In this document: piece by piece, positions 1 through 64,000 of the stretch | Layout of the letters: each line of letters opens with the position of its first letter | Numbering within the stretch: the stretch's first letter is position 1 | Origin: an uncultured bacterium | GTDB taxonomy: Bacteria > Pseudomonadota > Gammaproteobacteria > Burkholderiales > Burkholderiaceae_E | Assembly (NCBI GenBank): GCA_903907905.1 | Contig: CAIVPX010000171.1 | Location: forward strand, 41,381 to 105,380 | Direction of reading: 5' to 3' | DNA: 64,000 bases | Notes under the pieces: generated by a model | The model's database searches: none | Told to the model about the DNA's origin: nothing | What the model saw: only the letters and a program-made list of their open reading frames with translations | Program-made: the position numbers and the translations under genes

Positions 1-479
1 CTGGCCCGGCTACGCAGACCCGCCAGGTCCGAGCCCCCCGAGGGCTCAGAAAAGAGCTGGCACCAGACGGCCTCGCCCGACACGATCGGTCGCAGGTGCT
101 GCAACTGCTGCGCCGCGCTGCCGTGGGCCATCAGCGTGGGACCCGCCATGCCCAGACCAATCACGAAAAGATTGGCCAGTTGCGCGTAGGGTCCTTCCTC
201 CTGCTGCCAGATCACGCGCTCGATGGCCGAAGCGCCGCGCCCGCGGAACTCCCTGGGCCAGTGGAGGCAGGCCCAGCCGTGGGCTGCCTTCAGGGCCTGC
301 CAGGCCTTGCTGATGGCGATCGGGTCATGGCCGTCGATTTCAGGCGGGTGAACGCTGGAGGTGGTGCGGGCCGCCGCCTCGATGAGACCGGCGAGCAAGT
401 GCCTCGGCGCGTACGTCTCGAGCCAGGCGCGCGCTTCGGCCCGGAAGGCGGCTTGCTCGGGCGTGTCGTCAAAGTTCAT
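1..479 (-). CDS. acyl-CoA dehydrogenase, N-terminal part (runs off the window)
   Basis: Not in the ORF track because the frame is open through base 1. Translating from the ATG at 479 gives MNFDDTPEQAAFRAEARAWL, then a typical acyl-CoA dehydrogenase N-terminal helical domain, and FSEPSGGSDLAGL, the start of the beta domain that binds FAD and substrate. The family oxidises acyl-CoA thioesters to enoyl-CoA and passes electrons to ETF. The start overlaps the stop of the upstream acyl-CoA dehydrogenase in an ATGA (476-479), so the two are probably translated together and may form a heteromer, as known for paired dehydrogenases of this kind. The catalytic base lies outside the window, so activity cannot be judged. 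Confidence 0.85.
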   Translation of the reverse strand, partial: MNFDDTPEQAAFRAEARAWLETYAPRHLLAGLIEAAARTTSSVHPPEIDGHDPIAISKAWQALKAAHGWACLHWPREFRGRGASAIERVIWQQEEGPYAQLANLFVIGLGMAGPTLMAHGSAAQQLQHLRPIVSGEAVWCQLFSEPSGGSDLAGLRSRA

Positions 480-1600
480 GACAGGCCTTGGGCACTTTGG
501 CGACGGCGCGCCAGCATGGCGTCGATGAGGCGGTCTTGCCACTGCGTCGTGCCGCCCAGGCACACTGCGTACAGGTGCGCGCGACGGTAATGCAGGTGGC
601 AATCGAGATCCCAGGCAAAGCCCGAACCGCCGTGCACCTGAATGCTCTCGCGTGCGCACAGCTGGTAGGCCTGGCTGGCGCTGATTCGCGCTGCGGCTGC
701 CGCTTCGGGCAGGGCGTCGGCATCGTGGGCCATGGCCCAGGCCGCGTAGTAGCTGTTTGACCGCGCCAGCACCAGTGCCACATACATGTCGACCAGCTTG
801 TGCTGAAGCGCCTGAAAGGAACCGATGGGTCGTCCGAAGGCAAAGCGTTCTCTGGCATAGGCACGCGCCATGTCGAGCGCCTTGGCGGCGCCGCCGATCT
901 GCTCGAAGGCCAGCAGAACCGCCGCGCGGTCGAGCGCCGATTCGGTGACCGCCCAGTCGCCTGCCGGCAGCGGCTCGGCTGCGACCGATTCGAACTGGAT
1001 CCGTGCCTGGCCCCGGCTCGGGTCGATGCTAGCCAGCGCTTCACGGCTGACACCGCTCGCATGCAGGTCGACCAGAAAGAGCCGGACGGCACCGGCGCTG
1101 TGTGCGGCGACCAGAGCCACATCAGCCACGTCGCCATCGAGCACGGCCAGCTTGCTGCCCGTCAGACGGCCGTTCGTGACCTGCGATGCGATTTGGTCGG
1201 GGGCGATCCGCCCGGGCGACTCCACCAGGGCGAGGCAGCCGATGCGCTCGCCCGAGGCAAGCCGCGGGAGCCATTGACTCTGTTGATCGGCGCTCGCCGC
1301 CCGGCCAAGGAGTTCGGCACACAGCCCGATGGACGACAGGAAGGGCACCGGCGCGAGGGCCGCGCCAAGTTCCTCGGCGATCACGCACAGCTCGAGGGGG
1401 CCTGCGCCGATGCCACCGTGCTCGGTCGAGATGGCCGCGCCGAGAAACCCGTCGTCGGCCAGTGCCGACCAGGTGTCGCGGGCGAAGGGCTCCTGACCAT
1501 CGAGGACCCGCCTGACCGCAGCGGGTGGGCAGCGTCGCGCGAGGAGCTTGCTCACGCCGTCCTTGATCTGCAACTGCTCGGAGGAGAAGTCGAAGTTCAT
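476..1600 (-). CDS. acyl-CoA dehydrogenase family protein
   Basis: 374 residues, the usual family length. It opens MNFDFSSEQLQIKDGVSKLL and has ERFAFGRPIGSFQALQHKLV, the conserved C-terminal-domain helix of acyl-CoA dehydrogenases, followed by VHGGSGFAWD, the flavin-contact motif (normally hGG.G). The middle beta domain is poorly conserved and the C-terminal catalytic glutamate region is not clear by eye, so this may be the less active partner of a heteromeric pair. It is the upstream gene of a minus-strand operon and overlaps the next dehydrogenase by 4 bases. The substrate is unknown; no CoA transferase or ligase lies directly beside it in the window. Confidence 0.88.
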   Translation of the reverse strand: MNFDFSSEQLQIKDGVSKLLARRCPPAAVRRVLDGQEPFARDTWSALADDGFLGAAISTEHGGIGAGPLELCVIAEELGAALAPVPFLSSIGLCAELLGRAASADQQSQWLPRLASGERIGCLALVESPGRIAPDQIASQVTNGRLTGSKLAVLDGDVADVALVAAHSAGAVRLFLVDLHASGVSREALASIDPSRGQARIQFESVAAEPLPAGDWAVTESALDRAAVLLAFEQIGGAAKALDMARAYARERFAFGRPIGSFQALQHKLVDMYVALVLARSNSYYAAWAMAHDADALPEAAAAARISASQAYQLCARESIQVHGGSGFAWDLDCHLHYRRAHLYAVCLGGTTQWQDRLIDAMLARRRQSAQGLS

Positions 1601-1764
1601 GCGAGCCGTTGGTAGGGGGCGCTCGCCTGACGGGAAAGCCGGTAGCAGGCGCGTACGTCAGATTATATCGACGCCCCGGTAGGCGTCTTGCTGCGGCGTG
1701 CCGTTATTCGTGCGCGTGCCCGCGTGGGCCGACCGAGCCCGGTGGGCGCCCTTGGCCAGGAATT

Positions 1765-1795
1765 TTGCAAGGTGGCGCGGGCCTCGGCTTATTAT
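1765..1795 (+). promoter_or_regulatory. candidate sigma-70 promoter for the lipoprotein receptor gene
   Basis: TTGCAA (4/6 to the -35 consensus) and TATTAT (5/6 to the -10) lie 19 bases apart, 37 bases before the start codon at 1832, in the divergent gap after the acyl-CoA dehydrogenase operon. The spacing is longer than ideal, so this is only a candidate. Confidence 0.3.
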
Positions 1796-1831
1796 CCGGC
1801 GAGGTACAAACAATCAAAAGGAGACGCGTCC

Positions 1832-2833
1832 ATGATGCCCAGAGTTTTTCTCGCCTGCTCGGCGCTGCTGCTAGGTGCCTGCGCGAGCACGCCGCCGCCG
1901 GTGGCACCGGCCAACGATCCGGCCACGCTCAAGGTCAATGTTTTTCGGGGCGCGAGCAATATCCCGATCTACATGGCCCAGGAAAAAGGCTACTTTGCGC
2001 GCCGTGGGCTCACGCTGGAGATGCAGTTCACGCCGAACTCGGATGCGCAGCGCCAGGGCCTGGCGGCAGGCCGCTTCGACATCGCCCATGCGGCCGTCGA
2101 CAACGCCGTGGCGATGATCGAGGTGGCCAAGGCCGATGCGGTCATCGTGTCGGGCGGCGAGGGCGGTATGAACGAGTTGCTGGTCCGCCCCGAAATCAAC
2201 CGGCCCGGCGACATTCGCGGGCGCTCCTATGTGGTGGATGCCCCCAACACCGCCTACGCCCTCATGGGGCGCAAGATCTTCAAGCAGGCGGGACTGGTCG
2301 TCGGGCAGGATTACAAGCTCGACCCCTTGGGCGGCTCCGAGGCGCGCACCAATGGCCTGAACGTGCCCGAGCGCGCGGCCACGCTGCTCAATCCGCCGTG
2401 GAACTTTCTCGCGCGCGACAAGGGGGCCAAGAGTCTGGGGCGCACGATCGATCTGTATGGCCCCTACCAGGCCACCGGCGCCTTCGTGATGCGGCCGTGG
2501 GCGGCCCGGAATGCGCCGGTGCTTGAACGCTATCTGGCGGCCTACATCGAAGGCTGCCGGGCCGCCCAGGACCCTGCCCAGCGCGAGACGGTCCTCAAGG
2601 TGCTGCAGCGTGAACTGAAGCTCTCGGAGCGGATTGCGGGGCTCACCTATGTGGAGCTGATGACCCCGGGCAGCGGCCTGTCGAAAGACTGCGCCTTTGA
2701 TATGAAGGGCTTTCAGAACGTGCTGGCCCTGCGCGCCGAGATCGAAGGCCAGTGGGGCGGGCAGGCGCCCGACCCTGGGAGGTTCATCGACCTGAGTTAT
2801 TACGAGCGCGCCCGCGGGCACGCCCGACCCTGA
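1832..2833 (+). CDS. NMT1/SsuA-like substrate-binding lipoprotein
   Basis: The ORF track starts at 1688, but the ATG at 1832 has a strong AAAAGGAGA ribosome site and begins a lipoprotein signal, MMPRVFLACSALLLGAC, with lipobox LGAC; this gives 333 residues. The mature part (IPIYMAQEKGYFARRGL, then GRFDIAHAAVDNAVAMIE) matches the NMT1/THI5 and SsuA class of periplasmic receptors that deliver organosulfonates, pyrimidines or aromatic acids to ABC importers. No permease or ATPase gene is next to it, so it is an orphan receptor, or it serves an importer encoded elsewhere. It is flanked by a divergent acyl-CoA dehydrogenase operon and a convergent Bug receptor, 4 bases from its stop. Confidence 0.82.
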   Translation: MMPRVFLACSALLLGACASTPPPVAPANDPATLKVNVFRGASNIPIYMAQEKGYFARRGLTLEMQFTPNSDAQRQGLAAGRFDIAHAAVDNAVAMIEVAKADAVIVSGGEGGMNELLVRPEINRPGDIRGRSYVVDAPNTAYALMGRKIFKQAGLVVGQDYKLDPLGGSEARTNGLNVPERAATLLNPPWNFLARDKGAKSLGRTIDLYGPYQATGAFVMRPWAARNAPVLERYLAAYIEGCRAAQDPAQRETVLKVLQRELKLSERIAGLTYVELMTPGSGLSKDCAFDMKGFQNVLALRAEIEGQWGGQAPDPGRFIDLSYYERARGHARP

Positions 2834-2837
2834 TGGT

Positions 2838-3866
2838 TTACTCGGCTCGCGCGCCCGACGCCTTGACCACCTGCGTCCACTTGCTGATCTCGGTGGCCTG
2901 ATAAGCCGCCAGTTCTTCGGGGGTGGACAACACGGCGTCGAGCCCGAGCGTTTTCAGGCGCTCCTGGACCTCGGGTAGGCGATAGACGCGCAGCACCTCC
3001 TGGTGCAGGCGCTCGACCACCGGTTTGGGCGTTCCCGCCGGGGCGAAGATGGCGAACCAGGTGGTGGCTTCGAAGCCCGGAATGGTTTCGGCCACCGTGG
3101 GCACATCGGGCGCGGCGGACGAGCGTTTGGCCGTGGTGACCGCGAGCGCGCGGATCTTACCCTCTCTGGCCATCGGCAGCGCCGAGGGCATGTTGTCGAA
3201 CATGAGCTGGATGCTGCCGCCGACCAGATCGGGAATGGCAAATTGCCGTCCCTTGTACGGGACGTGCGTCATCGAGGTACCGGTCATCGACTTGAAGAGC
3301 TCGCCCGAGACGTGCACCGAGGTGCCGACCCCCGGGGACCCGAAGGACAGCTTGTTGGGATTGGCCTTCATGTACGCAATCAGCTCGGCCACCGACTTCA
3401 CCGGCAGATCGTTGTTGACCACCAGCAGATTGGGCGCCGAGGCGACCAGCGACACCGGCACAAAGTCGCGCGTCGCGTCGTAGGGCATCTTCGCGTACAG
3501 CGCACCGTTGATCGCATGGGTACCCACGGTACCCATGACCAGGGTGTGCCCGTCGGGCGCTGACTTGGCGACGAAATCGGCGCCGATGTTGCCGCCTGCG
3601 CCCGGCCGGTTGTCAACGAACACCGGTTGTCCCATCTGCGCCTTTTCGCCGAACAGCCGAGCGAGGATGTCGGGCGCCCCGCCCGTCGGAAACGTGACCA
3701 CCATGCGTACCGTGCGCTGCGGATAGGCCTGGCCCCAGGCCGTGAGCGGCTGAGCGATGCCAAGCCCCGCGCAGAGCAGGCCGAGCAGTGCGCTCGCGGC
3801 GGTCTGCCGCTTGGACCGGGCGCGCAGGCCCGATGGGCTGCCGCGAGACAGGGTGATGTGTGACAT
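2838..3866 (-). CDS. Bug/TctC family periplasmic solute receptor
   Basis: The start is set at the ATG at 3866 (MSHITLSRGS), preceded by GAGGAGA; the track's TTG at 3944 lies inside the neighbouring kinase region. The 342-residue product has a signal peptide ending near QPLTAWGQA, then YPQRTVRMVVTFPTGGAPDI, the first ligand-loop block of Bug receptors, FVDNRPGAGGNIGADFVAKS, and a VPYKG motif that contributes to the second ligand-binding loop. Bug proteins bind carboxylated solutes such as tricarboxylates, dicarboxylates or aromatic acids. No TctA/TctB membrane genes are present, which is common for the expanded orphan Bug families of Burkholderiales. Confidence 0.9.
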   Translation of the reverse strand: MSHITLSRGSPSGLRARSKRQTAASALLGLLCAGLGIAQPLTAWGQAYPQRTVRMVVTFPTGGAPDILARLFGEKAQMGQPVFVDNRPGAGGNIGADFVAKSAPDGHTLVMGTVGTHAINGALYAKMPYDATRDFVPVSLVASAPNLLVVNNDLPVKSVAELIAYMKANPNKLSFGSPGVGTSVHVSGELFKSMTGTSMTHVPYKGRQFAIPDLVGGSIQLMFDNMPSALPMAREGKIRALAVTTAKRSSAAPDVPTVAETIPGFEATTWFAIFAPAGTPKPVVERLHQEVLRVYRLPEVQERLKTLGLDAVLSTPEELAAYQATEISKWTQVVKASGARAE

Positions 3867-3922
3867 GACGGAGTCTCCTCGTGGTGTTCGGGCTCCCCGG
3901 GTTTCCGGTGCCCTGAAGCATT

Positions 3923-6142
3923 CTAAATCGGAGACCCACCGCAACAGCCTCGGACGCGGGGCGGCCCGGTGCAGCAGTCGCCTGTCAGTTCCGGGGGGGC
4001 GGGCGGCAACAGCTCGGCGCAGCCGTCGCCGGGTCGTTCCGCGCGTTCAGGCGGCGAGAGGCGGGCTCGGACGGCGTGAGCGGGGGGGGGCCGCTGAAGC
4101 CATTTTTCGACTGTGGCGATCAGTTGCGCGTGCTGAACGGGCTTGCTGAGAAAGTCGTTCATCCCCGCTTCCATGCATCGGGCGCGGTCGTCCGCGAACG
4201 CGTTGGCCGTCATGGCCAGGATGGGCAGGCTCTGTGCGTCGCGGCGTTTTCGCATCAAACGGGTTGCGCTCAAGCCGTCCAGTCTGGGCATCTGCATGTC
4301 CATGAGGATGAGCGCGTAGTCGACCTGACAGCCCATTTCAACCGCTTCGATGCCGTCTCGGGCCGTGTCCACCACCCACCCCCGGTTGCCGAGCATCATG
4401 GCGACGATTTCGCGGCTGATCGGTTCGTCCTCAACCAACAGGATGCGGTGCGGGGCACCCGGAAGGGGCGCCTGGTCGATCTCCGCGGGCGCTTGCGCGA
4501 CGGGTGTGAGATCGAGGGCCTGCTGCACGGCAGGCGGTCTTCCGAGGCGCGCCGTGAACCAGAAGGTGCTGCCTGAACCTTCAATGCTGCGAACGCCGGC
4601 ATCGCCGCCCATCATCCGGGCAATCTGACGCGTGATCGTCAGGCCCAGGCCAGAGCCGCCGTGCTGGCGCGTGCTGCTGGGGTCGGCCTGCTCGAACGGG
4701 GTGAAGAGCCGGTCGAGCGTGTCCTGCGCAATACCTTCGCCGGTGTCGGTGACTTCGAAGCGCACGAGAATGGTTTGGGAGTCGGCATGCTCGGTGAACA
4801 CGCGCAGACCGATGCTTCCCCGTTGCGTGAACTTGACGGCGTTGCTCAGGTAGTTGATGAGCGCCTGCTTCAGGCGGATACGGTCGCCGATCAATTGGTC
4901 GGGGATGTTCGCGACGCTGGCCGAGAGGAACAGATGCTTGGCCCGCGCGCGGTCATGGAACATCGCCATCACGTTGCTGACCAGCTCATTGAGATTGAAC
5001 TCGCCCTCATTGAGCTCGAGCTTGCCCGCCTCGATCCGGCTGAGGTCGAGGACCGACTCGACCACTTCCAGCAGGTGCGTGCTCGCGTTCTCCAGTTTGT
5101 CGAGGTAAGTCGCCTGCTCGGCGGTGACGCCCAGATGCCGGATGAGCTGAGCGATGTGCGTGACCGTGTTCAAAGGCGTACGAATCTCGTGACTCATGTT
5201 CGCCAGGAAGGCGGTCTTGGCCTTGTTGGCCGATTGGGCCGCTCGCGTGGCCGCAGCCAGTTGCAGGGTACGCTGCCTTACCTGATGCTCCAGCCTCTGA
5301 CTCGATTGGCGCAGACGGATCTGGCTTTCCTTCTGGTCGGTGATTTCTCGACAACTTATGATCGAACCGATGACCGCGCCATCGGCGTCGCGGATCGGGG
5401 AAAAACTGTAGCTGCCAATCCAGCTTATCTTGAGGTCTCTCCGGTACAACTCGTATTCGATCGAGTTACCAGTTTCGCCCCGGAGCGACCGCAGGCGCGG
5501 CAAGTTGTCGGGGGCCTCGAGGGCGCCGCCAGGGCTGCGCATCTCCAGATACTGCTTGTAATTCCGGAGCATGTTTTCGCTTTCCAGACGATTGCGAAAA
5601 CGATGGAAGCGTATGTAGGCGTCGTTGTAGGTCAGGCGGCTGCCACTCAGATCCGAGATCATGACGCCGTCGGTCATGCTGGCCATCGCCGCATCGAGCC
5701 GCAGGCCGTCTGCCAGCGTGTCATGCCCGTTCGATTGCTCGGGCAAAATGTCGTGAACCCAGGTGATGAGGCAGTCTTCGCCGTTCAGCGTGACGATTGA
5801 TCGCGATACCGACACCCGGCCTCTGCGCCCGCCCGGCAGGGGAATGAAGACGGTGGAACTGCTGGCCCCGTCCTGTCGAACCATTGAGGACAGTGCCTGC
5901 GTCCGGGCGTCATCGCTTCGCCAGATTCCCAGCTCGATGCTTGTCCGGCCGATCAGTTGGTCGCGCGATTGGCCGCTCAGGCGGCAGAAGGCGGGGTTGA
6001 CCTCCACGATGCGCCCCCCAAGCAGGGTGGAAATCGTAGTGGGAATTAGGCTGTGCTCGAAGGCGAACGCAAAGGGGCTTGCGTCGGGCGAGGCGTCAAT
6101 GCGTGTGCCCGAAGCGACCGACTCGACGGGGGTGTCTTTCAC
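3923..6142 (-). CDS. hybrid sensor histidine kinase (PAS-PAS-HisKA-HATPase-REC)
   Basis: I place the start at the GTG at 6142: it forms a GTGA overlap with the response regulator stop and has a GGAG about 10 bases upstream; a GTG at 6166 is the alternative. About 739 residues. Two PAS-like domains (about 25-140 and 150-280) precede a coiled linker, the H-box ANMSHEIRTPLN (His about residue 318), an HATPase domain with DTGEGI and GSGLGLTI, and a receiver domain (ILLVEDEPISREIV, phospho-acceptor in LILMDMQMPRLDG). There is no transmembrane segment, so it is a cytosolic sensor. It has no Hpt domain of its own; a separate Hpt gene is nearby. The last 50 residues are Pro/Cys-rich after a run of nine C bases in the coding strand and may be a disordered tail. 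Confidence 0.9.
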   Translation of the reverse strand: MKDTPVESVASGTRIDASPDASPFAFAFEHSLIPTTISTLLGGRIVEVNPAFCRLSGQSRDQLIGRTSIELGIWRSDDARTQALSSMVRQDGASSSTVFIPLPGGRRGRVSVSRSIVTLNGEDCLITWVHDILPEQSNGHDTLADGLRLDAAMASMTDGVMISDLSGSRLTYNDAYIRFHRFRNRLESENMLRNYKQYLEMRSPGGALEAPDNLPRLRSLRGETGNSIEYELYRRDLKISWIGSYSFSPIRDADGAVIGSIISCREITDQKESQIRLRQSSQRLEHQVRQRTLQLAAATRAAQSANKAKTAFLANMSHEIRTPLNTVTHIAQLIRHLGVTAEQATYLDKLENASTHLLEVVESVLDLSRIEAGKLELNEGEFNLNELVSNVMAMFHDRARAKHLFLSASVANIPDQLIGDRIRLKQALINYLSNAVKFTQRGSIGLRVFTEHADSQTILVRFEVTDTGEGIAQDTLDRLFTPFEQADPSSTRQHGGSGLGLTITRQIARMMGGDAGVRSIEGSGSTFWFTARLGRPPAVQQALDLTPVAQAPAEIDQAPLPGAPHRILLVEDEPISREIVAMMLGNRGWVVDTARDGIEAVEMGCQVDYALILMDMQMPRLDGLSATRLMRKRRDAQSLPILAMTANAFADDRARCMEAGMNDFLSKPVQHAQLIATVEKWLQRPPPAHAVRARLSPPERAERPGDGCAELLPPAPPELTGDCCTGPPRVRGCCGGSPI

Positions 6143-6837
6143 TGCAATCGCTCCACCGGTCCGCACAGCATGTAGCCAGCACCGCGAATGGCCTCGATGC
6201 TGACCGCGACCTCTGCGACCTTCTTGCGCAGCCGTCCCACCATCATGTCGACCGAGCGGTCAGTGGCCATGCGCTCCCGGCTGTGTACCTCGTCCATGAT
6301 GCGATCGCGCGTGAGCACTTCGTTCGGGTGGGTCACGAGTAGCTGAAGAAAGTTGAATTCGGCGGTGGTGAGTTCAATCTCGCGCTCGCCCACCCGAAGG
6401 CGCCGCTGCCGCGCGTCGAAGGTGCCCTTGCCCAGCGACCAGCGCGGCATGTCCTCGTAGCGGGGCATGCGCAAGGCCTTGCGATCGAGCGCGATTTTCA
6501 GCCGCAGCAGCAATTCGCGCGGCTCGAAGGGCTTGACCACGTAATCGTAGGCGCCCACCTCGAGGCCGATGATGCGGTCGATGGGCTCGCCCAGCGAACT
6601 GAGCAAGATGACCGGAAAGGCGTCCACGACCCGCCACAGCCTGACCAGATCGAGCCCGGATTCGCTGCCCAGGGCCACATCGACGATGGCGGCGTGGGGC
6701 CGCTGTCGGGCTGCCAGACGTCGGGCTTCGTCGACATGGCTGGCGGTGATGCATACGTAACCCGCCTTGGTGAGCACATGCCGCAGCAGACTAACCATTA
6801 CGGGATCATCGTCAACAACCAGAACGTTTTGGGTCAT
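6139..6837 (-). CDS. OmpR-family response regulator
   Basis: The ATG at 6837 gives MTQNVLVVDDDPVMVSLL, a 232-residue protein; the track start at 6855 is a TTG inside the AT-rich promoter region. The receiver domain carries the acidic pair DD and the phospho-acceptor in AAIVDVALG (Asp about 53), with KPF for the conserved lysine. The C-terminal winged helix of the OmpR/PhoB type includes ELTTAEFNFLQLLV and VDMMVGRLRKKV. It is the first gene of a two-gene operon whose second gene is the hybrid kinase, so the two form a signalling pair. The overall layout resembles TorR-like regulators paired with multi-step phosphorelay kinases, but the signal and regulon are unknown. Confidence 0.92.
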   Translation of the reverse strand: MTQNVLVVDDDPVMVSLLRHVLTKAGYVCITASHVDEARRLAARQRPHAAIVDVALGSESGLDLVRLWRVVDAFPVILLSSLGEPIDRIIGLEVGAYDYVVKPFEPRELLLRLKIALDRKALRMPRYEDMPRWSLGKGTFDARQRRLRVGEREIELTTAEFNFLQLLVTHPNEVLTRDRIMDEVHSRERMATDRSVDMMVGRLRKKVAEVAVSIEAIRGAGYMLCGPVERLQ

Positions 6838-6841
6838 GGGG

Positions 6842-6920
6842 GTTAACAAAAACAAGGTATTAAATTAACTGTTTATTGTATAGTATTGATTGTTAATAAA
6901 TTTTTTTATTTTAATCAACC
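6842..6920. promoter_or_regulatory. AT-rich divergent promoter region
   Basis: About 80 bases, strikingly A/T-rich in an otherwise GC-rich window, between the response regulator (minus) and the Hpt gene (plus). It holds TATAGT (6879-6884, 5/6 to the -10 consensus on the plus strand) but no good -35 at standard spacing, which would suit activator-dependent transcription. No clear direct-repeat OmpR boxes could be assigned. Confidence 0.45.
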
Positions 6921-6923
6921 CGA

Positions 6924-7283
6924 ATGATTTCTGTCCTGGATCAAACCCGTCTTTTCGCTTTGACGCAGGCAATTGGTGCCCCGGTTGTGGCTCGCCTGGC
7001 CGCCGAAGTTGCCCACGATCTCGGTGATGAACTGGCCCGGCTGGGTGGCCTGCTGCGGGGCCGGCAATTCGACGATGCCCGCGCATTGGCCCACCGCCTG
7101 CGCGGGCGCGTCGCCAGTTTTGGTTGCCAGGCCTTGCGTCAGCATCTCGAGATGATCGAGCGCGCGCTTCGGCCCGGCTTGAGCCCGGCCTTTTCCGATC
7201 GGTCGGTGGATGCGCTCAGGGCGCTGGGCGCCAGAACCGCCCTCGAATTGTCACGCGCGGTGTCGAGGCTGATCCAAGACTGA
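6924..7283 (+). CDS. Hpt domain phosphotransfer protein
   Basis: 119 residues, the length of a free-standing histidine phosphotransfer domain. The helix carrying ALAHRLRGRVASFG matches the Hpt consensus HxLxGxxxxxG, with the phospho-acceptor at about His57. It would shuttle phosphate from the receiver domain of the hybrid kinase to the OmpR-type regulator, the step the kinase cannot perform because it lacks an Hpt domain. It is transcribed divergently from that operon across an AT-rich promoter region and converges on coxG. The start is the ATG at 6924; the ribosome site is weak. An uncharacterised four-helix protein is the alternative, but motif and context agree well. Confidence 0.75.
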   Translation: MISVLDQTRLFALTQAIGAPVVARLAAEVAHDLGDELARLGGLLRGRQFDDARALAHRLRGRVASFGCQALRQHLEMIERALRPGLSPAFSDRSVDALRALGARTALELSRAVSRLIQD

Positions 7284-7316
7284 TCGACGGTCGAGCGCGC
7301 AGCGCGCGCGCCGTGG

Positions 7317-8012
7317 CTACTTGCCCAGGACCCAGCCTGCGGCGAACGCGAGTGCGATCGCGGCCCACCACACCCACTGCGGTGTCGCCGTGCGGGCCTG
7401 GGAGGGCACGATCGGTCGTGTCGGGCTGTCCGCCTGCGCTGCAGGCACTATTGCAGCGGGCGCGGCTGAGGTGCCGGCCGCCGGGGCAACTACGGCAGGG
7501 GGCGCTGCGGCGGGGGCCTCGGCGACCTCGGCGAGCGCTGCGGGTTCGCCGGCGGCGGGCGTGGCCGGATAGCGCTCGGCCAGCGCGGCCTCGAAGCGCG
7601 TGAAGAAGTCTTCGGCGAGCGACTTGGCGACGCCGTCGATGAGGCGCTGGCCGATTTGCGCCAGCTTGCCCCCCACGGTTGACTTGACGGTGTAGCGCAG
7701 TTCGCAGCCCGCCTCGTTGGGCACGAGTTCAACCTTGGACTCGCCCTTGCCAAACCCCGCTGCACCGCCCTGGGCGTCAAAGCGCAACGCGTAGGAACTG
7801 GGGGCGACGATGTCAGCCAGCGTGACCTTGCCGTTGAAGCGCGCCGATACCGGGCCGATCTTGATGGCGACCACGATCGAGTACACCTGATCGCCGGAGA
7901 GCTCGAATTTTTCGCACCCGTTGATGCAGCCCTTGAGAATGTCGGGCGAGTTGAGTGCATCCCAGGCCTGTTGTTGGGTGACGGCGAGTTGCCGGCTTCC
8001 TTGCATGTCCAT
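7317..8012 (-). CDS. coxG: CoxG-like SRPBCC protein with C-terminal membrane anchor
   Basis: The start is the ATG at 8012 (MDMQGSRQLAVTQQQAWDAL), giving 231 residues; the track start at 8078 only adds non-homologous sequence. The first 150 residues are the CoxG/START-like fold (WDALNSPDILKGCINGCEKF), followed by an Ala/Pro-rich linker and one C-terminal membrane helix, WVWWAAIALAFAAGWVLGK. In carboxydotrophs CoxG anchors the molybdenum enzyme CO dehydrogenase to the membrane; related proteins accompany other molybdenum hydroxylases. Here it sits at the edge of the locus that encodes the L, S and M subunits of such an enzyme and is divergent from the FAD monooxygenase operon. A role in tethering or maturing that hydroxylase is inferred. 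Confidence 0.87.
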   Translation of the reverse strand: MDMQGSRQLAVTQQQAWDALNSPDILKGCINGCEKFELSGDQVYSIVVAIKIGPVSARFNGKVTLADIVAPSSYALRFDAQGGAAGFGKGESKVELVPNEAGCELRYTVKSTVGGKLAQIGQRLIDGVAKSLAEDFFTRFEAALAERYPATPAAGEPAALAEVAEAPAAAPPAVVAPAAGTSAAPAAIVPAAQADSPTRPIVPSQARTATPQWVWWAAIALAFAAGWVLGK

Positions 8013-8193
8013 CGCGATATGTCCGGTTCGTTTGAGGCAGTCGGGGATTTTAGGGGAGACCTGCCTGGAGGGCTCCAATGGCCGACGGAGCTTGCCGGCA
8101 GATCGGTTATCGTCTCACGGTTTGGCGTCCGGCCTCGGGGCTGGGCCTATTTCGATCAAGGGTCTCTTGATTGCTTCGTCGACGGGTTGAACC

Positions 8194-9384
8194 ATGAAAT
8201 GTGTGATCGCGGGAGCGGGGGTCGCCGGCTGCATTCTTGCAAGGGCGTTGCAGCGCGTCCACGGACTTGAGGTGCTGTGCCTGGAGCAGGTTGAGGCCAG
8301 CGACCACTCCGAATCCGGCACGGGCCTCAACATCGGCCCCAATGCGGTACGGGCACTGCTCGAGCACGATCCGTCGCTGCACGCTGCAGTGCTGGCTCGC
8401 AGCTTGCCCTGGCGCGCCTGGCGCATCTCGCTCACCAGCGGCCGCGAGCTCTTTCATCTGCCTTTGGCGCAGGTCGCCGACAATGACGGTATCCGAATTC
8501 GTTGGTCGGAGCTCTACGCGGCGCTCCGAGGAGAAGTGAGCGGCCTCATCCGCTACGGCGCGCGCGTGACCGGCCTGGGCGATGCAAGCGGCGGCGGTGG
8601 CCGGCTGTCGCTCGATTACACCCAGGCGGGCGTGTCGCATCGCATCGACGACATCGACCTGTTGGTGGCGGGTGACGGCCGTTACTCGCTGGTGCGCTCA
8701 CATACCGTGGGGCCGGCGGCTGTCCGCCAGCATGGCGTCGTGATTTTCCGGCTGCTGGTGCCTGATACCTCGGGTGGCCTCATCGATGACTACGAGCAGT
8801 GGTTCAAAGGCCCCAACCGCCTGCTGGCCTTCCGGGTGCCGGGCGAGGCGGTGTACATCGCGGGTACGTTCCCGATCGAACCCGGCGCCGAGATTTCCGA
8901 TGAGGCGCGCACGGCGGCGAGCCTGCGCACGCGCTACACGCCCGACGATGGGAAAGCCTCCGCCCAGTGCCGCTGGCTGATCGATCAAATCACCGCCAAC
9001 GTGCCCTCGATTCACTGGGCCCGGCTGCAGGAGTCGCCCCCGCTGTTCACCGACCCCCGGGGGCGCGTGCTGTTTCTGGGCGATGCGGCGCACGGCATGG
9101 TGCCCACGCTGGGCCAGGGCGCCACCCAGGCGATCGAGGACGCCTGCGTGGCCGGGCAGCTGCTGACGCGCAGGCTCGCTGCGCCAGCGGCGGCCGTGCC
9201 CGAAGTGACCGCCGAATTCGCCCGATTGCGTGAGGCGCGAATTCGTTTTGTAATGGATTTTTCCCTGGAGGCGAGCGACACGATCATGGCCGGCGCCGAC
9301 CCAGTGACCGGTACGCTTAACAAGCTCGAGCCGCCGTTTCTGCGCAAGCTCTCGCGTCTGTACCGCGACATCACAAGAGTCTGA
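8194..9384 (+). CDS. FAD-dependent aromatic-ring/heterocycle monooxygenase
   Basis: 396 residues, typical of single-component group A flavoprotein hydroxylases. It starts MKCVIAGAGVAGCILARAL (GxGxxG dinucleotide fold), has a DG motif in LLVAGDGRYSLVR, and VLFLGDAAHGMVPTLGQGA, the GD motif that contacts the FAD ribityl chain. The family uses NAD(P)H and O2 to hydroxylate phenols, and in some members N-heterocycles such as urate or hydroxynicotinate. It is first in a three-gene operon with a ring-opening amidohydrolase (2-base gap) and an amidase (2-base gap), which favours an N-heterocyclic substrate. The exact substrate cannot be read from the sequence. Confidence 0.87.
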   Translation: MKCVIAGAGVAGCILARALQRVHGLEVLCLEQVEASDHSESGTGLNIGPNAVRALLEHDPSLHAAVLARSLPWRAWRISLTSGRELFHLPLAQVADNDGIRIRWSELYAALRGEVSGLIRYGARVTGLGDASGGGGRLSLDYTQAGVSHRIDDIDLLVAGDGRYSLVRSHTVGPAAVRQHGVVIFRLLVPDTSGGLIDDYEQWFKGPNRLLAFRVPGEAVYIAGTFPIEPGAEISDEARTAASLRTRYTPDDGKASAQCRWLIDQITANVPSIHWARLQESPPLFTDPRGRVLFLGDAAHGMVPTLGQGATQAIEDACVAGQLLTRRLAAPAAAVPEVTAEFARLREARIRFVMDFSLEASDTIMAGADPVTGTLNKLEPPFLRKLSRLYRDITRV

Positions 9385-9386
9385 TC

Positions 9387-10493
9387 ATGCGCGCCAGTGT
9401 GCATCGTTTCACCCAGCGTGACCCGGGCGACGTCACGCAACTCGCCGAGGCCATCGATCGCGGGGAGATCGACCCTGCCACCATCGTCGCCTTCATCGGC
9501 AAGACCGAGGGTAATGGGCTGGTCAACGATTTCACCCGCGGCTATCTGGTGCTGTCGCTCAAACTGCTGCTGTCCGAGCGTCTCGGTCGGTCGCCCGACG
9601 AGATCGGCCGCTCGGTAGTCTTCGTTTTTTCGGGTGGCACCGAGGGCGTGCTGACGCCGCATTACACGGTCTTCTGCGTGGACCGGTCCACGCCGCTGCG
9701 GGCCGCAGGCCCCCGGCGTCTGGCGATCGGTCGCGCCCTCACCCGAGCCCCGCTGGCCGAGGAAATCGGCACGCGGGCGCAGGTGGCGCTGGTGGCCGAT
9801 GCGGTTCGGCGCGCCATGGCCGAGGCCGGGATCGCTGACGGCGCGGATGTGCACTTCGTGCAGGTCAAGGGCGGGTGTGTCACGACCGAGGCCGCCCGGG
9901 CGGCGCACGCGCGGGGTGCGGTGCTGGCCTCTGCCGATCCCAATCGCTCCATGGCCTTCTCGCGGGTGGCGGGCGCCTTCGGCGTGATGCTGGCGCTGGG
10001 CGACATTGCCGAGGACCAGGTCGACGAGGCCAATTTCTTCTCCCGGCTCGATCTCTGGAGCGATCGGGCGAGCGTGTCCTCGGGGATCGAGGTCGCCGAG
10101 AACGAGGTGGTCGTGTTCGGCAACTCGCCTGGCTGGCAGAGCGATTTCGTCATCGGCCACCACGTCATGGACGACGCCCTCGATCTCGGCGGTGCCTATG
10201 CCTGCCTCGACGGCCTGGGCATCGACTGTCGGGGCAACAACCGGGCCGAGGCTTTGGGGCGGATCGTCTGCGCGCTGGTCAAGTGCGAGCCCGATGCCAG
10301 CGGTCTGATCCGGGGGCAGCGCCACACCATGTGGCAGGACGGTGACATCAACGCTCAGCGCCACATCCGCGCTGCGGTCGGCGGCCTGCTCGCGGGGGTC
10401 CTGGGCGACACCCGCCTATTCGTTTCCGGTGGAGCCGAGCACCAGGGTCCGCCAGGCGGCGGCTTGCTTGCACTGATCGCTCGGGTGGCCTGA
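9387..10493 (+). CDS. ring-opening amidohydrolase (cyanuric acid hydrolase / barbiturase family)
   Basis: 368 residues, full family length. The fold consists of three repeats, each giving a Lys and a Ser to a shared active site; I see Lys39 (AFIGKTEGN), Lys161 (FVQVKGGC) and Lys299 (ALVKCEP) with Ser82 (VFSGGTEGVLTPHYTVF), Ser231 or 232 (ASVSSGIE) and Ser347 (FVSGGAEHQGPPGGG). The last is the C-terminal hallmark of the family. Known members open cyanuric acid to biuret (AtzD/TrzD) or barbiturate to ureidomalonate. All catalytic positions are kept, so an active hydrolase of a cyclic imide or ureide is likely. Which ring it opens is undetermined; no atzE/atzF-like triazine genes are recognisable, and the neighbours suggest oxidation precedes this step. 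Confidence 0.93.
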   Translation: MRASVHRFTQRDPGDVTQLAEAIDRGEIDPATIVAFIGKTEGNGLVNDFTRGYLVLSLKLLLSERLGRSPDEIGRSVVFVFSGGTEGVLTPHYTVFCVDRSTPLRAAGPRRLAIGRALTRAPLAEEIGTRAQVALVADAVRRAMAEAGIADGADVHFVQVKGGCVTTEAARAAHARGAVLASADPNRSMAFSRVAGAFGVMLALGDIAEDQVDEANFFSRLDLWSDRASVSSGIEVAENEVVVFGNSPGWQSDFVIGHHVMDDALDLGGAYACLDGLGIDCRGNNRAEALGRIVCALVKCEPDASGLIRGQRHTMWQDGDINAQRHIRAAVGGLLAGVLGDTRLFVSGGAEHQGPPGGGLLALIARVA

Positions 10494-10495
10494 GC

Positions 10496-11932
10496 ATGTC
10501 GCCGATTTCGCCGCTGTGGTCGCTCAGCGCGACCGAACTGGGGCGTCGCTTCCGCGCGGGCGAGTGCACGCCCGTTCAGTTGCTCGACAGCCTGGTCGCG
10601 CGCATCAATGCCCTCAATCCCCTCATTCATGCGCTGGTCACGCCCGACCTCGAGGGCGCGCGCCGGGCTGCCATGGCCAGTGCCGAGCGATGGGCCCGAG
10701 GCGCGCCGCTCGGACCGCTGGACGGCATCGCCATCACCATCAAGGACAACATCGAGCAGGCGGGTCTGCGCTGCACCTGGGGCAGCCGGCGTTTTGCCGG
10801 GCACGTGCCGCAGGCCGATGAGTTGCCCGTGGCACGCCTGAGGGCCGAGGGCATGGTCCTGCTTGGCAAGACCAATGCCTCCGAGTTCGCGATGCAGGGC
10901 CATACCGACAACGAGGTGTTCGGTGTCACGCGCAACCCCTGGAACCTGGCGCTGAGCGTCGGTGGCTCCAGCGGCGGCGCGGTCGCCTGCGTGGCCGCAG
11001 GGCTGGGGCCGCTTGCGCTGGGGACCGATGGAGGCGGGTCGATCCGGCGGCCCGCAGCACATACCGGGCTGGTCGGATTCAAGCCCTCGCGGGGACGCGT
11101 GCCGCGCGCAGGCGGACTCCCGGCGATTTTTCTCGACTATGAGGTGATCGGCCCGATCGCCCGATGCGTCGATGATGTCATCCTGTTGATGCAGGCGCTG
11201 AGCCCTTTCGATCGACGCGATCCCGGATCCTGGCCCTTCGAAGACCGGCCGCTCGAACTGCCGCAAACCCTGCCGCGCCTGCGCATCCTCCATGTGCCGA
11301 AATTTGGCGATGCGCCAGTCGACGCCGAGATTGCCGCCCTGACCGATCAGGCCGCCGATCGCCTGGCTGCGCTGGGTCATCGGGTCGAGCGCGCCGGACA
11401 CTGGCCCCTTGCCGATCGGCTCAACGGGCTCTGGATGTCCCTGGCGCAGGTCGGGCTCGCCCGCATGCTCGCCGAGCGGGGGCGGGCGGCCGAGGGGCTG
11501 TCACCGATCGCTCGCGCCAGCGCGCAGGCCGGACAAGCCTTGCCGGCCACTGCGCTGTTCGAGCTGCTGGCTGAGGTCGAGACCATGAAGCGGCACTTGA
11601 GCCTGTGCTTTGCCGAGTTCGATCTGCTTCTGACGCCGGCGACGGCGGCCCTGCCGTGGCCGGCCACCGACAGTCATCCGGATCGCATTGCGGGGCAATC
11701 GGTGGGGCCGCGCGGCCATGCGGTCTTCACCGCCTTCGCCAACGCGGCGGGGCTACCCGCGATCGCCTTGCCCGGTGGGTTCAGCGAGCAGGGGTTGCCC
11801 AACGGCCTGCAACTGGTGGGGCCCTGGGGGCAAGATGAACGGCTGCTCGCGCTGGCTCGCGAGTACGAGACCGCCCACCCCTGGGCGGCGCACTGGCCCC
11901 CCCGCTTCGGGCCTGACGATTCAGCGCGCTGA
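10496..11932 (+). CDS. amidase signature enzyme
   Basis: 478 residues with the complete amidase signature: Lys83 in ITIKDNI, cis-Ser158 in VGGSSGGAVA and nucleophile Ser182 in GTDGGGSIRRP. The family hydrolyses amides and related C-N bonds; members include biuret and allophanate hydrolases, aryl amidases and the GatA subunit. It is third in the operon behind the ring-opening amidohydrolase (2 bases after its stop), so it probably acts on the linear amide or ureide released by ring opening. There is no GatC/GatB context. Its end overlaps the convergent MmgE/PrpD gene by 12 bases. Confidence 0.9.
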   Translation: MSPISPLWSLSATELGRRFRAGECTPVQLLDSLVARINALNPLIHALVTPDLEGARRAAMASAERWARGAPLGPLDGIAITIKDNIEQAGLRCTWGSRRFAGHVPQADELPVARLRAEGMVLLGKTNASEFAMQGHTDNEVFGVTRNPWNLALSVGGSSGGAVACVAAGLGPLALGTDGGGSIRRPAAHTGLVGFKPSRGRVPRAGGLPAIFLDYEVIGPIARCVDDVILLMQALSPFDRRDPGSWPFEDRPLELPQTLPRLRILHVPKFGDAPVDAEIAALTDQAADRLAALGHRVERAGHWPLADRLNGLWMSLAQVGLARMLAERGRAAEGLSPIARASAQAGQALPATALFELLAEVETMKRHLSLCFAEFDLLLTPATAALPWPATDSHPDRIAGQSVGPRGHAVFTAFANAAGLPAIALPGGFSEQGLPNGLQLVGPWGQDERLLALAREYETAHPWAAHWPPRFGPDDSAR

Positions 11933-13333
11933 ACCCTCGAACATCGAAGCGATCCAGGCGGCCGTGTCACCCGTCAGCGGTGCACCGGCCGCGATCTGGT
12001 CGCGCAGGCCCACGACCGCAGCCTGCAGCGCGGGGGCGTCGCGTTGCGACAAGTCGGCGATCTTGCGCAGCACCCGCTGCGCGTCGAGCGGCCGGGCCGG
12101 GCTGCCCAGGGCGGCATCGCAGCGGGCGCTGAGGGCTTCGCCGTTGTCGAGTTCGAGCGTCACGCGCGCTGGCCGGTCGAGCGGCCAGGGCTTTACTTCA
12201 GCGAGCTCGGTCAGCACCACGCGTTGCCGCAGTTCGATGATGAGCGGGTCGCGCAGACTCGCATCCAGAAAATTGCCGGGCTCGCCGGCGCCGTGCGCGA
12301 GGGTGGCGGCGACCGCATGGGGGATCGAGAATTTTGCGCCGAGCGTGGTGTCGGGCGCGGCATTGTCGAAGTTCATCGCCATCGCCGAGCCCTCGACGCG
12401 AACCGAACGGACCTGCCGTCCGCCCCGCAGCTCGGGCCGCGTGGCAAGGATGGACTCGATGGCTTCCATCGCCGCATGCGAGTGATGGCACGCCCCGTAG
12501 AGCTTGTGGTAGCCGTCGCAGGTGGTCCACTCCTCGCCCAGGCCGACGCTGAGCTCATCCGGCTTGGCCGGTGCGCCCAGGCCGCGGCTGTAGATGTCGA
12601 ACGGGCCGCCCGGGGTGCCAGCGATGCCCGCGCGGGCCATGTCGCAGGCGAAGATCCCCAGCCACGATCCGGCGGCCGGCCAGGCGTTGCGAACCAGCGC
12701 GCCCTCGATCGGATGACTGTAGGGGCCTGGTGAGACCATGCTGGCAGCGCAGGTGAGCGATCGGTGCAGGCTTGCTGCGTCATAGCCGCGCAGGAGCGCC
12801 AGGCCCGCCGCGGCACACACCGCGTTGTAGACCCCGTGCGGATGCAATCTGGGCAAGGTGCCCGGCCAGGCGCGTGCAAAGCGCGTGCCGATTTCGTAGG
12901 CACCTACGACGGCGCGCAGCATCTTTGAAAGCGGGAGGTGGCCCGCTTCGGCGGCGGCGAGGATGAGCGGCTGGCTGAGTGCGCCCGGGTGCACCGCTGT
13001 ACGGGTATAGCCGTCGTCGAGTTCGTTCCAGGTGCTGGACAGGCCGTTGCCGACGGCTGCCTCGGTCAAGGGCACCTTGGGTGCGCCGGCCCGGAACAGG
13101 GTGGCCTGAGGCGGGCCTGCCTGCCCGATCAGTTGCTCGTGGTAGCGGCGCAGTTCGGGCTCGTCGGCCGCCGAAAGCATGGCGGCAATGTTGTCGCCGA
13201 GGATGAGTACGGCCTGAGACAGGACGCGCGCCGGCAGCGTGTCAGCATCGAGCGCCGCCGCCCACTCGCAAAGCCGTGCCAGTTCTGCGGCGACCTGCGT
13301 GCGCAGGCGGTCATCATCGGGGTTGCGGCTCAT
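11921..13333 (-). CDS. MmgE/PrpD family protein
   Basis: 470 residues, standard length. Diagnostic stretches are DNIAAMLSAADEPELRRYH, NELDDGYTRTAVHPGA, a run near VGAYEIGTRFARAW, and YHKLYGACHHSHAAMEAIES, matching the all-alpha N-terminal domain and active-site region of 2-methylcitrate dehydratase-like proteins. Characterised members dehydrate 2-methylcitrate or isomerise or decarboxylate polycarboxylates such as cis-aconitate; many catabolic-cluster members are uncharacterised. It lies 42 bases behind the molybdenum hydroxylase large-subunit gene on the same strand, likely one transcript, and would act on an open-chain carboxylic acid late in the pathway. Confidence 0.88.
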   Translation of the reverse strand: MSRNPDDDRLRTQVAAELARLCEWAAALDADTLPARVLSQAVLILGDNIAAMLSAADEPELRRYHEQLIGQAGPPQATLFRAGAPKVPLTEAAVGNGLSSTWNELDDGYTRTAVHPGALSQPLILAAAEAGHLPLSKMLRAVVGAYEIGTRFARAWPGTLPRLHPHGVYNAVCAAAGLALLRGYDAASLHRSLTCAASMVSPGPYSHPIEGALVRNAWPAAGSWLGIFACDMARAGIAGTPGGPFDIYSRGLGAPAKPDELSVGLGEEWTTCDGYHKLYGACHHSHAAMEAIESILATRPELRGGRQVRSVRVEGSAMAMNFDNAAPDTTLGAKFSIPHAVAATLAHGAGEPGNFLDASLRDPLIIELRQRVVLTELAEVKPWPLDRPARVTLELDNGEALSARCDAALGSPARPLDAQRVLRKIADLSQRDAPALQAAVVGLRDQIAAGAPLTGDTAAWIASMFEGSAR

Positions 13334-13375
13334 GGAAGGGCTTCTCCGAAATCGGGGCGGCGGGCAGAGGGGGTA

Positions 13376-15787
13376 TCAGGCGGCGCGTGGCAGGCTGCCG
13401 ATGCCCGCACGGCGCAGCGCCCGCCAGACCTTGTCGGGCGTGAAGGGCATTTCGAGGTCGCGTACCCCCAGCGGCAGCAGCGCATCGTGCATCGCGCTGG
13501 TGATGGCCGCCGGTGCGCCAATGGTGCCGGACTCGCCGCATCCTTTGACGCCGAGCGGGTTATGGGTGCAGGGCTGCGATTCGTCCGTTTCCGACACGAA
13601 GCTGGGCAGGACGTCTGCGCGAGGCATGGCGTAGTCCATGAACGAACCGGTGTAGAGCTGTCCGGTCTCGCGGTCGTAGGCGGCCTGTTCGAAGAGCGCC
13701 TGGCCAATGCCCTGCGCAATTGCGCCATGAACCTGACCCTCGACCACCATCGGGTTGATGACTGTTCCGATGTCGTCGACCACGATGTACGACACCAGTC
13801 GCGTGACGCCGGTGGCAGGATCGATCTCGACCTCACAGGCTTGCGCTCCGTTGGACCAGGTGAGGTTGGGCGGATCGAAGAAGGCGTTTTCGTGCAGCAC
13901 GGGCTCCATGCCGGGCGGCAGGCTGTGCGCATAGGTGATCGCGCGGGCGACCTGGCCCCAACTGACCGATGCATCGGTGCCGGCTACGCGGAATTCGCCC
14001 TCGCCGTTCACCACGCGGTGCTCCACGTCCTGTTCGGCGGCCTCGAGCATGTGCGCCGCCATTTTCTTGGCCTTGAGCAGGATCTTGTCGGCCGCCATCG
14101 AGATGGCAGAGCCCGCGATGACCATCGAGCGCGAGCCGAAGGTCCCGGTGCCATAGGGCACGCGGCCCGTATCGCCTTCGACCAGTTCGATCATGGACAG
14201 CGGTACGCCGATGCGCTCGGCAAGCACCTGGGGAAAGGTGGTGGCATGCGCCTGACCATGGCTGTGGGTGCCGCACATCACCAGCAGGCTACCGTCGGCC
14301 GCCACGCGAATATCGGCCGAGTCGAAAAAGCCCGCCCGCGCACCGAAGGCCCCCGCGTATTTGGAGGGCGCCACGCCCGAGCTCTCGACGAAGTAGCAGA
14401 TGCCGAAGCCGCGGATCATGCCGCGTCGGGCCGCTTCGGCCCGGCGGGCTTCGAAGCCCGCGTAATCGGCCAGTACCAGGACGCGGTCGAACAGCCGAAC
14501 GAAATCACCGGTGTCGTAGGTAGGCCCGACCGGGGTGGAGTAGGGCATGGCCGACACTGGAATGAAGTTGCGCCTGCGCAGCTCCATCCGGTCGATGCCC
14601 AGCTGACGTGAGGCCTCCTCGACCAGACGCTCGAGCACGAAGCAGGCTTCGGGGCGCCCCGCACCCCGGTAGGCGTCGGTGGGCACCGTGTTGGTGAACA
14701 TCGCGCGCACTTGCGCGTGAATGGCCGGGATTCGATAGGGGCCCGACAGCACGGCGGTGTACACCGTGGTGGGTACTGCTGCGCCGACGGTGGACACGTA
14801 GGCCCCGACCGCAGCCAGCGTGGACACCCGAAGGCCCAGGAATCGACCGTCCTGGTCGAGGGCGAGTTCGGCGTGGGTGACATGATCGCGTGCGTGGTAA
14901 TCGCTGACAAAGGCTTCGCTGCGCGTGGAGACCCACTTGAGCGGGCGTTCGAGCTTGCGTGCAGCCCAGGCAAGCACGATCTCTTCGGGGTAGTGCTTGC
15001 CCTTGGTGCCGAAACCGCCGCCCACGTCGGGTGCGATGACGCGTACGGCGTTTTCGGGCAGATCGAGCTGCTCGGCGACAAACTTGCGGATGTGGTGGGG
15101 AACTTGCGTGGCCGACCAGATCGTGACCGCATGCCCGTCGAGTCCGCGCGTGGCCGAGGCCTGTGCAATGACCGCGCGCGGCTCCATCGCCGCGCAGATG
15201 ATGCGGTGGTTGACGATGTCAACGGCCACCCGGTGGGTGGCGCGAGCGAAGGCTTCATCGACGGGGGCCTTGGTGCCACGCTCGAACTGCACGACCGTGT
15301 TGCCCGGTGCTTCGGGATGCAGTTGCGGCGCGCCCTCCGCGGCGGCATCACGAACGTCGACCACGGCAGGCAGCGCTTCCCAGTCAACCAGCACCTTGTC
15401 TGCGGCGTCGAGTGCCTGATTGCGGGTCGCGGCAACGACCATGGCAACCGCTTCGCCGACGTGGCGCGCGGTACCCCGCGACAGCGCCCAGCGCGGCGGC
15501 TCATTCATCCGTGTGCCGCCCACCCCGGGAATTTGCCAGAGCGGCGTCATCGGGCCGACCCGATCCGCCTGCATGTCGGCTCCCGTGTACACGGCGACGA
15601 CGCCGGGGGCGGCCAGCGCCTGCGAGGTGTCGATCGACTGGATGCGTGCGTGCGCATGCGGCGAACGCACGAATGCGCAGTGCAGTTCGTCATGAAAGCT
15701 CAGGTCGGAGACGTACTGACCGCGGCCGGTGAGAAAGCGCCTGTCTTCGCGTCGTAGGACGGGGGCGCCGATGCCTTCTGGATGCAT
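13376..15787 (-). CDS. molybdenum hydroxylase large subunit (xanthine dehydrogenase / form II CoxL type)
   Basis: The 973-residue track ORF over-extends into the promoter region. I choose ATG 15787 (MHPEGIGAPVLRREDRRFLT), 7 bases after CCGGAG, giving 803 residues, the normal length; ATG 15847 is possible. The N-terminal a/b hammerhead (RFLTGRGQYVSDLSF) is followed by the Moco-binding domain with VGGGFGTKGKHYPEE and GQAHATTFPQVLAERIG, and near the C-terminus VKGCGESGTIGAPAAI, which carries the catalytic Glu. The active-site loop reads AYRGAGR, the form II signature, not the AYXCSFR loop of true CO dehydrogenase. Such enzymes hydroxylate aldehydes or N-heterocycles with water as oxygen source. 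The S and M partners lie 2.9 kb away on the other strand. Confidence 0.92.
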   Translation of the reverse strand: MHPEGIGAPVLRREDRRFLTGRGQYVSDLSFHDELHCAFVRSPHAHARIQSIDTSQALAAPGVVAVYTGADMQADRVGPMTPLWQIPGVGGTRMNEPPRWALSRGTARHVGEAVAMVVAATRNQALDAADKVLVDWEALPAVVDVRDAAAEGAPQLHPEAPGNTVVQFERGTKAPVDEAFARATHRVAVDIVNHRIICAAMEPRAVIAQASATRGLDGHAVTIWSATQVPHHIRKFVAEQLDLPENAVRVIAPDVGGGFGTKGKHYPEEIVLAWAARKLERPLKWVSTRSEAFVSDYHARDHVTHAELALDQDGRFLGLRVSTLAAVGAYVSTVGAAVPTTVYTAVLSGPYRIPAIHAQVRAMFTNTVPTDAYRGAGRPEACFVLERLVEEASRQLGIDRMELRRRNFIPVSAMPYSTPVGPTYDTGDFVRLFDRVLVLADYAGFEARRAEAARRGMIRGFGICYFVESSGVAPSKYAGAFGARAGFFDSADIRVAADGSLLVMCGTHSHGQAHATTFPQVLAERIGVPLSMIELVEGDTGRVPYGTGTFGSRSMVIAGSAISMAADKILLKAKKMAAHMLEAAEQDVEHRVVNGEGEFRVAGTDASVSWGQVARAITYAHSLPPGMEPVLHENAFFDPPNLTWSNGAQACEVEIDPATGVTRLVSYIVVDDIGTVINPMVVEGQVHGAIAQGIGQALFEQAAYDRETGQLYTGSFMDYAMPRADVLPSFVSETDESQPCTHNPLGVKGCGESGTIGAPAAITSAMHDALLPLGVRDLEMPFTPDKVWRALRRAGIGSLPRAA

Positions 15788-15935
15788 GCTGATCTCCGGG
15801 GATTTCGATGCGCCGTCGTGGTGCCCGGGGTTGGGAGACTGCTCCATTCCGGTGCCTTGCGACGGGCGCGTGACGTGTCGTGGTGCACTGGCACGCCGAA
15901 GACCCTCTTCGCCGCAAAGCTCGCACGACGTTGCT

Positions 15936-15954
15936 CGAGTCGAGTGTAGACTCG
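15936..15954. promoter_or_regulatory. inverted repeat in the divergent coxL-like / ABC importer promoter region
   Basis: CGAGTC and GACTCG arms (6 bp each, perfect) separated by 7 bases lie near the middle of the 294-base gap between the hydroxylase large subunit and the importer receptor. The position suits an operator controlling both directions, but no regulator gene is present in this locus. I see no convincing -35/-10 pair here. Confidence 0.25.
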
Positions 15955-16081
15955 GCCTCGTAGCTTGGCAAAAAGCCTTGTGTGTTCTCGGGTTGATTGG
16001 AGAAACCTTGACCTCCAACCCGTACCGTGCGAGGGTGCCGCGTCGTTTGAGTTCAACCCCTGTTATCGAAGGATCAGCGAG

Positions 16082-17071
16082 ATGTTCGCCAAAAAAATTC
16101 TTGCCCTGACGGTGTCCGCAGCGATCGGCTCCGCGATGGCGCTTGCGCCCACCTCCGACGCCCGCGCGCAAACGCGCGACAAGGTGACGATGGGTCTGTT
16201 CATCGCGTCCTCGGCGATGCCCTATTTCATCGCTCGCGAGCGTGGCTATTTCGCGGCTGAAAACCTCGAGGTCGAGGGTATCCCTCTGGCCACGCACCCG
16301 CTGATCGTGCAGGGCCTTGTCAAGGGTGACCTTGATACCGCGTCGAACCTCCTGTCGGTTGAGGGGGTGAACATCAATGCGCTGCGACCCAACACGCTGC
16401 AGTACTTTTCAATCAACTGCCAGAACGAGAAGTATCAGGTCGAGTCCTATGTGGTGGCGGCTAACAACACCACCATCAAGACCCTCGCCGATCTCAAGGG
16501 CAAGCGCATCTTCGCGGCGCCCGGGCCGGGCAACCTCTTCGTCGCCAAGGGCGTGCTCAAGGCGGCCGGCCTCGAAGAAAAAGATTATTCGATGCAGGAA
16601 CAGCAAATGAGCGTGCACATCGGTGCGATGAAGGGCGGGCAGTTCGATGCCGGCTACACGCTCGAGCCCATCACCAGCATGATGGTGTCCCAGGGAATCG
16701 CCCGTCGCCTCGAAACCGGGCTCATCGCCAAGTACATGCTGGGCAGACCCGATGCCTGCGCCGTGCTGGCCGGTGGCGCCATGAGCGTGAAATTCATGCA
16801 GGAGCGCCCGCAGGTGGCCGAGCGTCTGGCGAGGGCTTGGGCCAAGGCCCTCCACGACGGCAACAACGATCCCAAGGCGCGCGATCTGCTTGCCTCGCAC
16901 ATGAACGTGGCGGCCTCCATCTCTGCCACGGTGCCGCTGTCCTACTACAACATGGTCAGGGATCTGAAGCCTCAGGAAATTGCTGATCTCCAGAGCCTGG
17001 TCGATCAGGCGACGGCCTATGGTCTGGTCAAGACCAAGGTGGACGTGAAACCCATGCTCAAGACGTTCTGA
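16082..17071 (+). CDS. NMT1-type ABC importer substrate-binding protein
   Basis: The ATG at 16082 follows GAAGGA at good spacing and begins the signal peptide MFAKKILALTVSAAIGSAMA (cleavage likely after DARAQ); the track start at 15965 is spurious. The product has 329 residues. MPYFIARERGYFAAENLEVE is the classical N-terminal block of NMT1/SsuA/TauA receptors, and GQFDAGYTLEPITSMM the second-lobe block. This family captures sulfonates, pyrimidine precursors, riboflavin-like compounds or aromatic acids. It is first in an operon with its permease and ATPase and two subunits of the molybdenum hydroxylase, so its ligand is probably that enzyme's substrate. Confidence 0.9.
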   Translation: MFAKKILALTVSAAIGSAMALAPTSDARAQTRDKVTMGLFIASSAMPYFIARERGYFAAENLEVEGIPLATHPLIVQGLVKGDLDTASNLLSVEGVNINALRPNTLQYFSINCQNEKYQVESYVVAANNTTIKTLADLKGKRIFAAPGPGNLFVAKGVLKAAGLEEKDYSMQEQQMSVHIGAMKGGQFDAGYTLEPITSMMVSQGIARRLETGLIAKYMLGRPDACAVLAGGAMSVKFMQERPQVAERLARAWAKALHDGNNDPKARDLLASHMNVAASISATVPLSYYNMVRDLKPQEIADLQSLVDQATAYGLVKTKVDVKPMLKTF

Positions 17072-17096
17072 GCATCGTCGTCACGCGGCCCTCATC

Positions 17097-17861
17097 GTGT
17101 TCTCTACCCGCCTCGGCAACGCCCTGACCCCTGCGATCGGGGCGCTTGCCTTCATCTTCATCTGGTGGCTGGTTGCCTCGCTCAAGCTCATCGACCCGGT
17201 GCTGTTACCGTCGCCGCAAGACTCGGCGATTGCAACCTGGGAGGGCTTTGTTCGCGGCAACCTGTTGCAGGATGCCCTGATCACGATCCGCCGCACGCTC
17301 CTCGCCTTCGGCATCGCGGTGGGGATCTGCGTGCCCCTGGGTCTGGTCCTGGGTTCGTCGGTGCGAGTCTATCGCTCGCTCGAGTTCGTGATCGATTTTT
17401 TCCGGTCCACGCCGGCTTCGGCGCTGTTCCCCCTGTTTCTGGTCATCTTGGGCGTTGGCGAGAACACCAAGATCGCGGTAGCCGCTTTCGGGGCGGGTCT
17501 GCTCATCCTGTTCAACACGGCGTACGGTGTCATGAATGCGCGCAAAACCCGCCAGGCAGCTGCCCGGGTGATGGGCGCCTCGCCACTTCGGGTCATGCTG
17601 GGGGTGACGCTGCTCGAATCGTTGCCGCAAACCTTCGTGGGCATGCGTTCCGGGGTCTCGTTTTCACTGGTGATTGTCATCGTGGCCGAGATGTTCATCG
17701 GTTCAACGGATGGGCTCGGTCAGCGGGTGATCAATGCTCAGATGATCTTCAACATGCCCGAGATGTACGCCACCATTTTCGGCGCGGGCGTGCTGGGCTA
17801 CGGCCTCAATCTGGTCTTCATCCTGATCGAGCGTCGCTTCGTGCACTGGGGTGGCAAATGA
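17097..17861 (+). CDS. ABC importer permease (SsuC/TauC type)
   Basis: 254 residues with six predicted membrane helices (for example IGALAFIFIWWLVASLKLI and LGYGLNLVFILIERRFV). The cytoplasmic EAA loop that docks to the ATPase is seen in ARVMGASPLRVMLGVTLLES. The start is a GTG at 17097, as no ATG is available in frame upstream of the first helix; the ribosome site is weak, so coupling to the receptor gene 25 bases upstream is plausible. The stop overlaps the ATPase start in an ATGA. It forms the channel of the NMT1-type importer, probably as a homodimer. Confidence 0.92.
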   Translation: MFSTRLGNALTPAIGALAFIFIWWLVASLKLIDPVLLPSPQDSAIATWEGFVRGNLLQDALITIRRTLLAFGIAVGICVPLGLVLGSSVRVYRSLEFVIDFFRSTPASALFPLFLVILGVGENTKIAVAAFGAGLLILFNTAYGVMNARKTRQAAARVMGASPLRVMLGVTLLESLPQTFVGMRSGVSFSLVIVIVAEMFIGSTDGLGQRVINAQMIFNMPEMYATIFGAGVLGYGLNLVFILIERRFVHWGGK

Positions 17862-18694
17862 GCACTCCGAACCGAGCCGATATGGCCTCGACCGCGCGTG
17901 CCGCGTCGCCTGCGGCGACTGCAACCGACACTCACATTACCATCCGCGGGCTCACCAAAAGCTTTGCCGGGCAGCCGCTCTACACCAACTTCGATCTCGA
18001 TATCCCGAAGGGGCAGATCACTTCGATCTTCGGCCCGAACGGGTGTGGCAAGTCCACCATGATCAACATGGTGGCGGGTTTGCTGCCCATGGATTCGGGG
18101 CAGGCGCTCTTTGACGGCAAGACGCTCGAGCAGACCGTCATCGGTTATGTGTTTCAGAACTATCGCGATGCGCTCTTTCCCTGGAAGCGGGCGATCGACA
18201 ACATCAAGTACCCCTTGCGCATCGCGGGCCGCTCGCGGGGCGAGTGCGAGGCGCGCACTGAAGAACTCGTGCAGTCCTTCGATATTCGCTTCGATCTCAA
18301 CCGCTATCCCTACGAGCTTTCCGGTGGTCAGCAGCAACTCGTATCGATCATGCGGTCGCTGGCGGTTCATCCTGAGGTGTTGTTTCTCGATGAGCCCTTT
18401 TCAGCGCTCGATTACGAAATGACCCTCTTCATGCGGGACAAGTTGCAGGACATCTTCGAGGCCACGCGAACCACCATGATTCTGGTGTCGCACGATCTCG
18501 ACGAGGCCGTGTACCTGGCCGATCAGGTGCTCATGCTCACGCGACGCCCGACCCGAATTGCCGAGGTCGTCCGCTTTGATGCGCCACGCCCGCGCACCCC
18601 CGCTACGCTCACCGCCGAGGCGTTCACGCGTGCCAAGGCGCGCTGTCTGGACGTCTTTCAGCGTGAGGTACAGGTCAGAGACCTGTCGATCTGA
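17858..18694 (+). CDS. ABC importer ATP-binding protein (SsuB/TauB type)
   Basis: The ATG at 17858 overlaps the permease stop (ATGA), giving 278 residues; the track start at 17165 reads the wrong frame of the permease gene. Walker A is GPNGCGKST, the Q-loop is in YVFQNYRDALFPWK, the signature is YELSGGQQQLVSIMR, Walker B is VLFLDEPFSALD and the switch His is in LVSHDLDEAVYLAD. FQNYRDALFPWK is typical of nitrate/sulfonate/taurine-type importer ATPases. It energises uptake through the preceding permease. About 24 N-terminal residues before the domain are Ala/Thr-rich and likely disordered. Confidence 0.94.
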   Translation: MSTPNRADMASTARAASPAATATDTHITIRGLTKSFAGQPLYTNFDLDIPKGQITSIFGPNGCGKSTMINMVAGLLPMDSGQALFDGKTLEQTVIGYVFQNYRDALFPWKRAIDNIKYPLRIAGRSRGECEARTEELVQSFDIRFDLNRYPYELSGGQQQLVSIMRSLAVHPEVLFLDEPFSALDYEMTLFMRDKLQDIFEATRTTMILVSHDLDEAVYLADQVLMLTRRPTRIAEVVRFDAPRPRTPATLTAEAFTRAKARCLDVFQREVQVRDLSI

Positions 18695-18711
18695 CAACAG
18701 GAAATTGAACG

Positions 18712-19188
18712 ATGACGATTCGTGTGTCGATGCAGGTCAACGGCAAGGCGGTCAGCCACGAGGTCGAGGAGCGTACGCTGCTCGTGCAGTTCATTCGCGA
18801 AGTACTGCGGCTGACCGGTACTCATGTCGGCTGCGACACGGCCCAGTGCGGGGCCTGCACCGTGCATGTCGACGGACGGGCCGTCAAGAGCTGCAACCTG
18901 CTCGCCATGCAGGCCGAGGGCGCGTCGGTCACCACCATTGAGGGGCTGGCCGAGCCCGACGGCACCTTGCATCCAATGCAGGAGGCCTTCAGGGCCGAGC
19001 ACGGGCTGCAGTGTGGGTACTGCACGCCGGGCATGGTCATGAGCGCCGTCGATCTGCTCAGGCGCTTTCCGCAGCCCACCGAGGCCCAGATCCGCGAGCA
19101 ACTTGACGGCAATATTTGCCGTTGTACGGGCTATCACAACATCGTCAAGGCGGTCCAGGCGGCCGCTGCCCTGGGCGAGCGTCGCTGA
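18712..19188 (+). CDS. molybdenum hydroxylase 2Fe-2S small subunit (CoxS type)
   Basis: 158 residues, the expected length. The plant-type cluster ligands are in [15 protein letters not shown] plus SCNLL, and the second, molybdenum-proximal cluster is bound by [10 protein letters not shown] and CRCTGYHNI; both full sets of Cys are present. It passes electrons from the molybdenum site to the FAD subunit. A CAGGAAA ribosome site precedes the ATG at 18712, 17 bases after the ATPase stop, so it is co-transcribed with the importer and the FAD subunit instead of with the large subunit. Confidence 0.95.
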
Positions 19189-19235
19189 TCGGCCCGCTCG
19201 TCCCCCTCTTCGCTTATCGTTTTACCGGAACGCGC

Positions 19236-20048
19236 ATGTATTCCTTCTCCTACCATCGTCCGGCCTCTATCGAGCAGGCAAGCGAGATGCTGACGGCCCG
19301 GCCCGAGGCAAAACTACTGGCGGGCGGTCAGAGTCTGGTTGCCAGCATGAAGCTGCGACTATCCGAGCCCTCGGATCTGATCGATCTGGGGCGTATTGCG
19401 TCGCTCAGCGGCATTCACTTTGGCAGCGAGCGCGTCACGGTGGGTGCCATGACGCGTCACGCCGAGGTGGCCGCCTCGCCCGAGTTGCGAGCCGTGCTGC
19501 CTTCGCTCGCCTCGCTGGCGGGGGGCATCGCCGATCGCATGGTGCGCAACATGGGCACGCTGGGGGGATCGGTCGCCAACAACGACCCCTCTGCCGACTA
19601 CCCCAGCGCCGTGCTGGCGCTCGATGCCACGGTGCAAACCTCGCGCCGCCGAATTGCTGCCGACGACTTCTTTCTGGGCATGTTTGAGACCGCGCTCGAA
19701 CCCGGCGAGATCATCACGGCGATCGAGTTCTGCATTCCACGGCGCGCGGCCTACATGAAGTTCAAGAATCCGGCCTCGCGCTATGCCGTGGTCGGGGTTT
19801 TCGTGGCCGACTTCGGCTCGTCGGTGCGCGTGGCGGTCACCGGGGCAGGCCCGGTTGTATTTCGCGTGCACGAGATGGAAGAGGCGCTTGTATCGCAGTT
19901 CTCGCCTGAGGCCATTGAAACCATTCGTGTGCCAGCCGACGGGCTCAATGCCGATATTCACGCCGGCGCCGATTATCGTGCCGAACTGGTCACCGTGATG
20001 GCCATGCGGGCGGTCGAGCGCGCGCGGGGCGAAACGGCCGAGGGCTGA
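19236..20048 (+). CDS. molybdenum hydroxylase FAD subunit (CoxM type)
   Basis: The ATG at 19236 starts MYSFSYHRPASIEQASEML, the usual beginning of CoxM-type subunits, giving 270 residues; the track start at 19116 overlaps the small-subunit gene out of frame. FAD-binding motifs are LLAGGQSLVASMKLRL and RNMGTLGGSVANNDPSADYP. The C-terminal CO-dehydrogenase flavoprotein domain follows (YMKFKNPASRYAVVGVFVA). It oxidises the reduced iron-sulfur subunit and passes electrons to the respiratory chain or NAD. It lies 47 bases behind the small subunit and upstream of the VOC gene. Confidence 0.94.
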   Translation: MYSFSYHRPASIEQASEMLTARPEAKLLAGGQSLVASMKLRLSEPSDLIDLGRIASLSGIHFGSERVTVGAMTRHAEVAASPELRAVLPSLASLAGGIADRMVRNMGTLGGSVANNDPSADYPSAVLALDATVQTSRRRIAADDFFLGMFETALEPGEIITAIEFCIPRRAAYMKFKNPASRYAVVGVFVADFGSSVRVAVTGAGPVVFRVHEMEEALVSQFSPEAIETIRVPADGLNADIHAGADYRAELVTVMAMRAVERARGETAEG

Positions 20049-20089
20049 AGCAGCCAATCGATCAATCGTTTGCTGAAGGGGGCGCGTCT

Positions 20090-20587
20090 GTGGTCATCAA
20101 CGGCTTGTTTCATGTCGCGATCAAGACCAATGATCTCGAAGCTACCTGCGCGTTTTACTGTTCGGTGCTCGGGCTTCGGCAGGTGCATCGGCCCGATTTC
20201 GGTTATCCCGGGGCCTGGATCGCCTGTCCCATGCCCGGCGGTCAGGCGATCATGCACATCTACGCAGGCGGTCCGGCACTGGGCGCTGAGGGCAAGGCAG
20301 CGCTTGGGTCAGGCGCGATCGATCATGTGTCGCTGTCCTGTTCGGGCTACCACGAGTTTCGCGAGCGCTTCGCGCGTCACGGCCTCGACTATCGCGAGTT
20401 TCTGGTGCCCGGCACCACGTTGTGGCAGCTCTTTGTCTACGACCCTAGCGGAGTTCAACTGGAACTCACCTTCGAGGGCGCTGCCGAATCGGGCCCACCG
20501 CCCGACATGTCGCCGGGGCGAGCCTACGTGGCGGGCAGCAGTTTCTTCGTGCCCGACCAATACCCGAAGCTCGGGGCGGATCGATAA
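20090..20587 (+). CDS. VOC family protein (glyoxalase/extradiol dioxygenase fold)
   Basis: 165 residues starting at GTG 20090, which has GAAGGGGG 8 bases upstream. One VOC domain (about 1-135) with paired beta-alpha-beta modules: GLFHVAIKTNDLEATCAFY with a first metal His, IDHVSLSCSGYHEFRERF with a second, and VYDPSGVQLELTF with the closing Glu, so a His/His/Glu metal site appears intact. The fold serves glyoxalases, extradiol dioxygenases and isomerases; the reaction cannot be told. As the last gene of the importer-hydroxylase operon it may act on a pathway intermediate. It converges on galU. Confidence 0.85.
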   Translation: MVINGLFHVAIKTNDLEATCAFYCSVLGLRQVHRPDFGYPGAWIACPMPGGQAIMHIYAGGPALGAEGKAALGSGAIDHVSLSCSGYHEFRERFARHGLDYREFLVPGTTLWQLFVYDPSGVQLELTFEGAAESGPPPDMSPGRAYVAGSSFFVPDQYPKLGADR

Positions 20588-20604
20588 GGTTCAGCGGGTG
20601 GTGA

Positions 20605-21504
20605 TCAGGCGCGCCGGGCCAGCCACTGGCTGAATTCGACGCCCACTTCGTCGTGCTGCTCGCCCAGGTCGACCGTGGCCTGTAGGAAGCCCAGCTTGCT
20701 GCCGCAGTCGTAGCGGGTGCCCGAATACCGGAAGGCGAACACCTTTTCACGGCGAAGCAGCTGTGCGATCCCGTCGGTGAGCTGGATTTCCCCGCCGACC
20801 CCTCGGGGCAAGGCTTCCAGTTCCTTGAAGATGCCGTGGGTGAGAACGTAGCGCCCGGCGACCGCAAGGGTCGTGGGCGCAACCGCCGGCTCGGGCTTCT
20901 CGATGATGGCCGAGACGTCGACGATGTTATCGGCCACCGCCTGGCCCGATACGATGCCGTAGCGGCGCGTGTGTTCGCGCGGCACATCCTGCACGGCCAG
21001 GACGCTGGAACGCCACTCGGCGAACTGTTCAACCATTTGCGCCATGACGGGCGGCTTGCCCACCATCAGGTCATCGGCCAGCAGCACCGCGAAGGCTTCT
21101 TCGCCGACCAGTTCGCGCGCGCAGAGCACCGCGTGACCCAGGCCCAGCGCGCGCGGTTGACGCACATAGGTGCAGAGCATGTCCTCGGGGGCGATCGAGC
21201 GTGCGACCGCAAGCAAGGCGTGCTTGCCTGCCACTTCGAGCTCGTTTTCGAGTTCGTAGGCGGTGTCGAAATGGTCTTCGACGCTGCGCTTGGTGCGGCC
21301 CGTGACGAAAATCATCTGCCGAATGCCGGCCGAATAGGCTTCCTCGACCGCATACTGGATGAGCGGCTTGTCAACCACGGGCAGCATTTCCTTGGCCGAG
21401 GCCTTGGTGGCCGGCAGAAACCGGGTGCCCAGCCCCGCGATCGGGAAGACGGCCTTGCGAATGGGAGGTGTCATCTTGGTCTTGGTATCGAAGGATCCCG
21501 CCAT
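20605..21504 (-). CDS. galU: UTP-glucose-1-phosphate uridylyltransferase
   Basis: 299 residues. [20 protein letters not shown] is the nucleotide-binding signature, [19 protein letters not shown] follows, and [15 protein letters not shown] and IIEKPEP complete the GalU pattern. It makes UDP-glucose from UTP and glucose-1-phosphate for envelope polysaccharides and trehalose or glycan synthesis. The ATG at 21504 gives ten extra residues before the conserved [11 protein letters not shown], so translation could instead begin at 21474; neither has a strong ribosome site. It is a housekeeping gene between unrelated catabolic modules and starts 12 bases after the downstream end of a Bug receptor gene. 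Confidence 0.95.
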
Positions 21505-21516
21505 TCTAGCGGTGCG

Positions 21517-22500
21517 TCACTGCGGCTCGATCGCCGCGCGCTTGACGGCCGTTCGCCAGAGTTCGATCTCCGACTGCAGGAAGCCGCTGACCTGCTCCGG
21601 CGTCAGGATCATGGGCTCCCAGTAGGCGTTCTGCTTGAAGAAGTCAGCGGCCTGCGGTGTGCGAAGAATCGCCACCAGGGTCTGGTTCATCTGGCCGACG
21701 ATCTCCGCGGGTGTGCCGGTGCGTGCGAAGACACTCAACCAGGCGCGAAACTGATAATTGGGCAGGCCTTGCTCGGCCACCGTTGGAATGTCCTCGACCC
21801 CCGGCGCACGCTTGGGGGTGGACACGGCCAGGGCATGCACCTTACCACTGCGGATGTGCGGCACCAGCGTGACGAGTGGCTCGAACGCGAGGTCGATCGT
21901 GCCCGAGATCACCTCGGTCACCAGTGAGGCGCTGCCCTTGTAGGGCACGAGCAGCAGATTGATGCCGCTTTCGTACATCAGGCTCTCGATGGCCACGCGC
22001 GTAAAGGCGGTAGCCGAGCCGTAGCTGTATTTGCCCGGGTGCTGACGCGCCAGCGCGATCAGCTCGGGAATGGTCTTGGCCGGGAAGCCAGGCGACACCA
22101 CGAGGGCACCGCCGCCGATTGAAATGCCGCTCACCGGCACGAAGTCTTTCACCGGATCGTAGGGCAGCGACTTGAACAGGCTGACATTCGCGGCGTGCGA
22201 GGTATTGCCGCCGATGACGTAGGTGTAGCCGTCGGCGGGCTGACTCAGGGTGAAATGGGTTCCGACGACGCCATTCACGCCAGGCTTGTTTTCAATGACG
22301 ACCGACTGTTTGACCACCTCGGAGAGTTTTTGCGCGAGGAATCGCGCCTGCAGATCGGTGCTGGTGCCGGGGCCGTAGGGGACGATGAAACGGATTGGGC
22401 GATTGGGGAAGGACTGCGCCAGGGCTTCGGGCGAGCCGAGCAGCACGCCGGCAAGCAGGGTGAGGCCAGTGGCCAGGGCGGTTCGGATCGGACGGTTCAA
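21517..22500 (-). CDS. Bug/TctC family periplasmic solute receptor
   Basis: No ATG fits; the TTG at 22500 is well placed with CCGGAG 7 bases upstream and begins a signal peptide (NRPIRTALATGLTLLAGVLL) cleaved after PEALA, giving 327 residues. Bug hallmarks are PNRPIRFIVPYGPGTSTDLQ, VIENKPGVNGVVG and VPYKGSASLV. The usual PGGxxD ligand loop is PGTSTD here, which may change ligand choice. It lies just downstream of a second Bug gene (41-base gap) on the same strand; no TctA/TctB genes accompany them. Confidence 0.88.
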   Translation of the reverse strand: MNRPIRTALATGLTLLAGVLLGSPEALAQSFPNRPIRFIVPYGPGTSTDLQARFLAQKLSEVVKQSVVIENKPGVNGVVGTHFTLSQPADGYTYVIGGNTSHAANVSLFKSLPYDPVKDFVPVSGISIGGGALVVSPGFPAKTIPELIALARQHPGKYSYGSATAFTRVAIESLMYESGINLLLVPYKGSASLVTEVISGTIDLAFEPLVTLVPHIRSGKVHALAVSTPKRAPGVEDIPTVAEQGLPNYQFRAWLSVFARTGTPAEIVGQMNQTLVAILRTPQAADFFKQNAYWEPMILTPEQVSGFLQSEIELWRTAVKRAAIEPQ

Positions 22501-22541
22501 TTGGTTCTCCGGAGGGGGCAGGCCGCCAGGGCGGCTGCGGG

Positions 22542-23567
22542 TCAATTGTCGAGCACGATCTTGTTGTCGCGAATGAGGGTCGCCCGGGTGCGGCGCTCGG
22601 CGGCGAGGTACTGGTCGAACTGCCCTCGATCCATCGCCATCGGACGCCCCCCCAGAGCTTCCATTCTGCGGATGAACTCGGGGTCCCGAACCGACTCGGC
22701 GATCATGCGGGCCAGGAGCGCCGTGATATCGGCAGGCAGTTTGGCCGGGCCGAAAACGCCAAACCAGCCCTCGGCCTCGAAGCCGGCCAGACCGCTCTCG
22801 GCCACGGTGGGTACCGAGGGCAGGAGGGGGATCCGTTCTCGGCCGGTGACCGCCAGCGCCTTGAGGCGGCCGCTCTGGATGAAGGGCAAGGCCGTGTTGA
22901 CATCGCCAGTCATCATCTGGATCTGGCCGCCGACCACATCATTGACCGCCGGGACGGCACCCTTGTAGGGGATGTGAAGGATGTCGATGGCGGCGCGCGA
23001 CTTGAGCAGTTCGCTCGCCAGATGGGGCGGGCCGCCGGTGCCCGAGGACGCAAAATTGATCTTGCCGGGCTGCCGTTTGGCCTCTGCGATCAGGTCCTGA
23101 AGGGTGTTGGCAGGAAAGCCCGGGTTGACGAAGACCACGTACGGAATCGCTGCGACGGGCGCGATCGCGGTGAGGTCGGTGGCCGGGTTGTAGGACATCT
23201 TTTCGAGGGCAGGGTCGCCGGCTGCCGTATTCGGCGTGCACAGCGCGATGGTGTAGCCATCGGCCGCTGCCAGCGATGCCGCCTTGATGCCCACGATCCC
23301 TGCGGCGCCCGGGCGGTTTTCGACCACCACTGGCTGATTGAGCCGCTTGGACATCTCGAGGCCAAGTTGCCGCCCGATCACGTCGGTGGCGCCGCCCGGG
23401 GGAAAGGGAATGATCAGCCGGATCGGGTTAGCCGGGAAGGACTGGGCCTGCGCAGTGGCCGGAATCGTTGCCCCTAGCCAGGCGCTGGCGATCACGAGAG
23501 GGGCGGCGAAGGCCGCCAGTCTGCGTGCCTGGCGGTGTGGGTTGACTGCGAGGGGGGGCGTTTGCAT
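22542..23567 (-). CDS. Bug/TctC family periplasmic solute receptor
   Basis: The ATG at 23567 (MQTPPLAVNPHRQARRLAAF) with CGGAGA upstream starts a 341-residue precursor; the track start at 23705 is a longer reading of the same frame. The signal peptide ends near ATAQAQS. Bug motifs are PANPIRLIIPFPPGGATDVI, VVENRPGAAGIVGIKA, HIPYKGAVPAVND and PTVAESGLAGFEAEGWFG. It has the standard PPGGATD ligand loop, unlike its neighbour. The tandem pair probably serves two ligands or one pathway, with membrane components shared or encoded elsewhere. Confidence 0.9.
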   Translation of the reverse strand: MQTPPLAVNPHRQARRLAAFAAPLVIASAWLGATIPATAQAQSFPANPIRLIIPFPPGGATDVIGRQLGLEMSKRLNQPVVVENRPGAAGIVGIKAASLAAADGYTIALCTPNTAAGDPALEKMSYNPATDLTAIAPVAAIPYVVFVNPGFPANTLQDLIAEAKRQPGKINFASSGTGGPPHLASELLKSRAAIDILHIPYKGAVPAVNDVVGGQIQMMTGDVNTALPFIQSGRLKALAVTGRERIPLLPSVPTVAESGLAGFEAEGWFGVFGPAKLPADITALLARMIAESVRDPEFIRRMEALGGRPMAMDRGQFDQYLAAERRTRATLIRDNKIVLDN

Positions 23568-23720
23568 GGCGTCTCCGTTCAAGGGCTCGATAGCGGCGTC
23601 TTGCGTCAGGTGGAGGCGAACATCTCGGGCACGAAGCGCTCGCCGCCCGCCAGCCGCCCAGCCGGTTTGGTGTGTGGCCCTAAACTCGCACAAGCGACGC
23701 CACAAATCAATGTGCAGGCG

Positions 23721-25139
23721 TCAGAGCCGTTTCGAGTCCTGAGCGATTCGCAGCCTGTGCAGGACCGACCCCGAGGGGATCTCGAGGTCGGCGCCGCACA
23801 GCACCGCCCCCTGCCGGACCGGGCGCACGACGCGGGCGCCCGTGGCCAGGTAGTACGGAACGGGGCGATCGTCGCCGAGCGCTTGCGCAGCCTGCAGGCG
23901 ATAGCCCAGGCCGTTCACGACATGGCGAATGCCCATCTCGAGTCGCTCACCGGGCTCGAGATCGCGGGTGGCCGTGGCGACCAGATCGACGCGCTGCTGC
24001 ACCGTGAGCCCACCCGTGGACAGGCCGAGTTGGACGGCCGACAGCATCGAGGCCGTGGCCTCGGCACCCAGCAGATGCACGGGGTTGTGCAGCAGGACAT
24101 AGCGCCCGACCTGGCAGGTGGGGATGCCCTTGGCGGCAAACAGCCGGCCGGTGGCGGGGTCGGGTGCCTCGATGACGACGAAGACACCGCCTGCGAAGCT
24201 GAGTTCATCGGGGCGGCGCAGGCAGTTGAACATGTCGACGCGACCCGCGCCGCCCAGCAGGCCGCCGTCGGCCGCTGGTCGAAACAGCCAGGGGAGTTCG
24301 GTGGTACGCGCCACCGGCGCGTGCAGGCCCGGGCAGTCGGGCATCAGGCCAGTCTGGTTGGCGACGATCCCCATCTCGCACAGATCGGGAACGGTGGTGA
24401 GCCCGAAGGGCAGGCGCGCGCGCGCCTGTAGTTGGGATTGCATCTGTTGCGCCATGGTCGCGGCATCCGCCCCCTCGGCTGATGCGATCAGCCGAAACGC
24501 GTCAGCGTAGTGCTCGGCCTCGATGGTCTCGCCCCAGGCGCTGATCGTGCGACGCTCCGGGTCCCAGACGAAGTCGGACTCGCTCGCCTTGCCCGCGCTG
24601 ACCACGGGCAGGCCCATCGCCCGCGCCCAGTCGACCAGACCGATCAGCAAACTGGGCTGATCGCCGTCAACCGGCGAATGCACGACGCCGCGTTCGGCCG
24701 CACGCCGGGCCAGTTCGGGTCCCACCACGATCTCGGCTTCCTTCGTGGCCATGACCACGTGTCGGCCGGCCTCGATCGACGCGAGCGCCGTTGCGGCCGC
24801 GCCCTCAGGGTCGCCTGTGGCCTCGAGTACGGCCGCGAGCGGCAGGCTGGCCAGTGTGGCGGCATCGTCGACGATGGCGAGTTCGCCTCGCGCGATGGCC
24901 GCTTCGGCCTCGGTTCGGTCCCGGCAGACCCTGACCTGGGTCTCGGGAATGCCTGCTGCGAGTGCGGCCGCCCGGGCACGGCCCGTGTCCCGGTCGCAAA
25001 CCGCCACACAGGCCAGGCCGCTCATGCGGCGCGACTGGGCAATGAATGTGGCGCCGAACTCGCCGGCACCGACCAGCCCCACCGGAAGGGCTTCGCGCGG
25101 TGAACGCGCGTACCGGTTCAGGATTTGCATGAGGTTCAT
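23721..25139 (-). CDS. SAF-domain NAD(P) oxidoreductase (homoserine dehydrogenase-like, COG4091 type)
   Basis: The start is set at ATG 25139 (MNLMQILNRYARSPREALPV), giving 472 residues; the 601-residue track ORF runs back through the operator and regulator gene. A Rossmann fold with VGLVGAGEFGATFIAQ is followed by a homoserine-dehydrogenase-like region (EATGDPEGAAATAL, VHSPVDGDQPSL), and the C-terminal 80 residues (ARVVRPVRQGAVLCGADLEI) form a SAF domain, as in sialate/altronate-processing proteins. Members of this family occur in sugar-acid loci; the reaction is not established. It is divergent from the GntR gene, and a TCTTGCATGCAAGA palindrome lies 9 bases before its start, so it is probably repressed by that regulator. 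Confidence 0.82.
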   Translation of the reverse strand: MNLMQILNRYARSPREALPVGLVGAGEFGATFIAQSRRMSGLACVAVCDRDTGRARAAALAAGIPETQVRVCRDRTEAEAAIARGELAIVDDAATLASLPLAAVLEATGDPEGAAATALASIEAGRHVVMATKEAEIVVGPELARRAAERGVVHSPVDGDQPSLLIGLVDWARAMGLPVVSAGKASESDFVWDPERRTISAWGETIEAEHYADAFRLIASAEGADAATMAQQMQSQLQARARLPFGLTTVPDLCEMGIVANQTGLMPDCPGLHAPVARTTELPWLFRPAADGGLLGGAGRVDMFNCLRRPDELSFAGGVFVVIEAPDPATGRLFAAKGIPTCQVGRYVLLHNPVHLLGAEATASMLSAVQLGLSTGGLTVQQRVDLVATATRDLEPGERLEMGIRHVVNGLGYRLQAAQALGDDRPVPYYLATGARVVRPVRQGAVLCGADLEIPSGSVLHRLRIAQDSKRL

Positions 25140-25148
25140 GGATCGGAT

Positions 25149-25162
25149 TCTTGCATGCAAGA
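25149..25162. promoter_or_regulatory. GntR-type operator, copy 1 (TCTTGCATGCAAGA)
   Basis: A perfect 14-bp palindrome between the divergent SAF-dehydrogenase gene (start 9 bases away) and the gntR gene (start 59 bases away). The core TTGCATGCAA recurs at 26080-26105 in front of the TRAP genes. Position, symmetry and recurrence around a GntR/FCD gene support an operator for that regulator. Confidence 0.7.
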
Positions 25163-25221
25163 TACGATTGCTGTCAAGATCATTGCTTCTTACACCGCCC
25201 AGATCCGGCCCAACCCGTTCC

Positions 25222-26190
25222 GTGAAAACGCCCGTCTCGAAAACGTCTGCCGCGCGCGCAGGCGCCGACAAGTCGCCCGCGCGTTCAGGCGCTGCGAAGC
25301 CAGCCGTGCGTCGCAGTATCCGGGCGCGTGAGCGCACGCCCTTGCAGGCGCTCACCGCTGCCCATGCCCTTGAGCCCGCGCGCGGCAAGGGCGCGCTGCA
25401 CGGCAACGCGGTATCGCGGTTGCGCAGCCTCATCGTAACGGGCGTGCTCGCCCCAGGGGCAAGGCTCAATGAGCGCGAGTTGTGCGCGTCGCTCGAAGTG
25501 TCGCGCACGCCGGTGCGTGAGGCCATCCGTACCCTCGTTCAGGAGGGGTTGCTGGTGGCCCGCCCCAACCGTTCCCCCGTGGTGGCTGCGCTTGACGCGG
25601 GCGAAACCGCAGCGCTGGTGGATGTGGTGGCCAGTATCGAGTCCTTGGCGGGCGATCTGGCCGCCCGGCGAATCACCGGCGAGGAAGTGGCTGAACTGGG
25701 CATCCTTCACTACACCATGATGCGCTGTCACGCGCGGGACGAGTTGCCGGGCTACTTCGAGGCCAACAAGGCCTTTCATCGGCGCATCGTCGAATGCGCG
25801 GGCAACCCGGTGCTGCTCTGGGTATGGGACCTTCTGGCCTTGCGGGTCGACCGCGCCCGCTATGCGTCCAATCTCTGGCCTACACGCTGGCAGAAGGCGC
25901 TCGATGAGCACGGCGGCATTCTTGCAGCGTTGGGCGCCCATGATCCGGCCGCTGCGGCGTCGGCACTGAGGGATCACGTGAAAAATGGCCTGTCGCTGGT
26001 TGTCCGGTCGTTGGCCGAGCCCGGCGCGGCGCAGGCTCATCCGCCTGCAGAAAGGATCCCGGCCGCCATGCTTGACGTTGCTAAATCTTGCATGCAAGAT
26101 TTAGCGGCTCTGCCCGCACTCCTGACGGCGCGTCGGGGCGGGCCGCAAAAGGTCAGACACAAAACCAAACCAGACAGGGGACGACGATGA
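25222..26190 (+). CDS. GntR family transcriptional regulator, FCD (FadR-like) subfamily
   Basis: The N-terminus is uncertain: GTG 25222 gives 322 residues with a basic Ala-rich leader; GTG 25306 is an alternative; typical members have about 230-250. The winged helix (LRSLIVTGVLAPGARLNERE, then LEVSRTPVREAIRTLVQEGL) is the GntR DNA-binding domain. The FCD ligand domain follows, with metal-type histidines in HYTMMRCHARDEL, NKAFHRRIVE and the DHV helix near ALRDHVKNG. Its last 45 codons overlap a perfect operator palindrome at 26080-26105, and the stop overlaps the TRAP receptor start in an ATGA. It probably represses both the divergent dehydrogenase and the TRAP operon until a sugar acid or related carboxylate binds. 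Confidence 0.88.
   Translation: MKTPVSKTSAARAGADKSPARSGAAKPAVRRSIRARERTPLQALTAAHALEPARGKGALHGNAVSRLRSLIVTGVLAPGARLNERELCASLEVSRTPVREAIRTLVQEGLLVARPNRSPVVAALDAGETAALVDVVASIESLAGDLAARRITGEEVAELGILHYTMMRCHARDELPGYFEANKAFHRRIVECAGNPVLLWVWDLLALRVDRARYASNLWPTRWQKALDEHGGILAALGAHDPAAAASALRDHVKNGLSLVVRSLAEPGAAQAHPPAERIPAAMLDVAKSCMQDLAALPALLTARRGGPQKVRHKTKPDRGRR
26080..26105. promoter_or_regulatory. GntR-type operator, copy 2 (perfect 26-bp palindrome inside gntR)
   Basis: The half-site GCTAAATCTTGCA is followed directly by its exact reverse complement, a perfect 26-bp palindrome. It lies within the 3' end of the gntR coding frame, 81 bases before the TRAP receptor start. The core equals copy 1 upstream of the SAF dehydrogenase. 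It probably controls a promoter internal to gntR that drives the transporter operon; a hairpin in the mRNA is also possible. Confidence 0.72.
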
Positions 26191-27200
26191 CGCATACCCA
26201 GCATTCCAAACGACGCCGCCTGCTGCAGGCGGGTGCAGCTTTCGCAGCCGGGTCCGCCTGGGTGCTCCCGGCTCGCGCCAATGTCGAACTGAAGCTTACG
26301 CACCCGGCCGATATCTCACACCCGGTGCATACCGAAGCCGAAAAAATGGCGCAGCGCGTGGCCGAGAAAACCAAGGGGGCGGTGAAGATCACCCTGTTCC
26401 CGAACAATGCGCTCGGCTCGCCGGTTGAAACCGCTCAGCAGACCCGGCTTGGCGCCATCGACATGATTCTGATGAATCCCGCCAACATCGAGTCCATCTC
26501 CAAGGCCGTTGGCGTCATCAACATTCCCTACCAGTTCGACAGCTATGCGCATGCGCACAAGACGCTTGATGTCACGGCCCGAGCCTGGCTGGCCAAGCAT
26601 CTCGCCACGGCTGGTTTTGCCTGGATCGCCAATTTCGAGTGGGGGTTTCGCGCGCTCTCAAATAGCCGCCGGCCCATCAACGCGCCCGACGATGTCAAGG
26701 GGCTCAAGCTGCGCGTGCCGCCCGAACTCGCGATCAAGTCGGCGTTTGAGGCCCTTGGCGCCTCGACGCAGACCATCGCCTTCCAGGAGGTGTATCTGGC
26801 CCTGGCCAACAAGGCGGTCGACGGTCAGGACAACCCCATTGGCACCACCTTTGCAGCCAAGTTCTTCGAGGTGCAGAGCCATGTCGCGCTGACCCGTCAC
26901 ATTTACACCTCGATCATGCTCGCGGCCAACCCGCGTGCATGGCAGAACAAACTCGACGAGGCCCAACGCAAGATCATCACCGAGGAGGCAAGCCTCGCCG
27001 GCAGCAATGCGCGCAGGCTGGTGCAGGAGGCCGAGGAGGCCAATCTCGCGAAAATGCAGCAGGCCGGGGTAGCCATCACGCGTCCCAACGTGGCCCCCTT
27101 CCGTGATCGCATGGGGCCGGCCTACGAGGTGCTGCGCAAGAGCCTGGGCGACGACATCTGGAACGAGTGGATGAAACTGGTCTCGGCTGCTCGGGCCTGA
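26187..27200 (+). CDS. dctP: TRAP transporter solute receptor (DctP)
   Basis: The ATG at 26187 overlaps the gntR stop (ATGA), with AGGGGA upstream; 337 residues. The signal MTHTQHSKRRRLLQAGAAFA contains a twin-Arg-like RRR stretch but lacks a clean Tat motif; cleavage is after PARA. DctP features are LKLTHPADISHPVHTEAEKM, PNNALGSPVETAQQTRLGAI and LKLRVPPELAIKSAFEALGA, where the conserved Arg binds the ligand carboxylate, and GQDNPIGTTFAAKFFEVQSH. It captures an organic acid in the periplasm for the DctM/DctQ pair encoded next. Confidence 0.93.
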   Translation: MTHTQHSKRRRLLQAGAAFAAGSAWVLPARANVELKLTHPADISHPVHTEAEKMAQRVAEKTKGAVKITLFPNNALGSPVETAQQTRLGAIDMILMNPANIESISKAVGVINIPYQFDSYAHAHKTLDVTARAWLAKHLATAGFAWIANFEWGFRALSNSRRPINAPDDVKGLKLRVPPELAIKSAFEALGASTQTIAFQEVYLALANKAVDGQDNPIGTTFAAKFFEVQSHVALTRHIYTSIMLAANPRAWQNKLDEAQRKIITEEASLAGSNARRLVQEAEEANLAKMQQAGVAITRPNVAPFRDRMGPAYEVLRKSLGDDIWNEWMKLVSAARA

Positions 27201-27252
27201 TGCATTCCGTTCCCCTGTCGTCGCCGGCGTTCTCCCGACCCGGGGGCCTGCG

Positions 27253-28551
27253 GTGCTGCTGACCGGCATTCTGCTGTCGGTTTGCCTCACCATCCTAATC
27301 GGGTTGCCGATCGCGCCCGCGCTTGCGCTGGTGGCGATCGGCACCATGCTGGTCACCAGCGGCCCCGATCTGCTGGTGGTCTTCATTCAGCGCGCCTACG
27401 CGGCCACCACCTCGTTCCCGCTGCTGGCCATCCCGTTTTTCATTCTCGCCGGCAATCTCATGAATGTCGGGGGCACCACCGAGCGCATCTTCGATGTGGC
27501 GCGCCTGATGGTGGGGCGTGTCCGCGGCGGCCTGGCCCAGGTCAATGTGCTGTCGAGCATGATCTTCGCCGGCATGTCAGGTTCTGCGGTGGCCGATGCC
27601 GCGGGCCTGGGCGTGGTCGAGATCCGGGCCATGACCCGGCATGGCTATCAACCCGAGTACGCGGCCACCATCACCGCCGTGTCATCGACCATCGGCCCCA
27701 TCATTCCGCCCAGCATCCCCTTCGTCATCTTCGGCAGCCTCGCCAATGTCTCGGTGGGCGCCCTGTTCCTCGCGGGCATTGTGCCGGGTCTGCTGATCGG
27801 GTTCGGCCTGATGGTGGCGATCGCCATCGCCGCGCGGCGCCGCAATTTGCCGCGATCGGAAGGTTTTCAGTCGCGTGCAGTGGTGCTTCGAACCCTGGTG
27901 CGCGCGGCACCCGCGCTGGCCCTGCCCCCCCTGATTCTTTGGGCGATTTTCGGTGGCGTCGCGACCCCCACCGAGGCATCGGTGCTGGCCGCCGCCTACG
28001 CCTTCGTCCTGGGGCGCTTCGTCTACGGCGAATTGTCGCTGCGCGATATCGAGCGAATTCTCTGGGATACCGGCCGCCAGACTACGCAGGTCCTGTTCAT
28101 CATCGCCATGGCCGCTCCCTTCGGCTGGGTGATGGTGCAGCAACAGGTGCCCAATGCCATCCTGCAGGCGCTCCTGTCGCTGTCACGTGAGCCGTGGGTC
28201 ATCCTGCTGCTGGTCAACATTGCCCTGCTGGTCTTGGGTATGTTTCTCGAAACCATCGCGATCATGATTCTGGCGTATCCCATTCTTGCGCCCGTCATGG
28301 CGGCCATCGGTGTCGACCCCATTCACTTCGGCGTCATCCTGGTGCTCAACATGATGATCGGTCTGGTCACGCCGCCCGTGGGCTTGTGTCTGTATGTGGT
28401 CGCCGGGATCGCCCGGGTGCCGGTCGCGGCCATCGTGCGTGAGCTCACGCCCTATCTGCTCGCCTTGCTGGTGGTCCTCGGCGTGGTCACCTATGTTCCA
28501 GCGCTTTCCACCTGGTTGCCCAAGGCCTTCGGTCTGGGGGTGATCCGTTGA
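27253..28551 (+). CDS. dctM: TRAP transporter large permease (DctM)
   Basis: 432 residues, about twelve hydrophobic segments. Family motifs are FPLLAIPFFILAGNLMN, IFAGMSGSAVADAAGLG and STIGPIIPPSIPFVIFGSLA, corresponding to the sodium- and substrate-site hairpins. The start is a GTG at 27253 with a G-rich upstream stretch; the 52-base gap after dctP holds no other start. It performs sodium-driven uptake with DctQ. It comes before dctQ, whereas P-Q-M is the common order. Confidence 0.93.
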   Translation: MLLTGILLSVCLTILIGLPIAPALALVAIGTMLVTSGPDLLVVFIQRAYAATTSFPLLAIPFFILAGNLMNVGGTTERIFDVARLMVGRVRGGLAQVNVLSSMIFAGMSGSAVADAAGLGVVEIRAMTRHGYQPEYAATITAVSSTIGPIIPPSIPFVIFGSLANVSVGALFLAGIVPGLLIGFGLMVAIAIAARRRNLPRSEGFQSRAVVLRTLVRAAPALALPPLILWAIFGGVATPTEASVLAAAYAFVLGRFVYGELSLRDIERILWDTGRQTTQVLFIIAMAAPFGWVMVQQQVPNAILQALLSLSREPWVILLLVNIALLVLGMFLETIAIMILAYPILAPVMAAIGVDPIHFGVILVLNMMIGLVTPPVGLCLYVVAGIARVPVAAIVRELTPYLLALLVVLGVVTYVPALSTWLPKAFGLGVIR

Positions 28552-28552
28552 C

Positions 28553-29053
28553 ATGAACGCGCTGGCGCGACTCGATTCGCTGGTGGCGCGAGCCTGCCGC
28601 CTGTGCGTGGTGGCCTGCCTGGTGGGGCTTTTCGCCCTGCTCGTGCTTGGCATGATTCAGCGACTGGTGCCGGTGCTGCATCTCCAGGGCTATGACGAAC
28701 TCATCGAGTTGCTTTTCATCTGGCTCACCTGTCCAGGGGCGGTCGCGCTCTGGCGCGAGGGCTCGCTTTATCGTGTCAATGCACTCGATCGCCTGTTGCC
28801 GCCGGTGGGCCGTCGCCTCTGGTGGAGCGCGATCCATGTCGGGATGCTGGCGGTCGCACTGGCCCTTGCGGTGGTCGGCTTTGATTTCGTTCGCATGTCG
28901 GGCGAGACCACGCCCTATCTGCAGTGGAACAAGGCCTGGTGGTATCTGGCCATCCCCGTGTGCGGCACGCTCATGGCGCTTTACAGTGCGGTCGCCATCT
29001 GGCGCACGGCTCGCGGCGACATCACCTTGCGCGACGATCTGGAAGGACTCTGA
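28553..29053 (+). CDS. dctQ: TRAP transporter small permease (DctQ)
   Basis: 166 residues with four hydrophobic segments, starting MNALARLDSLVARACRLCVV one base after the dctM stop. The conserved DctQ region is GYDELIELLFIWLTCPGAVALW, where Glu and Trp sit in the second helix pair. It supports DctM in the membrane complex. It is followed 1 base later by the SDR gene, so transport and catabolism are on one transcript. Confidence 0.9.
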   Translation: MNALARLDSLVARACRLCVVACLVGLFALLVLGMIQRLVPVLHLQGYDELIELLFIWLTCPGAVALWREGSLYRVNALDRLLPPVGRRLWWSAIHVGMLAVALALAVVGFDFVRMSGETTPYLQWNKAWWYLAIPVCGTLMALYSAVAIWRTARGDITLRDDLEGL

Positions 29054-29054
29054 C

Positions 29055-29825
29055 ATGCACCGACTTCAAGGCAAGGTGGCCCTCATTACGGGCGGTGCCG
29101 GCGGCATCGGTTCAGCCACCGCACGACGCTTCTGCGAGGAGGGCGCCTCGGTCGTCCTGGTCGATCTGGCCGATTCACCATTGGGCCAGGTGGCGGCTGA
29201 CATTCGTGCGACGGTGGCGGGTGCGCAGGTGCTCGAGGTCGCGGCCGACGTGGGGGTAGAGACGGAGTCGGTGCGCCTGGTGCGGGCGGCCATCGATCGC
29301 TTCGGTCATCTCGATGTGCTCGTGAACAATGCCGGGATTCGTGCCTATGAGCCGCTTGCCGAGGCCCGCGCCGACACCTGGGCGCGCATCCTCCAGGTCA
29401 ATCTGCTCAGTTATGCCTATCTGTCACGCGAGGCCCTGCCTGCCTTGCGTCAGTCCGGCCGCGGCGCCATCGTCAATGTCTCGAGCACCCATGCGGTCAA
29501 TCCCCGCGCGGGGATGGGCCAATACGATGTGGCCAAGGCCGGCATTCTGTCTCTCACCCGTACGCTTGCCTTCGAGGAAGCCCCCCATCGCGTGCGCGTC
29601 AATGCCGTGTGCCCTGGCCTGACGCTCACGCCGTTTCATGTGGCGCGCGCGGCCCCCTCGGGCAAGACCGAGCACGACCTGCGCACCGAGTTGGTCGATG
29701 TCAACCTGCAACGACGCTGGGCCGACCCGCGAGAGGTGGCCCATCCCATTCTTTGGCTCGCCTCGGATGAGGCCTCTTTCATGACGGCGGCCACACTCAT
29801 GGTCGATGGAGGCACGCGCGTATGA
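29055..29825 (+). CDS. SDR family oxidoreductase
   Basis: 256 residues from ATG 29055; the track start at 28692 is in the wrong frame of dctQ. Classical SDR features are TGGAGGIGSATA (cofactor glycine motif), DVLVNNAGI, catalytic Ser in IVNVSSTHAVN and YDVAK for the Tyr/Lys pair. The acidic residue after the second strand (VLVDLAD) favours NAD. Such enzymes oxidise sugars or hydroxy acids; beside a lactonase-like amidohydrolase it could be a sugar dehydrogenase producing a lactone, which is inference. Confidence 0.9.
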   Translation: MHRLQGKVALITGGAGGIGSATARRFCEEGASVVLVDLADSPLGQVAADIRATVAGAQVLEVAADVGVETESVRLVRAAIDRFGHLDVLVNNAGIRAYEPLAEARADTWARILQVNLLSYAYLSREALPALRQSGRGAIVNVSSTHAVNPRAGMGQYDVAKAGILSLTRTLAFEEAPHRVRVNAVCPGLTLTPFHVARAAPSGKTEHDLRTELVDVNLQRRWADPREVAHPILWLASDEASFMTAATLMVDGGTRV

Positions 29826-30799
29826 GCCCGAACCGACTCCCGACCATTCATGGCCACTGGAATGAATCGCCCGACGCCGTCACGCTGGTCGATGCCCATC
29901 ACCATGTCTGGGACCTTGACCGCAACGATTACCCCTGGCTGCGCGACCATCCGGAGCCGAACTTCTTCCTCGGCAACTACGATGGATTGAAGCGCAACTA
30001 TCTGCCGGAGCAGTATCGCGCCGATGCCAGTGCGCACAATGTGCTGGCCACGGTGCACTGCGAGGCCGAGTGGGATCGCAAGGATCAGGTCGGTGAAACC
30101 CGATGGCTCACCCAATTGAGCGCCGACCAGGGCATGCCGGCTGCGATCGTGGCCCATGCCTGGTTTCACACCGACAATTCCGAAGAGGTGCTCGCGCGGC
30201 AGGCTCAATTTCCCATGGTGCGGGGCATTCGGTCCAAGCCGGTCACCTCGCTCAGCCCTGACACCATGACGCCCGGCGCGCCGGGAACCATGCAGGACCC
30301 GCGCTGGCTCGAGGGCTACTCGCGGCTCGAGCGGCACGGCTTCTCCTGGGACCTGCGCGTGCCGTTCTGGCACTTGCCCGAGGCCGCAGAGGTGGTGGCG
30401 ATGTTTCCGCGCACGCCTGTGGTGCTCAATCACACCGGTTTTCCCTGGGACCGCAGCGAACCAGGACTGGCTGCCTGGCGGCGTGCCATGGAGGTCATCG
30501 CCCGTCAGCCTCATGTGCATCTCAAGGTGTCCGAGTTCGGTCTGAAGGACCAAGCCTGGAATTACGAGTCCAATCGCCGCATCGTGCTCGAGGCCGTCTC
30601 CATCTTCGGCATCGAGCGGTGCATGTTCGCCAGCAATTTTCCCGTGTCGGGTTTGCGGGTGTCCTACGACGAACTGGTGCGCTCGGTGGCCCGCATGCTC
30701 GAGCCCTTCAGTGCGGCTGAGCGACGGGCCTTTTTCGTGGACAACGCTGTCCGCTTCTACCGGCTTGATCTGCCCGGGCTCGCCGCGCTGACCGACTGA
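29822..30799 (+). CDS. amidohydrolase-2 / lactonase-like protein (COG3618 type)
   Basis: 325 residues starting at ATG 29822 in an ATGA overlap with the SDR. It is a TIM-barrel metal hydrolase of the L-fuconolactonase-like group: LVDAHHHVWDLDRNDYPWL holds the HxH metal motif near the N-terminus, VLNHTGFPWD the barrel histidine, and CMFASNFPVSGL the eighth strand, where Asn stands where many relatives have the catalytic Asp. Hydrolysis of a sugar lactone or a related cyclic ester is likely. It ends the GntR-TRAP operon. Confidence 0.87.
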   Translation: MSPNRLPTIHGHWNESPDAVTLVDAHHHVWDLDRNDYPWLRDHPEPNFFLGNYDGLKRNYLPEQYRADASAHNVLATVHCEAEWDRKDQVGETRWLTQLSADQGMPAAIVAHAWFHTDNSEEVLARQAQFPMVRGIRSKPVTSLSPDTMTPGAPGTMQDPRWLEGYSRLERHGFSWDLRVPFWHLPEAAEVVAMFPRTPVVLNHTGFPWDRSEPGLAAWRRAMEVIARQPHVHLKVSEFGLKDQAWNYESNRRIVLEAVSIFGIERCMFASNFPVSGLRVSYDELVRSVARMLEPFSAAERRAFFVDNAVRFYRLDLPGLAALTD

Positions 30800-30887
30800 G
30801 GCTTGCGCGCGGTGGGCAGCGGCGCCGATCCCGCTATCATGTGGGGCTTCTGGCAACGGGTTCGTCCAGCGCTCGGAGCGCATCGGT

Positions 30888-32342
30888 ATGTCTCAGACTC
30901 CCCCCATTCTTCCTGTGGTGCTTTGCGGCGGCGCCGGTACGCGGCTGTGGCCCTTGTCGCGCAAGAGCTTTCCCAAGCAGTTTGTGCCGCTGATCGGCGA
31001 CCGCAGCTTGCTCAGGCTGGCGCTCGAGCGGGTGTCCGCGCTCGGTCCCTGTATCTTCACCGTGGCGGCCGAGGAGCACCGGTTCATGGTGCTCGAGGCC
31101 CTGGCGGCGGCCCAGGTGTCCGGGCCCATGCTGCTCGAACCGGTGCCGCGCAACACGGCTGCGGCCATGGCGCTGGCCGCGCTCTGCGCGCGCGATCAGG
31201 TGGCCGCCGACTCACTGCTGCTGTTCTGTCCGTCGGACCATCACATTCCCGATGCTGAGGCGTTTGCCCGCACGGTCCGCGAGGGCTCGGCGGCTGCGCT
31301 GAGTGGGGCCATCGTCACCTTTGGCGTCAGCCCGAGCTTTCCCAGCACGGCCTATGGCTATATCCGGCAAGGGGCGGCGCGCCTCGACGGCAGCCGACAG
31401 GTGGCGCGCTTCATCGAAAAACCTCAGGCCGACGCTGCCGCCGCCCTGCTTCTGACGGGCGATGTGCTCTGGAATGCAGGCATTTTCCTTGCGCGCATCG
31501 ACACACTTGTGACGGCGCTCGAGCGCCATGCGCCCGATATCCTCGCGGCGGTGGGCGGTGCGCTGGCGTCTGGCGGCCGGGAGGTGGTCGCTGCGCCGCA
31601 CCTGGCGGCCGGTATCGAGTTCATCCGACCCGAGCACGCGGCCTTCGCGGCCTGCCGCGCCCAGAGCATCGATTACGCCGTCATGGAGCGCCACGATGAC
31701 GTGGCGGTCATCCCTTTCAGCGGCCAATGGAGCGATGTCGGCAGCTGGAACGCCGTGGCCGATCTGGTGGTGCCCGATGCCGAGTCCAATCGTCTGGAAG
31801 GGCAGGCGATGGTGCACAAGGCCCGCAACACCTTCATCCACGCGCCCTACCGGCCGGTGGTGGCGTTGGGTACCAGCGATCTGCTGATCGTCGATACGCC
31901 GGACGCGGTGCTGGTGGCGCATCGCGATAGTGCCGAGCAGGTAAGGGAGGTGGTTGCCCGTCTCGAAGATCAGCAGTGCGCGCAGGCGGTCAGCCATCGC
32001 AAGGTCTCCCGCCCCTGGGGCTGGTACGACAGCGTCGATCAGGGGGAGCGATTTCAGGTCAAGCGCATTGGCGTCAAGCCGGGCGCGAGCCTCAGTCTGC
32101 AAAAGCATCACCACCGCGCCGAGCACTGGATCGTGGTGAGGGGCACCGCCGAAGTCACCCGCGGCAGCGACACTTTTTTGCTGAGCGAAAATCAGTCCAC
32201 CTATATTCCGGTGGGCGAAGTGCATCGGCTGCGCAACCCCGGCATGATCGAGCTGGAGATGATCGAGGTGCAGTCAGGCAGCTATCTGGGTGAGGACGAT
32301 ATCGTGCGACTCGAGGACACCTATGGGCGCGTGGTTCGATAA
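30888..32342 (+). CDS. manC: mannose-1-phosphate guanylyltransferase / mannose-6-phosphate isomerase
   Basis: 484 residues, bifunctional type II PMI-GMP. The N-terminal nucleotidyltransferase has VLCGGAGTRLWPLSRKSFPK and VARFIEKPQ; the C-terminal cupin isomerase domain has SRPWGWYDSVDQGERFQVK and SLQKHHHRAEHWIVVRG with the zinc-binding histidines. It supplies GDP-mannose for capsule, LPS or exopolysaccharide. No glycosyltransferase gene is near. Its end overlaps the following lipoprotein gene by 20 bases, which suggests a functional link with an exported protein. Confidence 0.95.
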   Translation: MSQTPPILPVVLCGGAGTRLWPLSRKSFPKQFVPLIGDRSLLRLALERVSALGPCIFTVAAEEHRFMVLEALAAAQVSGPMLLEPVPRNTAAAMALAALCARDQVAADSLLLFCPSDHHIPDAEAFARTVREGSAAALSGAIVTFGVSPSFPSTAYGYIRQGAARLDGSRQVARFIEKPQADAAAALLLTGDVLWNAGIFLARIDTLVTALERHAPDILAAVGGALASGGREVVAAPHLAAGIEFIRPEHAAFAACRAQSIDYAVMERHDDVAVIPFSGQWSDVGSWNAVADLVVPDAESNRLEGQAMVHKARNTFIHAPYRPVVALGTSDLLIVDTPDAVLVAHRDSAEQVREVVARLEDQQCAQAVSHRKVSRPWGWYDSVDQGERFQVKRIGVKPGASLSLQKHHHRAEHWIVVRGTAEVTRGSDTFLLSENQSTYIPVGEVHRLRNPGMIELEMIEVQSGSYLGEDDIVRLEDTYGRVVR

Positions 32343-33558
32343 GGTTTTGAGGCCCTGCCGGCAGATGCTGGGGGGCCTTGCGCTGGCCTTGCTGGCGCTC
32401 GGTGGCTGTTCGACGGTGCGGCCGGATCTGGGCCAGATGAGCCAAGCCTACTCGCTGGCAGTTGAGGAGCACGATCGCAACTCCCTGCTGCTCAACATGG
32501 TCAGGGCCGCCTATGGCTTGCCCATGCACTTCACCACGATCGCCACCATGATGGGGCAGGGCACCCTTTCCGGCAGTGCCTCGCTCAGTTCGCTGGTGTC
32601 GCCGTTTGCCGAGGGCAAGCTCACCACCGAGTTGCAGACCAGCCGACGCTTCGATTTCACCCTGTCTTCGCTCGATAATCAGCAGTTCACCCGGAACTTT
32701 CTGTCCGATGTGCCGCTCGGCGATGTGCATGTCCTTGACTCGTCCGGGCTGATCCCTCGCGAACTGCTCTACATGCTGCTGCTCAGCCGGGTGTCGTTCG
32801 ACCGACTTGCGTCCGACGGTCAGGATTATCGAAACTTTCCTACGGCGCAGGGGTATACCGAATTCCGGGGTCTGGTGGTCGACCTGATCGGGGCGGGCTT
32901 TCGGACCGAGAGTTTTCGCAGACCCATGGAGATCGGCCCCGTGCTGACGCGCGACGAGGCCGTCCGTTTCGTCGGCGACAGCGTTCGCAACCTGCATAAC
33001 CTCGTCAACCTGCCCGAGGACGACTGGTTCTCGCTTTCGCCGGTGGCTGGTACGCCGGGCAGCTTTCAGGTGGTCGTGCGCGACCGCCGCACGCGCTTCT
33101 GCCTGCTGTCGACGCTGCGCGCGAAGTTTGCGCGCGCCAATCTGCCCGCCTCGACGGAGTGCCGAATCGACATTTTCGACGACCCGCGTTCCGGGTCTCC
33201 CAACTGGAGCATTCGCCTGGAGGTGGATATCCGGTCGACGCGCGATGTGCTGCGCTATCTCGGAGCGCTCGTCCGCGCCCAGAATGCAGCGGGCGCCGAC
33301 AACTGGAAGGCTACGCTCAATGTCGCGAGCGTTCCCGGTGGTCCGCGTGAGGAACAGCCTCTGCTCGTTGTACGCAGGGGCCCTGTACCAGACGGCGTGC
33401 GGGTGATCGCCGAGGCTTCGCACCTGGGCGAAAACTACTATGTGCCGCTCGAGGGCTCGGGCCTGTCGGCCCAGGTGTTCGAGATGTTGTCGCTGCTGAT
33501 GGCGATGAACAAGGTGCCCGGCTCAATCCCCGCGTCATCGGGCGTGCTGGTTCGCTGA
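32323..33558 (+). CDS. uncharacterised lipoprotein linked to manC
   Basis: I choose ATG 32323 (GAGGA 7 bases upstream, inside the end of manC); ATG 32365 also leaves the lipobox intact. 411 residues; the signal LGGLALALLALGGC has lipobox LGGC, so the mature protein is lipid-anchored at Cys, probably in the outer membrane. The rest is soluble mixed alpha/beta with no internal membrane segment; blocks include LLLNMVRAAYGLPMHFTTI and DSSGLIPRELLYMLLLSRVS. I do not recognise the family. The overlap with manC suggests a role in polysaccharide export or surface display, but this is inference. Confidence 0.8.
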   Translation: MGAWFDKVLRPCRQMLGGLALALLALGGCSTVRPDLGQMSQAYSLAVEEHDRNSLLLNMVRAAYGLPMHFTTIATMMGQGTLSGSASLSSLVSPFAEGKLTTELQTSRRFDFTLSSLDNQQFTRNFLSDVPLGDVHVLDSSGLIPRELLYMLLLSRVSFDRLASDGQDYRNFPTAQGYTEFRGLVVDLIGAGFRTESFRRPMEIGPVLTRDEAVRFVGDSVRNLHNLVNLPEDDWFSLSPVAGTPGSFQVVVRDRRTRFCLLSTLRAKFARANLPASTECRIDIFDDPRSGSPNWSIRLEVDIRSTRDVLRYLGALVRAQNAAGADNWKATLNVASVPGGPREEQPLLVVRRGPVPDGVRVIAEASHLGENYYVPLEGSGLSAQVFEMLSLLMAMNKVPGSIPASSGVLVR

Positions 33559-33563
33559 AAGAT

Positions 33564-33587
33564 GCCCGGAGCCCGCAGAGTCCGGGC
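33564..33587 (+). terminator. hairpin after the manC-lipoprotein pair
   Basis: GCCCGGA and TCCGGGC form a perfect 7-bp stem with a 10-base loop just after the lipoprotein stop, between convergent genes. There is no T-run, so it is a terminator-like structure at best. Confidence 0.35.
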
Positions 33588-33636
33588 GGGCTTGGGGCGC
33601 GCAGGGGCCAGCCGGGACGGCCTCAGCCGGCGGCCC

Positions 33637-34536
33637 TCAGGCCTCGCCCGAAGCCTTCTCCGAAGTACGTCCTGCGAGTAGCGCCACCAGTTCGGGCACC
33701 AGGGCCAGAGGGCTCGCCTCAGCGGCGGCTCTGGCGAGTGTGCCGGTGACGGCCTGAGCGATGGCACGTTCGGCGTTCGAGTCTTCGGCCATCTGGCTGT
33801 AGTAGCTCAGATCCTTGTGCGCATTGCGAATCGAAAACTGCAGACCGCCCGGGTCACCGCTCAAGAGGAAGGGTTTGAGCCGGTCGAGCGCTGCGCCCCA
33901 GCCGCCGCCCCGGGCCAACACATCGACAAAAGTTGCTGCCGGCACGCCCGATTGCTCGGCACAGGCGGCCGCCTCGGCGATGAGGGACACCGTTCCGAGC
34001 GAGACAAAGTTGTGCAACAGTTTCATCCGGTGCCCGGAACCCACCGGGCCCGCATGGAAGATGTTCTCGGCGAAGCACGACAGCAGGGGACGGCAGCGTT
34101 CCAGCAGCGCGGCATCGCCGCCCACCAGCAGGTTGAGCCGGCCTGCGGCCGCATCCTGCGGCAAACGCGTCATGGGCGCATCGAGAAACTCGCCGCCCGC
34201 TGCGCGGACGGCGGCCGCCATCCGCTCGGTGGACGAAGGAATGGCAGTCGAGCAGTCGATCACGATCGTACCCGGCCGCATGCCTGCGAGCACGCCGTCG
34301 GGGCTGGTCAATACAGCCTCGACCTGGGGGCTGCCGGTGACGCACACGAAGACCACCTCCACCTCGGCTGCCAGTTGACGTGCGCTGCCACGCGTCTGCG
34401 CGCCGGCAGCCAGCAGGGCGTCGAGGGATTGGTTGCCGGGGTGGTCCAGGATGCGCAAGGCGTGGCCGTGCTTGATCAGGTTGGCGGCGATCCCAACGCC
34501 CATCATGCCGGCGCCAATCAGTCCGAGGGTGCTCAT
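33637..34536 (-). CDS. 3-hydroxyisobutyrate dehydrogenase-like NAD(P) oxidoreductase
   Basis: 299 residues. GLIGAGMMGVGIAANLIKHG is the dinucleotide motif, DCSTAIPSSTERMA and FLDAPMTRLPQDAAAGRLN the substrate loop, and GSGHRMKLLHNFVSLG carries the catalytic Lys (K in HRMKLLHN) of beta-hydroxyacid dehydrogenases. Relatives act on 3-hydroxyisobutyrate, tartronate semialdehyde, L-threonate and similar acids. It is last in the TRAP-linked minus-strand operon, 17 bases after the SDR stop. The substrate-loop motif is DAPMTR instead of the usual DAPVSG, which suggests a divergent specificity. Confidence 0.9.
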   Translation of the reverse strand: MSTLGLIGAGMMGVGIAANLIKHGHALRILDHPGNQSLDALLAAGAQTRGSARQLAAEVEVVFVCVTGSPQVEAVLTSPDGVLAGMRPGTIVIDCSTAIPSSTERMAAAVRAAGGEFLDAPMTRLPQDAAAGRLNLLVGGDAALLERCRPLLSCFAENIFHAGPVGSGHRMKLLHNFVSLGTVSLIAEAAACAEQSGVPAATFVDVLARGGGWGAALDRLKPFLLSGDPGGLQFSIRNAHKDLSYYSQMAEDSNAERAIAQAVTGTLARAAAEASPLALVPELVALLAGRTSEKASGEA

Positions 34537-34553
34537 GGTATGAAGTCTCCGTC

Positions 34554-35294
34554 TCAGCCCAGCACGTAGCCGCCGTCAGCAATCAGTGTTTCGCCCGTGA
34601 CATAAGACGCTGCCTCCGATGCGAGAAACAGGGTCATGTTGGCGACTTCTTGCGCACTGCCCCAGCGACCCAGCGGGACTCGGGCCAGCCCGCGGTCGCC
34701 CTGATAGCCGGGTGCAGCCGTTTGCTGAGTCATGCGGGTGAGCGATCGGCCGGGGGCGAGACAGACCACACGCACGCCATGCGGACCCCATTCCACGGCG
34801 GCGGCCTTGGTCAGTTGCGTGACCGCCGCTTTGGCTGCGGCGTACACCGCGCGATTCTCGCCCGCGCAAAAGGCGGTTTGCGAACCGATCGATACGATGA
34901 CACCGTGCCGCTGAGCGACCATCTTTCGGCCGAAGTGCTGCATGAGCAGCAGAACGCCGACCAGATCGGTATCGAGCATCAGCCGGATGTCGGCTTCCGT
35001 GGTCTCCAGCAGTGGCTTGGCCACCAAGGCGCCGGCATTATTGATCAGCACATCGACCGAGCCGGCCTGCTCGGACAGGCGCTCGATCGAGCGCGGATCG
35101 GTTTGATCGAAGACGCAGGCCTGGGCGCCGAGTTCATCGGCCAGTGTCGCCAAGGGTTCGGCCTCGATGTCGGCGAGTACGAGTTGCGCACCGCGCGCGT
35201 GGAAGCTCTGTGCGATGGCCCGGCCGAAACCGTTGGCCGCCCCTGTGACCAGCACGCGCCGGCCGGTGAAATCGAGCGCCTGTTCGATCATCAT
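34554..35294 (-). CDS. SDR family oxidoreductase
   Basis: 246 residues from ATG 35294; the track start at 35891 is spurious. TGAANGFGRAIAQ is the cofactor motif, VDVLINNAGALV the NNAG motif, VIVSIGSQTAF gives the catalytic Ser and YAAAK the Tyr/Lys. LADIEAEP after strand 2 indicates NAD preference. It lies 5 bases after the epimerase gene and 17 before the hydroxyacid dehydrogenase, so all three oxidoreductases are probably steps of one route for the TRAP substrate. Confidence 0.9.
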   Translation of the reverse strand: MMIEQALDFTGRRVLVTGAANGFGRAIAQSFHARGAQLVLADIEAEPLATLADELGAQACVFDQTDPRSIERLSEQAGSVDVLINNAGALVAKPLLETTEADIRLMLDTDLVGVLLLMQHFGRKMVAQRHGVIVSIGSQTAFCAGENRAVYAAAKAAVTQLTKAAAVEWGPHGVRVVCLAPGRSLTRMTQQTAAPGYQGDRGLARVPLGRWGSAQEVANMTLFLASEAASYVTGETLIADGGYVLG

Positions 35295-35299
35295 GTTCG

Positions 35300-36223
35300 T
35301 CAAAGTCCCATGCGTTCGCGCACCCATCGCAAGGTGTGCGAGGCACCCTCGGCGAGGGACACACGTGGCGAAAACCCGAGGTCGCGGCGTGCGGCCTCGA
35401 TACTCATCAGGCCAATGCCGAAGCTGTTGAGGGCCGAGGCCTGCGGATCGGCCTCCAGACGCGCGGCGGGCAGGCACTGCCGGACGGCTGCCTCGACGTC
35501 GGCGAGCGTATGCGTGGCGCCTGGTCCGATGTTGTAGCTGCGTAGCGCCAGTGTGGGGGTGTCGAGCGCGGCGATGACCGCATCGACGACGTCGTCGACA
35601 TAGACGAACTGACGGGTACGCGTCGGATCTTCGCGAAAGCGTGTGACCCGCCCCTGCAAGCCATTTTCGAGGGTAGTCCGGATGACGCAGTCGGTGACTC
35701 GCCCGGGTCCGTAGCAGCCCGCGACCCGCAGCGATACGGCATCGACCCCGTGCTGGGCGTGATAGGCACTGATCAGGGCATCGCCCGCTGCCTTGGTCGC
35801 ACCGTAGACCGTTTGTGGCTTGAGTACCGTATCTTCGGTGATGACGGGGAGCCCTGGGTGTTCGCCATAGGCCACCACCGAAGAGAAGCACACCACGCGA
35901 CGCAGTCCGTGAATACGGGCAGCCTCGAGCAGGCCAGCCACACCGCCGATGTTGATGTCACTGACCCGGGCCGGCGCGTCGCGCAGCAACATGGGGCCCG
36001 AGACCCCGCCCGGATGGACCACATGCGTGATACCAAATCGCCGGATGGCCTCGTGCCAGCGCTGCGGATCGGGCAGGTCGTGGGTGATGACCGGGAAGGG
36101 CGAATGGGCCGGCACGCGCTGATCCATGCCGACGAGATTGCGTCCGCCCTTCAGCAGGCGTTGGGCCACCGCCTGACCAATCAGTCCGCCCAGTCCGGTC
36201 ACCAGGATGGTTTCACTGCTCAT
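35300..36223 (-). CDS. NAD-dependent epimerase/dehydratase family protein
   Basis: 307 residues, extended SDR. ILVTGLGGLIGQAVAQRLLK binds NAD; catalytic Ser and the YxxxK pair are in VVCFSSVVAYGEHPG and YGATKAAGDALI. FVYVDDVVDAVIAAL is a typical C-terminal block. Relatives in sugar-acid loci with TRAP importers include the tetronate dehydrogenase/epimerase group (DenD-like); here this is only a suggestion because kinase partners of that pathway are absent. It is encoded after dctM with a 51-base gap. Confidence 0.87.
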   Translation of the reverse strand: MSSETILVTGLGGLIGQAVAQRLLKGGRNLVGMDQRVPAHSPFPVITHDLPDPQRWHEAIRRFGITHVVHPGGVSGPMLLRDAPARVSDINIGGVAGLLEAARIHGLRRVVCFSSVVAYGEHPGLPVITEDTVLKPQTVYGATKAAGDALISAYHAQHGVDAVSLRVAGCYGPGRVTDCVIRTTLENGLQGRVTRFREDPTRTRQFVYVDDVVDAVIAALDTPTLALRSYNIGPGATHTLADVEAAVRQCLPAARLEADPQASALNSFGIGLMSIEAARRDLGFSPRVSLAEGASHTLRWVRERMGL

Positions 36224-36274
36224 GGGCGGACGTTCCTCAGGGCGGCGACGGGGTTCAGGTGATCGGGCTGCTGA

Positions 36275-37567
36275 TCAGTTGACCGGCATCAGCAGGTCGG
36301 GCAGCCAGGTGGTGAGTTCGGGGAACACGGTAATGAGTGCCAGGGTGACCAGCATCGTGAGAAAGATGGGCCACATTTCCTTCCAGAACTTCATCATGGA
36401 GATGTCAGCCATGCGGCACAACAGGAACATGGTGAGGCCGTAGGGCGGCGTGACCAGTCCGATAAGTAGCGTGAACACGGTGATGACGCCGAAATGCACC
36501 TCATCGATGCCCAGTGCCTTGACGGTGGGCAGCAGCAAGGGTACGAACACCAGAATGATGGGGACGGTATCGAGCATGCACCCCAGTGCAAGGTAGATCA
36601 GGATGACGATGCAGAGAAATACGATGGGGTCGGCCGACATGCCCGTCATCCAGTTGGCCAGGCCGTCGGCTGCACCGTAGAGCGTCAACACGCGGCCAAA
36701 GACTGCAGCGGCGGCGATGATGAGAAAGACCGAGCCCATGGTTCGGGTGGTGGTCAAGACCTGGCGGGCGAACGAGGCCGGCGTCATCTCGCGGTAGAGC
36801 AGTCCGCCCACGACAATCACGGCCAGGACACCCAGGACCGCCGCCTCCGTCGGTGTGGCGATGCCGCTCAGAATGCTGCCCAGAACCACCACGGGAATGG
36901 CCAGTACTGGCAGGCCGTTGACCGTGGAGCGCACGCGCTCGCCCATGCTGGCCTTCGGTTCGCGCGGATAGTTGTTGCGACGGGCGACCACGTAGGCCTG
37001 CAGCATGAGCAAAAGACCCAGCAAGGCGCCGGGGATGGCCCCACCCAGAAACAGTCGGCCCACCGAGGCTTCGGTCGCTGCGGCATACAGGATGAAGGCA
37101 ATGGACGGGGGGATGAGCGGGCCGATCATGGCGGCGCCGGCGATGATGGAGGCCGCGTAGGCGACCGGGTAGCCAGCCCGCTTCATGGCTGGAATGAGCA
37201 GCTTGCCGGTGGCGGCCGCGTCAGCCAGATCGGAGCCCGACATACCGGCCATGACGATGTTGACCGCCACGCTGACGTGCGCCAGGCCGCCCGCGATGTG
37301 TCCGATCCAGGCGCGCGCGACATTGACCAGACGCTGGGTGACCCCCGAGGCCAGTGCGAGGTCCCCCATCAGGATGAAGAAGGGGATGGCCAGCAGCACG
37401 AAGTGATTGACGCCCTGCCACATGGTGGTGGGGAGCGTGGAGAGGTTGATCGCGGAGGGCGCGAACACCATGCCCACCAGCGAGGCGCCAATCAGCGTGA
37501 TGGCGATGGGCACGCGCAGCGCGAACAGCGTGAAGAAGACAATGATGATGAGGGTGAGTCCGTCCAT
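36275..37567 (-). CDS. dctM: TRAP transporter large permease (DctM)
   Basis: 430 residues, about twelve hydrophobic segments. Motifs are FVLLAIPFFILMGDLALASG, VMAGMSGSDLADAAATGKLL and IPAMKRAGYPVAYAASIIAG, followed by GPLIPPSIAFILYAA. It is the sodium-coupled membrane subunit of the second TRAP system in this window and is preceded by dctQ, 15 bases upstream, the standard order. It is similar to, but clearly different from, the dctM at 27253. Confidence 0.94.
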   Translation of the reverse strand: MDGLTLIIIVFFTLFALRVPIAITLIGASLVGMVFAPSAINLSTLPTTMWQGVNHFVLLAIPFFILMGDLALASGVTQRLVNVARAWIGHIAGGLAHVSVAVNIVMAGMSGSDLADAAATGKLLIPAMKRAGYPVAYAASIIAGAAMIGPLIPPSIAFILYAAATEASVGRLFLGGAIPGALLGLLLMLQAYVVARRNNYPREPKASMGERVRSTVNGLPVLAIPVVVLGSILSGIATPTEAAVLGVLAVIVVGGLLYREMTPASFARQVLTTTRTMGSVFLIIAAAAVFGRVLTLYGAADGLANWMTGMSADPIVFLCIVILIYLALGCMLDTVPIILVFVPLLLPTVKALGIDEVHFGVITVFTLLIGLVTPPYGLTMFLLCRMADISMMKFWKEMWPIFLTMLVTLALITVFPELTTWLPDLLMPVN

Positions 37568-37582
37568 GGGCGCGCCTTGCTT

Positions 37583-38182
37583 TCAGATGTCGACCGGCTG
37601 GCCGCCGGCACGAATCGGTTCATCGCTGAAGCGCTTGACGAGCAGCGCCAGCGAGTAAAGGATCATCAGCCCGCTGGTGACCGGAATCGAGTAGGCAAAA
37701 ATGGACAGCGGCAGCCCGAGCGAAATCGAGGTCATGATGTCGAGGGCGCGCGCATTGTTCCAGCCCCACCAGGCGATGGGCGCCAGCAGGCCCAGGGTGA
37801 TCAGATCACCGATCACGAGCAGGATTCGCTTGCCTGCCATGGGAACCAGATCGAATACCGCCGACATGCTGATGTGTTCGTCCGTACGCTGCAGCACTGC
37901 GGCGGCCCAGAGCGTGGCCCACACCATGACCAGGCGCCCGGCTTCCTCCGTCCACGGCATCGAGTAGTCGTCGGGCAGCACGTAGCGCGCGACGACCTGC
38001 ACGGTGGAGGTGGCGAGCATCATGAGCATGAGAAAGAGGCTCATGGAGTTTTCGGCATGCCGCCAAAGGCGCGCGGCCACCGGCAGTTCAGTCGCGTCCT
38101 GCCGAACCGCCCAGGCGAGCCAGAGGGCGAGCAGGATGCAGGCTCCCGTCAGGAGTTTCAGTTCGAGCGGGGTGGGCATCAT
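37583..38182 (-). CDS. dctQ: TRAP transporter small permease (DctQ)
   Basis: The ATG at 38182 overlaps the hydrolase stop (ATGA), giving 199 residues; the track start at 38206 is not needed. Four or five hydrophobic segments; the DctQ core is YSMPWTEEAGRLVMVWATLW with the conserved Glu pair and Trp. The N-terminus has an extra hydrophobic segment (LLTGACILLALWLAWAV), longer than the DctQ at 28553. Partner of the following DctM. Confidence 0.9.
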   Translation of the reverse strand: MMPTPLELKLLTGACILLALWLAWAVRQDATELPVAARLWRHAENSMSLFLMLMMLATSTVQVVARYVLPDDYSMPWTEEAGRLVMVWATLWAAAVLQRTDEHISMSAVFDLVPMAGKRILLVIGDLITLGLLAPIAWWGWNNARALDIMTSISLGLPLSIFAYSIPVTSGLMILYSLALLVKRFSDEPIRAGGQPVDI

Positions 38183-39033
38183 CGCTTGAGTTCCTCGGCC
38201 CGCCAATTACCCCAACGCCCGGCGTCCACGGCGGCCAGGAAATCAGAGACCAGCAGATTGAACAACATAGGTTCTTCGAAATTGAGGGTATGACCGCACA
38301 TGGGCAGCATGGCCAGCCCGGCGTGCGGTGCGCTGTCACGGATGAGCCGGCCGGCTTCGTGGGCGGGGAAATCCTGGTCACCCATCATCACCAGAATGGG
38401 CAGCGCGAGCGTGCGCAACTTGTCGACCAGAGCGGTGATCGGCAGGCGGTCGACCAGGGTGATGCCCATCATCTTTTCCGCGCCCTTGGGGTCGAGTTCG
38501 GCGATCATGGATACGAACTTGTTCCAGCCAATCGGGTCTTTCTGTTTGAAGATGACGCGTTGCGGGGCATTGGCGATGGCATCGACCGCCGCCTGACTGC
38601 CTCGGGCGCGGATGTCGGCGGCCATGTTCCGTGCGCCGGCCAGCCAGTTTTCGCGATCGCTGGTGCCAGCGCCCGCGCCGGCCACCACCAGTCCGTGCAC
38701 GCGCTGAGGGTGGGCGAGGGCGAAGTTCAGGGCGACATTGCCGCCGGTTGCGAGCCCTGCAATGTGGGCGCGCTCGATGCCCAGCCCGTCAAGCAGGTGC
38801 TTGAGATCGTCGATCAGGTGCTGGTGCGTCCAGGCCGAATCGTCGTTCGGCACGCTCGAGGGCGGGTAGCCGCGGTTGTTGTAGACGATGACGCGATAGC
38901 GCTGGCCGAAGTGGCGAACCTGGGGCTCCCAGGCCCGCAGGTCGGTGGCGTACTCGTGGCAGAACACCAGCGGCCTGCCGCTGCCGCTGGTCTCGTAGTA
39001 AAGCTGGACGCCCGGGGCGTTGAGGAGGGGCAT
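38179..39033 (-). CDS. alpha/beta hydrolase fold protein lacking the nucleophile Ser
   Basis: 284 residues. The fold is clear: PLVFCHEYATDLRAWEPQVR (oxyanion loop), YNNRGYPPSSVP, the Asp in VMMGDQDFPA and His in MCGHTLNFEE. The nucleophile elbow, normally GxSxG, reads GLATGG with Ala95; the DNA codon is GCA, so it is not a reading slip of the track. A paralogue at 42660 in the same locus keeps GLSMGG. The protein may be non-hydrolytic (binding, isomerising or regulatory) or use another residue. It is co-translated with dctQ and lies downstream of the TRAP receptor. Confidence 0.9.
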   Translation of the reverse strand: MPLLNAPGVQLYYETSGSGRPLVFCHEYATDLRAWEPQVRHFGQRYRVIVYNNRGYPPSSVPNDDSAWTHQHLIDDLKHLLDGLGIERAHIAGLATGGNVALNFALAHPQRVHGLVVAGAGAGTSDRENWLAGARNMAADIRARGSQAAVDAIANAPQRVIFKQKDPIGWNKFVSMIAELDPKGAEKMMGITLVDRLPITALVDKLRTLALPILVMMGDQDFPAHEAGRLIRDSAPHAGLAMLPMCGHTLNFEEPMLFNLLVSDFLAAVDAGRWGNWRAEELKR

Positions 39034-39107
39034 GGAATTGGCGAGGGCTGCCGCGCACCGCCCGAGCGCGCGGGGCGGGGCGGGGCGACAGGCCTCTCGG
39101 GGTCAGA

Positions 39108-40094
39108 TTAGCGCTGGGCCTCGACCACTTCGCGGATCAGATCGGCACCCACCATGGTTGAGAAGAAGGTGTGCACACCCTTGGTCGCTGCCTCGAAGGG
39201 CGCGCGGTCGGGGCGGATGATCTTAACGCCGTTCTTTTCCATGAGCGCGATGGCATCTTCGTTGGCCTTGGCGGCGCCCGCCCGCATGGTTTCACCCGCG
39301 GCACGCGAGGCTTTCAGGATGATCTCCTGATAGGCCGGTGACAGCGACTGGAACTTCTTCAGGTTCATGACGTAGACCGTGGCCGAGAAGATGTGGTCGG
39401 TAACCGCCAGGCTCTTGGCCACCTCATACAGCTTGGAGTCGCCCATACCGTGGTAGTTGGTTTCGACGCCATCGATGGTTTTTTGCTGGAGCGCGGTGTA
39501 CACCTCGGGCCAGGCCATGGGCACGGGGTTGCCGCCGAGGGACTGCAGGGTGCGCACGTACAGCGCATTTTCGATCACCCGGATTTTCTTGCCCTTCATG
39601 TTGGACGGCTGGGTGATGTCGGTGCCGTTCATGAGAAAGCCGCGGAAGTCCCACACGCCCCAGGACAAGCCTTTGATGCCTTTGGCCTCGAGCGTACCCA
39701 GCACGCGCGTGCCGATCGGGCCGCTGAGCACCCGCCAGGCCGCGTCGCGGTCTTTCCAGATGTAGGGCAGTTCGGTGACGCTGAAGGTGGGCTCGATGGC
39801 GGCGACGATACCCGAGCCGTTCATCGCGATGTCGAGCGTGCCCAGCCTGACCTGAGACAGCATTTCGAGTTCACCGCCCAACTGACCGTTGGGAAAGAGT
39901 TCGATTTCGATCTCGCCATTGGACAGTTGACGGGCCGTGTCGGCGAAGGCCTTGCCGCCTTGGCCTGCAATCGCCGCGGCAGAGGTCACATGACCCAGAC
40001 GCAGCTTGAGCTTGGGTTGGGCGCAGGCTTGGAACGAGGCAAACCCGACGAAGGCGGACGCGAGGGCGGCAATGGCCCATCTGGACTGGCGCAT
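39108..40094 (-). CDS. dctP: TRAP transporter solute receptor (DctP)
   Basis: The start is placed at ATG 40094, 7 bases after GGGAG; ATG 40118 is the alternative. 328 residues with the signal MRQSRWAIAALASAFVGFAS, cleaved after QACAQ. DctP blocks are LRLGHVTSAAAIAGQGGKAF, FPNGQLGGELEMLSQVRLGT, GKKIRVIENALYVRTLQSLG (ligand-binding Arg) and GVETNYHGMGDSKLYEVAKS. It is the first gene of the minus-strand TRAP operon, divergent from the amidase; 74 bases separate it from the hydrolase gene. Confidence 0.93.
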   Translation of the reverse strand: MRQSRWAIAALASAFVGFASFQACAQPKLKLRLGHVTSAAAIAGQGGKAFADTARQLSNGEIEIELFPNGQLGGELEMLSQVRLGTLDIAMNGSGIVAAIEPTFSVTELPYIWKDRDAAWRVLSGPIGTRVLGTLEAKGIKGLSWGVWDFRGFLMNGTDITQPSNMKGKKIRVIENALYVRTLQSLGGNPVPMAWPEVYTALQQKTIDGVETNYHGMGDSKLYEVAKSLAVTDHIFSATVYVMNLKKFQSLSPAYQEIILKASRAAGETMRAGAAKANEDAIALMEKNGVKIIRPDRAPFEAATKGVHTFFSTMVGADLIREVVEAQR

Positions 40095-40178
40095 GAGGAG
40101 GCTCCCGGTGTTGAGCATGACCGCTTACGGTGACGACGGTCGTTGATCTTAAAAAGGTACCCGAACTTAAGGGACAAG

Positions 40179-40193
40179 CGTGATCACGTCAAG
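40179..40193 (-). promoter_or_regulatory. candidate operator/promoter upstream of dctP
   Basis: A perfect 10-bp palindrome CGTGATCACG (40179-40188) overlaps a minus-strand TTGACG (-35-like, 40192-40187) in the 254-base divergent region between dctP and the amidase gene. The -10 at 17-base spacing (TAAGTT) is poor, suggesting a regulated promoter. No regulator is encoded in this locus. Confidence 0.35.
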
Positions 40194-40348
40194 CGAGGAT
40201 GACTCGTGAAGCCCCGGGGGCGGTCTAACGTACTTTTCTGTGTGCGATGGCGGTGCGCCATGCCCTCGTTTCGGGCGCGGTTGCATCGCGTGTACAGTCG
40301 CGTTCGATTGAAGTAAGGTTCACCATCATTTTCTGAAGGACCCCACGC

Positions 40349-41632
40349 ATGCGCAGAGAACCCCACTCATTGACCGCCAGTGAAGCGGTTGGGTTGATGG
40401 CCGCGGGGTCGCTCACCGCCGAGGCGCTGGCCCGCAGCTGCCTCGACCGGGTGGCCGAGCGCGAGCCCGGCCTGCATGCCTGGGCCCATATCGACCCGGA
40501 TGCGGTACTCGATGCAGCCCGCCGGGCCGATGCATCCACGCGGCGAGGGCTGCTGCACGGCATCCCCGTTGCCTTCAAGGACATCATCGATACCTGCGAC
40601 ATGCCGACGACGTATGGCTCGCCCATTTACGCCGGGCATCGGCCGGTGGCCGACGCGGTGTGCGTGGCGCTGTCGCGCGAGGCGGGGGCTATCGTGATGG
40701 GCAAGACCGCCACCACCGAGTTCGCCTACCGGCATCCCAGTGCCTGCGTCAACCCGCACAACGCGGCGCACTCGCCGGGGGGGTCGTCCTCGGGGTCGGC
40801 GGCGGCGGTGGCCGATTGCATGGTGCCCCTGTCGGTCGGCACGCAGACGAGCGGCTCGGTGATCCGACCTGCCGCCTACTGCGGGGTGCACGCCATCAAG
40901 CCCACCTACGGTGAATTCAGCTTCATCGGCGTGCGACACCTCGCCGAATGTCTCGATACGCTGGGCTGCATGGGCCGCAGCGTGGAAGACCTCGCGCTGT
41001 TCAGCGCGGTGCTCCAGATGCGCGAATACCGTCCGGTGGGCGAGGGCCTGTCGCGGGCACCTCGTCTGGCCGTGTATCGCAGCGAGTTGTGGGATCAGGC
41101 GCAGCCGGCGGCGCGGGAGCAGTTTGAAGCGCGCCTGGCCCGTCTGTCGCGCGCGGGTGCGGTGCTGACCGACGTTGCCATGCCCGGGCGCGATCAGAAA
41201 CTGCTGGATGCCTGCTGGGCCGTCACCAAGTTCGAGGCCGGTCGTGCGCTGATGCACGACTGGCGACACAAGCCCGACCTGATGTCGCCGGCCGCCCGTG
41301 CGCTGGTCGAGGACGGCAAGGCGATCGGGCTTGATGCCTACCACGCCGCCATGCGCGAGATCGAGCAGGGCCGGGCCGATCTGCAATCGCGGCTGGGGGG
41401 CTTCGATGCCACGCTCACCTTGTCCTCGGTCGGCGAGGCGCCTCACGGACTGAGCGACACGGGTCCGGTGCTGTTCAACTATCTCTGGACGCTGGCCTGG
41501 ATGCCCGCGCTCAATTTGCCGGTCATGACCGGGCCGGCGGGCTTGCCCATGGGTTTGCAGGTCATTGGTGCGCCCCATGGCGAACAGGCCCTGCTGCAGG
41601 TGGGGCGCTGGATCGAACGTCAGATCGCCTGA
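40349..41632 (+). CDS. amidase signature enzyme
   Basis: 427 residues, with AAGGA 9 bases before the ATG. Full catalytic set: Lys77 in GIPVAFKDIID, cis-Ser146 in SPGGSSSGSAAA and nucleophile Ser170 in GTQTSGSVIRPAAYCG. The TQTSGS variant replaces the usual TDxGGS and is common in allophanate-hydrolase-like and other small amidases. It is divergent from the TRAP receptor and begins the amidase / TauD-like / hydrolase operon, so an imported amide is a plausible substrate. Confidence 0.9.
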   Translation: MRREPHSLTASEAVGLMAAGSLTAEALARSCLDRVAEREPGLHAWAHIDPDAVLDAARRADASTRRGLLHGIPVAFKDIIDTCDMPTTYGSPIYAGHRPVADAVCVALSREAGAIVMGKTATTEFAYRHPSACVNPHNAAHSPGGSSSGSAAAVADCMVPLSVGTQTSGSVIRPAAYCGVHAIKPTYGEFSFIGVRHLAECLDTLGCMGRSVEDLALFSAVLQMREYRPVGEGLSRAPRLAVYRSELWDQAQPAAREQFEARLARLSRAGAVLTDVAMPGRDQKLLDACWAVTKFEAGRALMHDWRHKPDLMSPAARALVEDGKAIGLDAYHAAMREIEQGRADLQSRLGGFDATLTLSSVGEAPHGLSDTGPVLFNYLWTLAWMPALNLPVMTGPAGLPMGLQVIGAPHGEQALLQVGRWIERQIA

Positions 41633-41646
41633 CAGGAGTATTGCGA

Positions 41647-42633
41647 ATGAACACTATCGACGCTGCCGCCCCGGTCCCCTACGCGGCGCGCATCAGCGAC
41701 CGCCTGGCCTGGACCCGCGATCAGGTCAGCCCTGCCGACTGGCTCATCACCATGCCCGAGCGGGCGCTCGACGAGATCGAGCAGGTCATCGATATTCTTC
41801 GCGCCAATCCCATGGATGTGCGGGCGCTTTGCCTGGACGACTATCCGCTCGAGGCCTGCCGCGAACTGATGGGCCAGGTGCGGCGGGTGCTCGATGAGGG
41901 CGTGGGCATGGCCGTACTCAATCGTCTGCCCGTCGAGCGCCATAGCAAGGAGGCACTCACCGCCATCTACTGGCTGCTGTCCTCGATGATCGCCCGCCCG
42001 GTGGCGCAGTCTTTCGATGGCCGCCTGCTCTACGATGTTCGCGACACGGGGCTCAAGACCTCGACCCGGGTGCGCAGTGATCTCACCAACCAGGAGATCT
42101 CCTGGCACAGCGACTACGGGTTCAACTTTCCACCGCCCTATCTCGGACTGCTCGTGCTCAGGGTGGCGCGCGAAGGTGGCGTCAGCAAGGCAGCCAGCAT
42201 GATGACCGCGCACAATGTTCTGCACGAGCGTCGCCCTGATCTGCTGCAGCGGCTCTATGTACCGTTTTACTGGAACCGGCAGGGCGAGCACCCCGAGGGG
42301 GATCCGGTTACGCATCGTTATCCGGTGTTTCAGATGGAGGGGGGGCGCGTACGCTCGCGCTTCAACCCGGCGCTGATTCCGGTGGGCTATCGCCTCATGG
42401 GGCTCGAGCCCGATGCGCTTGGCCTGGAATCCTTGCGCGAGGTAGGCAGCATTCTGTCGGACCCGGCCCATCACATCAGCTTCGTGCTCGAGGCCGGGCA
42501 GATTCAATACGTCAACAATTTTCGGCTCGCACATCTGCGCACCGATTTCGTCGATTACGACGAACCCGATGCCAAGCGGCATCTTGTTCGCATTTTTCTG
42601 CGCGACTCAGGTCGTCGCAGCTACATGGGCTGA
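41647..42633 (+). CDS. TauD/TfdA-like Fe(II) oxygenase
   Basis: 328 residues from ATG 41647 after CAGGAG. The iron-binding HxD motif is SWHSDYGFN (His154, Asp156), and the C-terminal part YVNNFRLAHLRTDFVD gives the distal His plus a following Arg (HLVRIFLRD) for 2-oxoglutarate, as in the TauD/TfdA superfamily. These enzymes hydroxylate an aliphatic carbon using 2-oxoglutarate and O2, often cleaving a C-S, C-O or C-N bond. It is 14 bases after the amidase and 26 before the hydrolase. The substrate is not determined; the family is diverse and 2-oxoglutarate use is assumed. Confidence 0.85.
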   Translation: MNTIDAAAPVPYAARISDRLAWTRDQVSPADWLITMPERALDEIEQVIDILRANPMDVRALCLDDYPLEACRELMGQVRRVLDEGVGMAVLNRLPVERHSKEALTAIYWLLSSMIARPVAQSFDGRLLYDVRDTGLKTSTRVRSDLTNQEISWHSDYGFNFPPPYLGLLVLRVAREGGVSKAASMMTAHNVLHERRPDLLQRLYVPFYWNRQGEHPEGDPVTHRYPVFQMEGGRVRSRFNPALIPVGYRLMGLEPDALGLESLREVGSILSDPAHHISFVLEAGQIQYVNNFRLAHLRTDFVDYDEPDAKRHLVRIFLRDSGRRSYMG

Positions 42634-42659
42634 TTCACATATTTCAGGAGCGTTCTCTC

Positions 42660-43544
42660 ATGGCTTATGCAGTGACCGACGATGGTGTGCGCCTCTACTA
42701 CGAGACGACCGGCGAAGGCATCCCCATCGTCTTCATTCACGAGTTCGCGGGCGACCTCACCAGTTGGGAGCCGCAGGTTCGGCATTTCTCCCGGCGCTAC
42801 CAGTGCGTGACCTTCAATGCTCGCGGCTACCCGCCCTCCGACGTGCCCGAGAAGTCTTCGTCGTACTCGCAGCAGCGCGCCGTCAAGGACATCATTGCGG
42901 TCATGGATGCCCTGCAGTTGTCCAAGGCGCATCTGGTCGGATTATCGATGGGCGGCTTCGCTACCCTGCACATGGGCATTTCCCACCCCGAGCGCGCGCT
43001 GTCACTGTGCGTAGCGGGCTGCGGCTATGGGGCTGAGCCTGAGAAGCGCGCGCATTTTCATAAAGAGTCCGAGGCGTCCGCTGCGATGCTGCTCGAACAG
43101 GGCATGGATGCTTTCGTCGAGCGCTATTCGCTGGGGCCGACGCGTGTGCAATTCCAGAACAAGGATCCGCGCGGCTTCGAAGAATTCAAGCAGGCTTTCA
43201 AGAAGCACTCGGCGCTCGGGTCGGCCAATACGCAACTGGGTGTTCAGCGCGAGCGGCCCTCGCTCTTCGAGTTGCGCGAGCAGATCGCGGGTATTCGGGT
43301 GCCTACGCTCATTCTCAATGGTGACGAGGACTGGCCCTGCCTGTTGCCCGGGCTCATGATGAAGGAAGCCATTCCGACGGCGGCCATGTCGGTACTGCCC
43401 AATGTGGGGCACACCATCAACATCGAGGCGCCCGATGCCTTCAATCGGGAGTTGGGCGATTTCGTGGCCTGGGTGGACAGCGGGCGCTGGCCGGTTCGCG
43501 ATCCCCGGGCGATGGTGAAGTCGCTGCTCGGCATGGTCAAGTAG
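42660..43544 (+). CDS. alpha/beta hydrolase (intact triad)
   Basis: 294 residues with CAGGAG upstream. PIVFIHEFAGDLTSWEPQVR, the elbow LVGLSMGGFATLHM (Ser96), Asp in LNGDEDWPC and His in LPNVGHTINIEA give a complete Ser-Asp-His triad. It is clearly paralogous to the Ala-elbow protein at 38179: both share WEPQVRHF and RGYPPS at matching positions. Esterase, enol-lactonase or C-C hydrolase activity is possible. It closes the plus-strand half of the TRAP-linked locus. Confidence 0.9.
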   Translation: MAYAVTDDGVRLYYETTGEGIPIVFIHEFAGDLTSWEPQVRHFSRRYQCVTFNARGYPPSDVPEKSSSYSQQRAVKDIIAVMDALQLSKAHLVGLSMGGFATLHMGISHPERALSLCVAGCGYGAEPEKRAHFHKESEASAAMLLEQGMDAFVERYSLGPTRVQFQNKDPRGFEEFKQAFKKHSALGSANTQLGVQRERPSLFELREQIAGIRVPTLILNGDEDWPCLLPGLMMKEAIPTAAMSVLPNVGHTINIEAPDAFNRELGDFVAWVDSGRWPVRDPRAMVKSLLGMVK

Positions 43545-43571
43545 GCTTCCCGCTTCCAGTCAGGGGAATGA

Positions 43572-43916
43572 ATGGCCTCGATCGGTGAGATGCGCAACGC
43601 GGCCGGCGCGCAATTTCAGCGCGCCGAGCGCTTGCCTGACAGGGCGCGCGGGACGCCCTCGCTGGCGCGTGACAAGACGCCCGGCGCACCCGGGGCGAAC
43701 CGCTCGCCGATGGACTCACCGGTTGGCGCACGGAGTGGCCGCGAGCCTCAGCGCACCGAAGCCCGTGCCGTGCGCGAAGCAGCGCTCGAATCAACGGCCG
43801 AGCGCCTGCGCGCCCGGACGGCCGGCCAGCCCGAGCCTTTGAACGCAGGCGGTGCTGCCGCACAGCCCACGCCCATGCAGGCGCGGCGGGCCCTCCGCGC
43901 CTTTGCCAACAGCTGA
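43572..43916 (+). CDS. small low-complexity protein upstream of selD
   Basis: 114 residues rich in Ala, Arg, Pro and Gly, without hydrophobic segments or recognised domains; likely disordered. CAGGGGA lies 6 bases before ATG 43572, and its stop is 5 bases before the GTG of the fused SelD, so it may be translated with it. I do not recognise it. A frame this long can arise by chance in GC-rich DNA, so the evidence is the ribosome site and the tight spacing only. Confidence 0.45.
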   Translation: MASIGEMRNAAGAQFQRAERLPDRARGTPSLARDKTPGAPGANRSPMDSPVGARSGREPQRTEARAVREAALESTAERLRARTAGQPEPLNAGGAAAQPTPMQARRALRAFANS

Positions 43917-43921
43917 CATCG

Positions 43922-46216
43922 GTGCAACCGGCCCTGCGTGATCTGGTGCTGGTGGGCGGCGGGCATGCCCATGTCGGTGTGCTGCGGCGCTTTGCGATGC
44001 AACCTGAACCGGGGCTTCGCATCACACTCGTCAGCCTGAGCGCGGACACGCCCTATTCAGGCATGCTGCCGGGGCATGTCGCCGGACACTACAGTTGGGA
44101 CGAGGTGCATATCGATCTGGACCGCCTGTGCGTCTTTGCCGGGGCACGTTTCGTGCGCGCCGAGGTACTGGGTCTTGACCGCTCGGCCCGGCGCGTTCGT
44201 CTGTCGGGGCGGCCCGATCTGGCCTACGATCGCGTGTCGATCAACATCGGGTCGACCCCTCAGTTGCAAGGCACACCCGGTGCCCGGGAGTACGCCATTG
44301 GCGTCAAGCCCATCCATGATTTCAATGAGCGCTGGCGGTCGCTGCTGCAGCGCGTTCGAACCCATTCCGGCGCGCTGCGGGTGGCGGTGGTGGGTGCGGG
44401 GGCGGGCGGGGTCGAACTGCTACTGGCGATGCAGTGGCGCCTGCGCGCCGAGAGGCGGGCTCAGGCTCAGGATCCGGACTCGCTGCACTTTGCGCTCTAC
44501 AGCGCCGATCCGGTCATCCTGCCCACGCATTCCGGCTCGGTCAGGCGGCACTTTGAAGACACCTTGCGAGCCCGAGGGGTCGAGGTGCACACGGGCCAGC
44601 GGGTGCTGGCCGTCGAGGCGGGGCGACTTCTGTGCGACGGGCAATGGCGCGAGCACGACGAGATCGTCTGGGTGACGCAGGCGGGCGGTGCCGAGTGGCT
44701 TGGCGACACCGGACTCGAGCTCGACGATCGGGGCTTCATCCTGGTCAACGCCTGCCTTCAGTCGGTGAGCGATTCGCAGGTTTTTGCCGCCGGTGACGTT
44801 GCCAGCATGACCGGCAGACCGCTTGAAAAGGCGGGGGTCTTTGCGGTACGCATGGGCCGGCCGCTGGCCGACAACCTGCGGCGCTCGCTGCGCGGCGAGG
44901 CCTTGCGGCCCTACCGCCCGCAGCGCCACTGGCTGTCGTTGATCAGCACGGGCGATCGGCATGCTGTCGCGTCCTGGGGGCCCTTTGGCGTGTCGGGTGA
45001 ATGGGTGTGGCGCTGGAAGGATCGGATCGACCGCCGTTTCATGCGCCGCTTCTCGCCATTCGATTCGTCGCCCGACCGCATGGCGGTCTCCTTGGGGGAC
45101 AGCGGGCACAGGCTCGAACTCGGGCCCGACGAATCCGCGCAGGCACTGTCGCTGCTCGCCATGCGCTGTGGGGGGTGCGGTGCGAAGGTGGGCGCGTCGG
45201 TGCTGTCACGCGTTCTGGCGCGACTGCGCCCCTTTGTGCGCGATGACGTCGTGCTCGGCCTCGATGCGCCCGATGATGCGGCGGTGCTCAGAGTGCCGCC
45301 CGGGCAGTTGCTGGTGCAGACGGTGGATTTTTTTCGGGCCTTCATCGAAGACCCCTACGTGTTTGGCCGAATTGCTGCGAATCACGCGCTCAGTGACATC
45401 TTTGCGATGGGCGCGCGGGTGCAGAGCGCGCAGGCGCTACTCACCGTTCCCGCCGGCCTCGATACCCAGATCGAGGAGTTACTGGTGCAACTCATGAGCG
45501 GTGCGCTGTCAGTGCTCAACGAGTCGGGGTGTGCGCTGGTGGGGGGGCATACGGCCGAGGGCAGCGAACTGGCGATGGGTTTTGCGGTGAATGGCTTGAT
45601 TGACGAGTCCATGCAGGGGCTCATGCGCCGCAGCGGCCTCAGACCCGGCGATGCGCTTGTGCTGACCAAGCCGCTGGGCACGGGCACGCTGCTGGTGGCG
45701 CGTGCGGCGCTGCGCGCGCGCGGCCGGTGGATCAGCGCAGCACTCGAGTCGATGCAAGTCTCCAACCGGCAAGCGGCGCGCTGTCTTGTCGAGCATGGCG
45801 CTGGCGCCTGCACTGATGTCACGGGCTTCGGGTTGCTGGGCCATCTGGTCGAGATGACACGCGCCAGCGGGGTTGATGCCGAATTGTGGCTGGGCGATTT
45901 GCCGCTCTTGCCCGGCGCGCTCGAAAGCGCCTCGGCGGGCTGGCTCAGCTCCTTGCAGCCGGGCAATCTGCGCCTGCGCACGGCGCTTGTCGATCATGAC
46001 GCTTACGCGGGCGACCCCCGCTTTGCGCTTCTTTTCGATCCTCAAACCTCCGGCGGATTGCTGGCCGGGGTGCCGGCTGATCAGGCCTCGGCTTGCGTGC
46101 AGGCCCTGCGAGTTCGGGGCTATGCTGGGGCGACGATCATTGGCCAGGTGCGCGATCGCGATGATTCGAAGGCGCCGGTGACGCTTACCACCAGCGTTGC
46201 CCCACCCACTCCTTGA
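43922..46216 (+). CDS. selD: fused FAD oxidoreductase - selenide, water dikinase
   Basis: 764 residues in two parts. Residues 1-380 are a type II NADH-dehydrogenase-like flavoprotein: LVLVGGGHAHVGVL (FAD site), VAVVGAGAGGVELLLAM (NAD(P) site) and VFAAGDVASM. Residues 400-750 are SelD, with RCGGCGAKVG holding the catalytic Cys (about 419) and Lys, TVDFFRAFIEDPYVFGRIAA and GGHTAEGSELAMGF. SelD makes selenophosphate for selenocysteine or 2-selenouridine. The fusion is known in some bacteria, where the flavoprotein may produce selenide. The start is GTG 43922. No selA, selB or selU is in the window. Its last 32 bases overlap the convergent YdcF-like gene. Confidence 0.93.
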   Translation: MQPALRDLVLVGGGHAHVGVLRRFAMQPEPGLRITLVSLSADTPYSGMLPGHVAGHYSWDEVHIDLDRLCVFAGARFVRAEVLGLDRSARRVRLSGRPDLAYDRVSINIGSTPQLQGTPGAREYAIGVKPIHDFNERWRSLLQRVRTHSGALRVAVVGAGAGGVELLLAMQWRLRAERRAQAQDPDSLHFALYSADPVILPTHSGSVRRHFEDTLRARGVEVHTGQRVLAVEAGRLLCDGQWREHDEIVWVTQAGGAEWLGDTGLELDDRGFILVNACLQSVSDSQVFAAGDVASMTGRPLEKAGVFAVRMGRPLADNLRRSLRGEALRPYRPQRHWLSLISTGDRHAVASWGPFGVSGEWVWRWKDRIDRRFMRRFSPFDSSPDRMAVSLGDSGHRLELGPDESAQALSLLAMRCGGCGAKVGASVLSRVLARLRPFVRDDVVLGLDAPDDAAVLRVPPGQLLVQTVDFFRAFIEDPYVFGRIAANHALSDIFAMGARVQSAQALLTVPAGLDTQIEELLVQLMSGALSVLNESGCALVGGHTAEGSELAMGFAVNGLIDESMQGLMRRSGLRPGDALVLTKPLGTGTLLVARAALRARGRWISAALESMQVSNRQAARCLVEHGAGACTDVTGFGLLGHLVEMTRASGVDAELWLGDLPLLPGALESASAGWLSSLQPGNLRLRTALVDHDAYAGDPRFALLFDPQTSGGLLAGVPADQASACVQALRVRGYAGATIIGQVRDRDDSKAPVTLTTSVAPPTP

Positions 46217-46937
46217 GTGCCCGGGCGCTCAGTTCGAGCGCGCTGGCGTTCGGCACGAAGCGCCGAAGGTCGGCGAGGTCAAGGCGTTCATGATCGGTGG
46301 CTGCCGCCACCACCTCGATGCCCGCCTCGACGAAGTGTTTGCGTGCCCGGGCCATGTGTGAGGCCGAGGTGACCAGCAGCACCCGGCGGATGCCTCGTTC
46401 GCGCAGCAAGGCGGCGGTCTCGAGGGCGTTTTGGCGGGTGTTGCGGCTGCGCTCTTCGAGCACGATGGCCGCGTCGGGCACGCCGAGGTCGCGCAGCAGT
46501 GGTCGCATGGCGGCCGCCTCGGAGTGCAGGCTGGCGGCCGGGTCGTGACCGCCGCTTGCGATGATCAGCGGGGCCCGGCCAGAGCGGTAGAGCCGTGCGG
46601 CAAGCCAGACCCGGTCGGCGGCTGAGCCCAGATCGGGGTCAGGGCGAGTCGCCGTGGCGGGGCTGATGCCGCCTCCCAGCAGCACGATGGCGGCGGTCTT
46701 CGGAAGTTGAGAAAGGGCTTCAGTCGTCAGCGGGGGAAAGTCCTTGCCGACCTCGTCCGAGATCCAGTTGGCCGTGACGGGCAGCGACCAGCCCCCGAGC
46801 CAGAGGAGGGCCGCCGCCGCACAGGCCACCGAGAGCTTTTTCCGGGGGCTCCGGCTCAACAAGAGCGCCAGCGTGCCGAGGATCAGCGCCGCGCCGAGCG
46901 GCGAGATCAGGCTGGTGAGAATCGCCGAGATGACCAT
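46185..46937 (-). CDS. YdcF/SanA-like DUF218 membrane protein
   Basis: 250 residues from ATG 46937 (the track's GTG is one codon earlier). Two N-terminal hydrophobic segments (LISPLGAALILGTLALLL and VACAAAALLWLGGWSLPV) precede the DUF218 domain with AAIVLLGGG, IIASGGHDP, ERSRNTRQNALETAALL and VLLVTSASHMARA, the conserved acidic, Asn and His positions. Relatives (ElyC, SanA) affect envelope integrity and undecaprenyl-linked glycan steps. Its end lies inside the selD coding region on the opposite strand. It is downstream of the nitroreductase gene. Confidence 0.9.
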   Translation of the reverse strand: MVISAILTSLISPLGAALILGTLALLLSRSPRKKLSVACAAAALLWLGGWSLPVTANWISDEVGKDFPPLTTEALSQLPKTAAIVLLGGGISPATATRPDPDLGSAADRVWLAARLYRSGRAPLIIASGGHDPAASLHSEAAAMRPLLRDLGVPDAAIVLEERSRNTRQNALETAALLRERGIRRVLLVTSASHMARARKHFVEAGIEVVAAATDHERLDLADLRRFVPNASALELSARALKEWVGQRWW

Positions 46938-46958
46938 CACGGCGGTGCCGGCTCTGGC

Positions 46959-47813
46959 TTACTTGATGCCGAAGCCCATCTTGCGCAGCGACGCGCTCAG
47001 CGCATCGCGCCCCGATAGGCCACGCACCGACACCCGGTTGGTGGACTGCTTGCTCCACTCCGAGGCCGGCATGTTTTGCGAGGCCTGAAAGTCGTTGAGC
47101 GTAGCGTTGTAGTCCGCGACGGCTGCTGCCTCGTGATCGCTGCTGTAGCGCTCGTGATGGAGGATGGTGGTCTGGCTCAGGCGTGGCTTGACGTCGGCGG
47201 CCAGCGCAGCCGGGTCTTCGTAGCCCACGCACATGCCGAACACGACCATGGCGTTGGGTGGCAGCCCCACTTCGGCGGCGACTTCCTCGGGGTGATTGCG
47301 CATGGCGCCGAGGTAGACAGTACCCAGCCCGAGTGATTCGGCCGCGACGACCGCGTTTTGTGCAGCCAGCGCGGCATCAATCGCACCCACCAGCAGCATT
47401 TCCAGGTACTGATTGCCCTCGGCAGTCGTGCCGCGTGCCTGCGCCACGCGGTCAAGGCGGGACAGGTCGGCGACCCACAGCAGCAAGAGCGGGCACTGGC
47501 GGATGTGCGCCTGATTGTTGGCGAAGACCGACAGGCGATCCTTGCGCCCCTGGTCCTCTACCGCCACGACGCTCCAGACCTGCAGGTTGGAGGAACTGGC
47601 TGCAGACTGGCCGGCCGCGATCAGAAGCTCGAGCGTGCCCGGGGGAAGGGGCTTGCTCGAGTAGGCGCGCACCGAGCGGTGGCGCAGCAGGGCATCGAAG
47701 ATGGCGCTTTCGGGCATCGCCGGTAAGGCGGCGTGGTCGGGGCCGTAGCGGCGACGCAAGGCTTCGTCGCGCGGCAGGTTCGAGATGGTCTGCGAGGTTT
47801 CGGGAGCATTCAT
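46959..47813 (-). CDS. NADPH-dependent nitroreductase family protein
   Basis: The start is ATG 47813 (MNAPETSQTISNLPRDEALR); the track start at 47897 adds unrelated residues. 284 residues. HRSVRAYSSKPLPPGTLELL is the FMN-binding N-terminal motif, AASSSNLQVWSVVAVED the dimer/FMN segment, and ESLGLGTVYLGAMRNHPEEV the NfsA-type C-terminal block. FMN enzymes of this group reduce nitroaromatics, quinones or flavins; some serve in flavin or heterocycle metabolism. It lies 21 bases upstream of the YdcF-like gene and is divergent from the DUF2256 gene. Confidence 0.9.
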   Translation of the reverse strand: MNAPETSQTISNLPRDEALRRRYGPDHAALPAMPESAIFDALLRHRSVRAYSSKPLPPGTLELLIAAGQSAASSSNLQVWSVVAVEDQGRKDRLSVFANNQAHIRQCPLLLLWVADLSRLDRVAQARGTTAEGNQYLEMLLVGAIDAALAAQNAVVAAESLGLGTVYLGAMRNHPEEVAAEVGLPPNAMVVFGMCVGYEDPAALAADVKPRLSQTTILHHERYSSDHEAAAVADYNATLNDFQASQNMPASEWSKQSTNRVSVRGLSGRDALSASLRKMGFGIK

Positions 47814-47903
47814 GGCGATGGCGTCCGGAGGGAGGGATGAGCAAGGCGAGAGTGTAATACCCCTGCATTCGCGCGTGCAGGCTCGGCTGGCTACCATCCG
47901 AAG

Positions 47904-48134
47904 ATGTTCAAAGGCAATAAATCAGGTTTGCCGGTCAAGCCCTGCGAGGCCTGCGGCCGGCCCATGAGTTGGCGTAAAGCCTGGGCGAAGAACTGGGACG
48001 CCGTGAAGGTGTGTTCCGAGCGCTGCCGCCGCAGTCGCCGCTCGCCTGCGGGCGGCGGGCCCGCATCGGACGCGGTAGGCCAGACGGCGAGGGGCGCTGC
48101 GCCGGCCGGGCGCCCCGGCCGGGTGTCCCGATGA
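47904..48134 (+). CDS. DUF2256 small protein
   Basis: 76 residues. The first 43 residues match DUF2256: NKSGLPVKPCEACGRPMSWR, then WDAVKVCSERCRRSRR, with CxxC and CxxxC-type cysteines suggesting a small zinc or iron-sulfur knuckle. The remainder is Ala/Gly-rich. DUF2256 genes are commonly next to photolyase-related genes, as here: its stop overlaps the photolyase start in an ATGA. The function is unknown; a metal-binding helper of the photolyase is inferred from linkage. Confidence 0.85.
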   Translation: MFKGNKSGLPVKPCEACGRPMSWRKAWAKNWDAVKVCSERCRRSRRSPAGGGPASDAVGQTARGAAPAGRPGRVSR

Positions 48135-49717
48135 GTGCCGCGGTGGATGCCGCGCGCAAGGGGCTGCGCCATCTGGTGATCGTACTGGGCGATCAACTCG
48201 ACGACAACGCGTCGGCCCTCGATGGTTTCGACCCAGCTCGTGACCGGGTCTGGATGTGTGAAGCAATCGAGGAATCAACGCACGTCTGGAGCAGCAAGCC
48301 CCGTATTGCGGTCTTTCTGTCGGCGATGCGGCACTTTGCGAAGGCCTTGCTCGAGCGCGGCTGGCCCGTCACCTACCGGGCTCTGGATGACGTGGGCGGC
48401 GCGGCGGCTTCACTGGGCGAGGCGCTTGCCGCCACCCTGGCTGACTCGCGCCCTCAGGCGGTGGTTCTCACTGAGCCGGGTGACTGGCGGGTCCGGCAGA
48501 CCCTGCGGCAGATTTGCGAGCGGGTCGGGGTGCCGATGGTCGAGCGCGTCGACCGCCACTTTTACTGTTCGACCGATGAATTCGCCCGCTTCGCAGACGG
48601 GCGCAAGCAGTTGCGGCTTGAGCACTTCTATCGCGCGATGCGGGTCCGTCACCAGGTGCTGATGGTGGCCGACGAGACACCGGGGGCGGAGCCCGGCAGC
48701 CAGGCGCCGGCCGGCGGTCGCTGGAATTTCGACGCCGAGAACCGCGAGGCGTTCGGGCCTACGGGCCCTGCGGCACCCCAGCCGCTGCGCCTGAGCCCGG
48801 ATGCCCTCACTCAGTCGGTCATCGCCCTGGTCGAGCGGCGGTTTGCCGATCATCCGGGCCGGCTCGAGGCGTTTGGCTGGCCACTCACGCGCGAGCAGGC
48901 GCTGCAGGTGCTCGAGGACTTCATCACCCACCGGCTGCCCCATTTCGGGCGCTGGCAGGACGCGATGTGGGCGGGTGAGCCCTGGCTCTATCACTCGCAT
49001 CTGTCGGTGGCGCTCAATCTCAAGCTGATCTCGCCGCGCGAGGTGGTTGCAGCCGCCGAGGCGGCGTGGCGAACCCGCGGCGTCGACCTCGCTTCGGTCG
49101 AGGGCTTCATTCGTCAGGTGCTGGGCTGGCGCGAGTACGTGCGAGGCCTCTACTGGCTGCGTATGCCCGACTACGCCGGGCTCAATGAACTGGATGCGCG
49201 CGAGCCGCTTCCCGATTGGTACTGGACCGGTCAGACCGACATGGCGTGCCTGCGCGATGCGCTGGATCAGACACTGCGCCTGGGCTATGCGCACCACATT
49301 CAGCGGCTCATGGTGACCGGGCTCTACGCCTTGCTGCTGGGGGCCGACCCCCAGGCGGTGCACCGCTGGTACCTCGCCGTTTATGTCGATGCGGTCGAGT
49401 GGGTAGAACTGCCCAACACGCTCGGGATGAGTCAGTACGCCGATGGCGGGCTCATGTCGAGCAAGCCCTATGTGGCCACGGGCCGCTACATCGATCGCAT
49501 GAGCAACTACTGCCAGGGGTGCGTCTACCGGCCCGAACGCCGGGTGGGCGATGACGCCTGCCCCTTCACCACCCTCTACTGGGACTTTCTGGACCGGCAT
49601 CGGAACAGGCTGGCGCGCAACCCCCGCATGGCCTTGCAGGTGAAGAATTTGACGCGAATCGATGCGACCGAGATGGCGCAGATTCGCGCGCGTGCAGCGA
49701 CCCTCCGTCATGGCTGA
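48131..49717 (+). CDS. phrB: Fe-S bacterial photolyase/cryptochrome (PhrB, FeS-BCP type)
   Basis: 528 residues from ATG 48131, overlapping the DUF2256 gene. The N-terminal alpha/beta domain starts LVIVLGDQLDDN, the family hallmark, and the helical FAD domain includes FEGxx-type regions such as VEGFIRQVLGWREYVRGLYW. Cys in TDMACLRDAL, the pair in NYCQGCVYRP and Cys in DDACPFTTLY are the four expected 4Fe-4S ligands of prokaryotic (6-4) photolyases. It repairs UV (6-4) photoproducts or acts as a blue-light receptor. Its end overlaps the DUF4126 gene by 8 bases, making a three-gene light/UV cluster. Confidence 0.93.
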   Translation: MSAAVDAARKGLRHLVIVLGDQLDDNASALDGFDPARDRVWMCEAIEESTHVWSSKPRIAVFLSAMRHFAKALLERGWPVTYRALDDVGGAAASLGEALAATLADSRPQAVVLTEPGDWRVRQTLRQICERVGVPMVERVDRHFYCSTDEFARFADGRKQLRLEHFYRAMRVRHQVLMVADETPGAEPGSQAPAGGRWNFDAENREAFGPTGPAAPQPLRLSPDALTQSVIALVERRFADHPGRLEAFGWPLTREQALQVLEDFITHRLPHFGRWQDAMWAGEPWLYHSHLSVALNLKLISPREVVAAAEAAWRTRGVDLASVEGFIRQVLGWREYVRGLYWLRMPDYAGLNELDAREPLPDWYWTGQTDMACLRDALDQTLRLGYAHHIQRLMVTGLYALLLGADPQAVHRWYLAVYVDAVEWVELPNTLGMSQYADGGLMSSKPYVATGRYIDRMSNYCQGCVYRPERRVGDDACPFTTLYWDFLDRHRNRLARNPRMALQVKNLTRIDATEMAQIRARAATLRHG

Positions 49718-50321
49718 ACTCGATACCGCGGGTCTGTTGGCGATCGCAGCGGCCCTGGGCTGGGCCAGCGGCTTGCGACTGTATGCCGTGGTCTTTCTGG
49801 CTGGGCTGGCCGGCCGCCTGGGCTGGGTCGACCTGCCGGCGGGGCTGCAGGTCCTCGAGCACCCGGGGCTCCTGGGGCTGAGTGGTGTGCTGCTTGCGGT
49901 GGAGTTTTTGGCCGACAAGGTCCAGGGCCTCGACTCGATCTGGGACCTCCTGAATGGGGTCTTGCGTATTCCGGCAGGCGCCACGCTCGCCGCCTCGGTG
50001 CTGGGCGCTGACAGCAGCACGATGGGCGTGGTCGGACTGCTGCTGGGGGGCACGCTTGCAGCGAGTGCCCAGCTTGCCAAGACCAGCACTCGCGCAGCCA
50101 TCAACACGCTGCCCGAACCCCTGTCGAATCTGGCGGCGAGTTTTACCGAGGATGGGCTGGTCCTCGGCATGCTCTGGCTCGCGTTCACCAAGCCACTGCT
50201 GGGTGCGCTGGTGCTGGTTGCTCTGGTGCTCGGCTTGGGCTGGCTCACCTGGGTGTGCTGGCGTTTTCTTCGTGGCATGTTGCGGCACATTCGTCTGATC
50301 GTTGGCCGCCTCCGGAGTTGA
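49710..50321 (+). CDS. DUF4126 membrane protein
   Basis: 203 residues from ATG 49710. It has about four to five hydrophobic segments: LLAIAAALGWASGLRLYAVV (the conserved start of DUF4126), VGLLLGGTLAASAQLAK, and LLGALVLVALVLGLGWLTWV at the C-terminus. TRAAINTLPEPLSNLAASF is another conserved block. The function is unknown. It is co-translated with the photolyase gene; DUF4126 genes are found in many contexts, so linkage to light response is weak evidence. Confidence 0.88.
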   Translation: MAELDTAGLLAIAAALGWASGLRLYAVVFLAGLAGRLGWVDLPAGLQVLEHPGLLGLSGVLLAVEFLADKVQGLDSIWDLLNGVLRIPAGATLAASVLGADSSTMGVVGLLLGGTLAASAQLAKTSTRAAINTLPEPLSNLAASFTEDGLVLGMLWLAFTKPLLGALVLVALVLGLGWLTWVCWRFLRGMLRHIRLIVGRLRS

Positions 50322-50350
50322 CGCAAACGAAGCGGGGTGGGTTCGTGGCG

Positions 50351-50367
50351 GCTGGGAACATCCCAGC
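50351..50367. promoter_or_regulatory. hairpin or operator before the Liv-type receptor
   Basis: GCTGGGA-ACA-TCCCAGC is a perfect 7-bp inverted repeat with a 3-base centre, in the gap between the photolyase cluster and the receptor gene. It lacks a T-run; it could end the upstream transcript or bind a regulator. Confidence 0.35.
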
Positions 50368-50437
50368 AGGACGAGCCCATGTGGTAGATTTCCTGGCTGC
50401 CCCCGGGCTTACCCAAAAAACACACAGGAGACCCTTC

Positions 50438-51616
50438 ATGCGCTTGCGTCTTGCCGCCAGTCTTGCGCTGGCTTCCGCCCTGGCCTTCAGCGGGCCCGCC
50501 CTATCGGCCGACAAGGTCAAGGTTGGTTTCGTGAGCACCCTGTCGGGTCCGTCAGCCGCGCTTGGAGTCGATATCCGCGACGGCTTTATGCTGGCGGTCA
50601 AACTGGCGGGTGGCAAACTAGGCGGTCTGCCAGCCGAGGTGATCATCGGCGATGATCAGTTCAAGCCTGACGTCGCCCGCCAATTGTTCGAGAAGAACAT
50701 CAAGCGCGATCGCGTCGACTTCATGACTGGGGTGGTGTTTTCCAACATCATGCTGGCGGCGGCCTCTGAGGCCTTCGACAGCAAGACCTTCTACGTGAGC
50801 CCCAATGCTGCGCCCTCGCCGCTCGCCGGCAAGGATTGCAACCCCTACTTCTTTGCAGTGTCCTGGCCCAATGACGCGTACCACGAGGCGGCGGGCCAGC
50901 ATGCTACCAACCGGGGCTACAGCAGCGTCTACCTGCTCGCCCCCAACTATCAGGCCGGCAAGGATTCGCTCGCGGGGTTCAAGCGCTACTTCAAGGGTAA
51001 GGTCACGGCCGAGGTCTACACCAAGCTTGGCCAGCTCGACTACTCGGCCGAATTGGCCGAGATCCGCGCCGCGCGCCCACAAGCCTTGTACGTCTTCCTG
51101 CCGGGGGGCATGGGCATCAACTTTGTGAAGCAGTTCGTGGCTGCGGGCCTCTCCAAGGACATTACGCTGCTGGTGCCCGGTTTCGGCTCCGACCAGGACA
51201 TCATCCGCCCCGTGGGCGATGCCATGCTCGGGATCTTCGATACCGCGCACTGGGCGCTTGATCTGCCCAACGAGGCCAACCGCCGTTTCGTGGCCGAGTT
51301 CGAAAAAGAGTACAAGCGTCTGCCCTCGGTGTTTGCCTCGCAGGGCTATGACGCGGCTCTGCTGATCAGCGCCGCCGTGCGTGACGTCAAGGGCAAGATC
51401 GAGGACAAGGAAGCCCTGCGGCGCGCCCTCAAAGCGGCTCGTTTTGATTCAACGCGCGGTGAGTTCAAGTTCAATACGAATCAGTTCCCGATTCAGAACT
51501 ACTACCTGCGCGTGGTCGGCAAGGATGCAAGCGGCCGCCTGGTCAACAAGACCCTGGGCGAGCCGATCTTCCGCAATCATGGCGATGCCTATGTACAGGA
51601 TTGCGGGATGAAATAA
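50438..51616 (+). CDS. Liv-type (HAAT) ABC substrate-binding protein
   Basis: The ATG at 50438 has CAGGAG 8 bases upstream and begins the signal MRLRLAASLALASALAFSGP, cleaved after ALSA; 392 residues. KVKVGFVSTLSGPSAALGVD is the first block of branched-chain amino acid type receptors, IIGDDQFKPDVARQLFEKNI the second, and VFASQGYDAALLISAAV the C-terminal lobe. In this family many members bind aromatic acids or amides instead of amino acids. It probably serves the LivHMGF importer at 54020-57390, although two convergent genes lie between. Confidence 0.92.
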   Translation: MRLRLAASLALASALAFSGPALSADKVKVGFVSTLSGPSAALGVDIRDGFMLAVKLAGGKLGGLPAEVIIGDDQFKPDVARQLFEKNIKRDRVDFMTGVVFSNIMLAAASEAFDSKTFYVSPNAAPSPLAGKDCNPYFFAVSWPNDAYHEAAGQHATNRGYSSVYLLAPNYQAGKDSLAGFKRYFKGKVTAEVYTKLGQLDYSAELAEIRAARPQALYVFLPGGMGINFVKQFVAAGLSKDITLLVPGFGSDQDIIRPVGDAMLGIFDTAHWALDLPNEANRRFVAEFEKEYKRLPSVFASQGYDAALLISAAVRDVKGKIEDKEALRRALKAARFDSTRGEFKFNTNQFPIQNYYLRVVGKDASGRLVNKTLGEPIFRNHGDAYVQDCGMK

Positions 51617-51620
51617 GAGC

Positions 51621-52307
51621 TCAGTAAAAGGCCGGGGTGTCTCGCGCATGGCCATCATGCAGATCGAGCACCCGGCCGAACCAGGCGGCGAGCGCGTCGC
51701 CTGCCGGCAATAGCGGAAGGGGCGACACGATCCTCGCCCACTGAAAGACCGAAAAGAGCGAGTAATCGGCGTAACAGGGGGCATCTCCGCCCAGGAAGGC
51801 CTGGCGCTTGAGCAGGGCGCGTGCCGGATCCACCGAAGCGAGCAGCCGCTCAAAGGTTTTGCCCTGGGCCTCCTTCAGGGCCTCGGGCGATTTTCCAGTG
51901 AATTTTTCCACCGTGGCTCGAAAGTGCGGCTGGTCGGTGGGGTCCTGCACCAGAATGGCATCGCCTGCCAGCGCCTGAAACGCAATAGGTACCACACTGC
52001 GATCCACCCAGGTATTGACGAACTGGCAGAGACTTTTGCCGGTGTCGCCGCCAAAGAGCGAGGGCTGCTCCGGGTACTGTTTTTCCAGATATTCCGCGAT
52101 CTGCCACGAGTCGCGTACGACGCGGGCGCCGTCCCGGATCACCGGTACGGTTTTCCCGCCTGAAAAGTCGATGCTCGCCTTGTCGGTGAGCAGAACGGGT
52201 TGCACGCTGACGCTCAGCCCCTTGTGCCGAAGCGCCATGCGCGTGCGCCAGGAAAAATTGCTGTAGCGACGGTCATTCTGGCCGCGCAGTTCCCATAGTT
52301 CGATCAT
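51621..52307 (-). CDS. glutathione S-transferase family protein
   Basis: The start is ATG 52307, which shares one base with the ligase stop (TGATG); 228 residues. The thioredoxin-like N-terminal domain has IELWELRGQNDRRYSNFSWR, the cis-Pro motif KTVPVIRD and the glutathione-contact VRDSWQIAEYLE. The C-terminal helical domain contains FLGGDAPCYADYSLFSVFQW, a typical GST N-capping region. Beta-etherase-like and isomerase GSTs of this kind occur in aromatic catabolism; translation coupled to an acyl-CoA ligase fits such a role. The substrate is unknown. Confidence 0.9.
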   Translation of the reverse strand: MIELWELRGQNDRRYSNFSWRTRMALRHKGLSVSVQPVLLTDKASIDFSGGKTVPVIRDGARVVRDSWQIAEYLEKQYPEQPSLFGGDTGKSLCQFVNTWVDRSVVPIAFQALAGDAILVQDPTDQPHFRATVEKFTGKSPEALKEAQGKTFERLLASVDPARALLKRQAFLGGDAPCYADYSLFSVFQWARIVSPLPLLPAGDALAAWFGRVLDLHDGHARDTPAFY

Positions 52308-53872
52308 CAGGCTGCTCCCGGGGTAATCAGTCGGGTGAGGAGGGAACGCCGCACCTTCTGGGTGGGCGTCATCGGAAATTCGCTCACGAATTCGAGCCGC
52401 TCGGGCCACTTGAACTTCGCCACGCCAGCGCGCTCCAGCGCAGCGGTGAGATCGCCCAGCGTGACCTCATGCTGCTGATTGGGCAGTACGAAGGCGCAGG
52501 CACGCTCGCCCAGCGTGGGGTCGGGCATCGGGGCGAGAATGCAGCGACTGACGCCGGGCACCGTATCGAGAACGGCTTCGACATCGACCGGATTGAACTT
52601 GACCCCGCCGCGGTTGATCAGTTCCTTTACCCGGCCTGTCAGAACCAGTGCGCCGTCGGGACGCAGTAGGGCGGTGTCGCCGGTATCGAACCAGTCGTCG
52701 GAGAAGGCCGCCTGGGTGGCCTCGGGGTTGTTCAGGTAGGCCGCGAAAACCGAGGCACCCCGGACGCGAAGCCGTCCTTCGCAGCCAGGCTCGAGCACCT
52801 GGTTGGCGTCACCGACCACCTGCAGTTCGGTTCGCAAGGCGACACGCCCCGCCGTTTCGTGCCGTAGGTCGGCCGGGTCACCGGGGCGGCCATAGGCGCC
52901 GGCCTGCAATTCGCTCATGCCCCAGAGCTGGATCACCTTGCCTGCGTCGAGTTGCGATTCGACGGCCCGTGCCAAGCCAGGGGGGACATGGGTTCCGGAC
53001 AGGCAGACCAGGCGCGTGCTGCGGAAGTCGTCGCGCTTCATGGCCTTGCCGTCGAGCAGAGGCTTGAAGTGGGCGGGTCCGGCGAAGATGGCCGTGACGC
53101 GATCACGCCTCACGGTAGCCAGCAGATCATCGGGCGTGAAGGCGGGCAATAGCGAGGCACAGGCACCGGCCAGCAGTGCGTTTTGCAGGACGAAGAGGCC
53201 GTAGAGGTGCGAGTAGGGCGCCGCGCTCAGCAAGACGTCTGAGGGGCCGAATCCGAAGGCGCTCAGCGCGTCGGCGGCGTTGCCCAGGAAACGCCTGGCG
53301 GTGGTGGGCACGCCCTTGGGGCTGGCCGTGGTGCCCGAGGTGTAGAGCAGCACATAGGGCGAGTCGGCGTGGGCGGCAGGCGGGCCCGTCAGCGGGTCGC
53401 TCCGGGCCAAGGTAGACCAGTCGACGCAAGCAGCCACCGGCTCGCCCAGCGTGATGAGGGTTCGCAGGGCGCCCAAACCGCTGGCGGGGTCAGCTTGCAG
53501 CGCGCGCACGATGCCGGTGGGCGAACTGTCGCGGACCTTAGACAGCCCGATGAAGCAGGTGGCGCCGCTGTGCGCGAGCAGAGGGCCGAGCTCGGCACGC
53601 CGGTAGGGCATGTGCAGCATCTGAACCGTAGCACCGACAAAGTTCGCCGCCAGCAGGGTCACGATGAATTCGACCGAGTTGGGCAACTGCAAGCCGACGA
53701 CCTCACCGGGGCCGATGCCCTGGGCGCGCAGTCCAGCCGCCAGTCGGCGGGCGGCAAGCTCGAGCCCGGCGTAGTTGAGTCGGCCGTCCGGACCGCTCAG
53801 CGCCAGCGCTTCGGGACTGCGTTGGGCATGCGCCTGCACGGCGCCAAACAGCGTGTCGATTGAGTCGCTCAT
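52307..53872 (-). CDS. acyl/aryl-CoA synthetase (AMP-dependent ligase)
   Basis: 521 residues. The P-loop YVLLYTSGTTASPKGVP is the AMP-binding motif (consensus has Gly where Ala stands), followed by YSHLYGLFVLQNALL, the aromatic-containing A5 region WGMSELQAGAYG, DWFDTGDTALLRPDG and the C-terminal RVKELINRGGVKFNPVDVE, where the hinge Gly/Lys and EXXL region are normal. It activates a carboxylic acid to its CoA thioester. Divergence from a Liv importer and coupling to a GST suggest an aromatic or phenylpropanoid acid. The A10 lysine is in TPTQKVRRSLL, so it is likely active. Confidence 0.93.
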   Translation of the reverse strand: MSDSIDTLFGAVQAHAQRSPEALALSGPDGRLNYAGLELAARRLAAGLRAQGIGPGEVVGLQLPNSVEFIVTLLAANFVGATVQMLHMPYRRAELGPLLAHSGATCFIGLSKVRDSSPTGIVRALQADPASGLGALRTLITLGEPVAACVDWSTLARSDPLTGPPAAHADSPYVLLYTSGTTASPKGVPTTARRFLGNAADALSAFGFGPSDVLLSAAPYSHLYGLFVLQNALLAGACASLLPAFTPDDLLATVRRDRVTAIFAGPAHFKPLLDGKAMKRDDFRSTRLVCLSGTHVPPGLARAVESQLDAGKVIQLWGMSELQAGAYGRPGDPADLRHETAGRVALRTELQVVGDANQVLEPGCEGRLRVRGASVFAAYLNNPEATQAAFSDDWFDTGDTALLRPDGALVLTGRVKELINRGGVKFNPVDVEAVLDTVPGVSRCILAPMPDPTLGERACAFVLPNQQHEVTLGDLTAALERAGVAKFKWPERLEFVSEFPMTPTQKVRRSLLTRLITPGAA

Positions 53873-53962
53873 GGGGCCTCGCCTGGCTGGAACGCGCGGC
53901 GGCGGGCGATCGGCTCGCGCTGTCCGGGATCTCTGGATGTTCTGAGGAATTCGCGTAAACTA

Positions 53963-53976
53963 CTTTAGACTTAAAG
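53963..53976. promoter_or_regulatory. inverted repeat CTTTAGACTTAAAG in the ligase/livH divergent promoter
   Basis: CTTTA and TAAAG arms around GACT lie in the AT-richer centre of the 147-base gap between the CoA ligase and livH genes. Such short A/T-rich palindromes are typical of MarR-type operators controlling aromatic-CoA genes, but no MarR gene is in the window, so the binding protein is unknown. Confidence 0.4.
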
Positions 53977-54019
53977 CAAATCAAGGGCAAGCTTTCCTGC
54001 CCGCGCTGCAAACACTGCC

Positions 54020-54937
54020 ATGACTGCCATCCTGCTGCTCGAACAGTCGCTCAACGGTCTGCAATTCGGCCTGATGCTGTTCCTGCTGGCGGCAGGCCTC
54101 ACGCTGGTCTTCGGCATCATGGACATGATCAACCTGGCCCACGGCTCGCTCTACATGGTGGGCGCCTTCTTTGCGGCCTGGTTCGTCGACCTCACGGGCT
54201 CTTTTGTGGCGGGCGTGTTGCTCGCGATCTTGGCAACGGGGCTGTTCGGCATGGTGCTCGAGGCATCGCTGCTGCGCTCACTGTATGCGCGTGACCACCT
54301 CTCGCAGGTGCTGGCCACCTTTGCACTGATCCTCATCATCAATGAGGGCGTTCGGATGCTCTGGGGCTCCGACATGGCCTTGTCGGCCCCGGCGGTGTTG
54401 TCCGGGCCGGTCGAGCTGCTCCCCGGCCTTTACTATCCCGCCTATCGTCTGCTGATCATCGCGGTGGGACTCGCGCTGGCCGTAGTGCTCTACGTGCTGG
54501 TAGCCCGAACACGCATGGGGGCTCTGGTGCGCGCGGGTGCGTCCAATCGCGATATGGCGATGGCGATGGGGGTGAACATCAAACGGCTGTTCACGGCCGT
54601 GTTCGGCATCGGTGCGGCGCTTTGTGCTGTGGCAGGCGCCATGCTGGGGCCCCTGCTGGCCGTGCAGGTGGGCATGGGTGAAAGCGTGCTCATCCTGGCG
54701 TTCGTGGTCATCGTCATTGGCGGCATCGGTTCAATTCGCGGGGCGCTGGCCGGGTCCTTGCTGGTGGGTGTGGTCGATACGGCTGGGCGCACGCTGCTGC
54801 CCCATCTATTTCGCGAGTTCCTGCCGCCTCAGGTTGCCAGCGCCGCCGGCCCCGCCGTCGGCTCGGTCATGATTTACCTGCTCATGGCCGTCGTGCTGTT
54901 CGTGCGCCCGCAGGGGCTCTTCCCGGCGCGTGGCTGA
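54020..54937 (+). CDS. livH: Liv-type ABC importer permease (LivH)
   Basis: 305 residues with about eight hydrophobic segments. The start LLLEQSLNGLQFGLMLFLLA and GLTLVFGIMDMINLAHGSLY are the LivH hallmark, and FVVIVIGGIGSIRGALAGSL near the C-terminus is the ATPase-docking/transport motif. It pairs with LivM encoded immediately after. It is divergent from the CoA-ligase operon, supporting import of the acid that the ligase activates. Confidence 0.94.
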   Translation: MTAILLLEQSLNGLQFGLMLFLLAAGLTLVFGIMDMINLAHGSLYMVGAFFAAWFVDLTGSFVAGVLLAILATGLFGMVLEASLLRSLYARDHLSQVLATFALILIINEGVRMLWGSDMALSAPAVLSGPVELLPGLYYPAYRLLIIAVGLALAVVLYVLVARTRMGALVRAGASNRDMAMAMGVNIKRLFTAVFGIGAALCAVAGAMLGPLLAVQVGMGESVLILAFVVIVIGGIGSIRGALAGSLLVGVVDTAGRTLLPHLFREFLPPQVASAAGPAVGSVMIYLLMAVVLFVRPQGLFPARG

Positions 54938-54938
54938 C

Positions 54939-55916
54939 ATGGGGCCGACTCCCCCTGCGACCACCTCACGGCTGCGCCCGCTTGCGATGGCGGGCCTCGT
55001 GTTGGCGGCCATTGCGTTTCCGCTGGCCATGCGGGCATGGGACGCAAGCTTTTACATCAGCGTCGCCAGTCGCATCATGATCTACGCCGTTGCGGCCACC
55101 AGCCTCAATCTCATCCTGGGCTATGGCGGGATGGTGTCCTTCGGCCATGCCGCCTTCTTCGGCATCGGCGCCTATGCGGTCGGCATTCTCATCACCGAGG
55201 GGGTGGTCAGCGGCTGGATTGGCTTTGCGGTGGCCATGGGGGCGGCCGCACTGGCCGCAGCGCTCATCGGTGCCATTTCCCTGCGTACGCGAGGCGTGTA
55301 CTTCATCATGATCACGCTCGCCTTCGCGCAGATGCTTTTCTACCTGGTGAACAGCGTCAAGGCCTACGGCGGCGACGAAGGGCTCAACATCCGCCTGCGT
55401 TCAGACTTCGGGTTCGGTCTCAATCTGAAAGATGACGTGAGCTTTTATTTCGTCGTGCTCGGCACGCTCGCGCTCACCCTGCTGATCGTTCACCGCCTGA
55501 TGCATTCGCGTTTCGGCCGACTGGTGCTGGCCATTCGCGATGATGATGTGCGTGCCGAGGCGATTGGCGTGCCGGTATTTCGCTACAAGTTGCTGCTGTT
55601 CATCATCGCGGGTGCGCTGGGCGGTCTGGCAGGTGCGTTGATGGTCAATCACCAGAACTATGTCAATCCCAGTGTGCTGCACTGGACCCAGTCGGGCTCG
55701 CTGATGATTATGGTCATTCTGGGCGGGGTCGGCACGCTCTGGGGGGGCGTCGTGGGTGCCATTGTCCTGCTGCTGCTCGAGGAGGTGGTGGCGGGCTACA
55801 CCATTCACTGGCAGTTCTGGGTGGGGTGGGTGCTGCTGGCCATCGTCCTGTATGCCCCGCGGGGCCTGGTGGGGCTGATGGCGCGTTTGGTGGGATCACG
55901 GGGCGGGCGTTCGTGA
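54939..55916 (+). CDS. livM: Liv-type ABC importer permease (LivM)
   Basis: The start is either ATG 54939 or the GTG at 54930 that overlaps livH; 325 residues from the ATG. About nine to ten hydrophobic segments. SLNLILGYGGMVSFGHAAFF is the LivM signature and VVMGGxGT-type docking is seen in IMVILGGVGTLWGGVVGAIV. It overlaps livG by a GTGA. Forms the second half of the membrane channel. Confidence 0.93.
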   Translation: MGPTPPATTSRLRPLAMAGLVLAAIAFPLAMRAWDASFYISVASRIMIYAVAATSLNLILGYGGMVSFGHAAFFGIGAYAVGILITEGVVSGWIGFAVAMGAAALAAALIGAISLRTRGVYFIMITLAFAQMLFYLVNSVKAYGGDEGLNIRLRSDFGFGLNLKDDVSFYFVVLGTLALTLLIVHRLMHSRFGRLVLAIRDDDVRAEAIGVPVFRYKLLLFIIAGALGGLAGALMVNHQNYVNPSVLHWTQSGSLMIMVILGGVGTLWGGVVGAIVLLLLEEVVAGYTIHWQFWVGWVLLAIVLYAPRGLVGLMARLVGSRGGRS

Positions 55917-56674
55917 GCGCGGTCGAACCGCTGCTCGAGGTCCGGTCGCTTTGCAAGCGATTCGGCGGCGTGTTGGCAACCGATTCGGTATCACTCGAAG
56001 TCGCACGCGGCGAGATCCATGCGCTGATCGGCCCCAATGGCGCCGGCAAGACTACGCTGGTCTCGCAACTCTCGGGGAGCCTTGCGCCCGACGAGGGTCT
56101 CATTCGCTTCGACGGGCACGATGTTACGCGCATGCCGCTGCACGCGCGCGTGCGGCTCGGGCTCGCCCGATCCTTTCAGATCACCCGGCTGTTTCGCAGT
56201 TTTACTGCAATCGACAACCTCGCCATTGCCGTGCAGGCGCGCAGCGGCTCGAACCTGTCTTTTTGGCGGCCGGTGGCGCGCGAGACGGCTCTGGTTGACG
56301 AGGCCCGGGCCTTGCTCGACCAGGTGGGGCTTGGCGCCCGTGCCGAGGTGCCCGCTGCGGCGCTCTCCCATGGCGAGCAACGCGCGCTCGAACTGGGCCT
56401 GGCGTTGGCCACTCGGCCACGGTTGTTGTTGCTCGATGAGCCCATGGCCGGGACCGGTCCCGAAGATTCTGCGCGCATCGTGGCGCTGATCGAGCGGCTG
56501 CGTTCGCAGCTCACCGTGCTGCTCATCGAGCACGACGTCGATGCGGTCTTCCGGCTGGCTGATCGCGTGTCGGTGCTGGTCAACGGCCGGCTCATCGCCT
56601 CGGGTGAGCCGGAGGCGGTGCGCGCTCACCCCGAGGTCATCAGTGCCTATCTGGGCGACGAGGGGCTGGCGTGA
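55913..56674 (+). CDS. livG: Liv-type ABC importer ATPase (LivG)
   Basis: 253 residues from GTG 55913 (GTGA overlap with livM). Walker A GPNGAGKTT, Q-loop region FQITRLFRSFTAIDNLAI, a signature reading LSHGEQRALELGLAL, Walker B LLLLDEPMAGTGPED and the switch LLIEHDVDAVF. LARSFQITRLF is typical of LivG. The Walker B follow-up GTGPED replaces the usual AGxxxE. It drives transport with LivF. Confidence 0.94.
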   Translation: MSAVEPLLEVRSLCKRFGGVLATDSVSLEVARGEIHALIGPNGAGKTTLVSQLSGSLAPDEGLIRFDGHDVTRMPLHARVRLGLARSFQITRLFRSFTAIDNLAIAVQARSGSNLSFWRPVARETALVDEARALLDQVGLGARAEVPAAALSHGEQRALELGLALATRPRLLLLDEPMAGTGPEDSARIVALIERLRSQLTVLLIEHDVDAVFRLADRVSVLVNGRLIASGEPEAVRAHPEVISAYLGDEGLA

Positions 56675-57390
56675 GCGAGGGGCTGTTGAGCGTCGAGGGG
56701 CTGCAGACCGCCTACGGTCAGAGCCAGGTGCTGTTCGGCATCGACCTCACGATTCGCGAGGGCGAGGTGGTGGGTCTACTCGGCCGCAACGGCATGGGCA
56801 AGACCACCCTGGTGCGCTCCATTGTCGGTCTGGTTCGCGCGCAGGCCGGTCGCATCCGCTTTGGCGGGGTCGAGGTGCTGGGGCAGACCGCCGATTGCAT
56901 CGCCCGCCAGGGGATGGCGGTGGTGCCTGAGGGCCGACAGGTCTTTCCCAACCTGTCGGTCGACGAACATCTCACTGCGTTTGCCGCTCGACGGGGCGGC
57001 GAGCGGGGCGGCATACTTTGGAACGCCCAGAAGGTGTATGAACTCTTTCCCCGGCTCGCCGAGCGCAAGCGCAACCTGGGCAACCAGCTGTCGGGCGGGG
57101 AGCAGCAAATGCTGGCGATCGGGCGGGCGCTGGTTACCAATCCGCGTCTGCTCATCCTGGACGAGGCCACCGAGGGACTGGCGCCGCTCATTCGGGAGGA
57201 AATCTGGCGCTGTCTGAAGCAGTTGCGGGAGTCGGGTCAGACCCTGCTGGTCATCGACAAATACGTCAATCGCCTGGTTGACATCGCCGACCATCATCTT
57301 GTGCTTGAGCGTGGCCAGGTGGCCTGGCGCGGCAGTTCGGCCGAACTCGCGGACGACCGATCGATCTGGCAACGCTACCTGGGCGTGTGA
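56671..57390 (+). CDS. livF: Liv-type ABC importer ATPase (LivF)
   Basis: 239 residues from GTG 56671 (GTGA overlap with livG). Walker A GRNGMGKTTLVRSI is the LivF form, VPEGRQVFPNLSVDEHL the Q-loop block, NQLSGGEQQMLAIGRAL the signature and LLILDEATEGLAP Walker B. The switch residue region reads LLVIDKYVNRLVDIAD, where the usual EQN/H position is K/Y, a variation seen in some aromatic-acid importers. Ends the importer operon, converging on the LysR gene. Confidence 0.93.
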   Translation: MSEGLLSVEGLQTAYGQSQVLFGIDLTIREGEVVGLLGRNGMGKTTLVRSIVGLVRAQAGRIRFGGVEVLGQTADCIARQGMAVVPEGRQVFPNLSVDEHLTAFAARRGGERGGILWNAQKVYELFPRLAERKRNLGNQLSGGEQQMLAIGRALVTNPRLLILDEATEGLAPLIREEIWRCLKQLRESGQTLLVIDKYVNRLVDIADHHLVLERGQVAWRGSSAELADDRSIWQRYLGV

Positions 57391-57471
57391 TGGCCGAGTG
57401 ACCGGTGTTTGATCAGCCTTCGACTGGCATGCGGGGGCTGAGTGAAAGGCGCCGGGCCTGTAGGGGGGCGG

Positions 57472-57488
57472 ACCGGGTGCGACCCGGT
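57472..57488. terminator. hairpin between convergent livF and lysR
   Basis: ACCGGGT-GCG-ACCCGGT, a perfect 7-bp stem with a 3-base loop, lies midway in the 124-base gap between the convergent importer operon and the LysR gene. It has no T-run on either side, so it may be a weak or Rho-assisted terminator. Confidence 0.4.
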
Positions 57489-57514
57489 AAGTCCCGGCGA
57501 CTCGGTGGCGGCGC

Positions 57515-58432
57515 TCAGCCGATGCTGCTTTCAAACTGCCGGGCGGCAACCACGCGGATCGCCTGGATCAGCAGCTGGGCGGCGGGGCTGGTCGAGCCGC
57601 GGCGACGTCGGGTGATGCCCACCCTGCGGGTCCAGTCGGTGCCCACGACCCTCAGCGGCGTGAGTTGCCCTGCCTGCACCTCCCACCAGATGAGTTCTCG
57701 CGGGATGAACGTGAGGGCATCGCTTTGCATGACGAGAGACTTCATCAGCACCGTGGATGTTGTTTCGACCTGGGCCAGGGGCGGCTCGAGCTGGTGTCGT
57801 TGGAAGAAGTCGTCAAAGGCAAGGCGTTCGAGTTCGCGGCTGCGCGGCAGGATCCACTGCTGGGTCAGCAGGTGAGCCGGTGTCAGGGCGCGCTGTCGGG
57901 TAAGGGGGTGGCCTGCACGCGCCACCACCACGCCGGTTTCGGTGAAGAGCGACTCGTGGGTGAGTGCAGCGTCGTTCGCGCGCGCCGGGACCGAGGACAG
58001 GGCGAATTCGATCTCGCCGAGTTTGACCCAGGGCATCAGTGCCTCGTTGAGGCCATAGAGCACGGTGACCCGTAGCCTCGGGTGCTCGCGGGCGAGTTGC
58101 AAAAGCGCCAGCGGCAGCAGGCGGTTGGCCTCGGTGGGGCCGCAGCCCACGAGGATATGGCCGTCTCGTGCGCCCTTCAGGGCCTCGATTGCGCCCGCGG
58201 CCTGCTGAAATTCGGCCTCGACGACCTGGCCATGCTGCAGCAGGGCCTCGCCCGCCGGCGTGGGCGACACGCCAAAGCGACCGCGATCGAGCAGTCGAAT
58301 CCCCAGCGATTTTTCGAGGGCCTTGATGCTTTTGGACAGAGCCGGCTGCGACACGCCGAGTTCGGCTGCGGCCTCGGTGAGGTTGCCGTGGCGCACGGCG
58401 GCAAGAAACATCTGAACCTTGCGGTAATCCAT
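57515..58432 (-). CDS. LysR family transcriptional regulator
   Basis: The ATG at 58432 follows GAGGGG and gives 305 residues; the track start at 58876 runs through the promoter. The helix-turn-helix is MDYRKVQMFLAAVRHGNLTE followed by AAAELGVSQPALSKSIKALE. The ligand domain spans about 90-300 (HILVGCGPTEANRLLPLALL). It is divergent from the Rieske oxygenase genes, with a T-N11-A palindrome in the gap, the usual arrangement for autoregulated LysR activators that respond to an aromatic inducer. Confidence 0.93.
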   Translation of the reverse strand: MDYRKVQMFLAAVRHGNLTEAAAELGVSQPALSKSIKALEKSLGIRLLDRGRFGVSPTPAGEALLQHGQVVEAEFQQAAGAIEALKGARDGHILVGCGPTEANRLLPLALLQLAREHPRLRVTVLYGLNEALMPWVKLGEIEFALSSVPARANDAALTHESLFTETGVVVARAGHPLTRQRALTPAHLLTQQWILPRSRELERLAFDDFFQRHQLEPPLAQVETTSTVLMKSLVMQSDALTFIPRELIWWEVQAGQLTPLRVVGTDWTRRVGITRRRRGSTSPAAQLLIQAIRVVAARQFESSIG

Positions 58433-58446
58433 CGACCCCTCGGCAA

Positions 58447-58467
58447 TCCATAACCCATGGTAATGGA
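58447..58467. promoter_or_regulatory. LysR-type binding site (T-N11-A palindrome)
   Basis: A 21-base imperfect palindrome built from TCCATAACC and GGTAATGGA around the centre, with 8 of 10 pairs matching and containing a T-N11-A motif (58451-58463). It lies 14 bases upstream of the lysR start and 85 bases upstream of the oxygenase start, a position expected for the recognition site of the divergent regulator. Confidence 0.6.
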
Positions 58468-58552
58468 AAAAGCATGAAAGGTTGTAGGTCGGGTCTGTTG
58501 GCTTTGGTATGGTTTTGCCCGTCTGACCCTTTGTGACAACCGGAGGCTTGGC

Positions 58553-59896
58553 ATGCCCGCCGTCGATTCCGCGATCGATCTCGATCATCTGGTGCAGCCC
58601 GACCGCGTGCACCGCAGCGTCTACACCGACCCGCACATCTTCGATCTCGAGATGACCCACATCTTCGAGAAAATATGGGTGTACTGCGGCCACGAGTCCC
58701 AGGTGCCCAAGGTGGGGGATTACTACACGCTGCAGATTGGCCGCCAGCCGATGATCATGGTGCGCGATCAGGACAGGGCGATCCGCGTGCTCTACAACCG
58801 CTGCCCGCATCGGGGTGTGCAGTTGTGCGGCAACCATAGCGGCAACACCGGCAAACACTTCGTGTGCTCCTACCACGCCTGGAGCTTTCGACTCGACGGC
58901 AAGGTGAGCGCCATTCCGCTGGTCAAGGGCTACGACGGCACGCGTCTCGCCACCAGCGACCCCGACTGCAGCATGGTGCCGGCCGCCCGGGTCGACAGCT
59001 ACCGCGGATTCGTCTTTGCCAGCCTGTCGCCCGAGGGGCCATCGCTGGCTGAATTTCTAGGCGACGCCAAGGTGGCCTTCGACGACATGTGCGACCGCTC
59101 GCCGGTGGGCGAGGTCGAGGTGGTCCCTGTCTGCCATCGCGTGGTTCAGCAATCGAACTGGAAGTTCTTCATGGAGAACCAGCTCGATGCGCTGCATCCC
59201 TCGGTGACACACCAGTCGACCGGCGTATCGGCCCGGCGGGTCGAGCAGCGGCTAAAGGCCGAGCGCGGCAGCGCGCCGCTCTTCTTTCACTACCTGTCCA
59301 CGTTTGCTTCAAGTTTCGATCAGTGGGACAGTGTGCAGACCGTCAATTTCCCCAAGGGCCACGGCATCCTCAAGGCCTACATGGGTCTGCGTCCCACCGA
59401 TCCCGATACGGTCGAGTACGAGTCCCTGCTCAAGCAGGCCTATGGCGAGGCCAAGGCCGAGGAATACCTGTCGCGCAGCATCCACCACGTCCTCGTCTAT
59501 CCCTACCTGTCGGTGCAGTCGCCGCTCCAGCAACTGCGTTGCCTGCGTCCGCTGGGTCCTGACAAGACGCTCTCCGAGATCTGGCACTTCCGCCTCAAGG
59601 GCGCGCCCGAAGCGATCTACCGTCGTTCGCTCTGGTACTTCAATCTGGTGAACTCGCCCGCCACCATGATCAACGCCGATGACCTCGAGAACTGGACCAA
59701 GGGCCAGCGTGGCCTCGAATCCCGGGGCGGCGAGTGGGTGAGTTTTCACCGTGACTACGGGCGCGACACCGAGCGCGATGGCGTCCTCTACTCCAACAAG
59801 GGCACCTCCGAGGTGGTGATGCGCAATCAGTTCAAGGCCTGGGACGCCTACCTGCGTCAGGGACTGGACTGTGACCATACCGAGGCAGGGGCATGA
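58553..59896 (+). CDS. aromatic-ring-hydroxylating dioxygenase, alpha subunit (Rieske)
   Basis: 447 residues with CCGGAGG upstream. The Rieske centre is bound by CPH and, 18 residues later, CSYH (canonical spacing is 15-17). The catalytic iron site is in NWKFFMENQLDALHPSVTHQ, giving the bridging Asp and two His. It is the large subunit of a two-component dioxygenase of the benzoate/toluate or related class. The beta subunit follows directly; no ferredoxin or reductase gene is in the window, so electron transfer partners are elsewhere. Regulated by the divergent LysR. Confidence 0.93.
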   Translation: MPAVDSAIDLDHLVQPDRVHRSVYTDPHIFDLEMTHIFEKIWVYCGHESQVPKVGDYYTLQIGRQPMIMVRDQDRAIRVLYNRCPHRGVQLCGNHSGNTGKHFVCSYHAWSFRLDGKVSAIPLVKGYDGTRLATSDPDCSMVPAARVDSYRGFVFASLSPEGPSLAEFLGDAKVAFDDMCDRSPVGEVEVVPVCHRVVQQSNWKFFMENQLDALHPSVTHQSTGVSARRVEQRLKAERGSAPLFFHYLSTFASSFDQWDSVQTVNFPKGHGILKAYMGLRPTDPDTVEYESLLKQAYGEAKAEEYLSRSIHHVLVYPYLSVQSPLQQLRCLRPLGPDKTLSEIWHFRLKGAPEAIYRRSLWYFNLVNSPATMINADDLENWTKGQRGLESRGGEWVSFHRDYGRDTERDGVLYSNKGTSEVVMRNQFKAWDAYLRQGLDCDHTEAGA

Positions 59897-60525
59897 GCAT
59901 GGACAGCAAGGAAGTCAGCAAGGCGCTCGGTACGAGCGTGGTGATCGAGGCGGTCGAGTCGATGACCGGTGCCGAATCAATCGCGCCCGATCATATGGGG
60001 CGCGGCCGGGTGCCGGCTCGCGGCTATGTTCCGGCCGAGGCGGTCGTTGACGCTGCCCTGCAGCGCGAGGTCGAGACATTGCTCTACCGGCAGGCGGCGA
60101 TGCTGGACGCCCAGGCATGGTCCGACTGGATCGACCTCTTCAGCGAGGACGGCATCTACTGGATGCCGGCCACTCCCGACCAGACCGACTGGGCCAGCGA
60201 GCCTTCGATCTTTGCCGAGGACACGCTCCTGATGGAAATCCGCATGGGGCGCCTGCAACACCCCAACGCGTGGTCGCAGGCGGCCGCCTGGGGCACCAAC
60301 CACCTGGTCGGCCATGTCATGGTCGAGTCCGCCACGGCCGAGCGTGTCGAGGTGTACTCGCGTTTTCAAATGATGGAAATGCGGCGCGATGACATCCGTC
60401 ATTTCGGTGGCAGCTATCGGCACACGCTGATACGGGTCGACGGTCGGTTGAAGATTCGATTGCAACGGGTGGACATGACCAATGCCCAGGCGGCTTACGA
60501 CTACGTGATCCAGGCCTGGGTCTGA
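59893..60525 (+). CDS. aromatic-ring-hydroxylating dioxygenase, beta subunit
   Basis: 210 residues, starting at ATG 59893 (ATGA overlap); ATG 59899 is possible. The NTF2-like fold carries LLYRQAAMLDAQAWSDWIDL, FSEDGIYWMPATPDQTDW and a C-terminal RLKIRLQRVDMTNAQ, all characteristic of small dioxygenase subunits. It is about 30-40 residues longer at the N-terminus than BenB-like proteins. It is structural, forming the alpha3beta3 hexamer with the preceding subunit. Confidence 0.92.
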   Translation: MSMDSKEVSKALGTSVVIEAVESMTGAESIAPDHMGRGRVPARGYVPAEAVVDAALQREVETLLYRQAAMLDAQAWSDWIDLFSEDGIYWMPATPDQTDWASEPSIFAEDTLLMEIRMGRLQHPNAWSQAAAWGTNHLVGHVMVESATAERVEVYSRFQMMEMRRDDIRHFGGSYRHTLIRVDGRLKIRLQRVDMTNAQAAYDYVIQAWV

Positions 60526-60702
60526 GCTACGCGCGGCGCCGGCTCTGAATCAGCCGCGCCGTTGCCGGCCCAGCGGACCTGCACCCCTTGCCCGGGGGCG
60601 GGCGGCGAGTTTGCCGCCTTGCGTCAAGGTTTATGCACCGGGCAGCCCCGGGATTCGTTAGGATGAGCGTTTCTTATTGACCTTGCCGCAGGGGCCCTGG
60701 CC

Positions 60703-61575
60703 ATGAAACGCGTCGTTCTCTTCATTCTGACCAACCTTGCCGTGATGCTGGTGCTGAGCATCGTGGTGTCCGTGCTCGGACTGAACCGTTTTCTGTCGAG
60801 CGCGGGACTCAATCTTGGAACGCTGCTCGTCTACGCCGCAGTGATGGGGTTTGGCGGCGCCACCATTTCGCTGCTGATGAGCAAGTGGATGGCCAAGATG
60901 TCCACCGGCGCCGTGGTCATCAACGACTCACCCGACCCCGGGCATCAGTGGATCGTGCGCACGGTGGCGCACTTTGCCCAAAAAGCCGGCATCAACATGC
61001 CTGAAGTGGCGCTCTACGAGGGCGAACCCAATGCGTTTGCCACGGGTGCCTTTCGCAACTCGGCGCTGGTCGCGGTGTCCACGGGCCTGCTCCAATCGAT
61101 GAACCGTGACGAGGTGGAGGCGGTGATCGGTCACGAGGTGGCTCACGTCGCCAATGGTGACATGGTGACGCTCACGCTTATCCAGGGGGTGATGAATACC
61201 TTCGTGGTGTTCATCTCGCGCATCGTCGGCTACGTGGTCGATCGCATGATCCTGCAGAACAAGGACGATGCACCGGGTATCGGCTACGTGGTCACCACCA
61301 TCATCATGGATCTGCTCCTGGGCGTGGTGGCGGCCATGGTTGTGGCGTGGTTCTCACGCTACCGCGAATTCCGTGCCGACGCTGGCGCCGCCCAGTTCAT
61401 GGGTCAGCGGCAGTCGATGATCAATGCGCTTGCCCGCTTGGGCAATCTCGATCCTGGCGAATTGCCCAAGACGGTGCAGAGCATGGGCATCAGTTCACGG
61501 CCCAGCGGCATCATGGCGCTGTTCTCCAGTCACCCGCCGCTCGAAGACCGGATCCGCGCGTTGCAGCAGGGATGA
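60703..61575 (+). CDS. htpX: membrane zinc protease HtpX
   Basis: 290 residues. Two N-terminal helices ([20 protein letters not shown] and [20 protein letters not shown]), the zinc motif [13 protein letters not shown] (HExxH), two further helices and the third ligand region [17 protein letters not shown] match HtpX. It degrades damaged membrane proteins and is usually induced by envelope or heat stress. Preceded by CAGGGGC; I find no convincing heat-shock promoter upstream. Its stop overlaps the SDR start (ATGA), an unusual coupling for htpX. Confidence 0.96.
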
Positions 61576-62303
61576 GCACCGCCGCCTCACTCTTCGATCT
61601 CACCGGCATGCGGGTGCTGGTCACAGGGGCCGCCGGCGGGATCGGTCGCGCCTGCGCCGAGGTGTTCGCGGCGCAGGGGGCAGAGTTGTTGCTGGCTGAT
61701 CTCTCGGAGGGGGCGGTGCGTGAGGCCTTGCCGACAGGCTTGCAGGCGCAGTGTTTCGCCTGCGATATCGCCGATCGCGCGCAGGTTGAGGCGCTGATCG
61801 CCCGCACTGGCGTACCCGATGCCCTGGTCGATATGGCGGGCATTTGTCCCTATGACGACTGGATGGCGCCCGACTGGGATGAGGCCTTCGACAAGGTCAT
61901 GTCGGTCAACGTGAGAGGGCCGATCAATCTGGTGCGCGCCGTGCTGCCGGGCATGTCAGCCCGGGGCCGCGGCCGCATCGTGCTCACCGGTTCGATTGCG
62001 GGTCGTATGGGCGGCATCCGCGCTGTGCCTCACTACGCCGCCTCCAAGGGGGCGCTGCATACCCTCATCCGCATGTTTGCCGCTCGCGCCACGCGCTCGG
62101 GTGTGCTGGTCAATGGCATTGCGCCAGGCACCACGGATACGGCCATGGTGGCGGGACAGTCCTACGACCCGGCGGCGTTTCCGCTGGGTCGTCTGGCCCG
62201 GCCTGAAGAGGTGGCCGGCGTTGCGGCCTTCCTGTGCGCACCAGCCTCGGGCTTCATGGCCGGCACGGTGATTGACGTCAACAGCGGTATCCACGTCTCC
62301 TGA
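61572..62303 (+). CDS. SDR family oxidoreductase
   Basis: 243 residues from ATG 61572 (ATGA overlap with htpX); the track start at 61347 is out of frame with htp[15 protein letters not shown] is the cofactor motif, the catalytic Ser is in [12 protein letters not shown] and YAASK gives the Tyr/Lys. The usual NNAG reads VDMAGICPY, a mild departure. LLADLSEG after strand 2 favours NAD. FabG-like family; the substrate is unknown. Confidence 0.9.
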
Positions 62304-62340
62304 CAACGCAGTCACGCCGCGACGGCGCTGCAAGCGGCGC

Positions 62341-63393
62341 TCAGTTCAGCGTGATGCCGGCCCGTGTGGCCACCTCACTCCAGCGCCGGATTTCGCGGGC
62401 GATATAGTCGCGAAACTGCTCGGGACTGTTTCCCACGGGTACAGCGGCCTGCGCCTCGAAGCGCTCGCGGATATCGGGCATGGCCACGATTGTCACCAGT
62501 TCGCGGTGCAGTCGGTCGATGATGGCGCTCGGCGTGCGCACGGGGGCCAGTAACCCATTCCAGGAGCTGACCTCGAAATCGGGGTAGCCCGCCTCGGCCA
62601 GGGTGGGGACCTCGGGCAGCATCTTGAGCCGAGCCGTGGCGGCGACCGCCAGCGGTTTGAGCTTGCCGCTTTGCATGGCGGGAATTGCCGAGAGCGCCGT
62701 CTGAAACCCCATCGAGACGTTGCCTGACATCAGGTCGGTCAGCGCAGGCGAGGCGCCCTTGTAGGGCACGTGGATCATCTCGATGCCTGCGCGAAGTTCG
62801 AGCATGGCCCCGGCCAGATGCGGCGAGCCGCCTGCGCCCGACGAGGCGTAGGTGAGCGTGCCCGGCCGGGCCTTGGCCATCTCGACCAGCCGGCGCACAT
62901 CGTTCGCGGGAAAGCTCGGGTGAACTACCAGCACGCTGGGCGCGGACATCAGCAGCGACACCGGGGCGAAATCACGCAAGGTGTCGTACTTCAGGTTGCG
63001 GTAGATGGACATGTTGGTGGCGTTGGCGACCGTGCCCATCAACAGGGTGTGCCCATCGGCCTCGGCGCGTGCCACGATCTCGGCAGCAATATTCGAGCCC
63101 CCGCCTGGGCGGTTGTCGACCACGATGGTCTGTTTGAGCGCGTCTTGCAATTTTTGCGCCACGGCCCGGGCGACGATATCCGTGGCGCCGCCGGGTGCAA
63201 AGCCCACGACGATGCGAATCGAGCGGTTGGGGAAAGCGCTGGGGTCCTCGGCGGGCGCACCGCCCGCCTGCTGGGCTTGCGCTCGCGCCGGCGCGAGTAG
63301 GGCAGCGACTGCCAGCGTGCCCACTGCGAGCAAGGCTGCGGCGCTGTTTGGCGCGTTACAGCGCCTTGGTGGCGAGTGAAATCTGTGGAGCAT
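62341..63393 (-). CDS. Bug/TctC family periplasmic solute receptor
   Basis: 350 residues; ATG 63393 has GAGGA 6 bases upstream. The signal peptide is long and basic (MLHRFHSPPRRCNAPNSAAA) with cleavage after ARAQA. FPNRSIRIVVGFAPGGATDI, VDNRPGGGSNIAAEIVARAE, HVPYKGASPALTDLM and PTLAEAGYPDFEVSSWNGLL are Bug hallmarks. It directly follows the ATP-grasp acyl-CoA synthetase gene (26-base gap), so it may capture the acid that enzyme activates. No TctA/TctB. Confidence 0.91.
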   Translation of the reverse strand: MLHRFHSPPRRCNAPNSAAALLAVGTLAVAALLAPARAQAQQAGGAPAEDPSAFPNRSIRIVVGFAPGGATDIVARAVAQKLQDALKQTIVVDNRPGGGSNIAAEIVARAEADGHTLLMGTVANATNMSIYRNLKYDTLRDFAPVSLLMSAPSVLVVHPSFPANDVRRLVEMAKARPGTLTYASSGAGGSPHLAGAMLELRAGIEMIHVPYKGASPALTDLMSGNVSMGFQTALSAIPAMQSGKLKPLAVAATARLKMLPEVPTLAEAGYPDFEVSSWNGLLAPVRTPSAIIDRLHRELVTIVAMPDIRERFEAQAAVPVGNSPEQFRDYIAREIRRWSEVATRAGITLN

Positions 63394-63419
63394 TCGGGTC
63401 CTCGATCGGCGTTATCCGC

Positions 63420-64000
63420 TCAGGCGGTGTCGGTTGACCGCGTGATCTGCACTGAACCGACCGGCTTTAGCACCACCAATCCGTCAACCGCGGTGATGCC
63501 ATGGTGGCTAACGATCAGCGGGTTGATCTCGGCTTCGCTCACCGGTTGCTGATCGAGACAGGCGAGGTGTGACAACGCGACGATGGCGGCAGCCAGACCG
63601 GCAAGGTCGCCGGGTGCCTGGCCGCGCCAGCCACGAATGGACGCCAGGCCCCGCACCGAACCGATCATTTCGTGCGCGGCCGCGAGATCGACCGGCGCTA
63701 CGCGCGTGGCAGCATCGCAGTAGACCTCGGCGAGCCGTCCGCCCACGCCCAACGTGACGAGCGGGCCAAGCAAGGCATCATCGCGATAGCCCAGCAAGAC
63801 CTCGGCCATGCCGCTTACCATGGCCTGCACCATCACTCCGTCGATACGGGCCTCTGCCCTGTAGGCCAGCGCGCTCGCCCGCATGGCGTCGATTGCCTCG
63901 GCCAGCGCGGCCTCACCCTCGATGCCCAGCCGAACGGCACCGGCCTCGGTCTTGTGCGGCAGGTCGGCTGAGACGAGTTTGACCGCCACCGGGCCTGCGA
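63420..64000 (-). CDS. acyl-CoA synthetase ATP-grasp domain, C-terminal part (runs off the window)
   Basis: The frame is open through base 64000; the GTG at 63989 in the track is internal. The visible 193 residues start AGPVAVKLVSADLPHKTEAG, the phosphohistidine/ATP-grasp block of NDP-forming acetyl-CoA synthetases, with VMVQAMVSGMAEVLLGYRDD and SEAEINPLIV near the end, the metal-binding region. The family forms acyl-CoA from acid, CoA and ATP. The CoA-binding domain must lie beyond the edge. It is upstream of the Bug receptor on the same strand. Confidence 0.87.
   Translation of the reverse strand, partial: AGPVAVKLVSADLPHKTEAGAVRLGIEGEAALAEAIDAMRASALAYRAEARIDGVMVQAMVSGMAEVLLGYRDDALLGPLVTLGVGGRLAEVYCDAATRVAPVDLAAAHEMIGSVRGLASIRGWRGQAPGDLAGLAAAIVALSHLACLDQQPVSEAEINPLIVSHHGITAVDGLVVLKPVGSVQITRSTDTA

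Follow-up and report, generated by a model that had tools for sequence, protein, structure and literature searches.

Two copies of a palindromic 14-bp core, O1 and O2, flanked a gntR gene in the window, that is, the whole 64,000-nt stretch of DNA that was analysed. With a probability of about 0.82, they are paired operators for a GntR (FCD) repressor with a local, self-linked regulon, O2 on the promoter of a TRAP transporter operon and O1 on the promoter of a divergent dehydrogenase gene. This putative operator and promoter arrangement gives a precise, testable prediction for an uncharacterised TRAP/DRL-dehydrogenase catabolic cluster of Burkholderiales and Bosea.

Gene content of the locus

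The features of the locus are listed in Table 1. The gntR product matched PF00392 (6e-18) and PF07729 (5e-26), each match passing the gathering score, and belongs to the FCD (FadR/VanR) subfamily of the GntR family, with a winged helix-turn-helix domain at the N-terminus and an FCD domain at the C-terminus. The genome carried a canonical dxr elsewhere and also a second DRL-type paralogue (36%); therefore, the DXR-II/DRL-type dehydrogenase (23721–25139) probably has a catabolic rather than an isoprenoid role. Directly beyond the dehydrogenase gene, two adjacent Bug/TctC-type receptor genes were found on the minus strand (21517–23567); the TctC domain was confirmed for 22542–23567, and the other receptor gene was assigned from its sequence.

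Table 1. Genes, putative operators and predicted promoter elements of the locus (window positions).
Feature	Position	Strand	Basis and remarks
Divergent DRL_cat/SAF-type oxidoreductase	23721–25139	−	Pfam PF21135 (6e-27); conserved N-terminus MNLxxI(F/L)
Predicted −10 CAAGAA of the dehydrogenase promoter	25148–25153	−	18-nt spacer; overlaps O1; 8 nt from the ATG
O1, core TCTTGCATGCAAGA	25149–25162		Putative operator between the divergent dehydrogenase gene and gntR; conservation, PWM
Predicted −35 TTGACA of the divergent dehydrogenase promoter	25172–25177	−	Sequence and relatives
gntR (GntR HTH and FCD), open frame	25222–26190	+	Domains to ~26013; no homology in the tail that follows
Read-through tail of the gntR frame across O2	26014–26190	+	Stop TGA (26188–26190) overlaps the dctP ATG (26187)
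Predicted −35 TTGACG of the TRAP operon promoter	26072–26077	+	Contains the out-of-frame TGA 26073–26075; alignment of relatives
O2, core TCTTGCATGCAAGA	26086–26099 (full palindrome 26080–26105)		Putative operator of the TRAP operon promoter; conservation, PWM
Predicted −10 CAAGAT of the TRAP operon promoter	26095–26100	+	17-nt spacer; right palindrome arm; 3/6 to consensus
dctP, TRAP solute receptor	26187–27200	+	Domain match
dctM, TRAP large permease	27253–28551	+	Domain match
dctQ, TRAP small permease	28553–29053	+	Domain match
SDR dehydrogenase	29055–29825	+	Domain match; kept in the operon among relatives
Amidohydrolase, lactonase-like	29822–30799	+	Frequent member of the cluster in relatives

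The palindrome and its repeated core

The first-pass annotation had reported an exact 26-bp palindrome, GCTAAATCTTGCATGCAAGATTTAGC, within the gntR open frame (O2) and a second copy of its core (O1) on the other side of the gene. Both were verified, and the distances given for them were correct, with 81 bases between the palindrome and the dctP ATG and 9 bases between O1 and the dehydrogenase ATG (25139). Apart from O2, no even palindrome in the window had arms of more than 9 bp; about 0.003 palindromes with arms of at least 13 were expected from base composition. No second copy of the 26-mer with up to 3 mismatches was found in the window, and 100 shuffles gave 0.

The core had exactly two copies in the 4.43-Mb genome, one on each side of gntR, while the reversed control pattern had 0. 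With 2 mismatches allowed, three extra sites were found genome-wide, all asymmetric. Among 399 genomes of the order, the core was present in 5 and occurred twice only here and in the genome G057, flanking gntR both times. Exact core matches in two loci of the same order (L067 and L068) were discarded, their sequence context being unrelated. A PWM for the operator, trained on the relatives' sites with the window sites excluded, ranked O2 (37.5 bits) and O1 (29.6 bits) first and second in the window, and the third-best site scored 7.1.

In another genome (G359, L065:1474–1514), a dctA-like carrier gene was preceded by two tandem sites, one an exact core and the other close to it in sequence. The end of this locus resembles another gntR gene; it may hold the same type of site in a different regulon.

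Conservation of O2 and O1 in relatives

A scan of contigs with a single sequence found no loci, and the alignment of three orthologues as query gave 51 loci with named organisms. In 24 of the 51 loci, the GntR was at least 59% identical (Lautropia, Ramlibacter, Rubrivivax, Comamonadaceae, Bosea, and related Hyphomicrobiales); together with G057 (L005), they formed the orthologous set (n = 25). L004/L033 (G016) and L070 represent one Lautropia contig, which was counted once.

TRAP genes lay downstream of gntR in 15 of the 25 orthologous loci and were absent there in 10. O2 with at most 2 mismatches was present in 14 of the 15 TRAP loci, the fifteenth (L092) having 3 mismatches. In the orthologues without TRAP genes downstream it was found in 0/10, the closest match having at least 5 mismatches; shuffled regions gave an O2-like site (at most 2 mismatches) in 1/1000. 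The Fisher test of O2 versus TRAP genes downstream gave 3e-6, a value that overstates independence, as the loci are akin. Bosea loci were nevertheless present in both groups, with and without TRAP genes downstream. Given 14/15 versus 0/10, O2 tracks the transporter operon and not the 3' end of gntR. Its position, uniqueness, conservation and TRAP dependence were all directly observed. Loss of the palindrome in orthologues of the same synteny had been named in the first-pass annotation as evidence against its proposal; these orthologues have kept the palindrome, as intergenic promoter DNA.

O1 was also kept in most of the 14 O2-bearing relatives (Burkholderiales and Bosea). In distant homologues (33–46% identity), the pattern TTG[TC]AT[AG]CAA was found up to 400 bp upstream of gntR in 22/27 loci. 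This upstream 400 bp held 34 of its 37 occurrences in the distant loci, and the reversed pattern had 0 in 227 kb. The half-sites were TTGC/GCAA in the window, with TTGT/ACAA on one side at several relatives' sites. Agreement with the FCD-subfamily pattern was partial: the palindrome and its place near the regulator's own gene agreed, but the subfamily boxes are TKGT/ACMA, against TTGC/GCAA in the window. On these comparisons, the palindrome is very likely a binding site of the neighbouring GntR.

Predicted promoters at O2 and O1

When sequences were anchored on the core, TTGAC was found at 15/15 TRAP loci and in the window, and at 0/10 loci without TRAP genes. Its offset from the core was −14 or −15 in 12/15 loci and −32 in 3/15. 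After 17–18 nt it was followed by CAAGAT, CAAAAT, CAACTT, or CAAGGT, which is the right operator arm. The A2 and T6 of the −10 were kept in 11/12 loci with the −14/−15 layout, the exception being L082. The strict sigma-70 consensus scan of the promoter region made no call, since the −10 matches only 3/6 positions.

In the Ramlibacter loci L072 (4710–4754) and L089 (2891–2943), the −10 was CATGAT. Here the −35 lay 32 nt before O2 and CATGAT overlapped an extra half-site, so that the operator is downstream of the −10.

The TGA that ends gntR in ten relatives sat inside TTGACg/c. TTGAC persisted in five relatives with the stop elsewhere, and in the window, which argues that its conservation reflects a promoter box rather than a stop. 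Where stop codon and predicted −35 overlap, as in these ten relatives, the same bases serve two uses in a small and clear way, differing in kind from that proposed in the first-pass annotation. Published cases of a stop codon overlapping a −35 box ahead of a GntR-controlled operon were sought, with no useful result.

For the dehydrogenase gene, the core ended 6–9 nt before the ATG of the conserved N-terminus in the eight loci with the dehydrogenase adjacent, window included. The TTGA of the −35 was found at 18 nt in 6/8 of these loci and was absent in L072 and L089. If the −10 is correct, the dehydrogenase message is predicted to start a few bases from its start codon and to be leaderless.

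Regulatory model and alternatives

We infer binding of GntR to the two sites, repression rather than activation, and a ligand. A GntR dimer on O2 would cover the spacer and the −10 of the TRAP operon promoter, and a dimer on O1 would cover the divergent dehydrogenase promoter in the same way. The bound dimer would exclude RNA polymerase until GntR is released by a catabolic ligand, and the regulon would serve to import a carbon source and carry out its first oxidation. A ligand-released repressor over two promoters is the most likely mechanism. Of the first-pass annotation, the two matched operators, the self-linked regulon and the control of the transporter operon are supported by the conservation and a footprint precedent; the part that places the operator in the gntR coding sequence is not supported, O2 lying after the stop in 14/14 relatives.

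Autoregulation of the lac O3 kind, acting on top of the promoter block, was judged unlikely. Here, the repressor bound at O2 would stop polymerase coming from gntR, and the stopless mRNA would be tmRNA-tagged. The lac repressor acts so from O3, which lies where lacI ends (PMC3711431), and the conserved stop-to-core distance of 11–12 nt, together with the lack of an in-frame stop before O2 in the window, would have polymerase stall no later than at the stop. However, the position of the TGA within the −35 box accounts for the spacing, and the stop was 45–83 nt upstream of the core in five relatives. Our analysis gives a slightly smaller chance still to the full form, in which O2 would work twice, blocking the TRAP promoter and halting polymerase before the gntR stop, with the repressor level set by tmRNA tagging. 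If true, the conserved stop-to-operator spacing with the stop in the −35 would be an evolved trait in two classes of Proteobacteria.

Similarly improbable is that GntR is an activator at O1 and O2, in the manner of Ms0535, an activator whose binding site has almost the same core. Both O1 and O2 overlap the predicted −35/−10 spacer and the −10, which is a repressor position; the operator downstream of the −10 in 3 relatives also argues against activation.

Position of O2 relative to the end of gntR

The gntR frame (25222–26190) was open across the palindrome. The FCD domain ended at residue 254–264 of 322, about 70 bp before O2 (before ~26014), and the palindrome therefore lies in a tail beyond the fold. 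The search of orthologous gntR genes, suggested in the first-pass annotation, for DNA-level conservation of the palindrome found the site behind the gene, the O2 core beginning after the gntR stop in each of the 14 O2-bearing relatives. In this group, the stop-to-core distance was 11–12 nt in ten relatives and 45–83 nt in four. Scored by local codon usage, the gntR frame was mostly positive to ~26037 and negative beyond, the coding signal thus ending ahead of O2. The tail gave no alignment to anything in the orthologues. In the window, TGA (26073–26075) was found at the same +11 offset as the relatives' stop, but out of the gntR frame. Frame scoring located no frameshift point in gntR, and the same-genus genomes held no gntR orthologue, the best match being about 35%.

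These alignments are best explained by an O2 that ancestrally lay just behind the gntR stop; here, the frame would miss this stop and read through O2 without evident function. Either an indel shift or an assembly error (the genome has 190 contigs) would account for the 3' end of gntR. On this comparison, the position of O2 inside gntR is peculiar to the local sequence and appears as a reading-frame accident, not a shared DNA code.

An operator truly within the gntR coding sequence, with both constraints on the same bases, had been the proposal of the first-pass annotation, and the open frame across O2, ending in an ATGA overlap with dctP, agrees with it. We consider it very unlikely, as O2 follows the gntR stop in every relative, the tail has neither homologue nor coding signal, and the ancestral-looking TGA stands out of frame at the conserved +11 offset. 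Whether an indel or an assembly error is the cause, shared coding and operator constraint on these bases is not supported. The locus illustrates how an operator can look intragenic simply because the stop codon has shifted its place while the promoter stayed where it was.

Least probable is that the palindrome works as RNA, forming a terminator or attenuator hairpin behind gntR: its predicted folding is good (z −2.8), but no T-run follows the palindrome, relatives' variants such as TTGCATACAA break RNA pairs on one side with the half-site pattern kept, and the hairpin and terminator readings were rejected on the terminator scan, which found none on the plus strand, and on the same motif at O1, upstream of genes.

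Comparison with known systems

The paired-operator model was compared with three known cases. The DNase I footprint of Ms0535 from Mycobacterium smegmatis, a VanR-like regulator of the GntR/FadR subfamily, is CCTTGCATGCATTCTTGCATGCAAGG (PMC4609117). It contains TCTTGCATGCAAGG, which is 13/14 bases of the core; the likeness is in the site, and the regulators were compared by site. As here, the Ms0535 site lies beside its own gene and a transporter gene. Ms0535 was reported as an activator with a single footprint (PMC4609117), and it differs from the present system in both respects, as well as in its MFS permease and its phylum.

In FadR-subfamily GntR regulons, double sites are specific to an operon and additional half-sites occur (Suvorova et al., 2015, PMC4494728). 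The present locus shares with them an A/T-flanked palindrome, TTG(T/C)..(A/G)CAA half-sites 2 nt apart, a local self-linked regulon, one site per operon, and extra half-sites in some relatives. However, the core here has mostly GC where the FadR subfamily has GT/AC, and the second site separates gntR from a co-directional operon, whereas the FadR-subfamily second site lies in the divergon.

The lac repressor at operator O3, at the end of lacI, blocks transcription from lacI (PMC3711431). In both systems, the 3' end of the regulator gene carries an operator, putative in the present case, for the gene's own product, and the controlled operon follows; unlike lac O3, O2 is itself the predicted promoter-blocking operator.

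Follow-up and report, generated by a model that had tools for sequence, protein, structure and literature searches.

A genus-wide alanine at the nucleophile elbow of an alpha/beta-hydrolase-fold protein encoded between dctP and dctQ of a TRAP operon

We analysed a window of 64,000 nucleotides from an uncultured bacterium. It contains an eight-gene block (34554-42633) in the order SDR, epimerase, dctM, dctQ, ABHala, dctP, then the divergent amidase and TauD genes. ABHala is an alpha/beta-hydrolase-fold (ABH) protein with Ala at the nucleophile elbow, and ABHser is its Ser-bearing paralogue. HIBADH (33637-34536) borders the block on one side and the ABHser gene on the other. The features are as follows.

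34554..35288, minus strand: SDR oxidoreductase, one end of the eight-gene block (NCBIfam SDR models; synteny)
35300..36223, minus strand: NAD-dependent epimerase/dehydratase (Pfam Epimerase, 4e-44)
36275..37567, minus strand: dctM, TRAP large membrane subunit (Pfam DctM, 1.7e-112)
37583..38182, minus strand: dctQ, TRAP small membrane subunit (Pfam DctQ, 2.7e-26); its ATG overlaps the ABHala stop
38179..39033, minus strand: ABHala, alpha/beta-hydrolase-fold protein of 284 aa with Ala at the nucleophile elbow
38749..38751, minus strand: ABHala codon 95, GCA (Ala) in place of the family Ser (Ala in 5/5 in the genus versus Ser in 53/53 outside)
38371..38373, minus strand: ABHala codon 221, Asp (GDQD), which with His248 makes up the retained dyad, invariant in 58/58 sequences
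38290..38292, minus strand: ABHala codon 248, dyad His (CGH), likewise retained and invariant in 58/58 sequences
39108..40118, minus strand: dctP, TRAP substrate-binding protein, co-oriented with ABHala and upstream of it (Pfam DctP, 6e-74)
40349..41632, plus strand: amidase-signature enzyme, divergent from dctP (Pfam Amidase, 3.4e-68)
41641..42633, plus strand: TauD/TfdA-type Fe/2OG oxygenase, the other block end (Pfam TauD, 9.1e-30)
42660..43544, plus strand: ABHser, paralogue with elbow GLSMGG, outside the block in congeners

As read from the window, the ABHala frame starts with ATG and has no internal stop. The protein matched Pfam Abhydrolase_1 with 71 bits against a gathering score of 25.8, and all five orthologues of the genus matched this model. 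Two AlphaFold models were made, which give the fold and do not place the changed residues; that of ABHala was moderate (pLDDT 70, pTM 0.74), such that the fold is readable and the pocket geometry is not. A nucleophile-His-acid triad is typical of the alpha/beta-hydrolase superfamily, though not universal. In ABHala it is incomplete: His and Asp are present, and the nucleophile position is Ala in all five genus members. The original prediction of an Ala-for-Ser elbow with Asp and His kept was confirmed, since the elbow (G93-L94-A95-T96-G97-G98) reads GLATGG with codon GCA, D221 lies in GDQDFP and H248 in CGHTLN. The paralogue at 42660 was likewise found to be intact, with elbow GLSMGG and the counterparts GDEDWP and VGHTIN. 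ABHser and ABHala are 38% identical over 269 aa (E 3e-72).

Each of the five sampled genomes of the genus contains one ABHala orthologue. The four congeneric ones were recovered by an alignment-based scan of the genome contigs (a single-sequence scan recovered none), and their named records represent separate MAGs. One of the closest orthologues comes from a MAG whose record, CAMBZS010000051.1 (L052), is titled Bordetella parapertussis; the title looks wrong, and the record falls in the same genus as environmental Burkholderiales/Betaproteobacteria MAGs. The four orthologues are 66-69% identical to ABHala of the window. We checked whether they share the Ala, and all four do, with the elbow GQATGG; Ser-bearing orthologues were looked for in the congeners and not found. 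For the Ala, the window uses GCA and the other orthologues GCC. Pairwise dN/dS was ≈ 0.05-0.20 with dS up to ≈ 2, approximate values because dS is near saturation in several pairs. The ABHala frame is under purifying selection. The shared Ala, the synonymous codon change and the low dN/dS exclude a sequencing error or a recent inactivating mutation, for which we found nothing in favour and which we consider negligible given an Ala common to five separate genomes with differing codons. A dS of up to ≈ 2 between species sharing the Ala further rules out an assembly error.

Wherever the contigs permit checking, ABHala lies between dctP and dctQ. The ABHala TGA and the dctQ ATG overlap at 38182, as ATGA in the window and as TGATG in the three congeners checked, and the proposed coupling of ABHala to dctQ thus holds at the sequence level. 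The gap between dctP and ABHala is below 10 bases in the one congener whose junction was read. The order from epimerase to TauD is the same in three congeners (G001, G002 and G003), and G002 also has the SDR gene; the contig of the fourth (G004) ends inside ABHala, with the dctP-amidase-TauD side present. The constant company of ABHala is amidase, TauD, epimerase, SDR and the TRAP genes. On one side the congener block is flanked by kynureninase, LysR and GST genes (L041:2139-17559, L039), and the other flank in G002 (L041) carries DapA-like, D-hydantoinase and nitrilase-type genes. The window genome lacks any kynureninase match at E <= 1e-40, so this gene does not belong to the core block. The same result weakens an anthranilate or quinolone pathway, which we had considered by analogy with the dioxygenase HOD (see below) from the amidase neighbour and the congener kynureninase. 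Relatives of TauD also occur on plasmids, where their neighbourhoods were uninformative.

The two ABH genes were described as flanking the TRAP receptor/amidase region on opposite strands. This is true of the window and, as far as the contigs show, not of the congeners. In three congeners HIBADH and ABHser are neighbours, flanked by the same outer genes, and in the three congeners whose Ser-paralogue locus was read the gene lies on a different contig from the block, next to HIBADH and selD. The notion that the two paralogues belong together is therefore not supported. The adjacency in the congeners implies that the block was moved whole, either into or out of this site; no clear direct repeat was found at its borders in the window. 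As the block lies between HIBADH and ABHser in the window genome, the proximity of ABHala and ABHser is no evidence for a complex, and a paralogue complex read from proximity is weakened because the block separates genes that are neighbours in the congeners. To judge from the contigs of the congeners, the closeness of ABHala and ABHser is a one-species accident. Beyond ABHser, the window carries a 764-aa ORF (43922-46216) in which, judged by sequence, a domain like NADH dehydrogenase is fused to selenide water dikinase (SelD); its place is conserved in congeners.

Specific to this genus, ABHala is a highly diverged paralogue of an uncharacterised family of serine-dependent alpha/beta-hydrolases (HEF, RGYPPSDVP, GLSMGGFATLHFG), with which it shares ≈ 40-45% identity over the full length. 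The closest matches outside the genus are ≈ 45% identical to ABHala, and all carry Ser. The five Ala proteins group as a single clade (100/100) in a 58-protein tree, with a very long stem of 2.08 changes per site; the elbow Ser is present in 53/53 other aligned homologues and in none of the five, a split that is not due to chance. No Ala members were found outside the genus among the matches listed from 399 genomes of the order, 369 of the class and 399 of the phylum and among the plasmid matches, a sample that rare distant cases could escape. The Ser family has 44 invariant positions (at least 52/53). The Ala clade keeps 35 of them, including H26, E27, R159, R196, D221 and H248, and differs from the family at nine, the nucleophile and eight others (53, 68, 95, 96, 180, 184, 188, 193 and 197; substitutions include Y68W, S95A, M96T, H180L and Q193L). 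Seven of the nine changes group at the elbow (95, 96) and in the C-terminal half of the cap (180, 184, 188, 193, 197), the rest being 53 and 68. If the changed residues line the pocket, the pocket would have been remodelled with the acid-base pair retained. That the nucleophile and its presumed surroundings changed while dyad and fold were kept suggests altered chemistry more than decay.

The operon of ABHala is a TRAP operon, whereas the Ser-type family occurs, for example, in an aminotransferase-SDR-ABH-M20 cassette. A third, Ser-type paralogue on another contig of the window genome (L051:8117-12206, G000:C59) lies in such a cassette of aminotransferase, SDR, ABH and M20 hydantoinase/carbamoylase genes, with an ABC transporter gene near. 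The cassette is conserved across alpha- and betaproteobacteria and is also found at plasmid loci (L090, L092, L093).

Without the elbow Ser, the usual acyl-enzyme cannot form. The fixed Ala, the evidence of purifying selection and the conserved place of ABHala between dctP and dctQ argue that it was retained for a role that would do without a Ser acyl-enzyme. The retained role of the original prediction thus stands, and its non-hydrolytic nature is likely only, since the intact His-Asp dyad could either activate water or take a proton from the substrate. The reading that we put first, at a probability of roughly 45%, is that ABHala may be an enzyme using the His-Asp dyad as general base on an imported compound. 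This proposal builds on conservation and precedent: the Ala in 4/4 orthologues, dN/dS of ≈ 0.05-0.20, the 35/44 invariants, the operon position and the cofactor-free dioxygenases HOD and AqdC. Several points count against it. The His-Asp pair may also be retained as a structural legacy, and at comparable dS ABHala evolves faster than its Ser paralogues. HOD and AqdC are absent from the nearest PDB sequences and folds, and the AlphaFold model is moderate (pLDDT 70). The main alternative is that a catalytically dead ABHala is kept for binding, for example to sense or sequester the imported solute, or as a holder for a partner enzyme or for the cytoplasmic face of DctQ/DctM; we judge this tenable and somewhat improbable. 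In its favour, the universal nucleophile is lost together with family-invariant polar residues, and the placement between dctP and dctQ with overlapping stop and start codons fits as well. Non-catalytic ABH-fold proteins do exist; DPP10 is described as an inactive peptidase (PMC4350108). However, Asp221 and His248 are conserved in 5/5 despite up to 34% divergence, and a pure binder need not keep both; moreover, only the operon neighbours are conserved as partners, as the Ser paralogue does not travel with ABHala.

ABHala might also still be a hydrolase, either because His248-Asp221 activates water directly or because Cys25, Cys246 or Thr96 replaces Ser95. The dyad is intact, and all three candidates are invariant in the Ala clade, where the Ser family has V/L/I at 25, mostly T/S/A at 246 and M at 96. 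Nevertheless, in the canonical ABH fold the elbow residue alone is positioned for attack, Thr96 occupies the oxyanion-hole position, and Cys246 is present in three Ser-containing homologues too. We consider continued hydrolysis quite unlikely.

In the dyad-enzyme reading, cytoplasmic ABHala would act on a compound imported by the TRAP transporter, probably a carboxylate, if its substrate is indeed the TRAP solute. The general base would be His248, polarised by Asp221, and the changes S95A, M96T, H180L and Q193L would have lowered the polarity of its pocket at the elbow and the cap. Proton-transfer chemistry (isomerisation, a lyase reaction, decarboxylation or oxygenation with O2) would then replace Ser-mediated hydrolysis, as in HOD/AqdC. 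ABHala has been kept and repurposed, and it probably acts in the breakdown of the compound imported by the operon's transporter. It is also conceivable, though we think it rather unlikely, that in this genus a serine hydrolase encoded within a TRAP uptake operon was independently converted into an enzyme with a His-Asp general base; if true, this would be a second origin of a natural "hydrophobic elbow", separate from HOD/AqdC, with a new reaction on an imported compound. Ser-to-Ala elbows in cofactor-free quinolone dioxygenases helped to show how the hydrolase fold turns to O2 chemistry. A second, separate conserved Ala elbow, alongside intact Ser paralogues of the same genome, makes a compact test system in an environmental bacterium. 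Since only nine of 44 family invariants differ, the residues that set the new role apart from hydrolysis can be listed and put to the test.

Among known systems, the best sequence and fold matches of ABHala are PcaD, Est816 and other esterases. PcaD (3-oxoadipate enol-lactonase, TIGR02427) is the best NCBIfam match (E 1.2e-33), and 2XUA is the best Foldseek match; in contrast to PcaD, ABHala lacks the nucleophile Ser and scores 116.5 bits against a curated cut-off of 255.85. Proteins like DPP10 have the hydrolase fold without hydrolase activity, and the examples found are eukaryotic. Our searches turned up no non-catalytic ABH protein that has Ala and is encoded in a TRAP operon.

The closest documented precedent is that of the cofactor-free dioxygenases HOD and AqdC. 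In these, His-Asp is the general base and Ser is dispensable, AqdC naturally having Ala; AqdC is an accepted member of the alpha/beta-hydrolase superfamily without the nucleophile Ser, and the acidic partner in HOD is Asp126 (PMC10548524). ABHala resembles them in its ABH fold, His-Asp dyad (H248, D221) and Ala95 elbow, and Cys25-His26 lies at the N-terminal site matching Cys37-His38 of the HOD pocket. Unlike HOD with its Asp126, which follows beta-6, ABHala keeps the canonical Asp221; its own D126, located beyond a GAGT loop, does not vary within the Ala clade. HOD and AqdC are 3-hydroxy-4(1H)-quinolone 2,4-dioxygenases, whereas no quinolone pathway is evident for ABHala. They were not among its 60 best PDB sequences, its 18 profile matches at 1e-15 or its 50 best folds. 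An Ala elbow is already known in the superfamily, and the sequences and papers searched contained no other separate, genus-wide case within a TRAP operon. In a pairwise comparison, ABHala was weakly similar to the N-terminal half of HOD (31% over 91 aa, E 3e-7); the HOD fragment used as query matched PDB 4cfs at 100%. With PcaD and esterases as nearest matches and weak similarity to HOD, ABHala may work like HOD/AqdC but is not filed with them.
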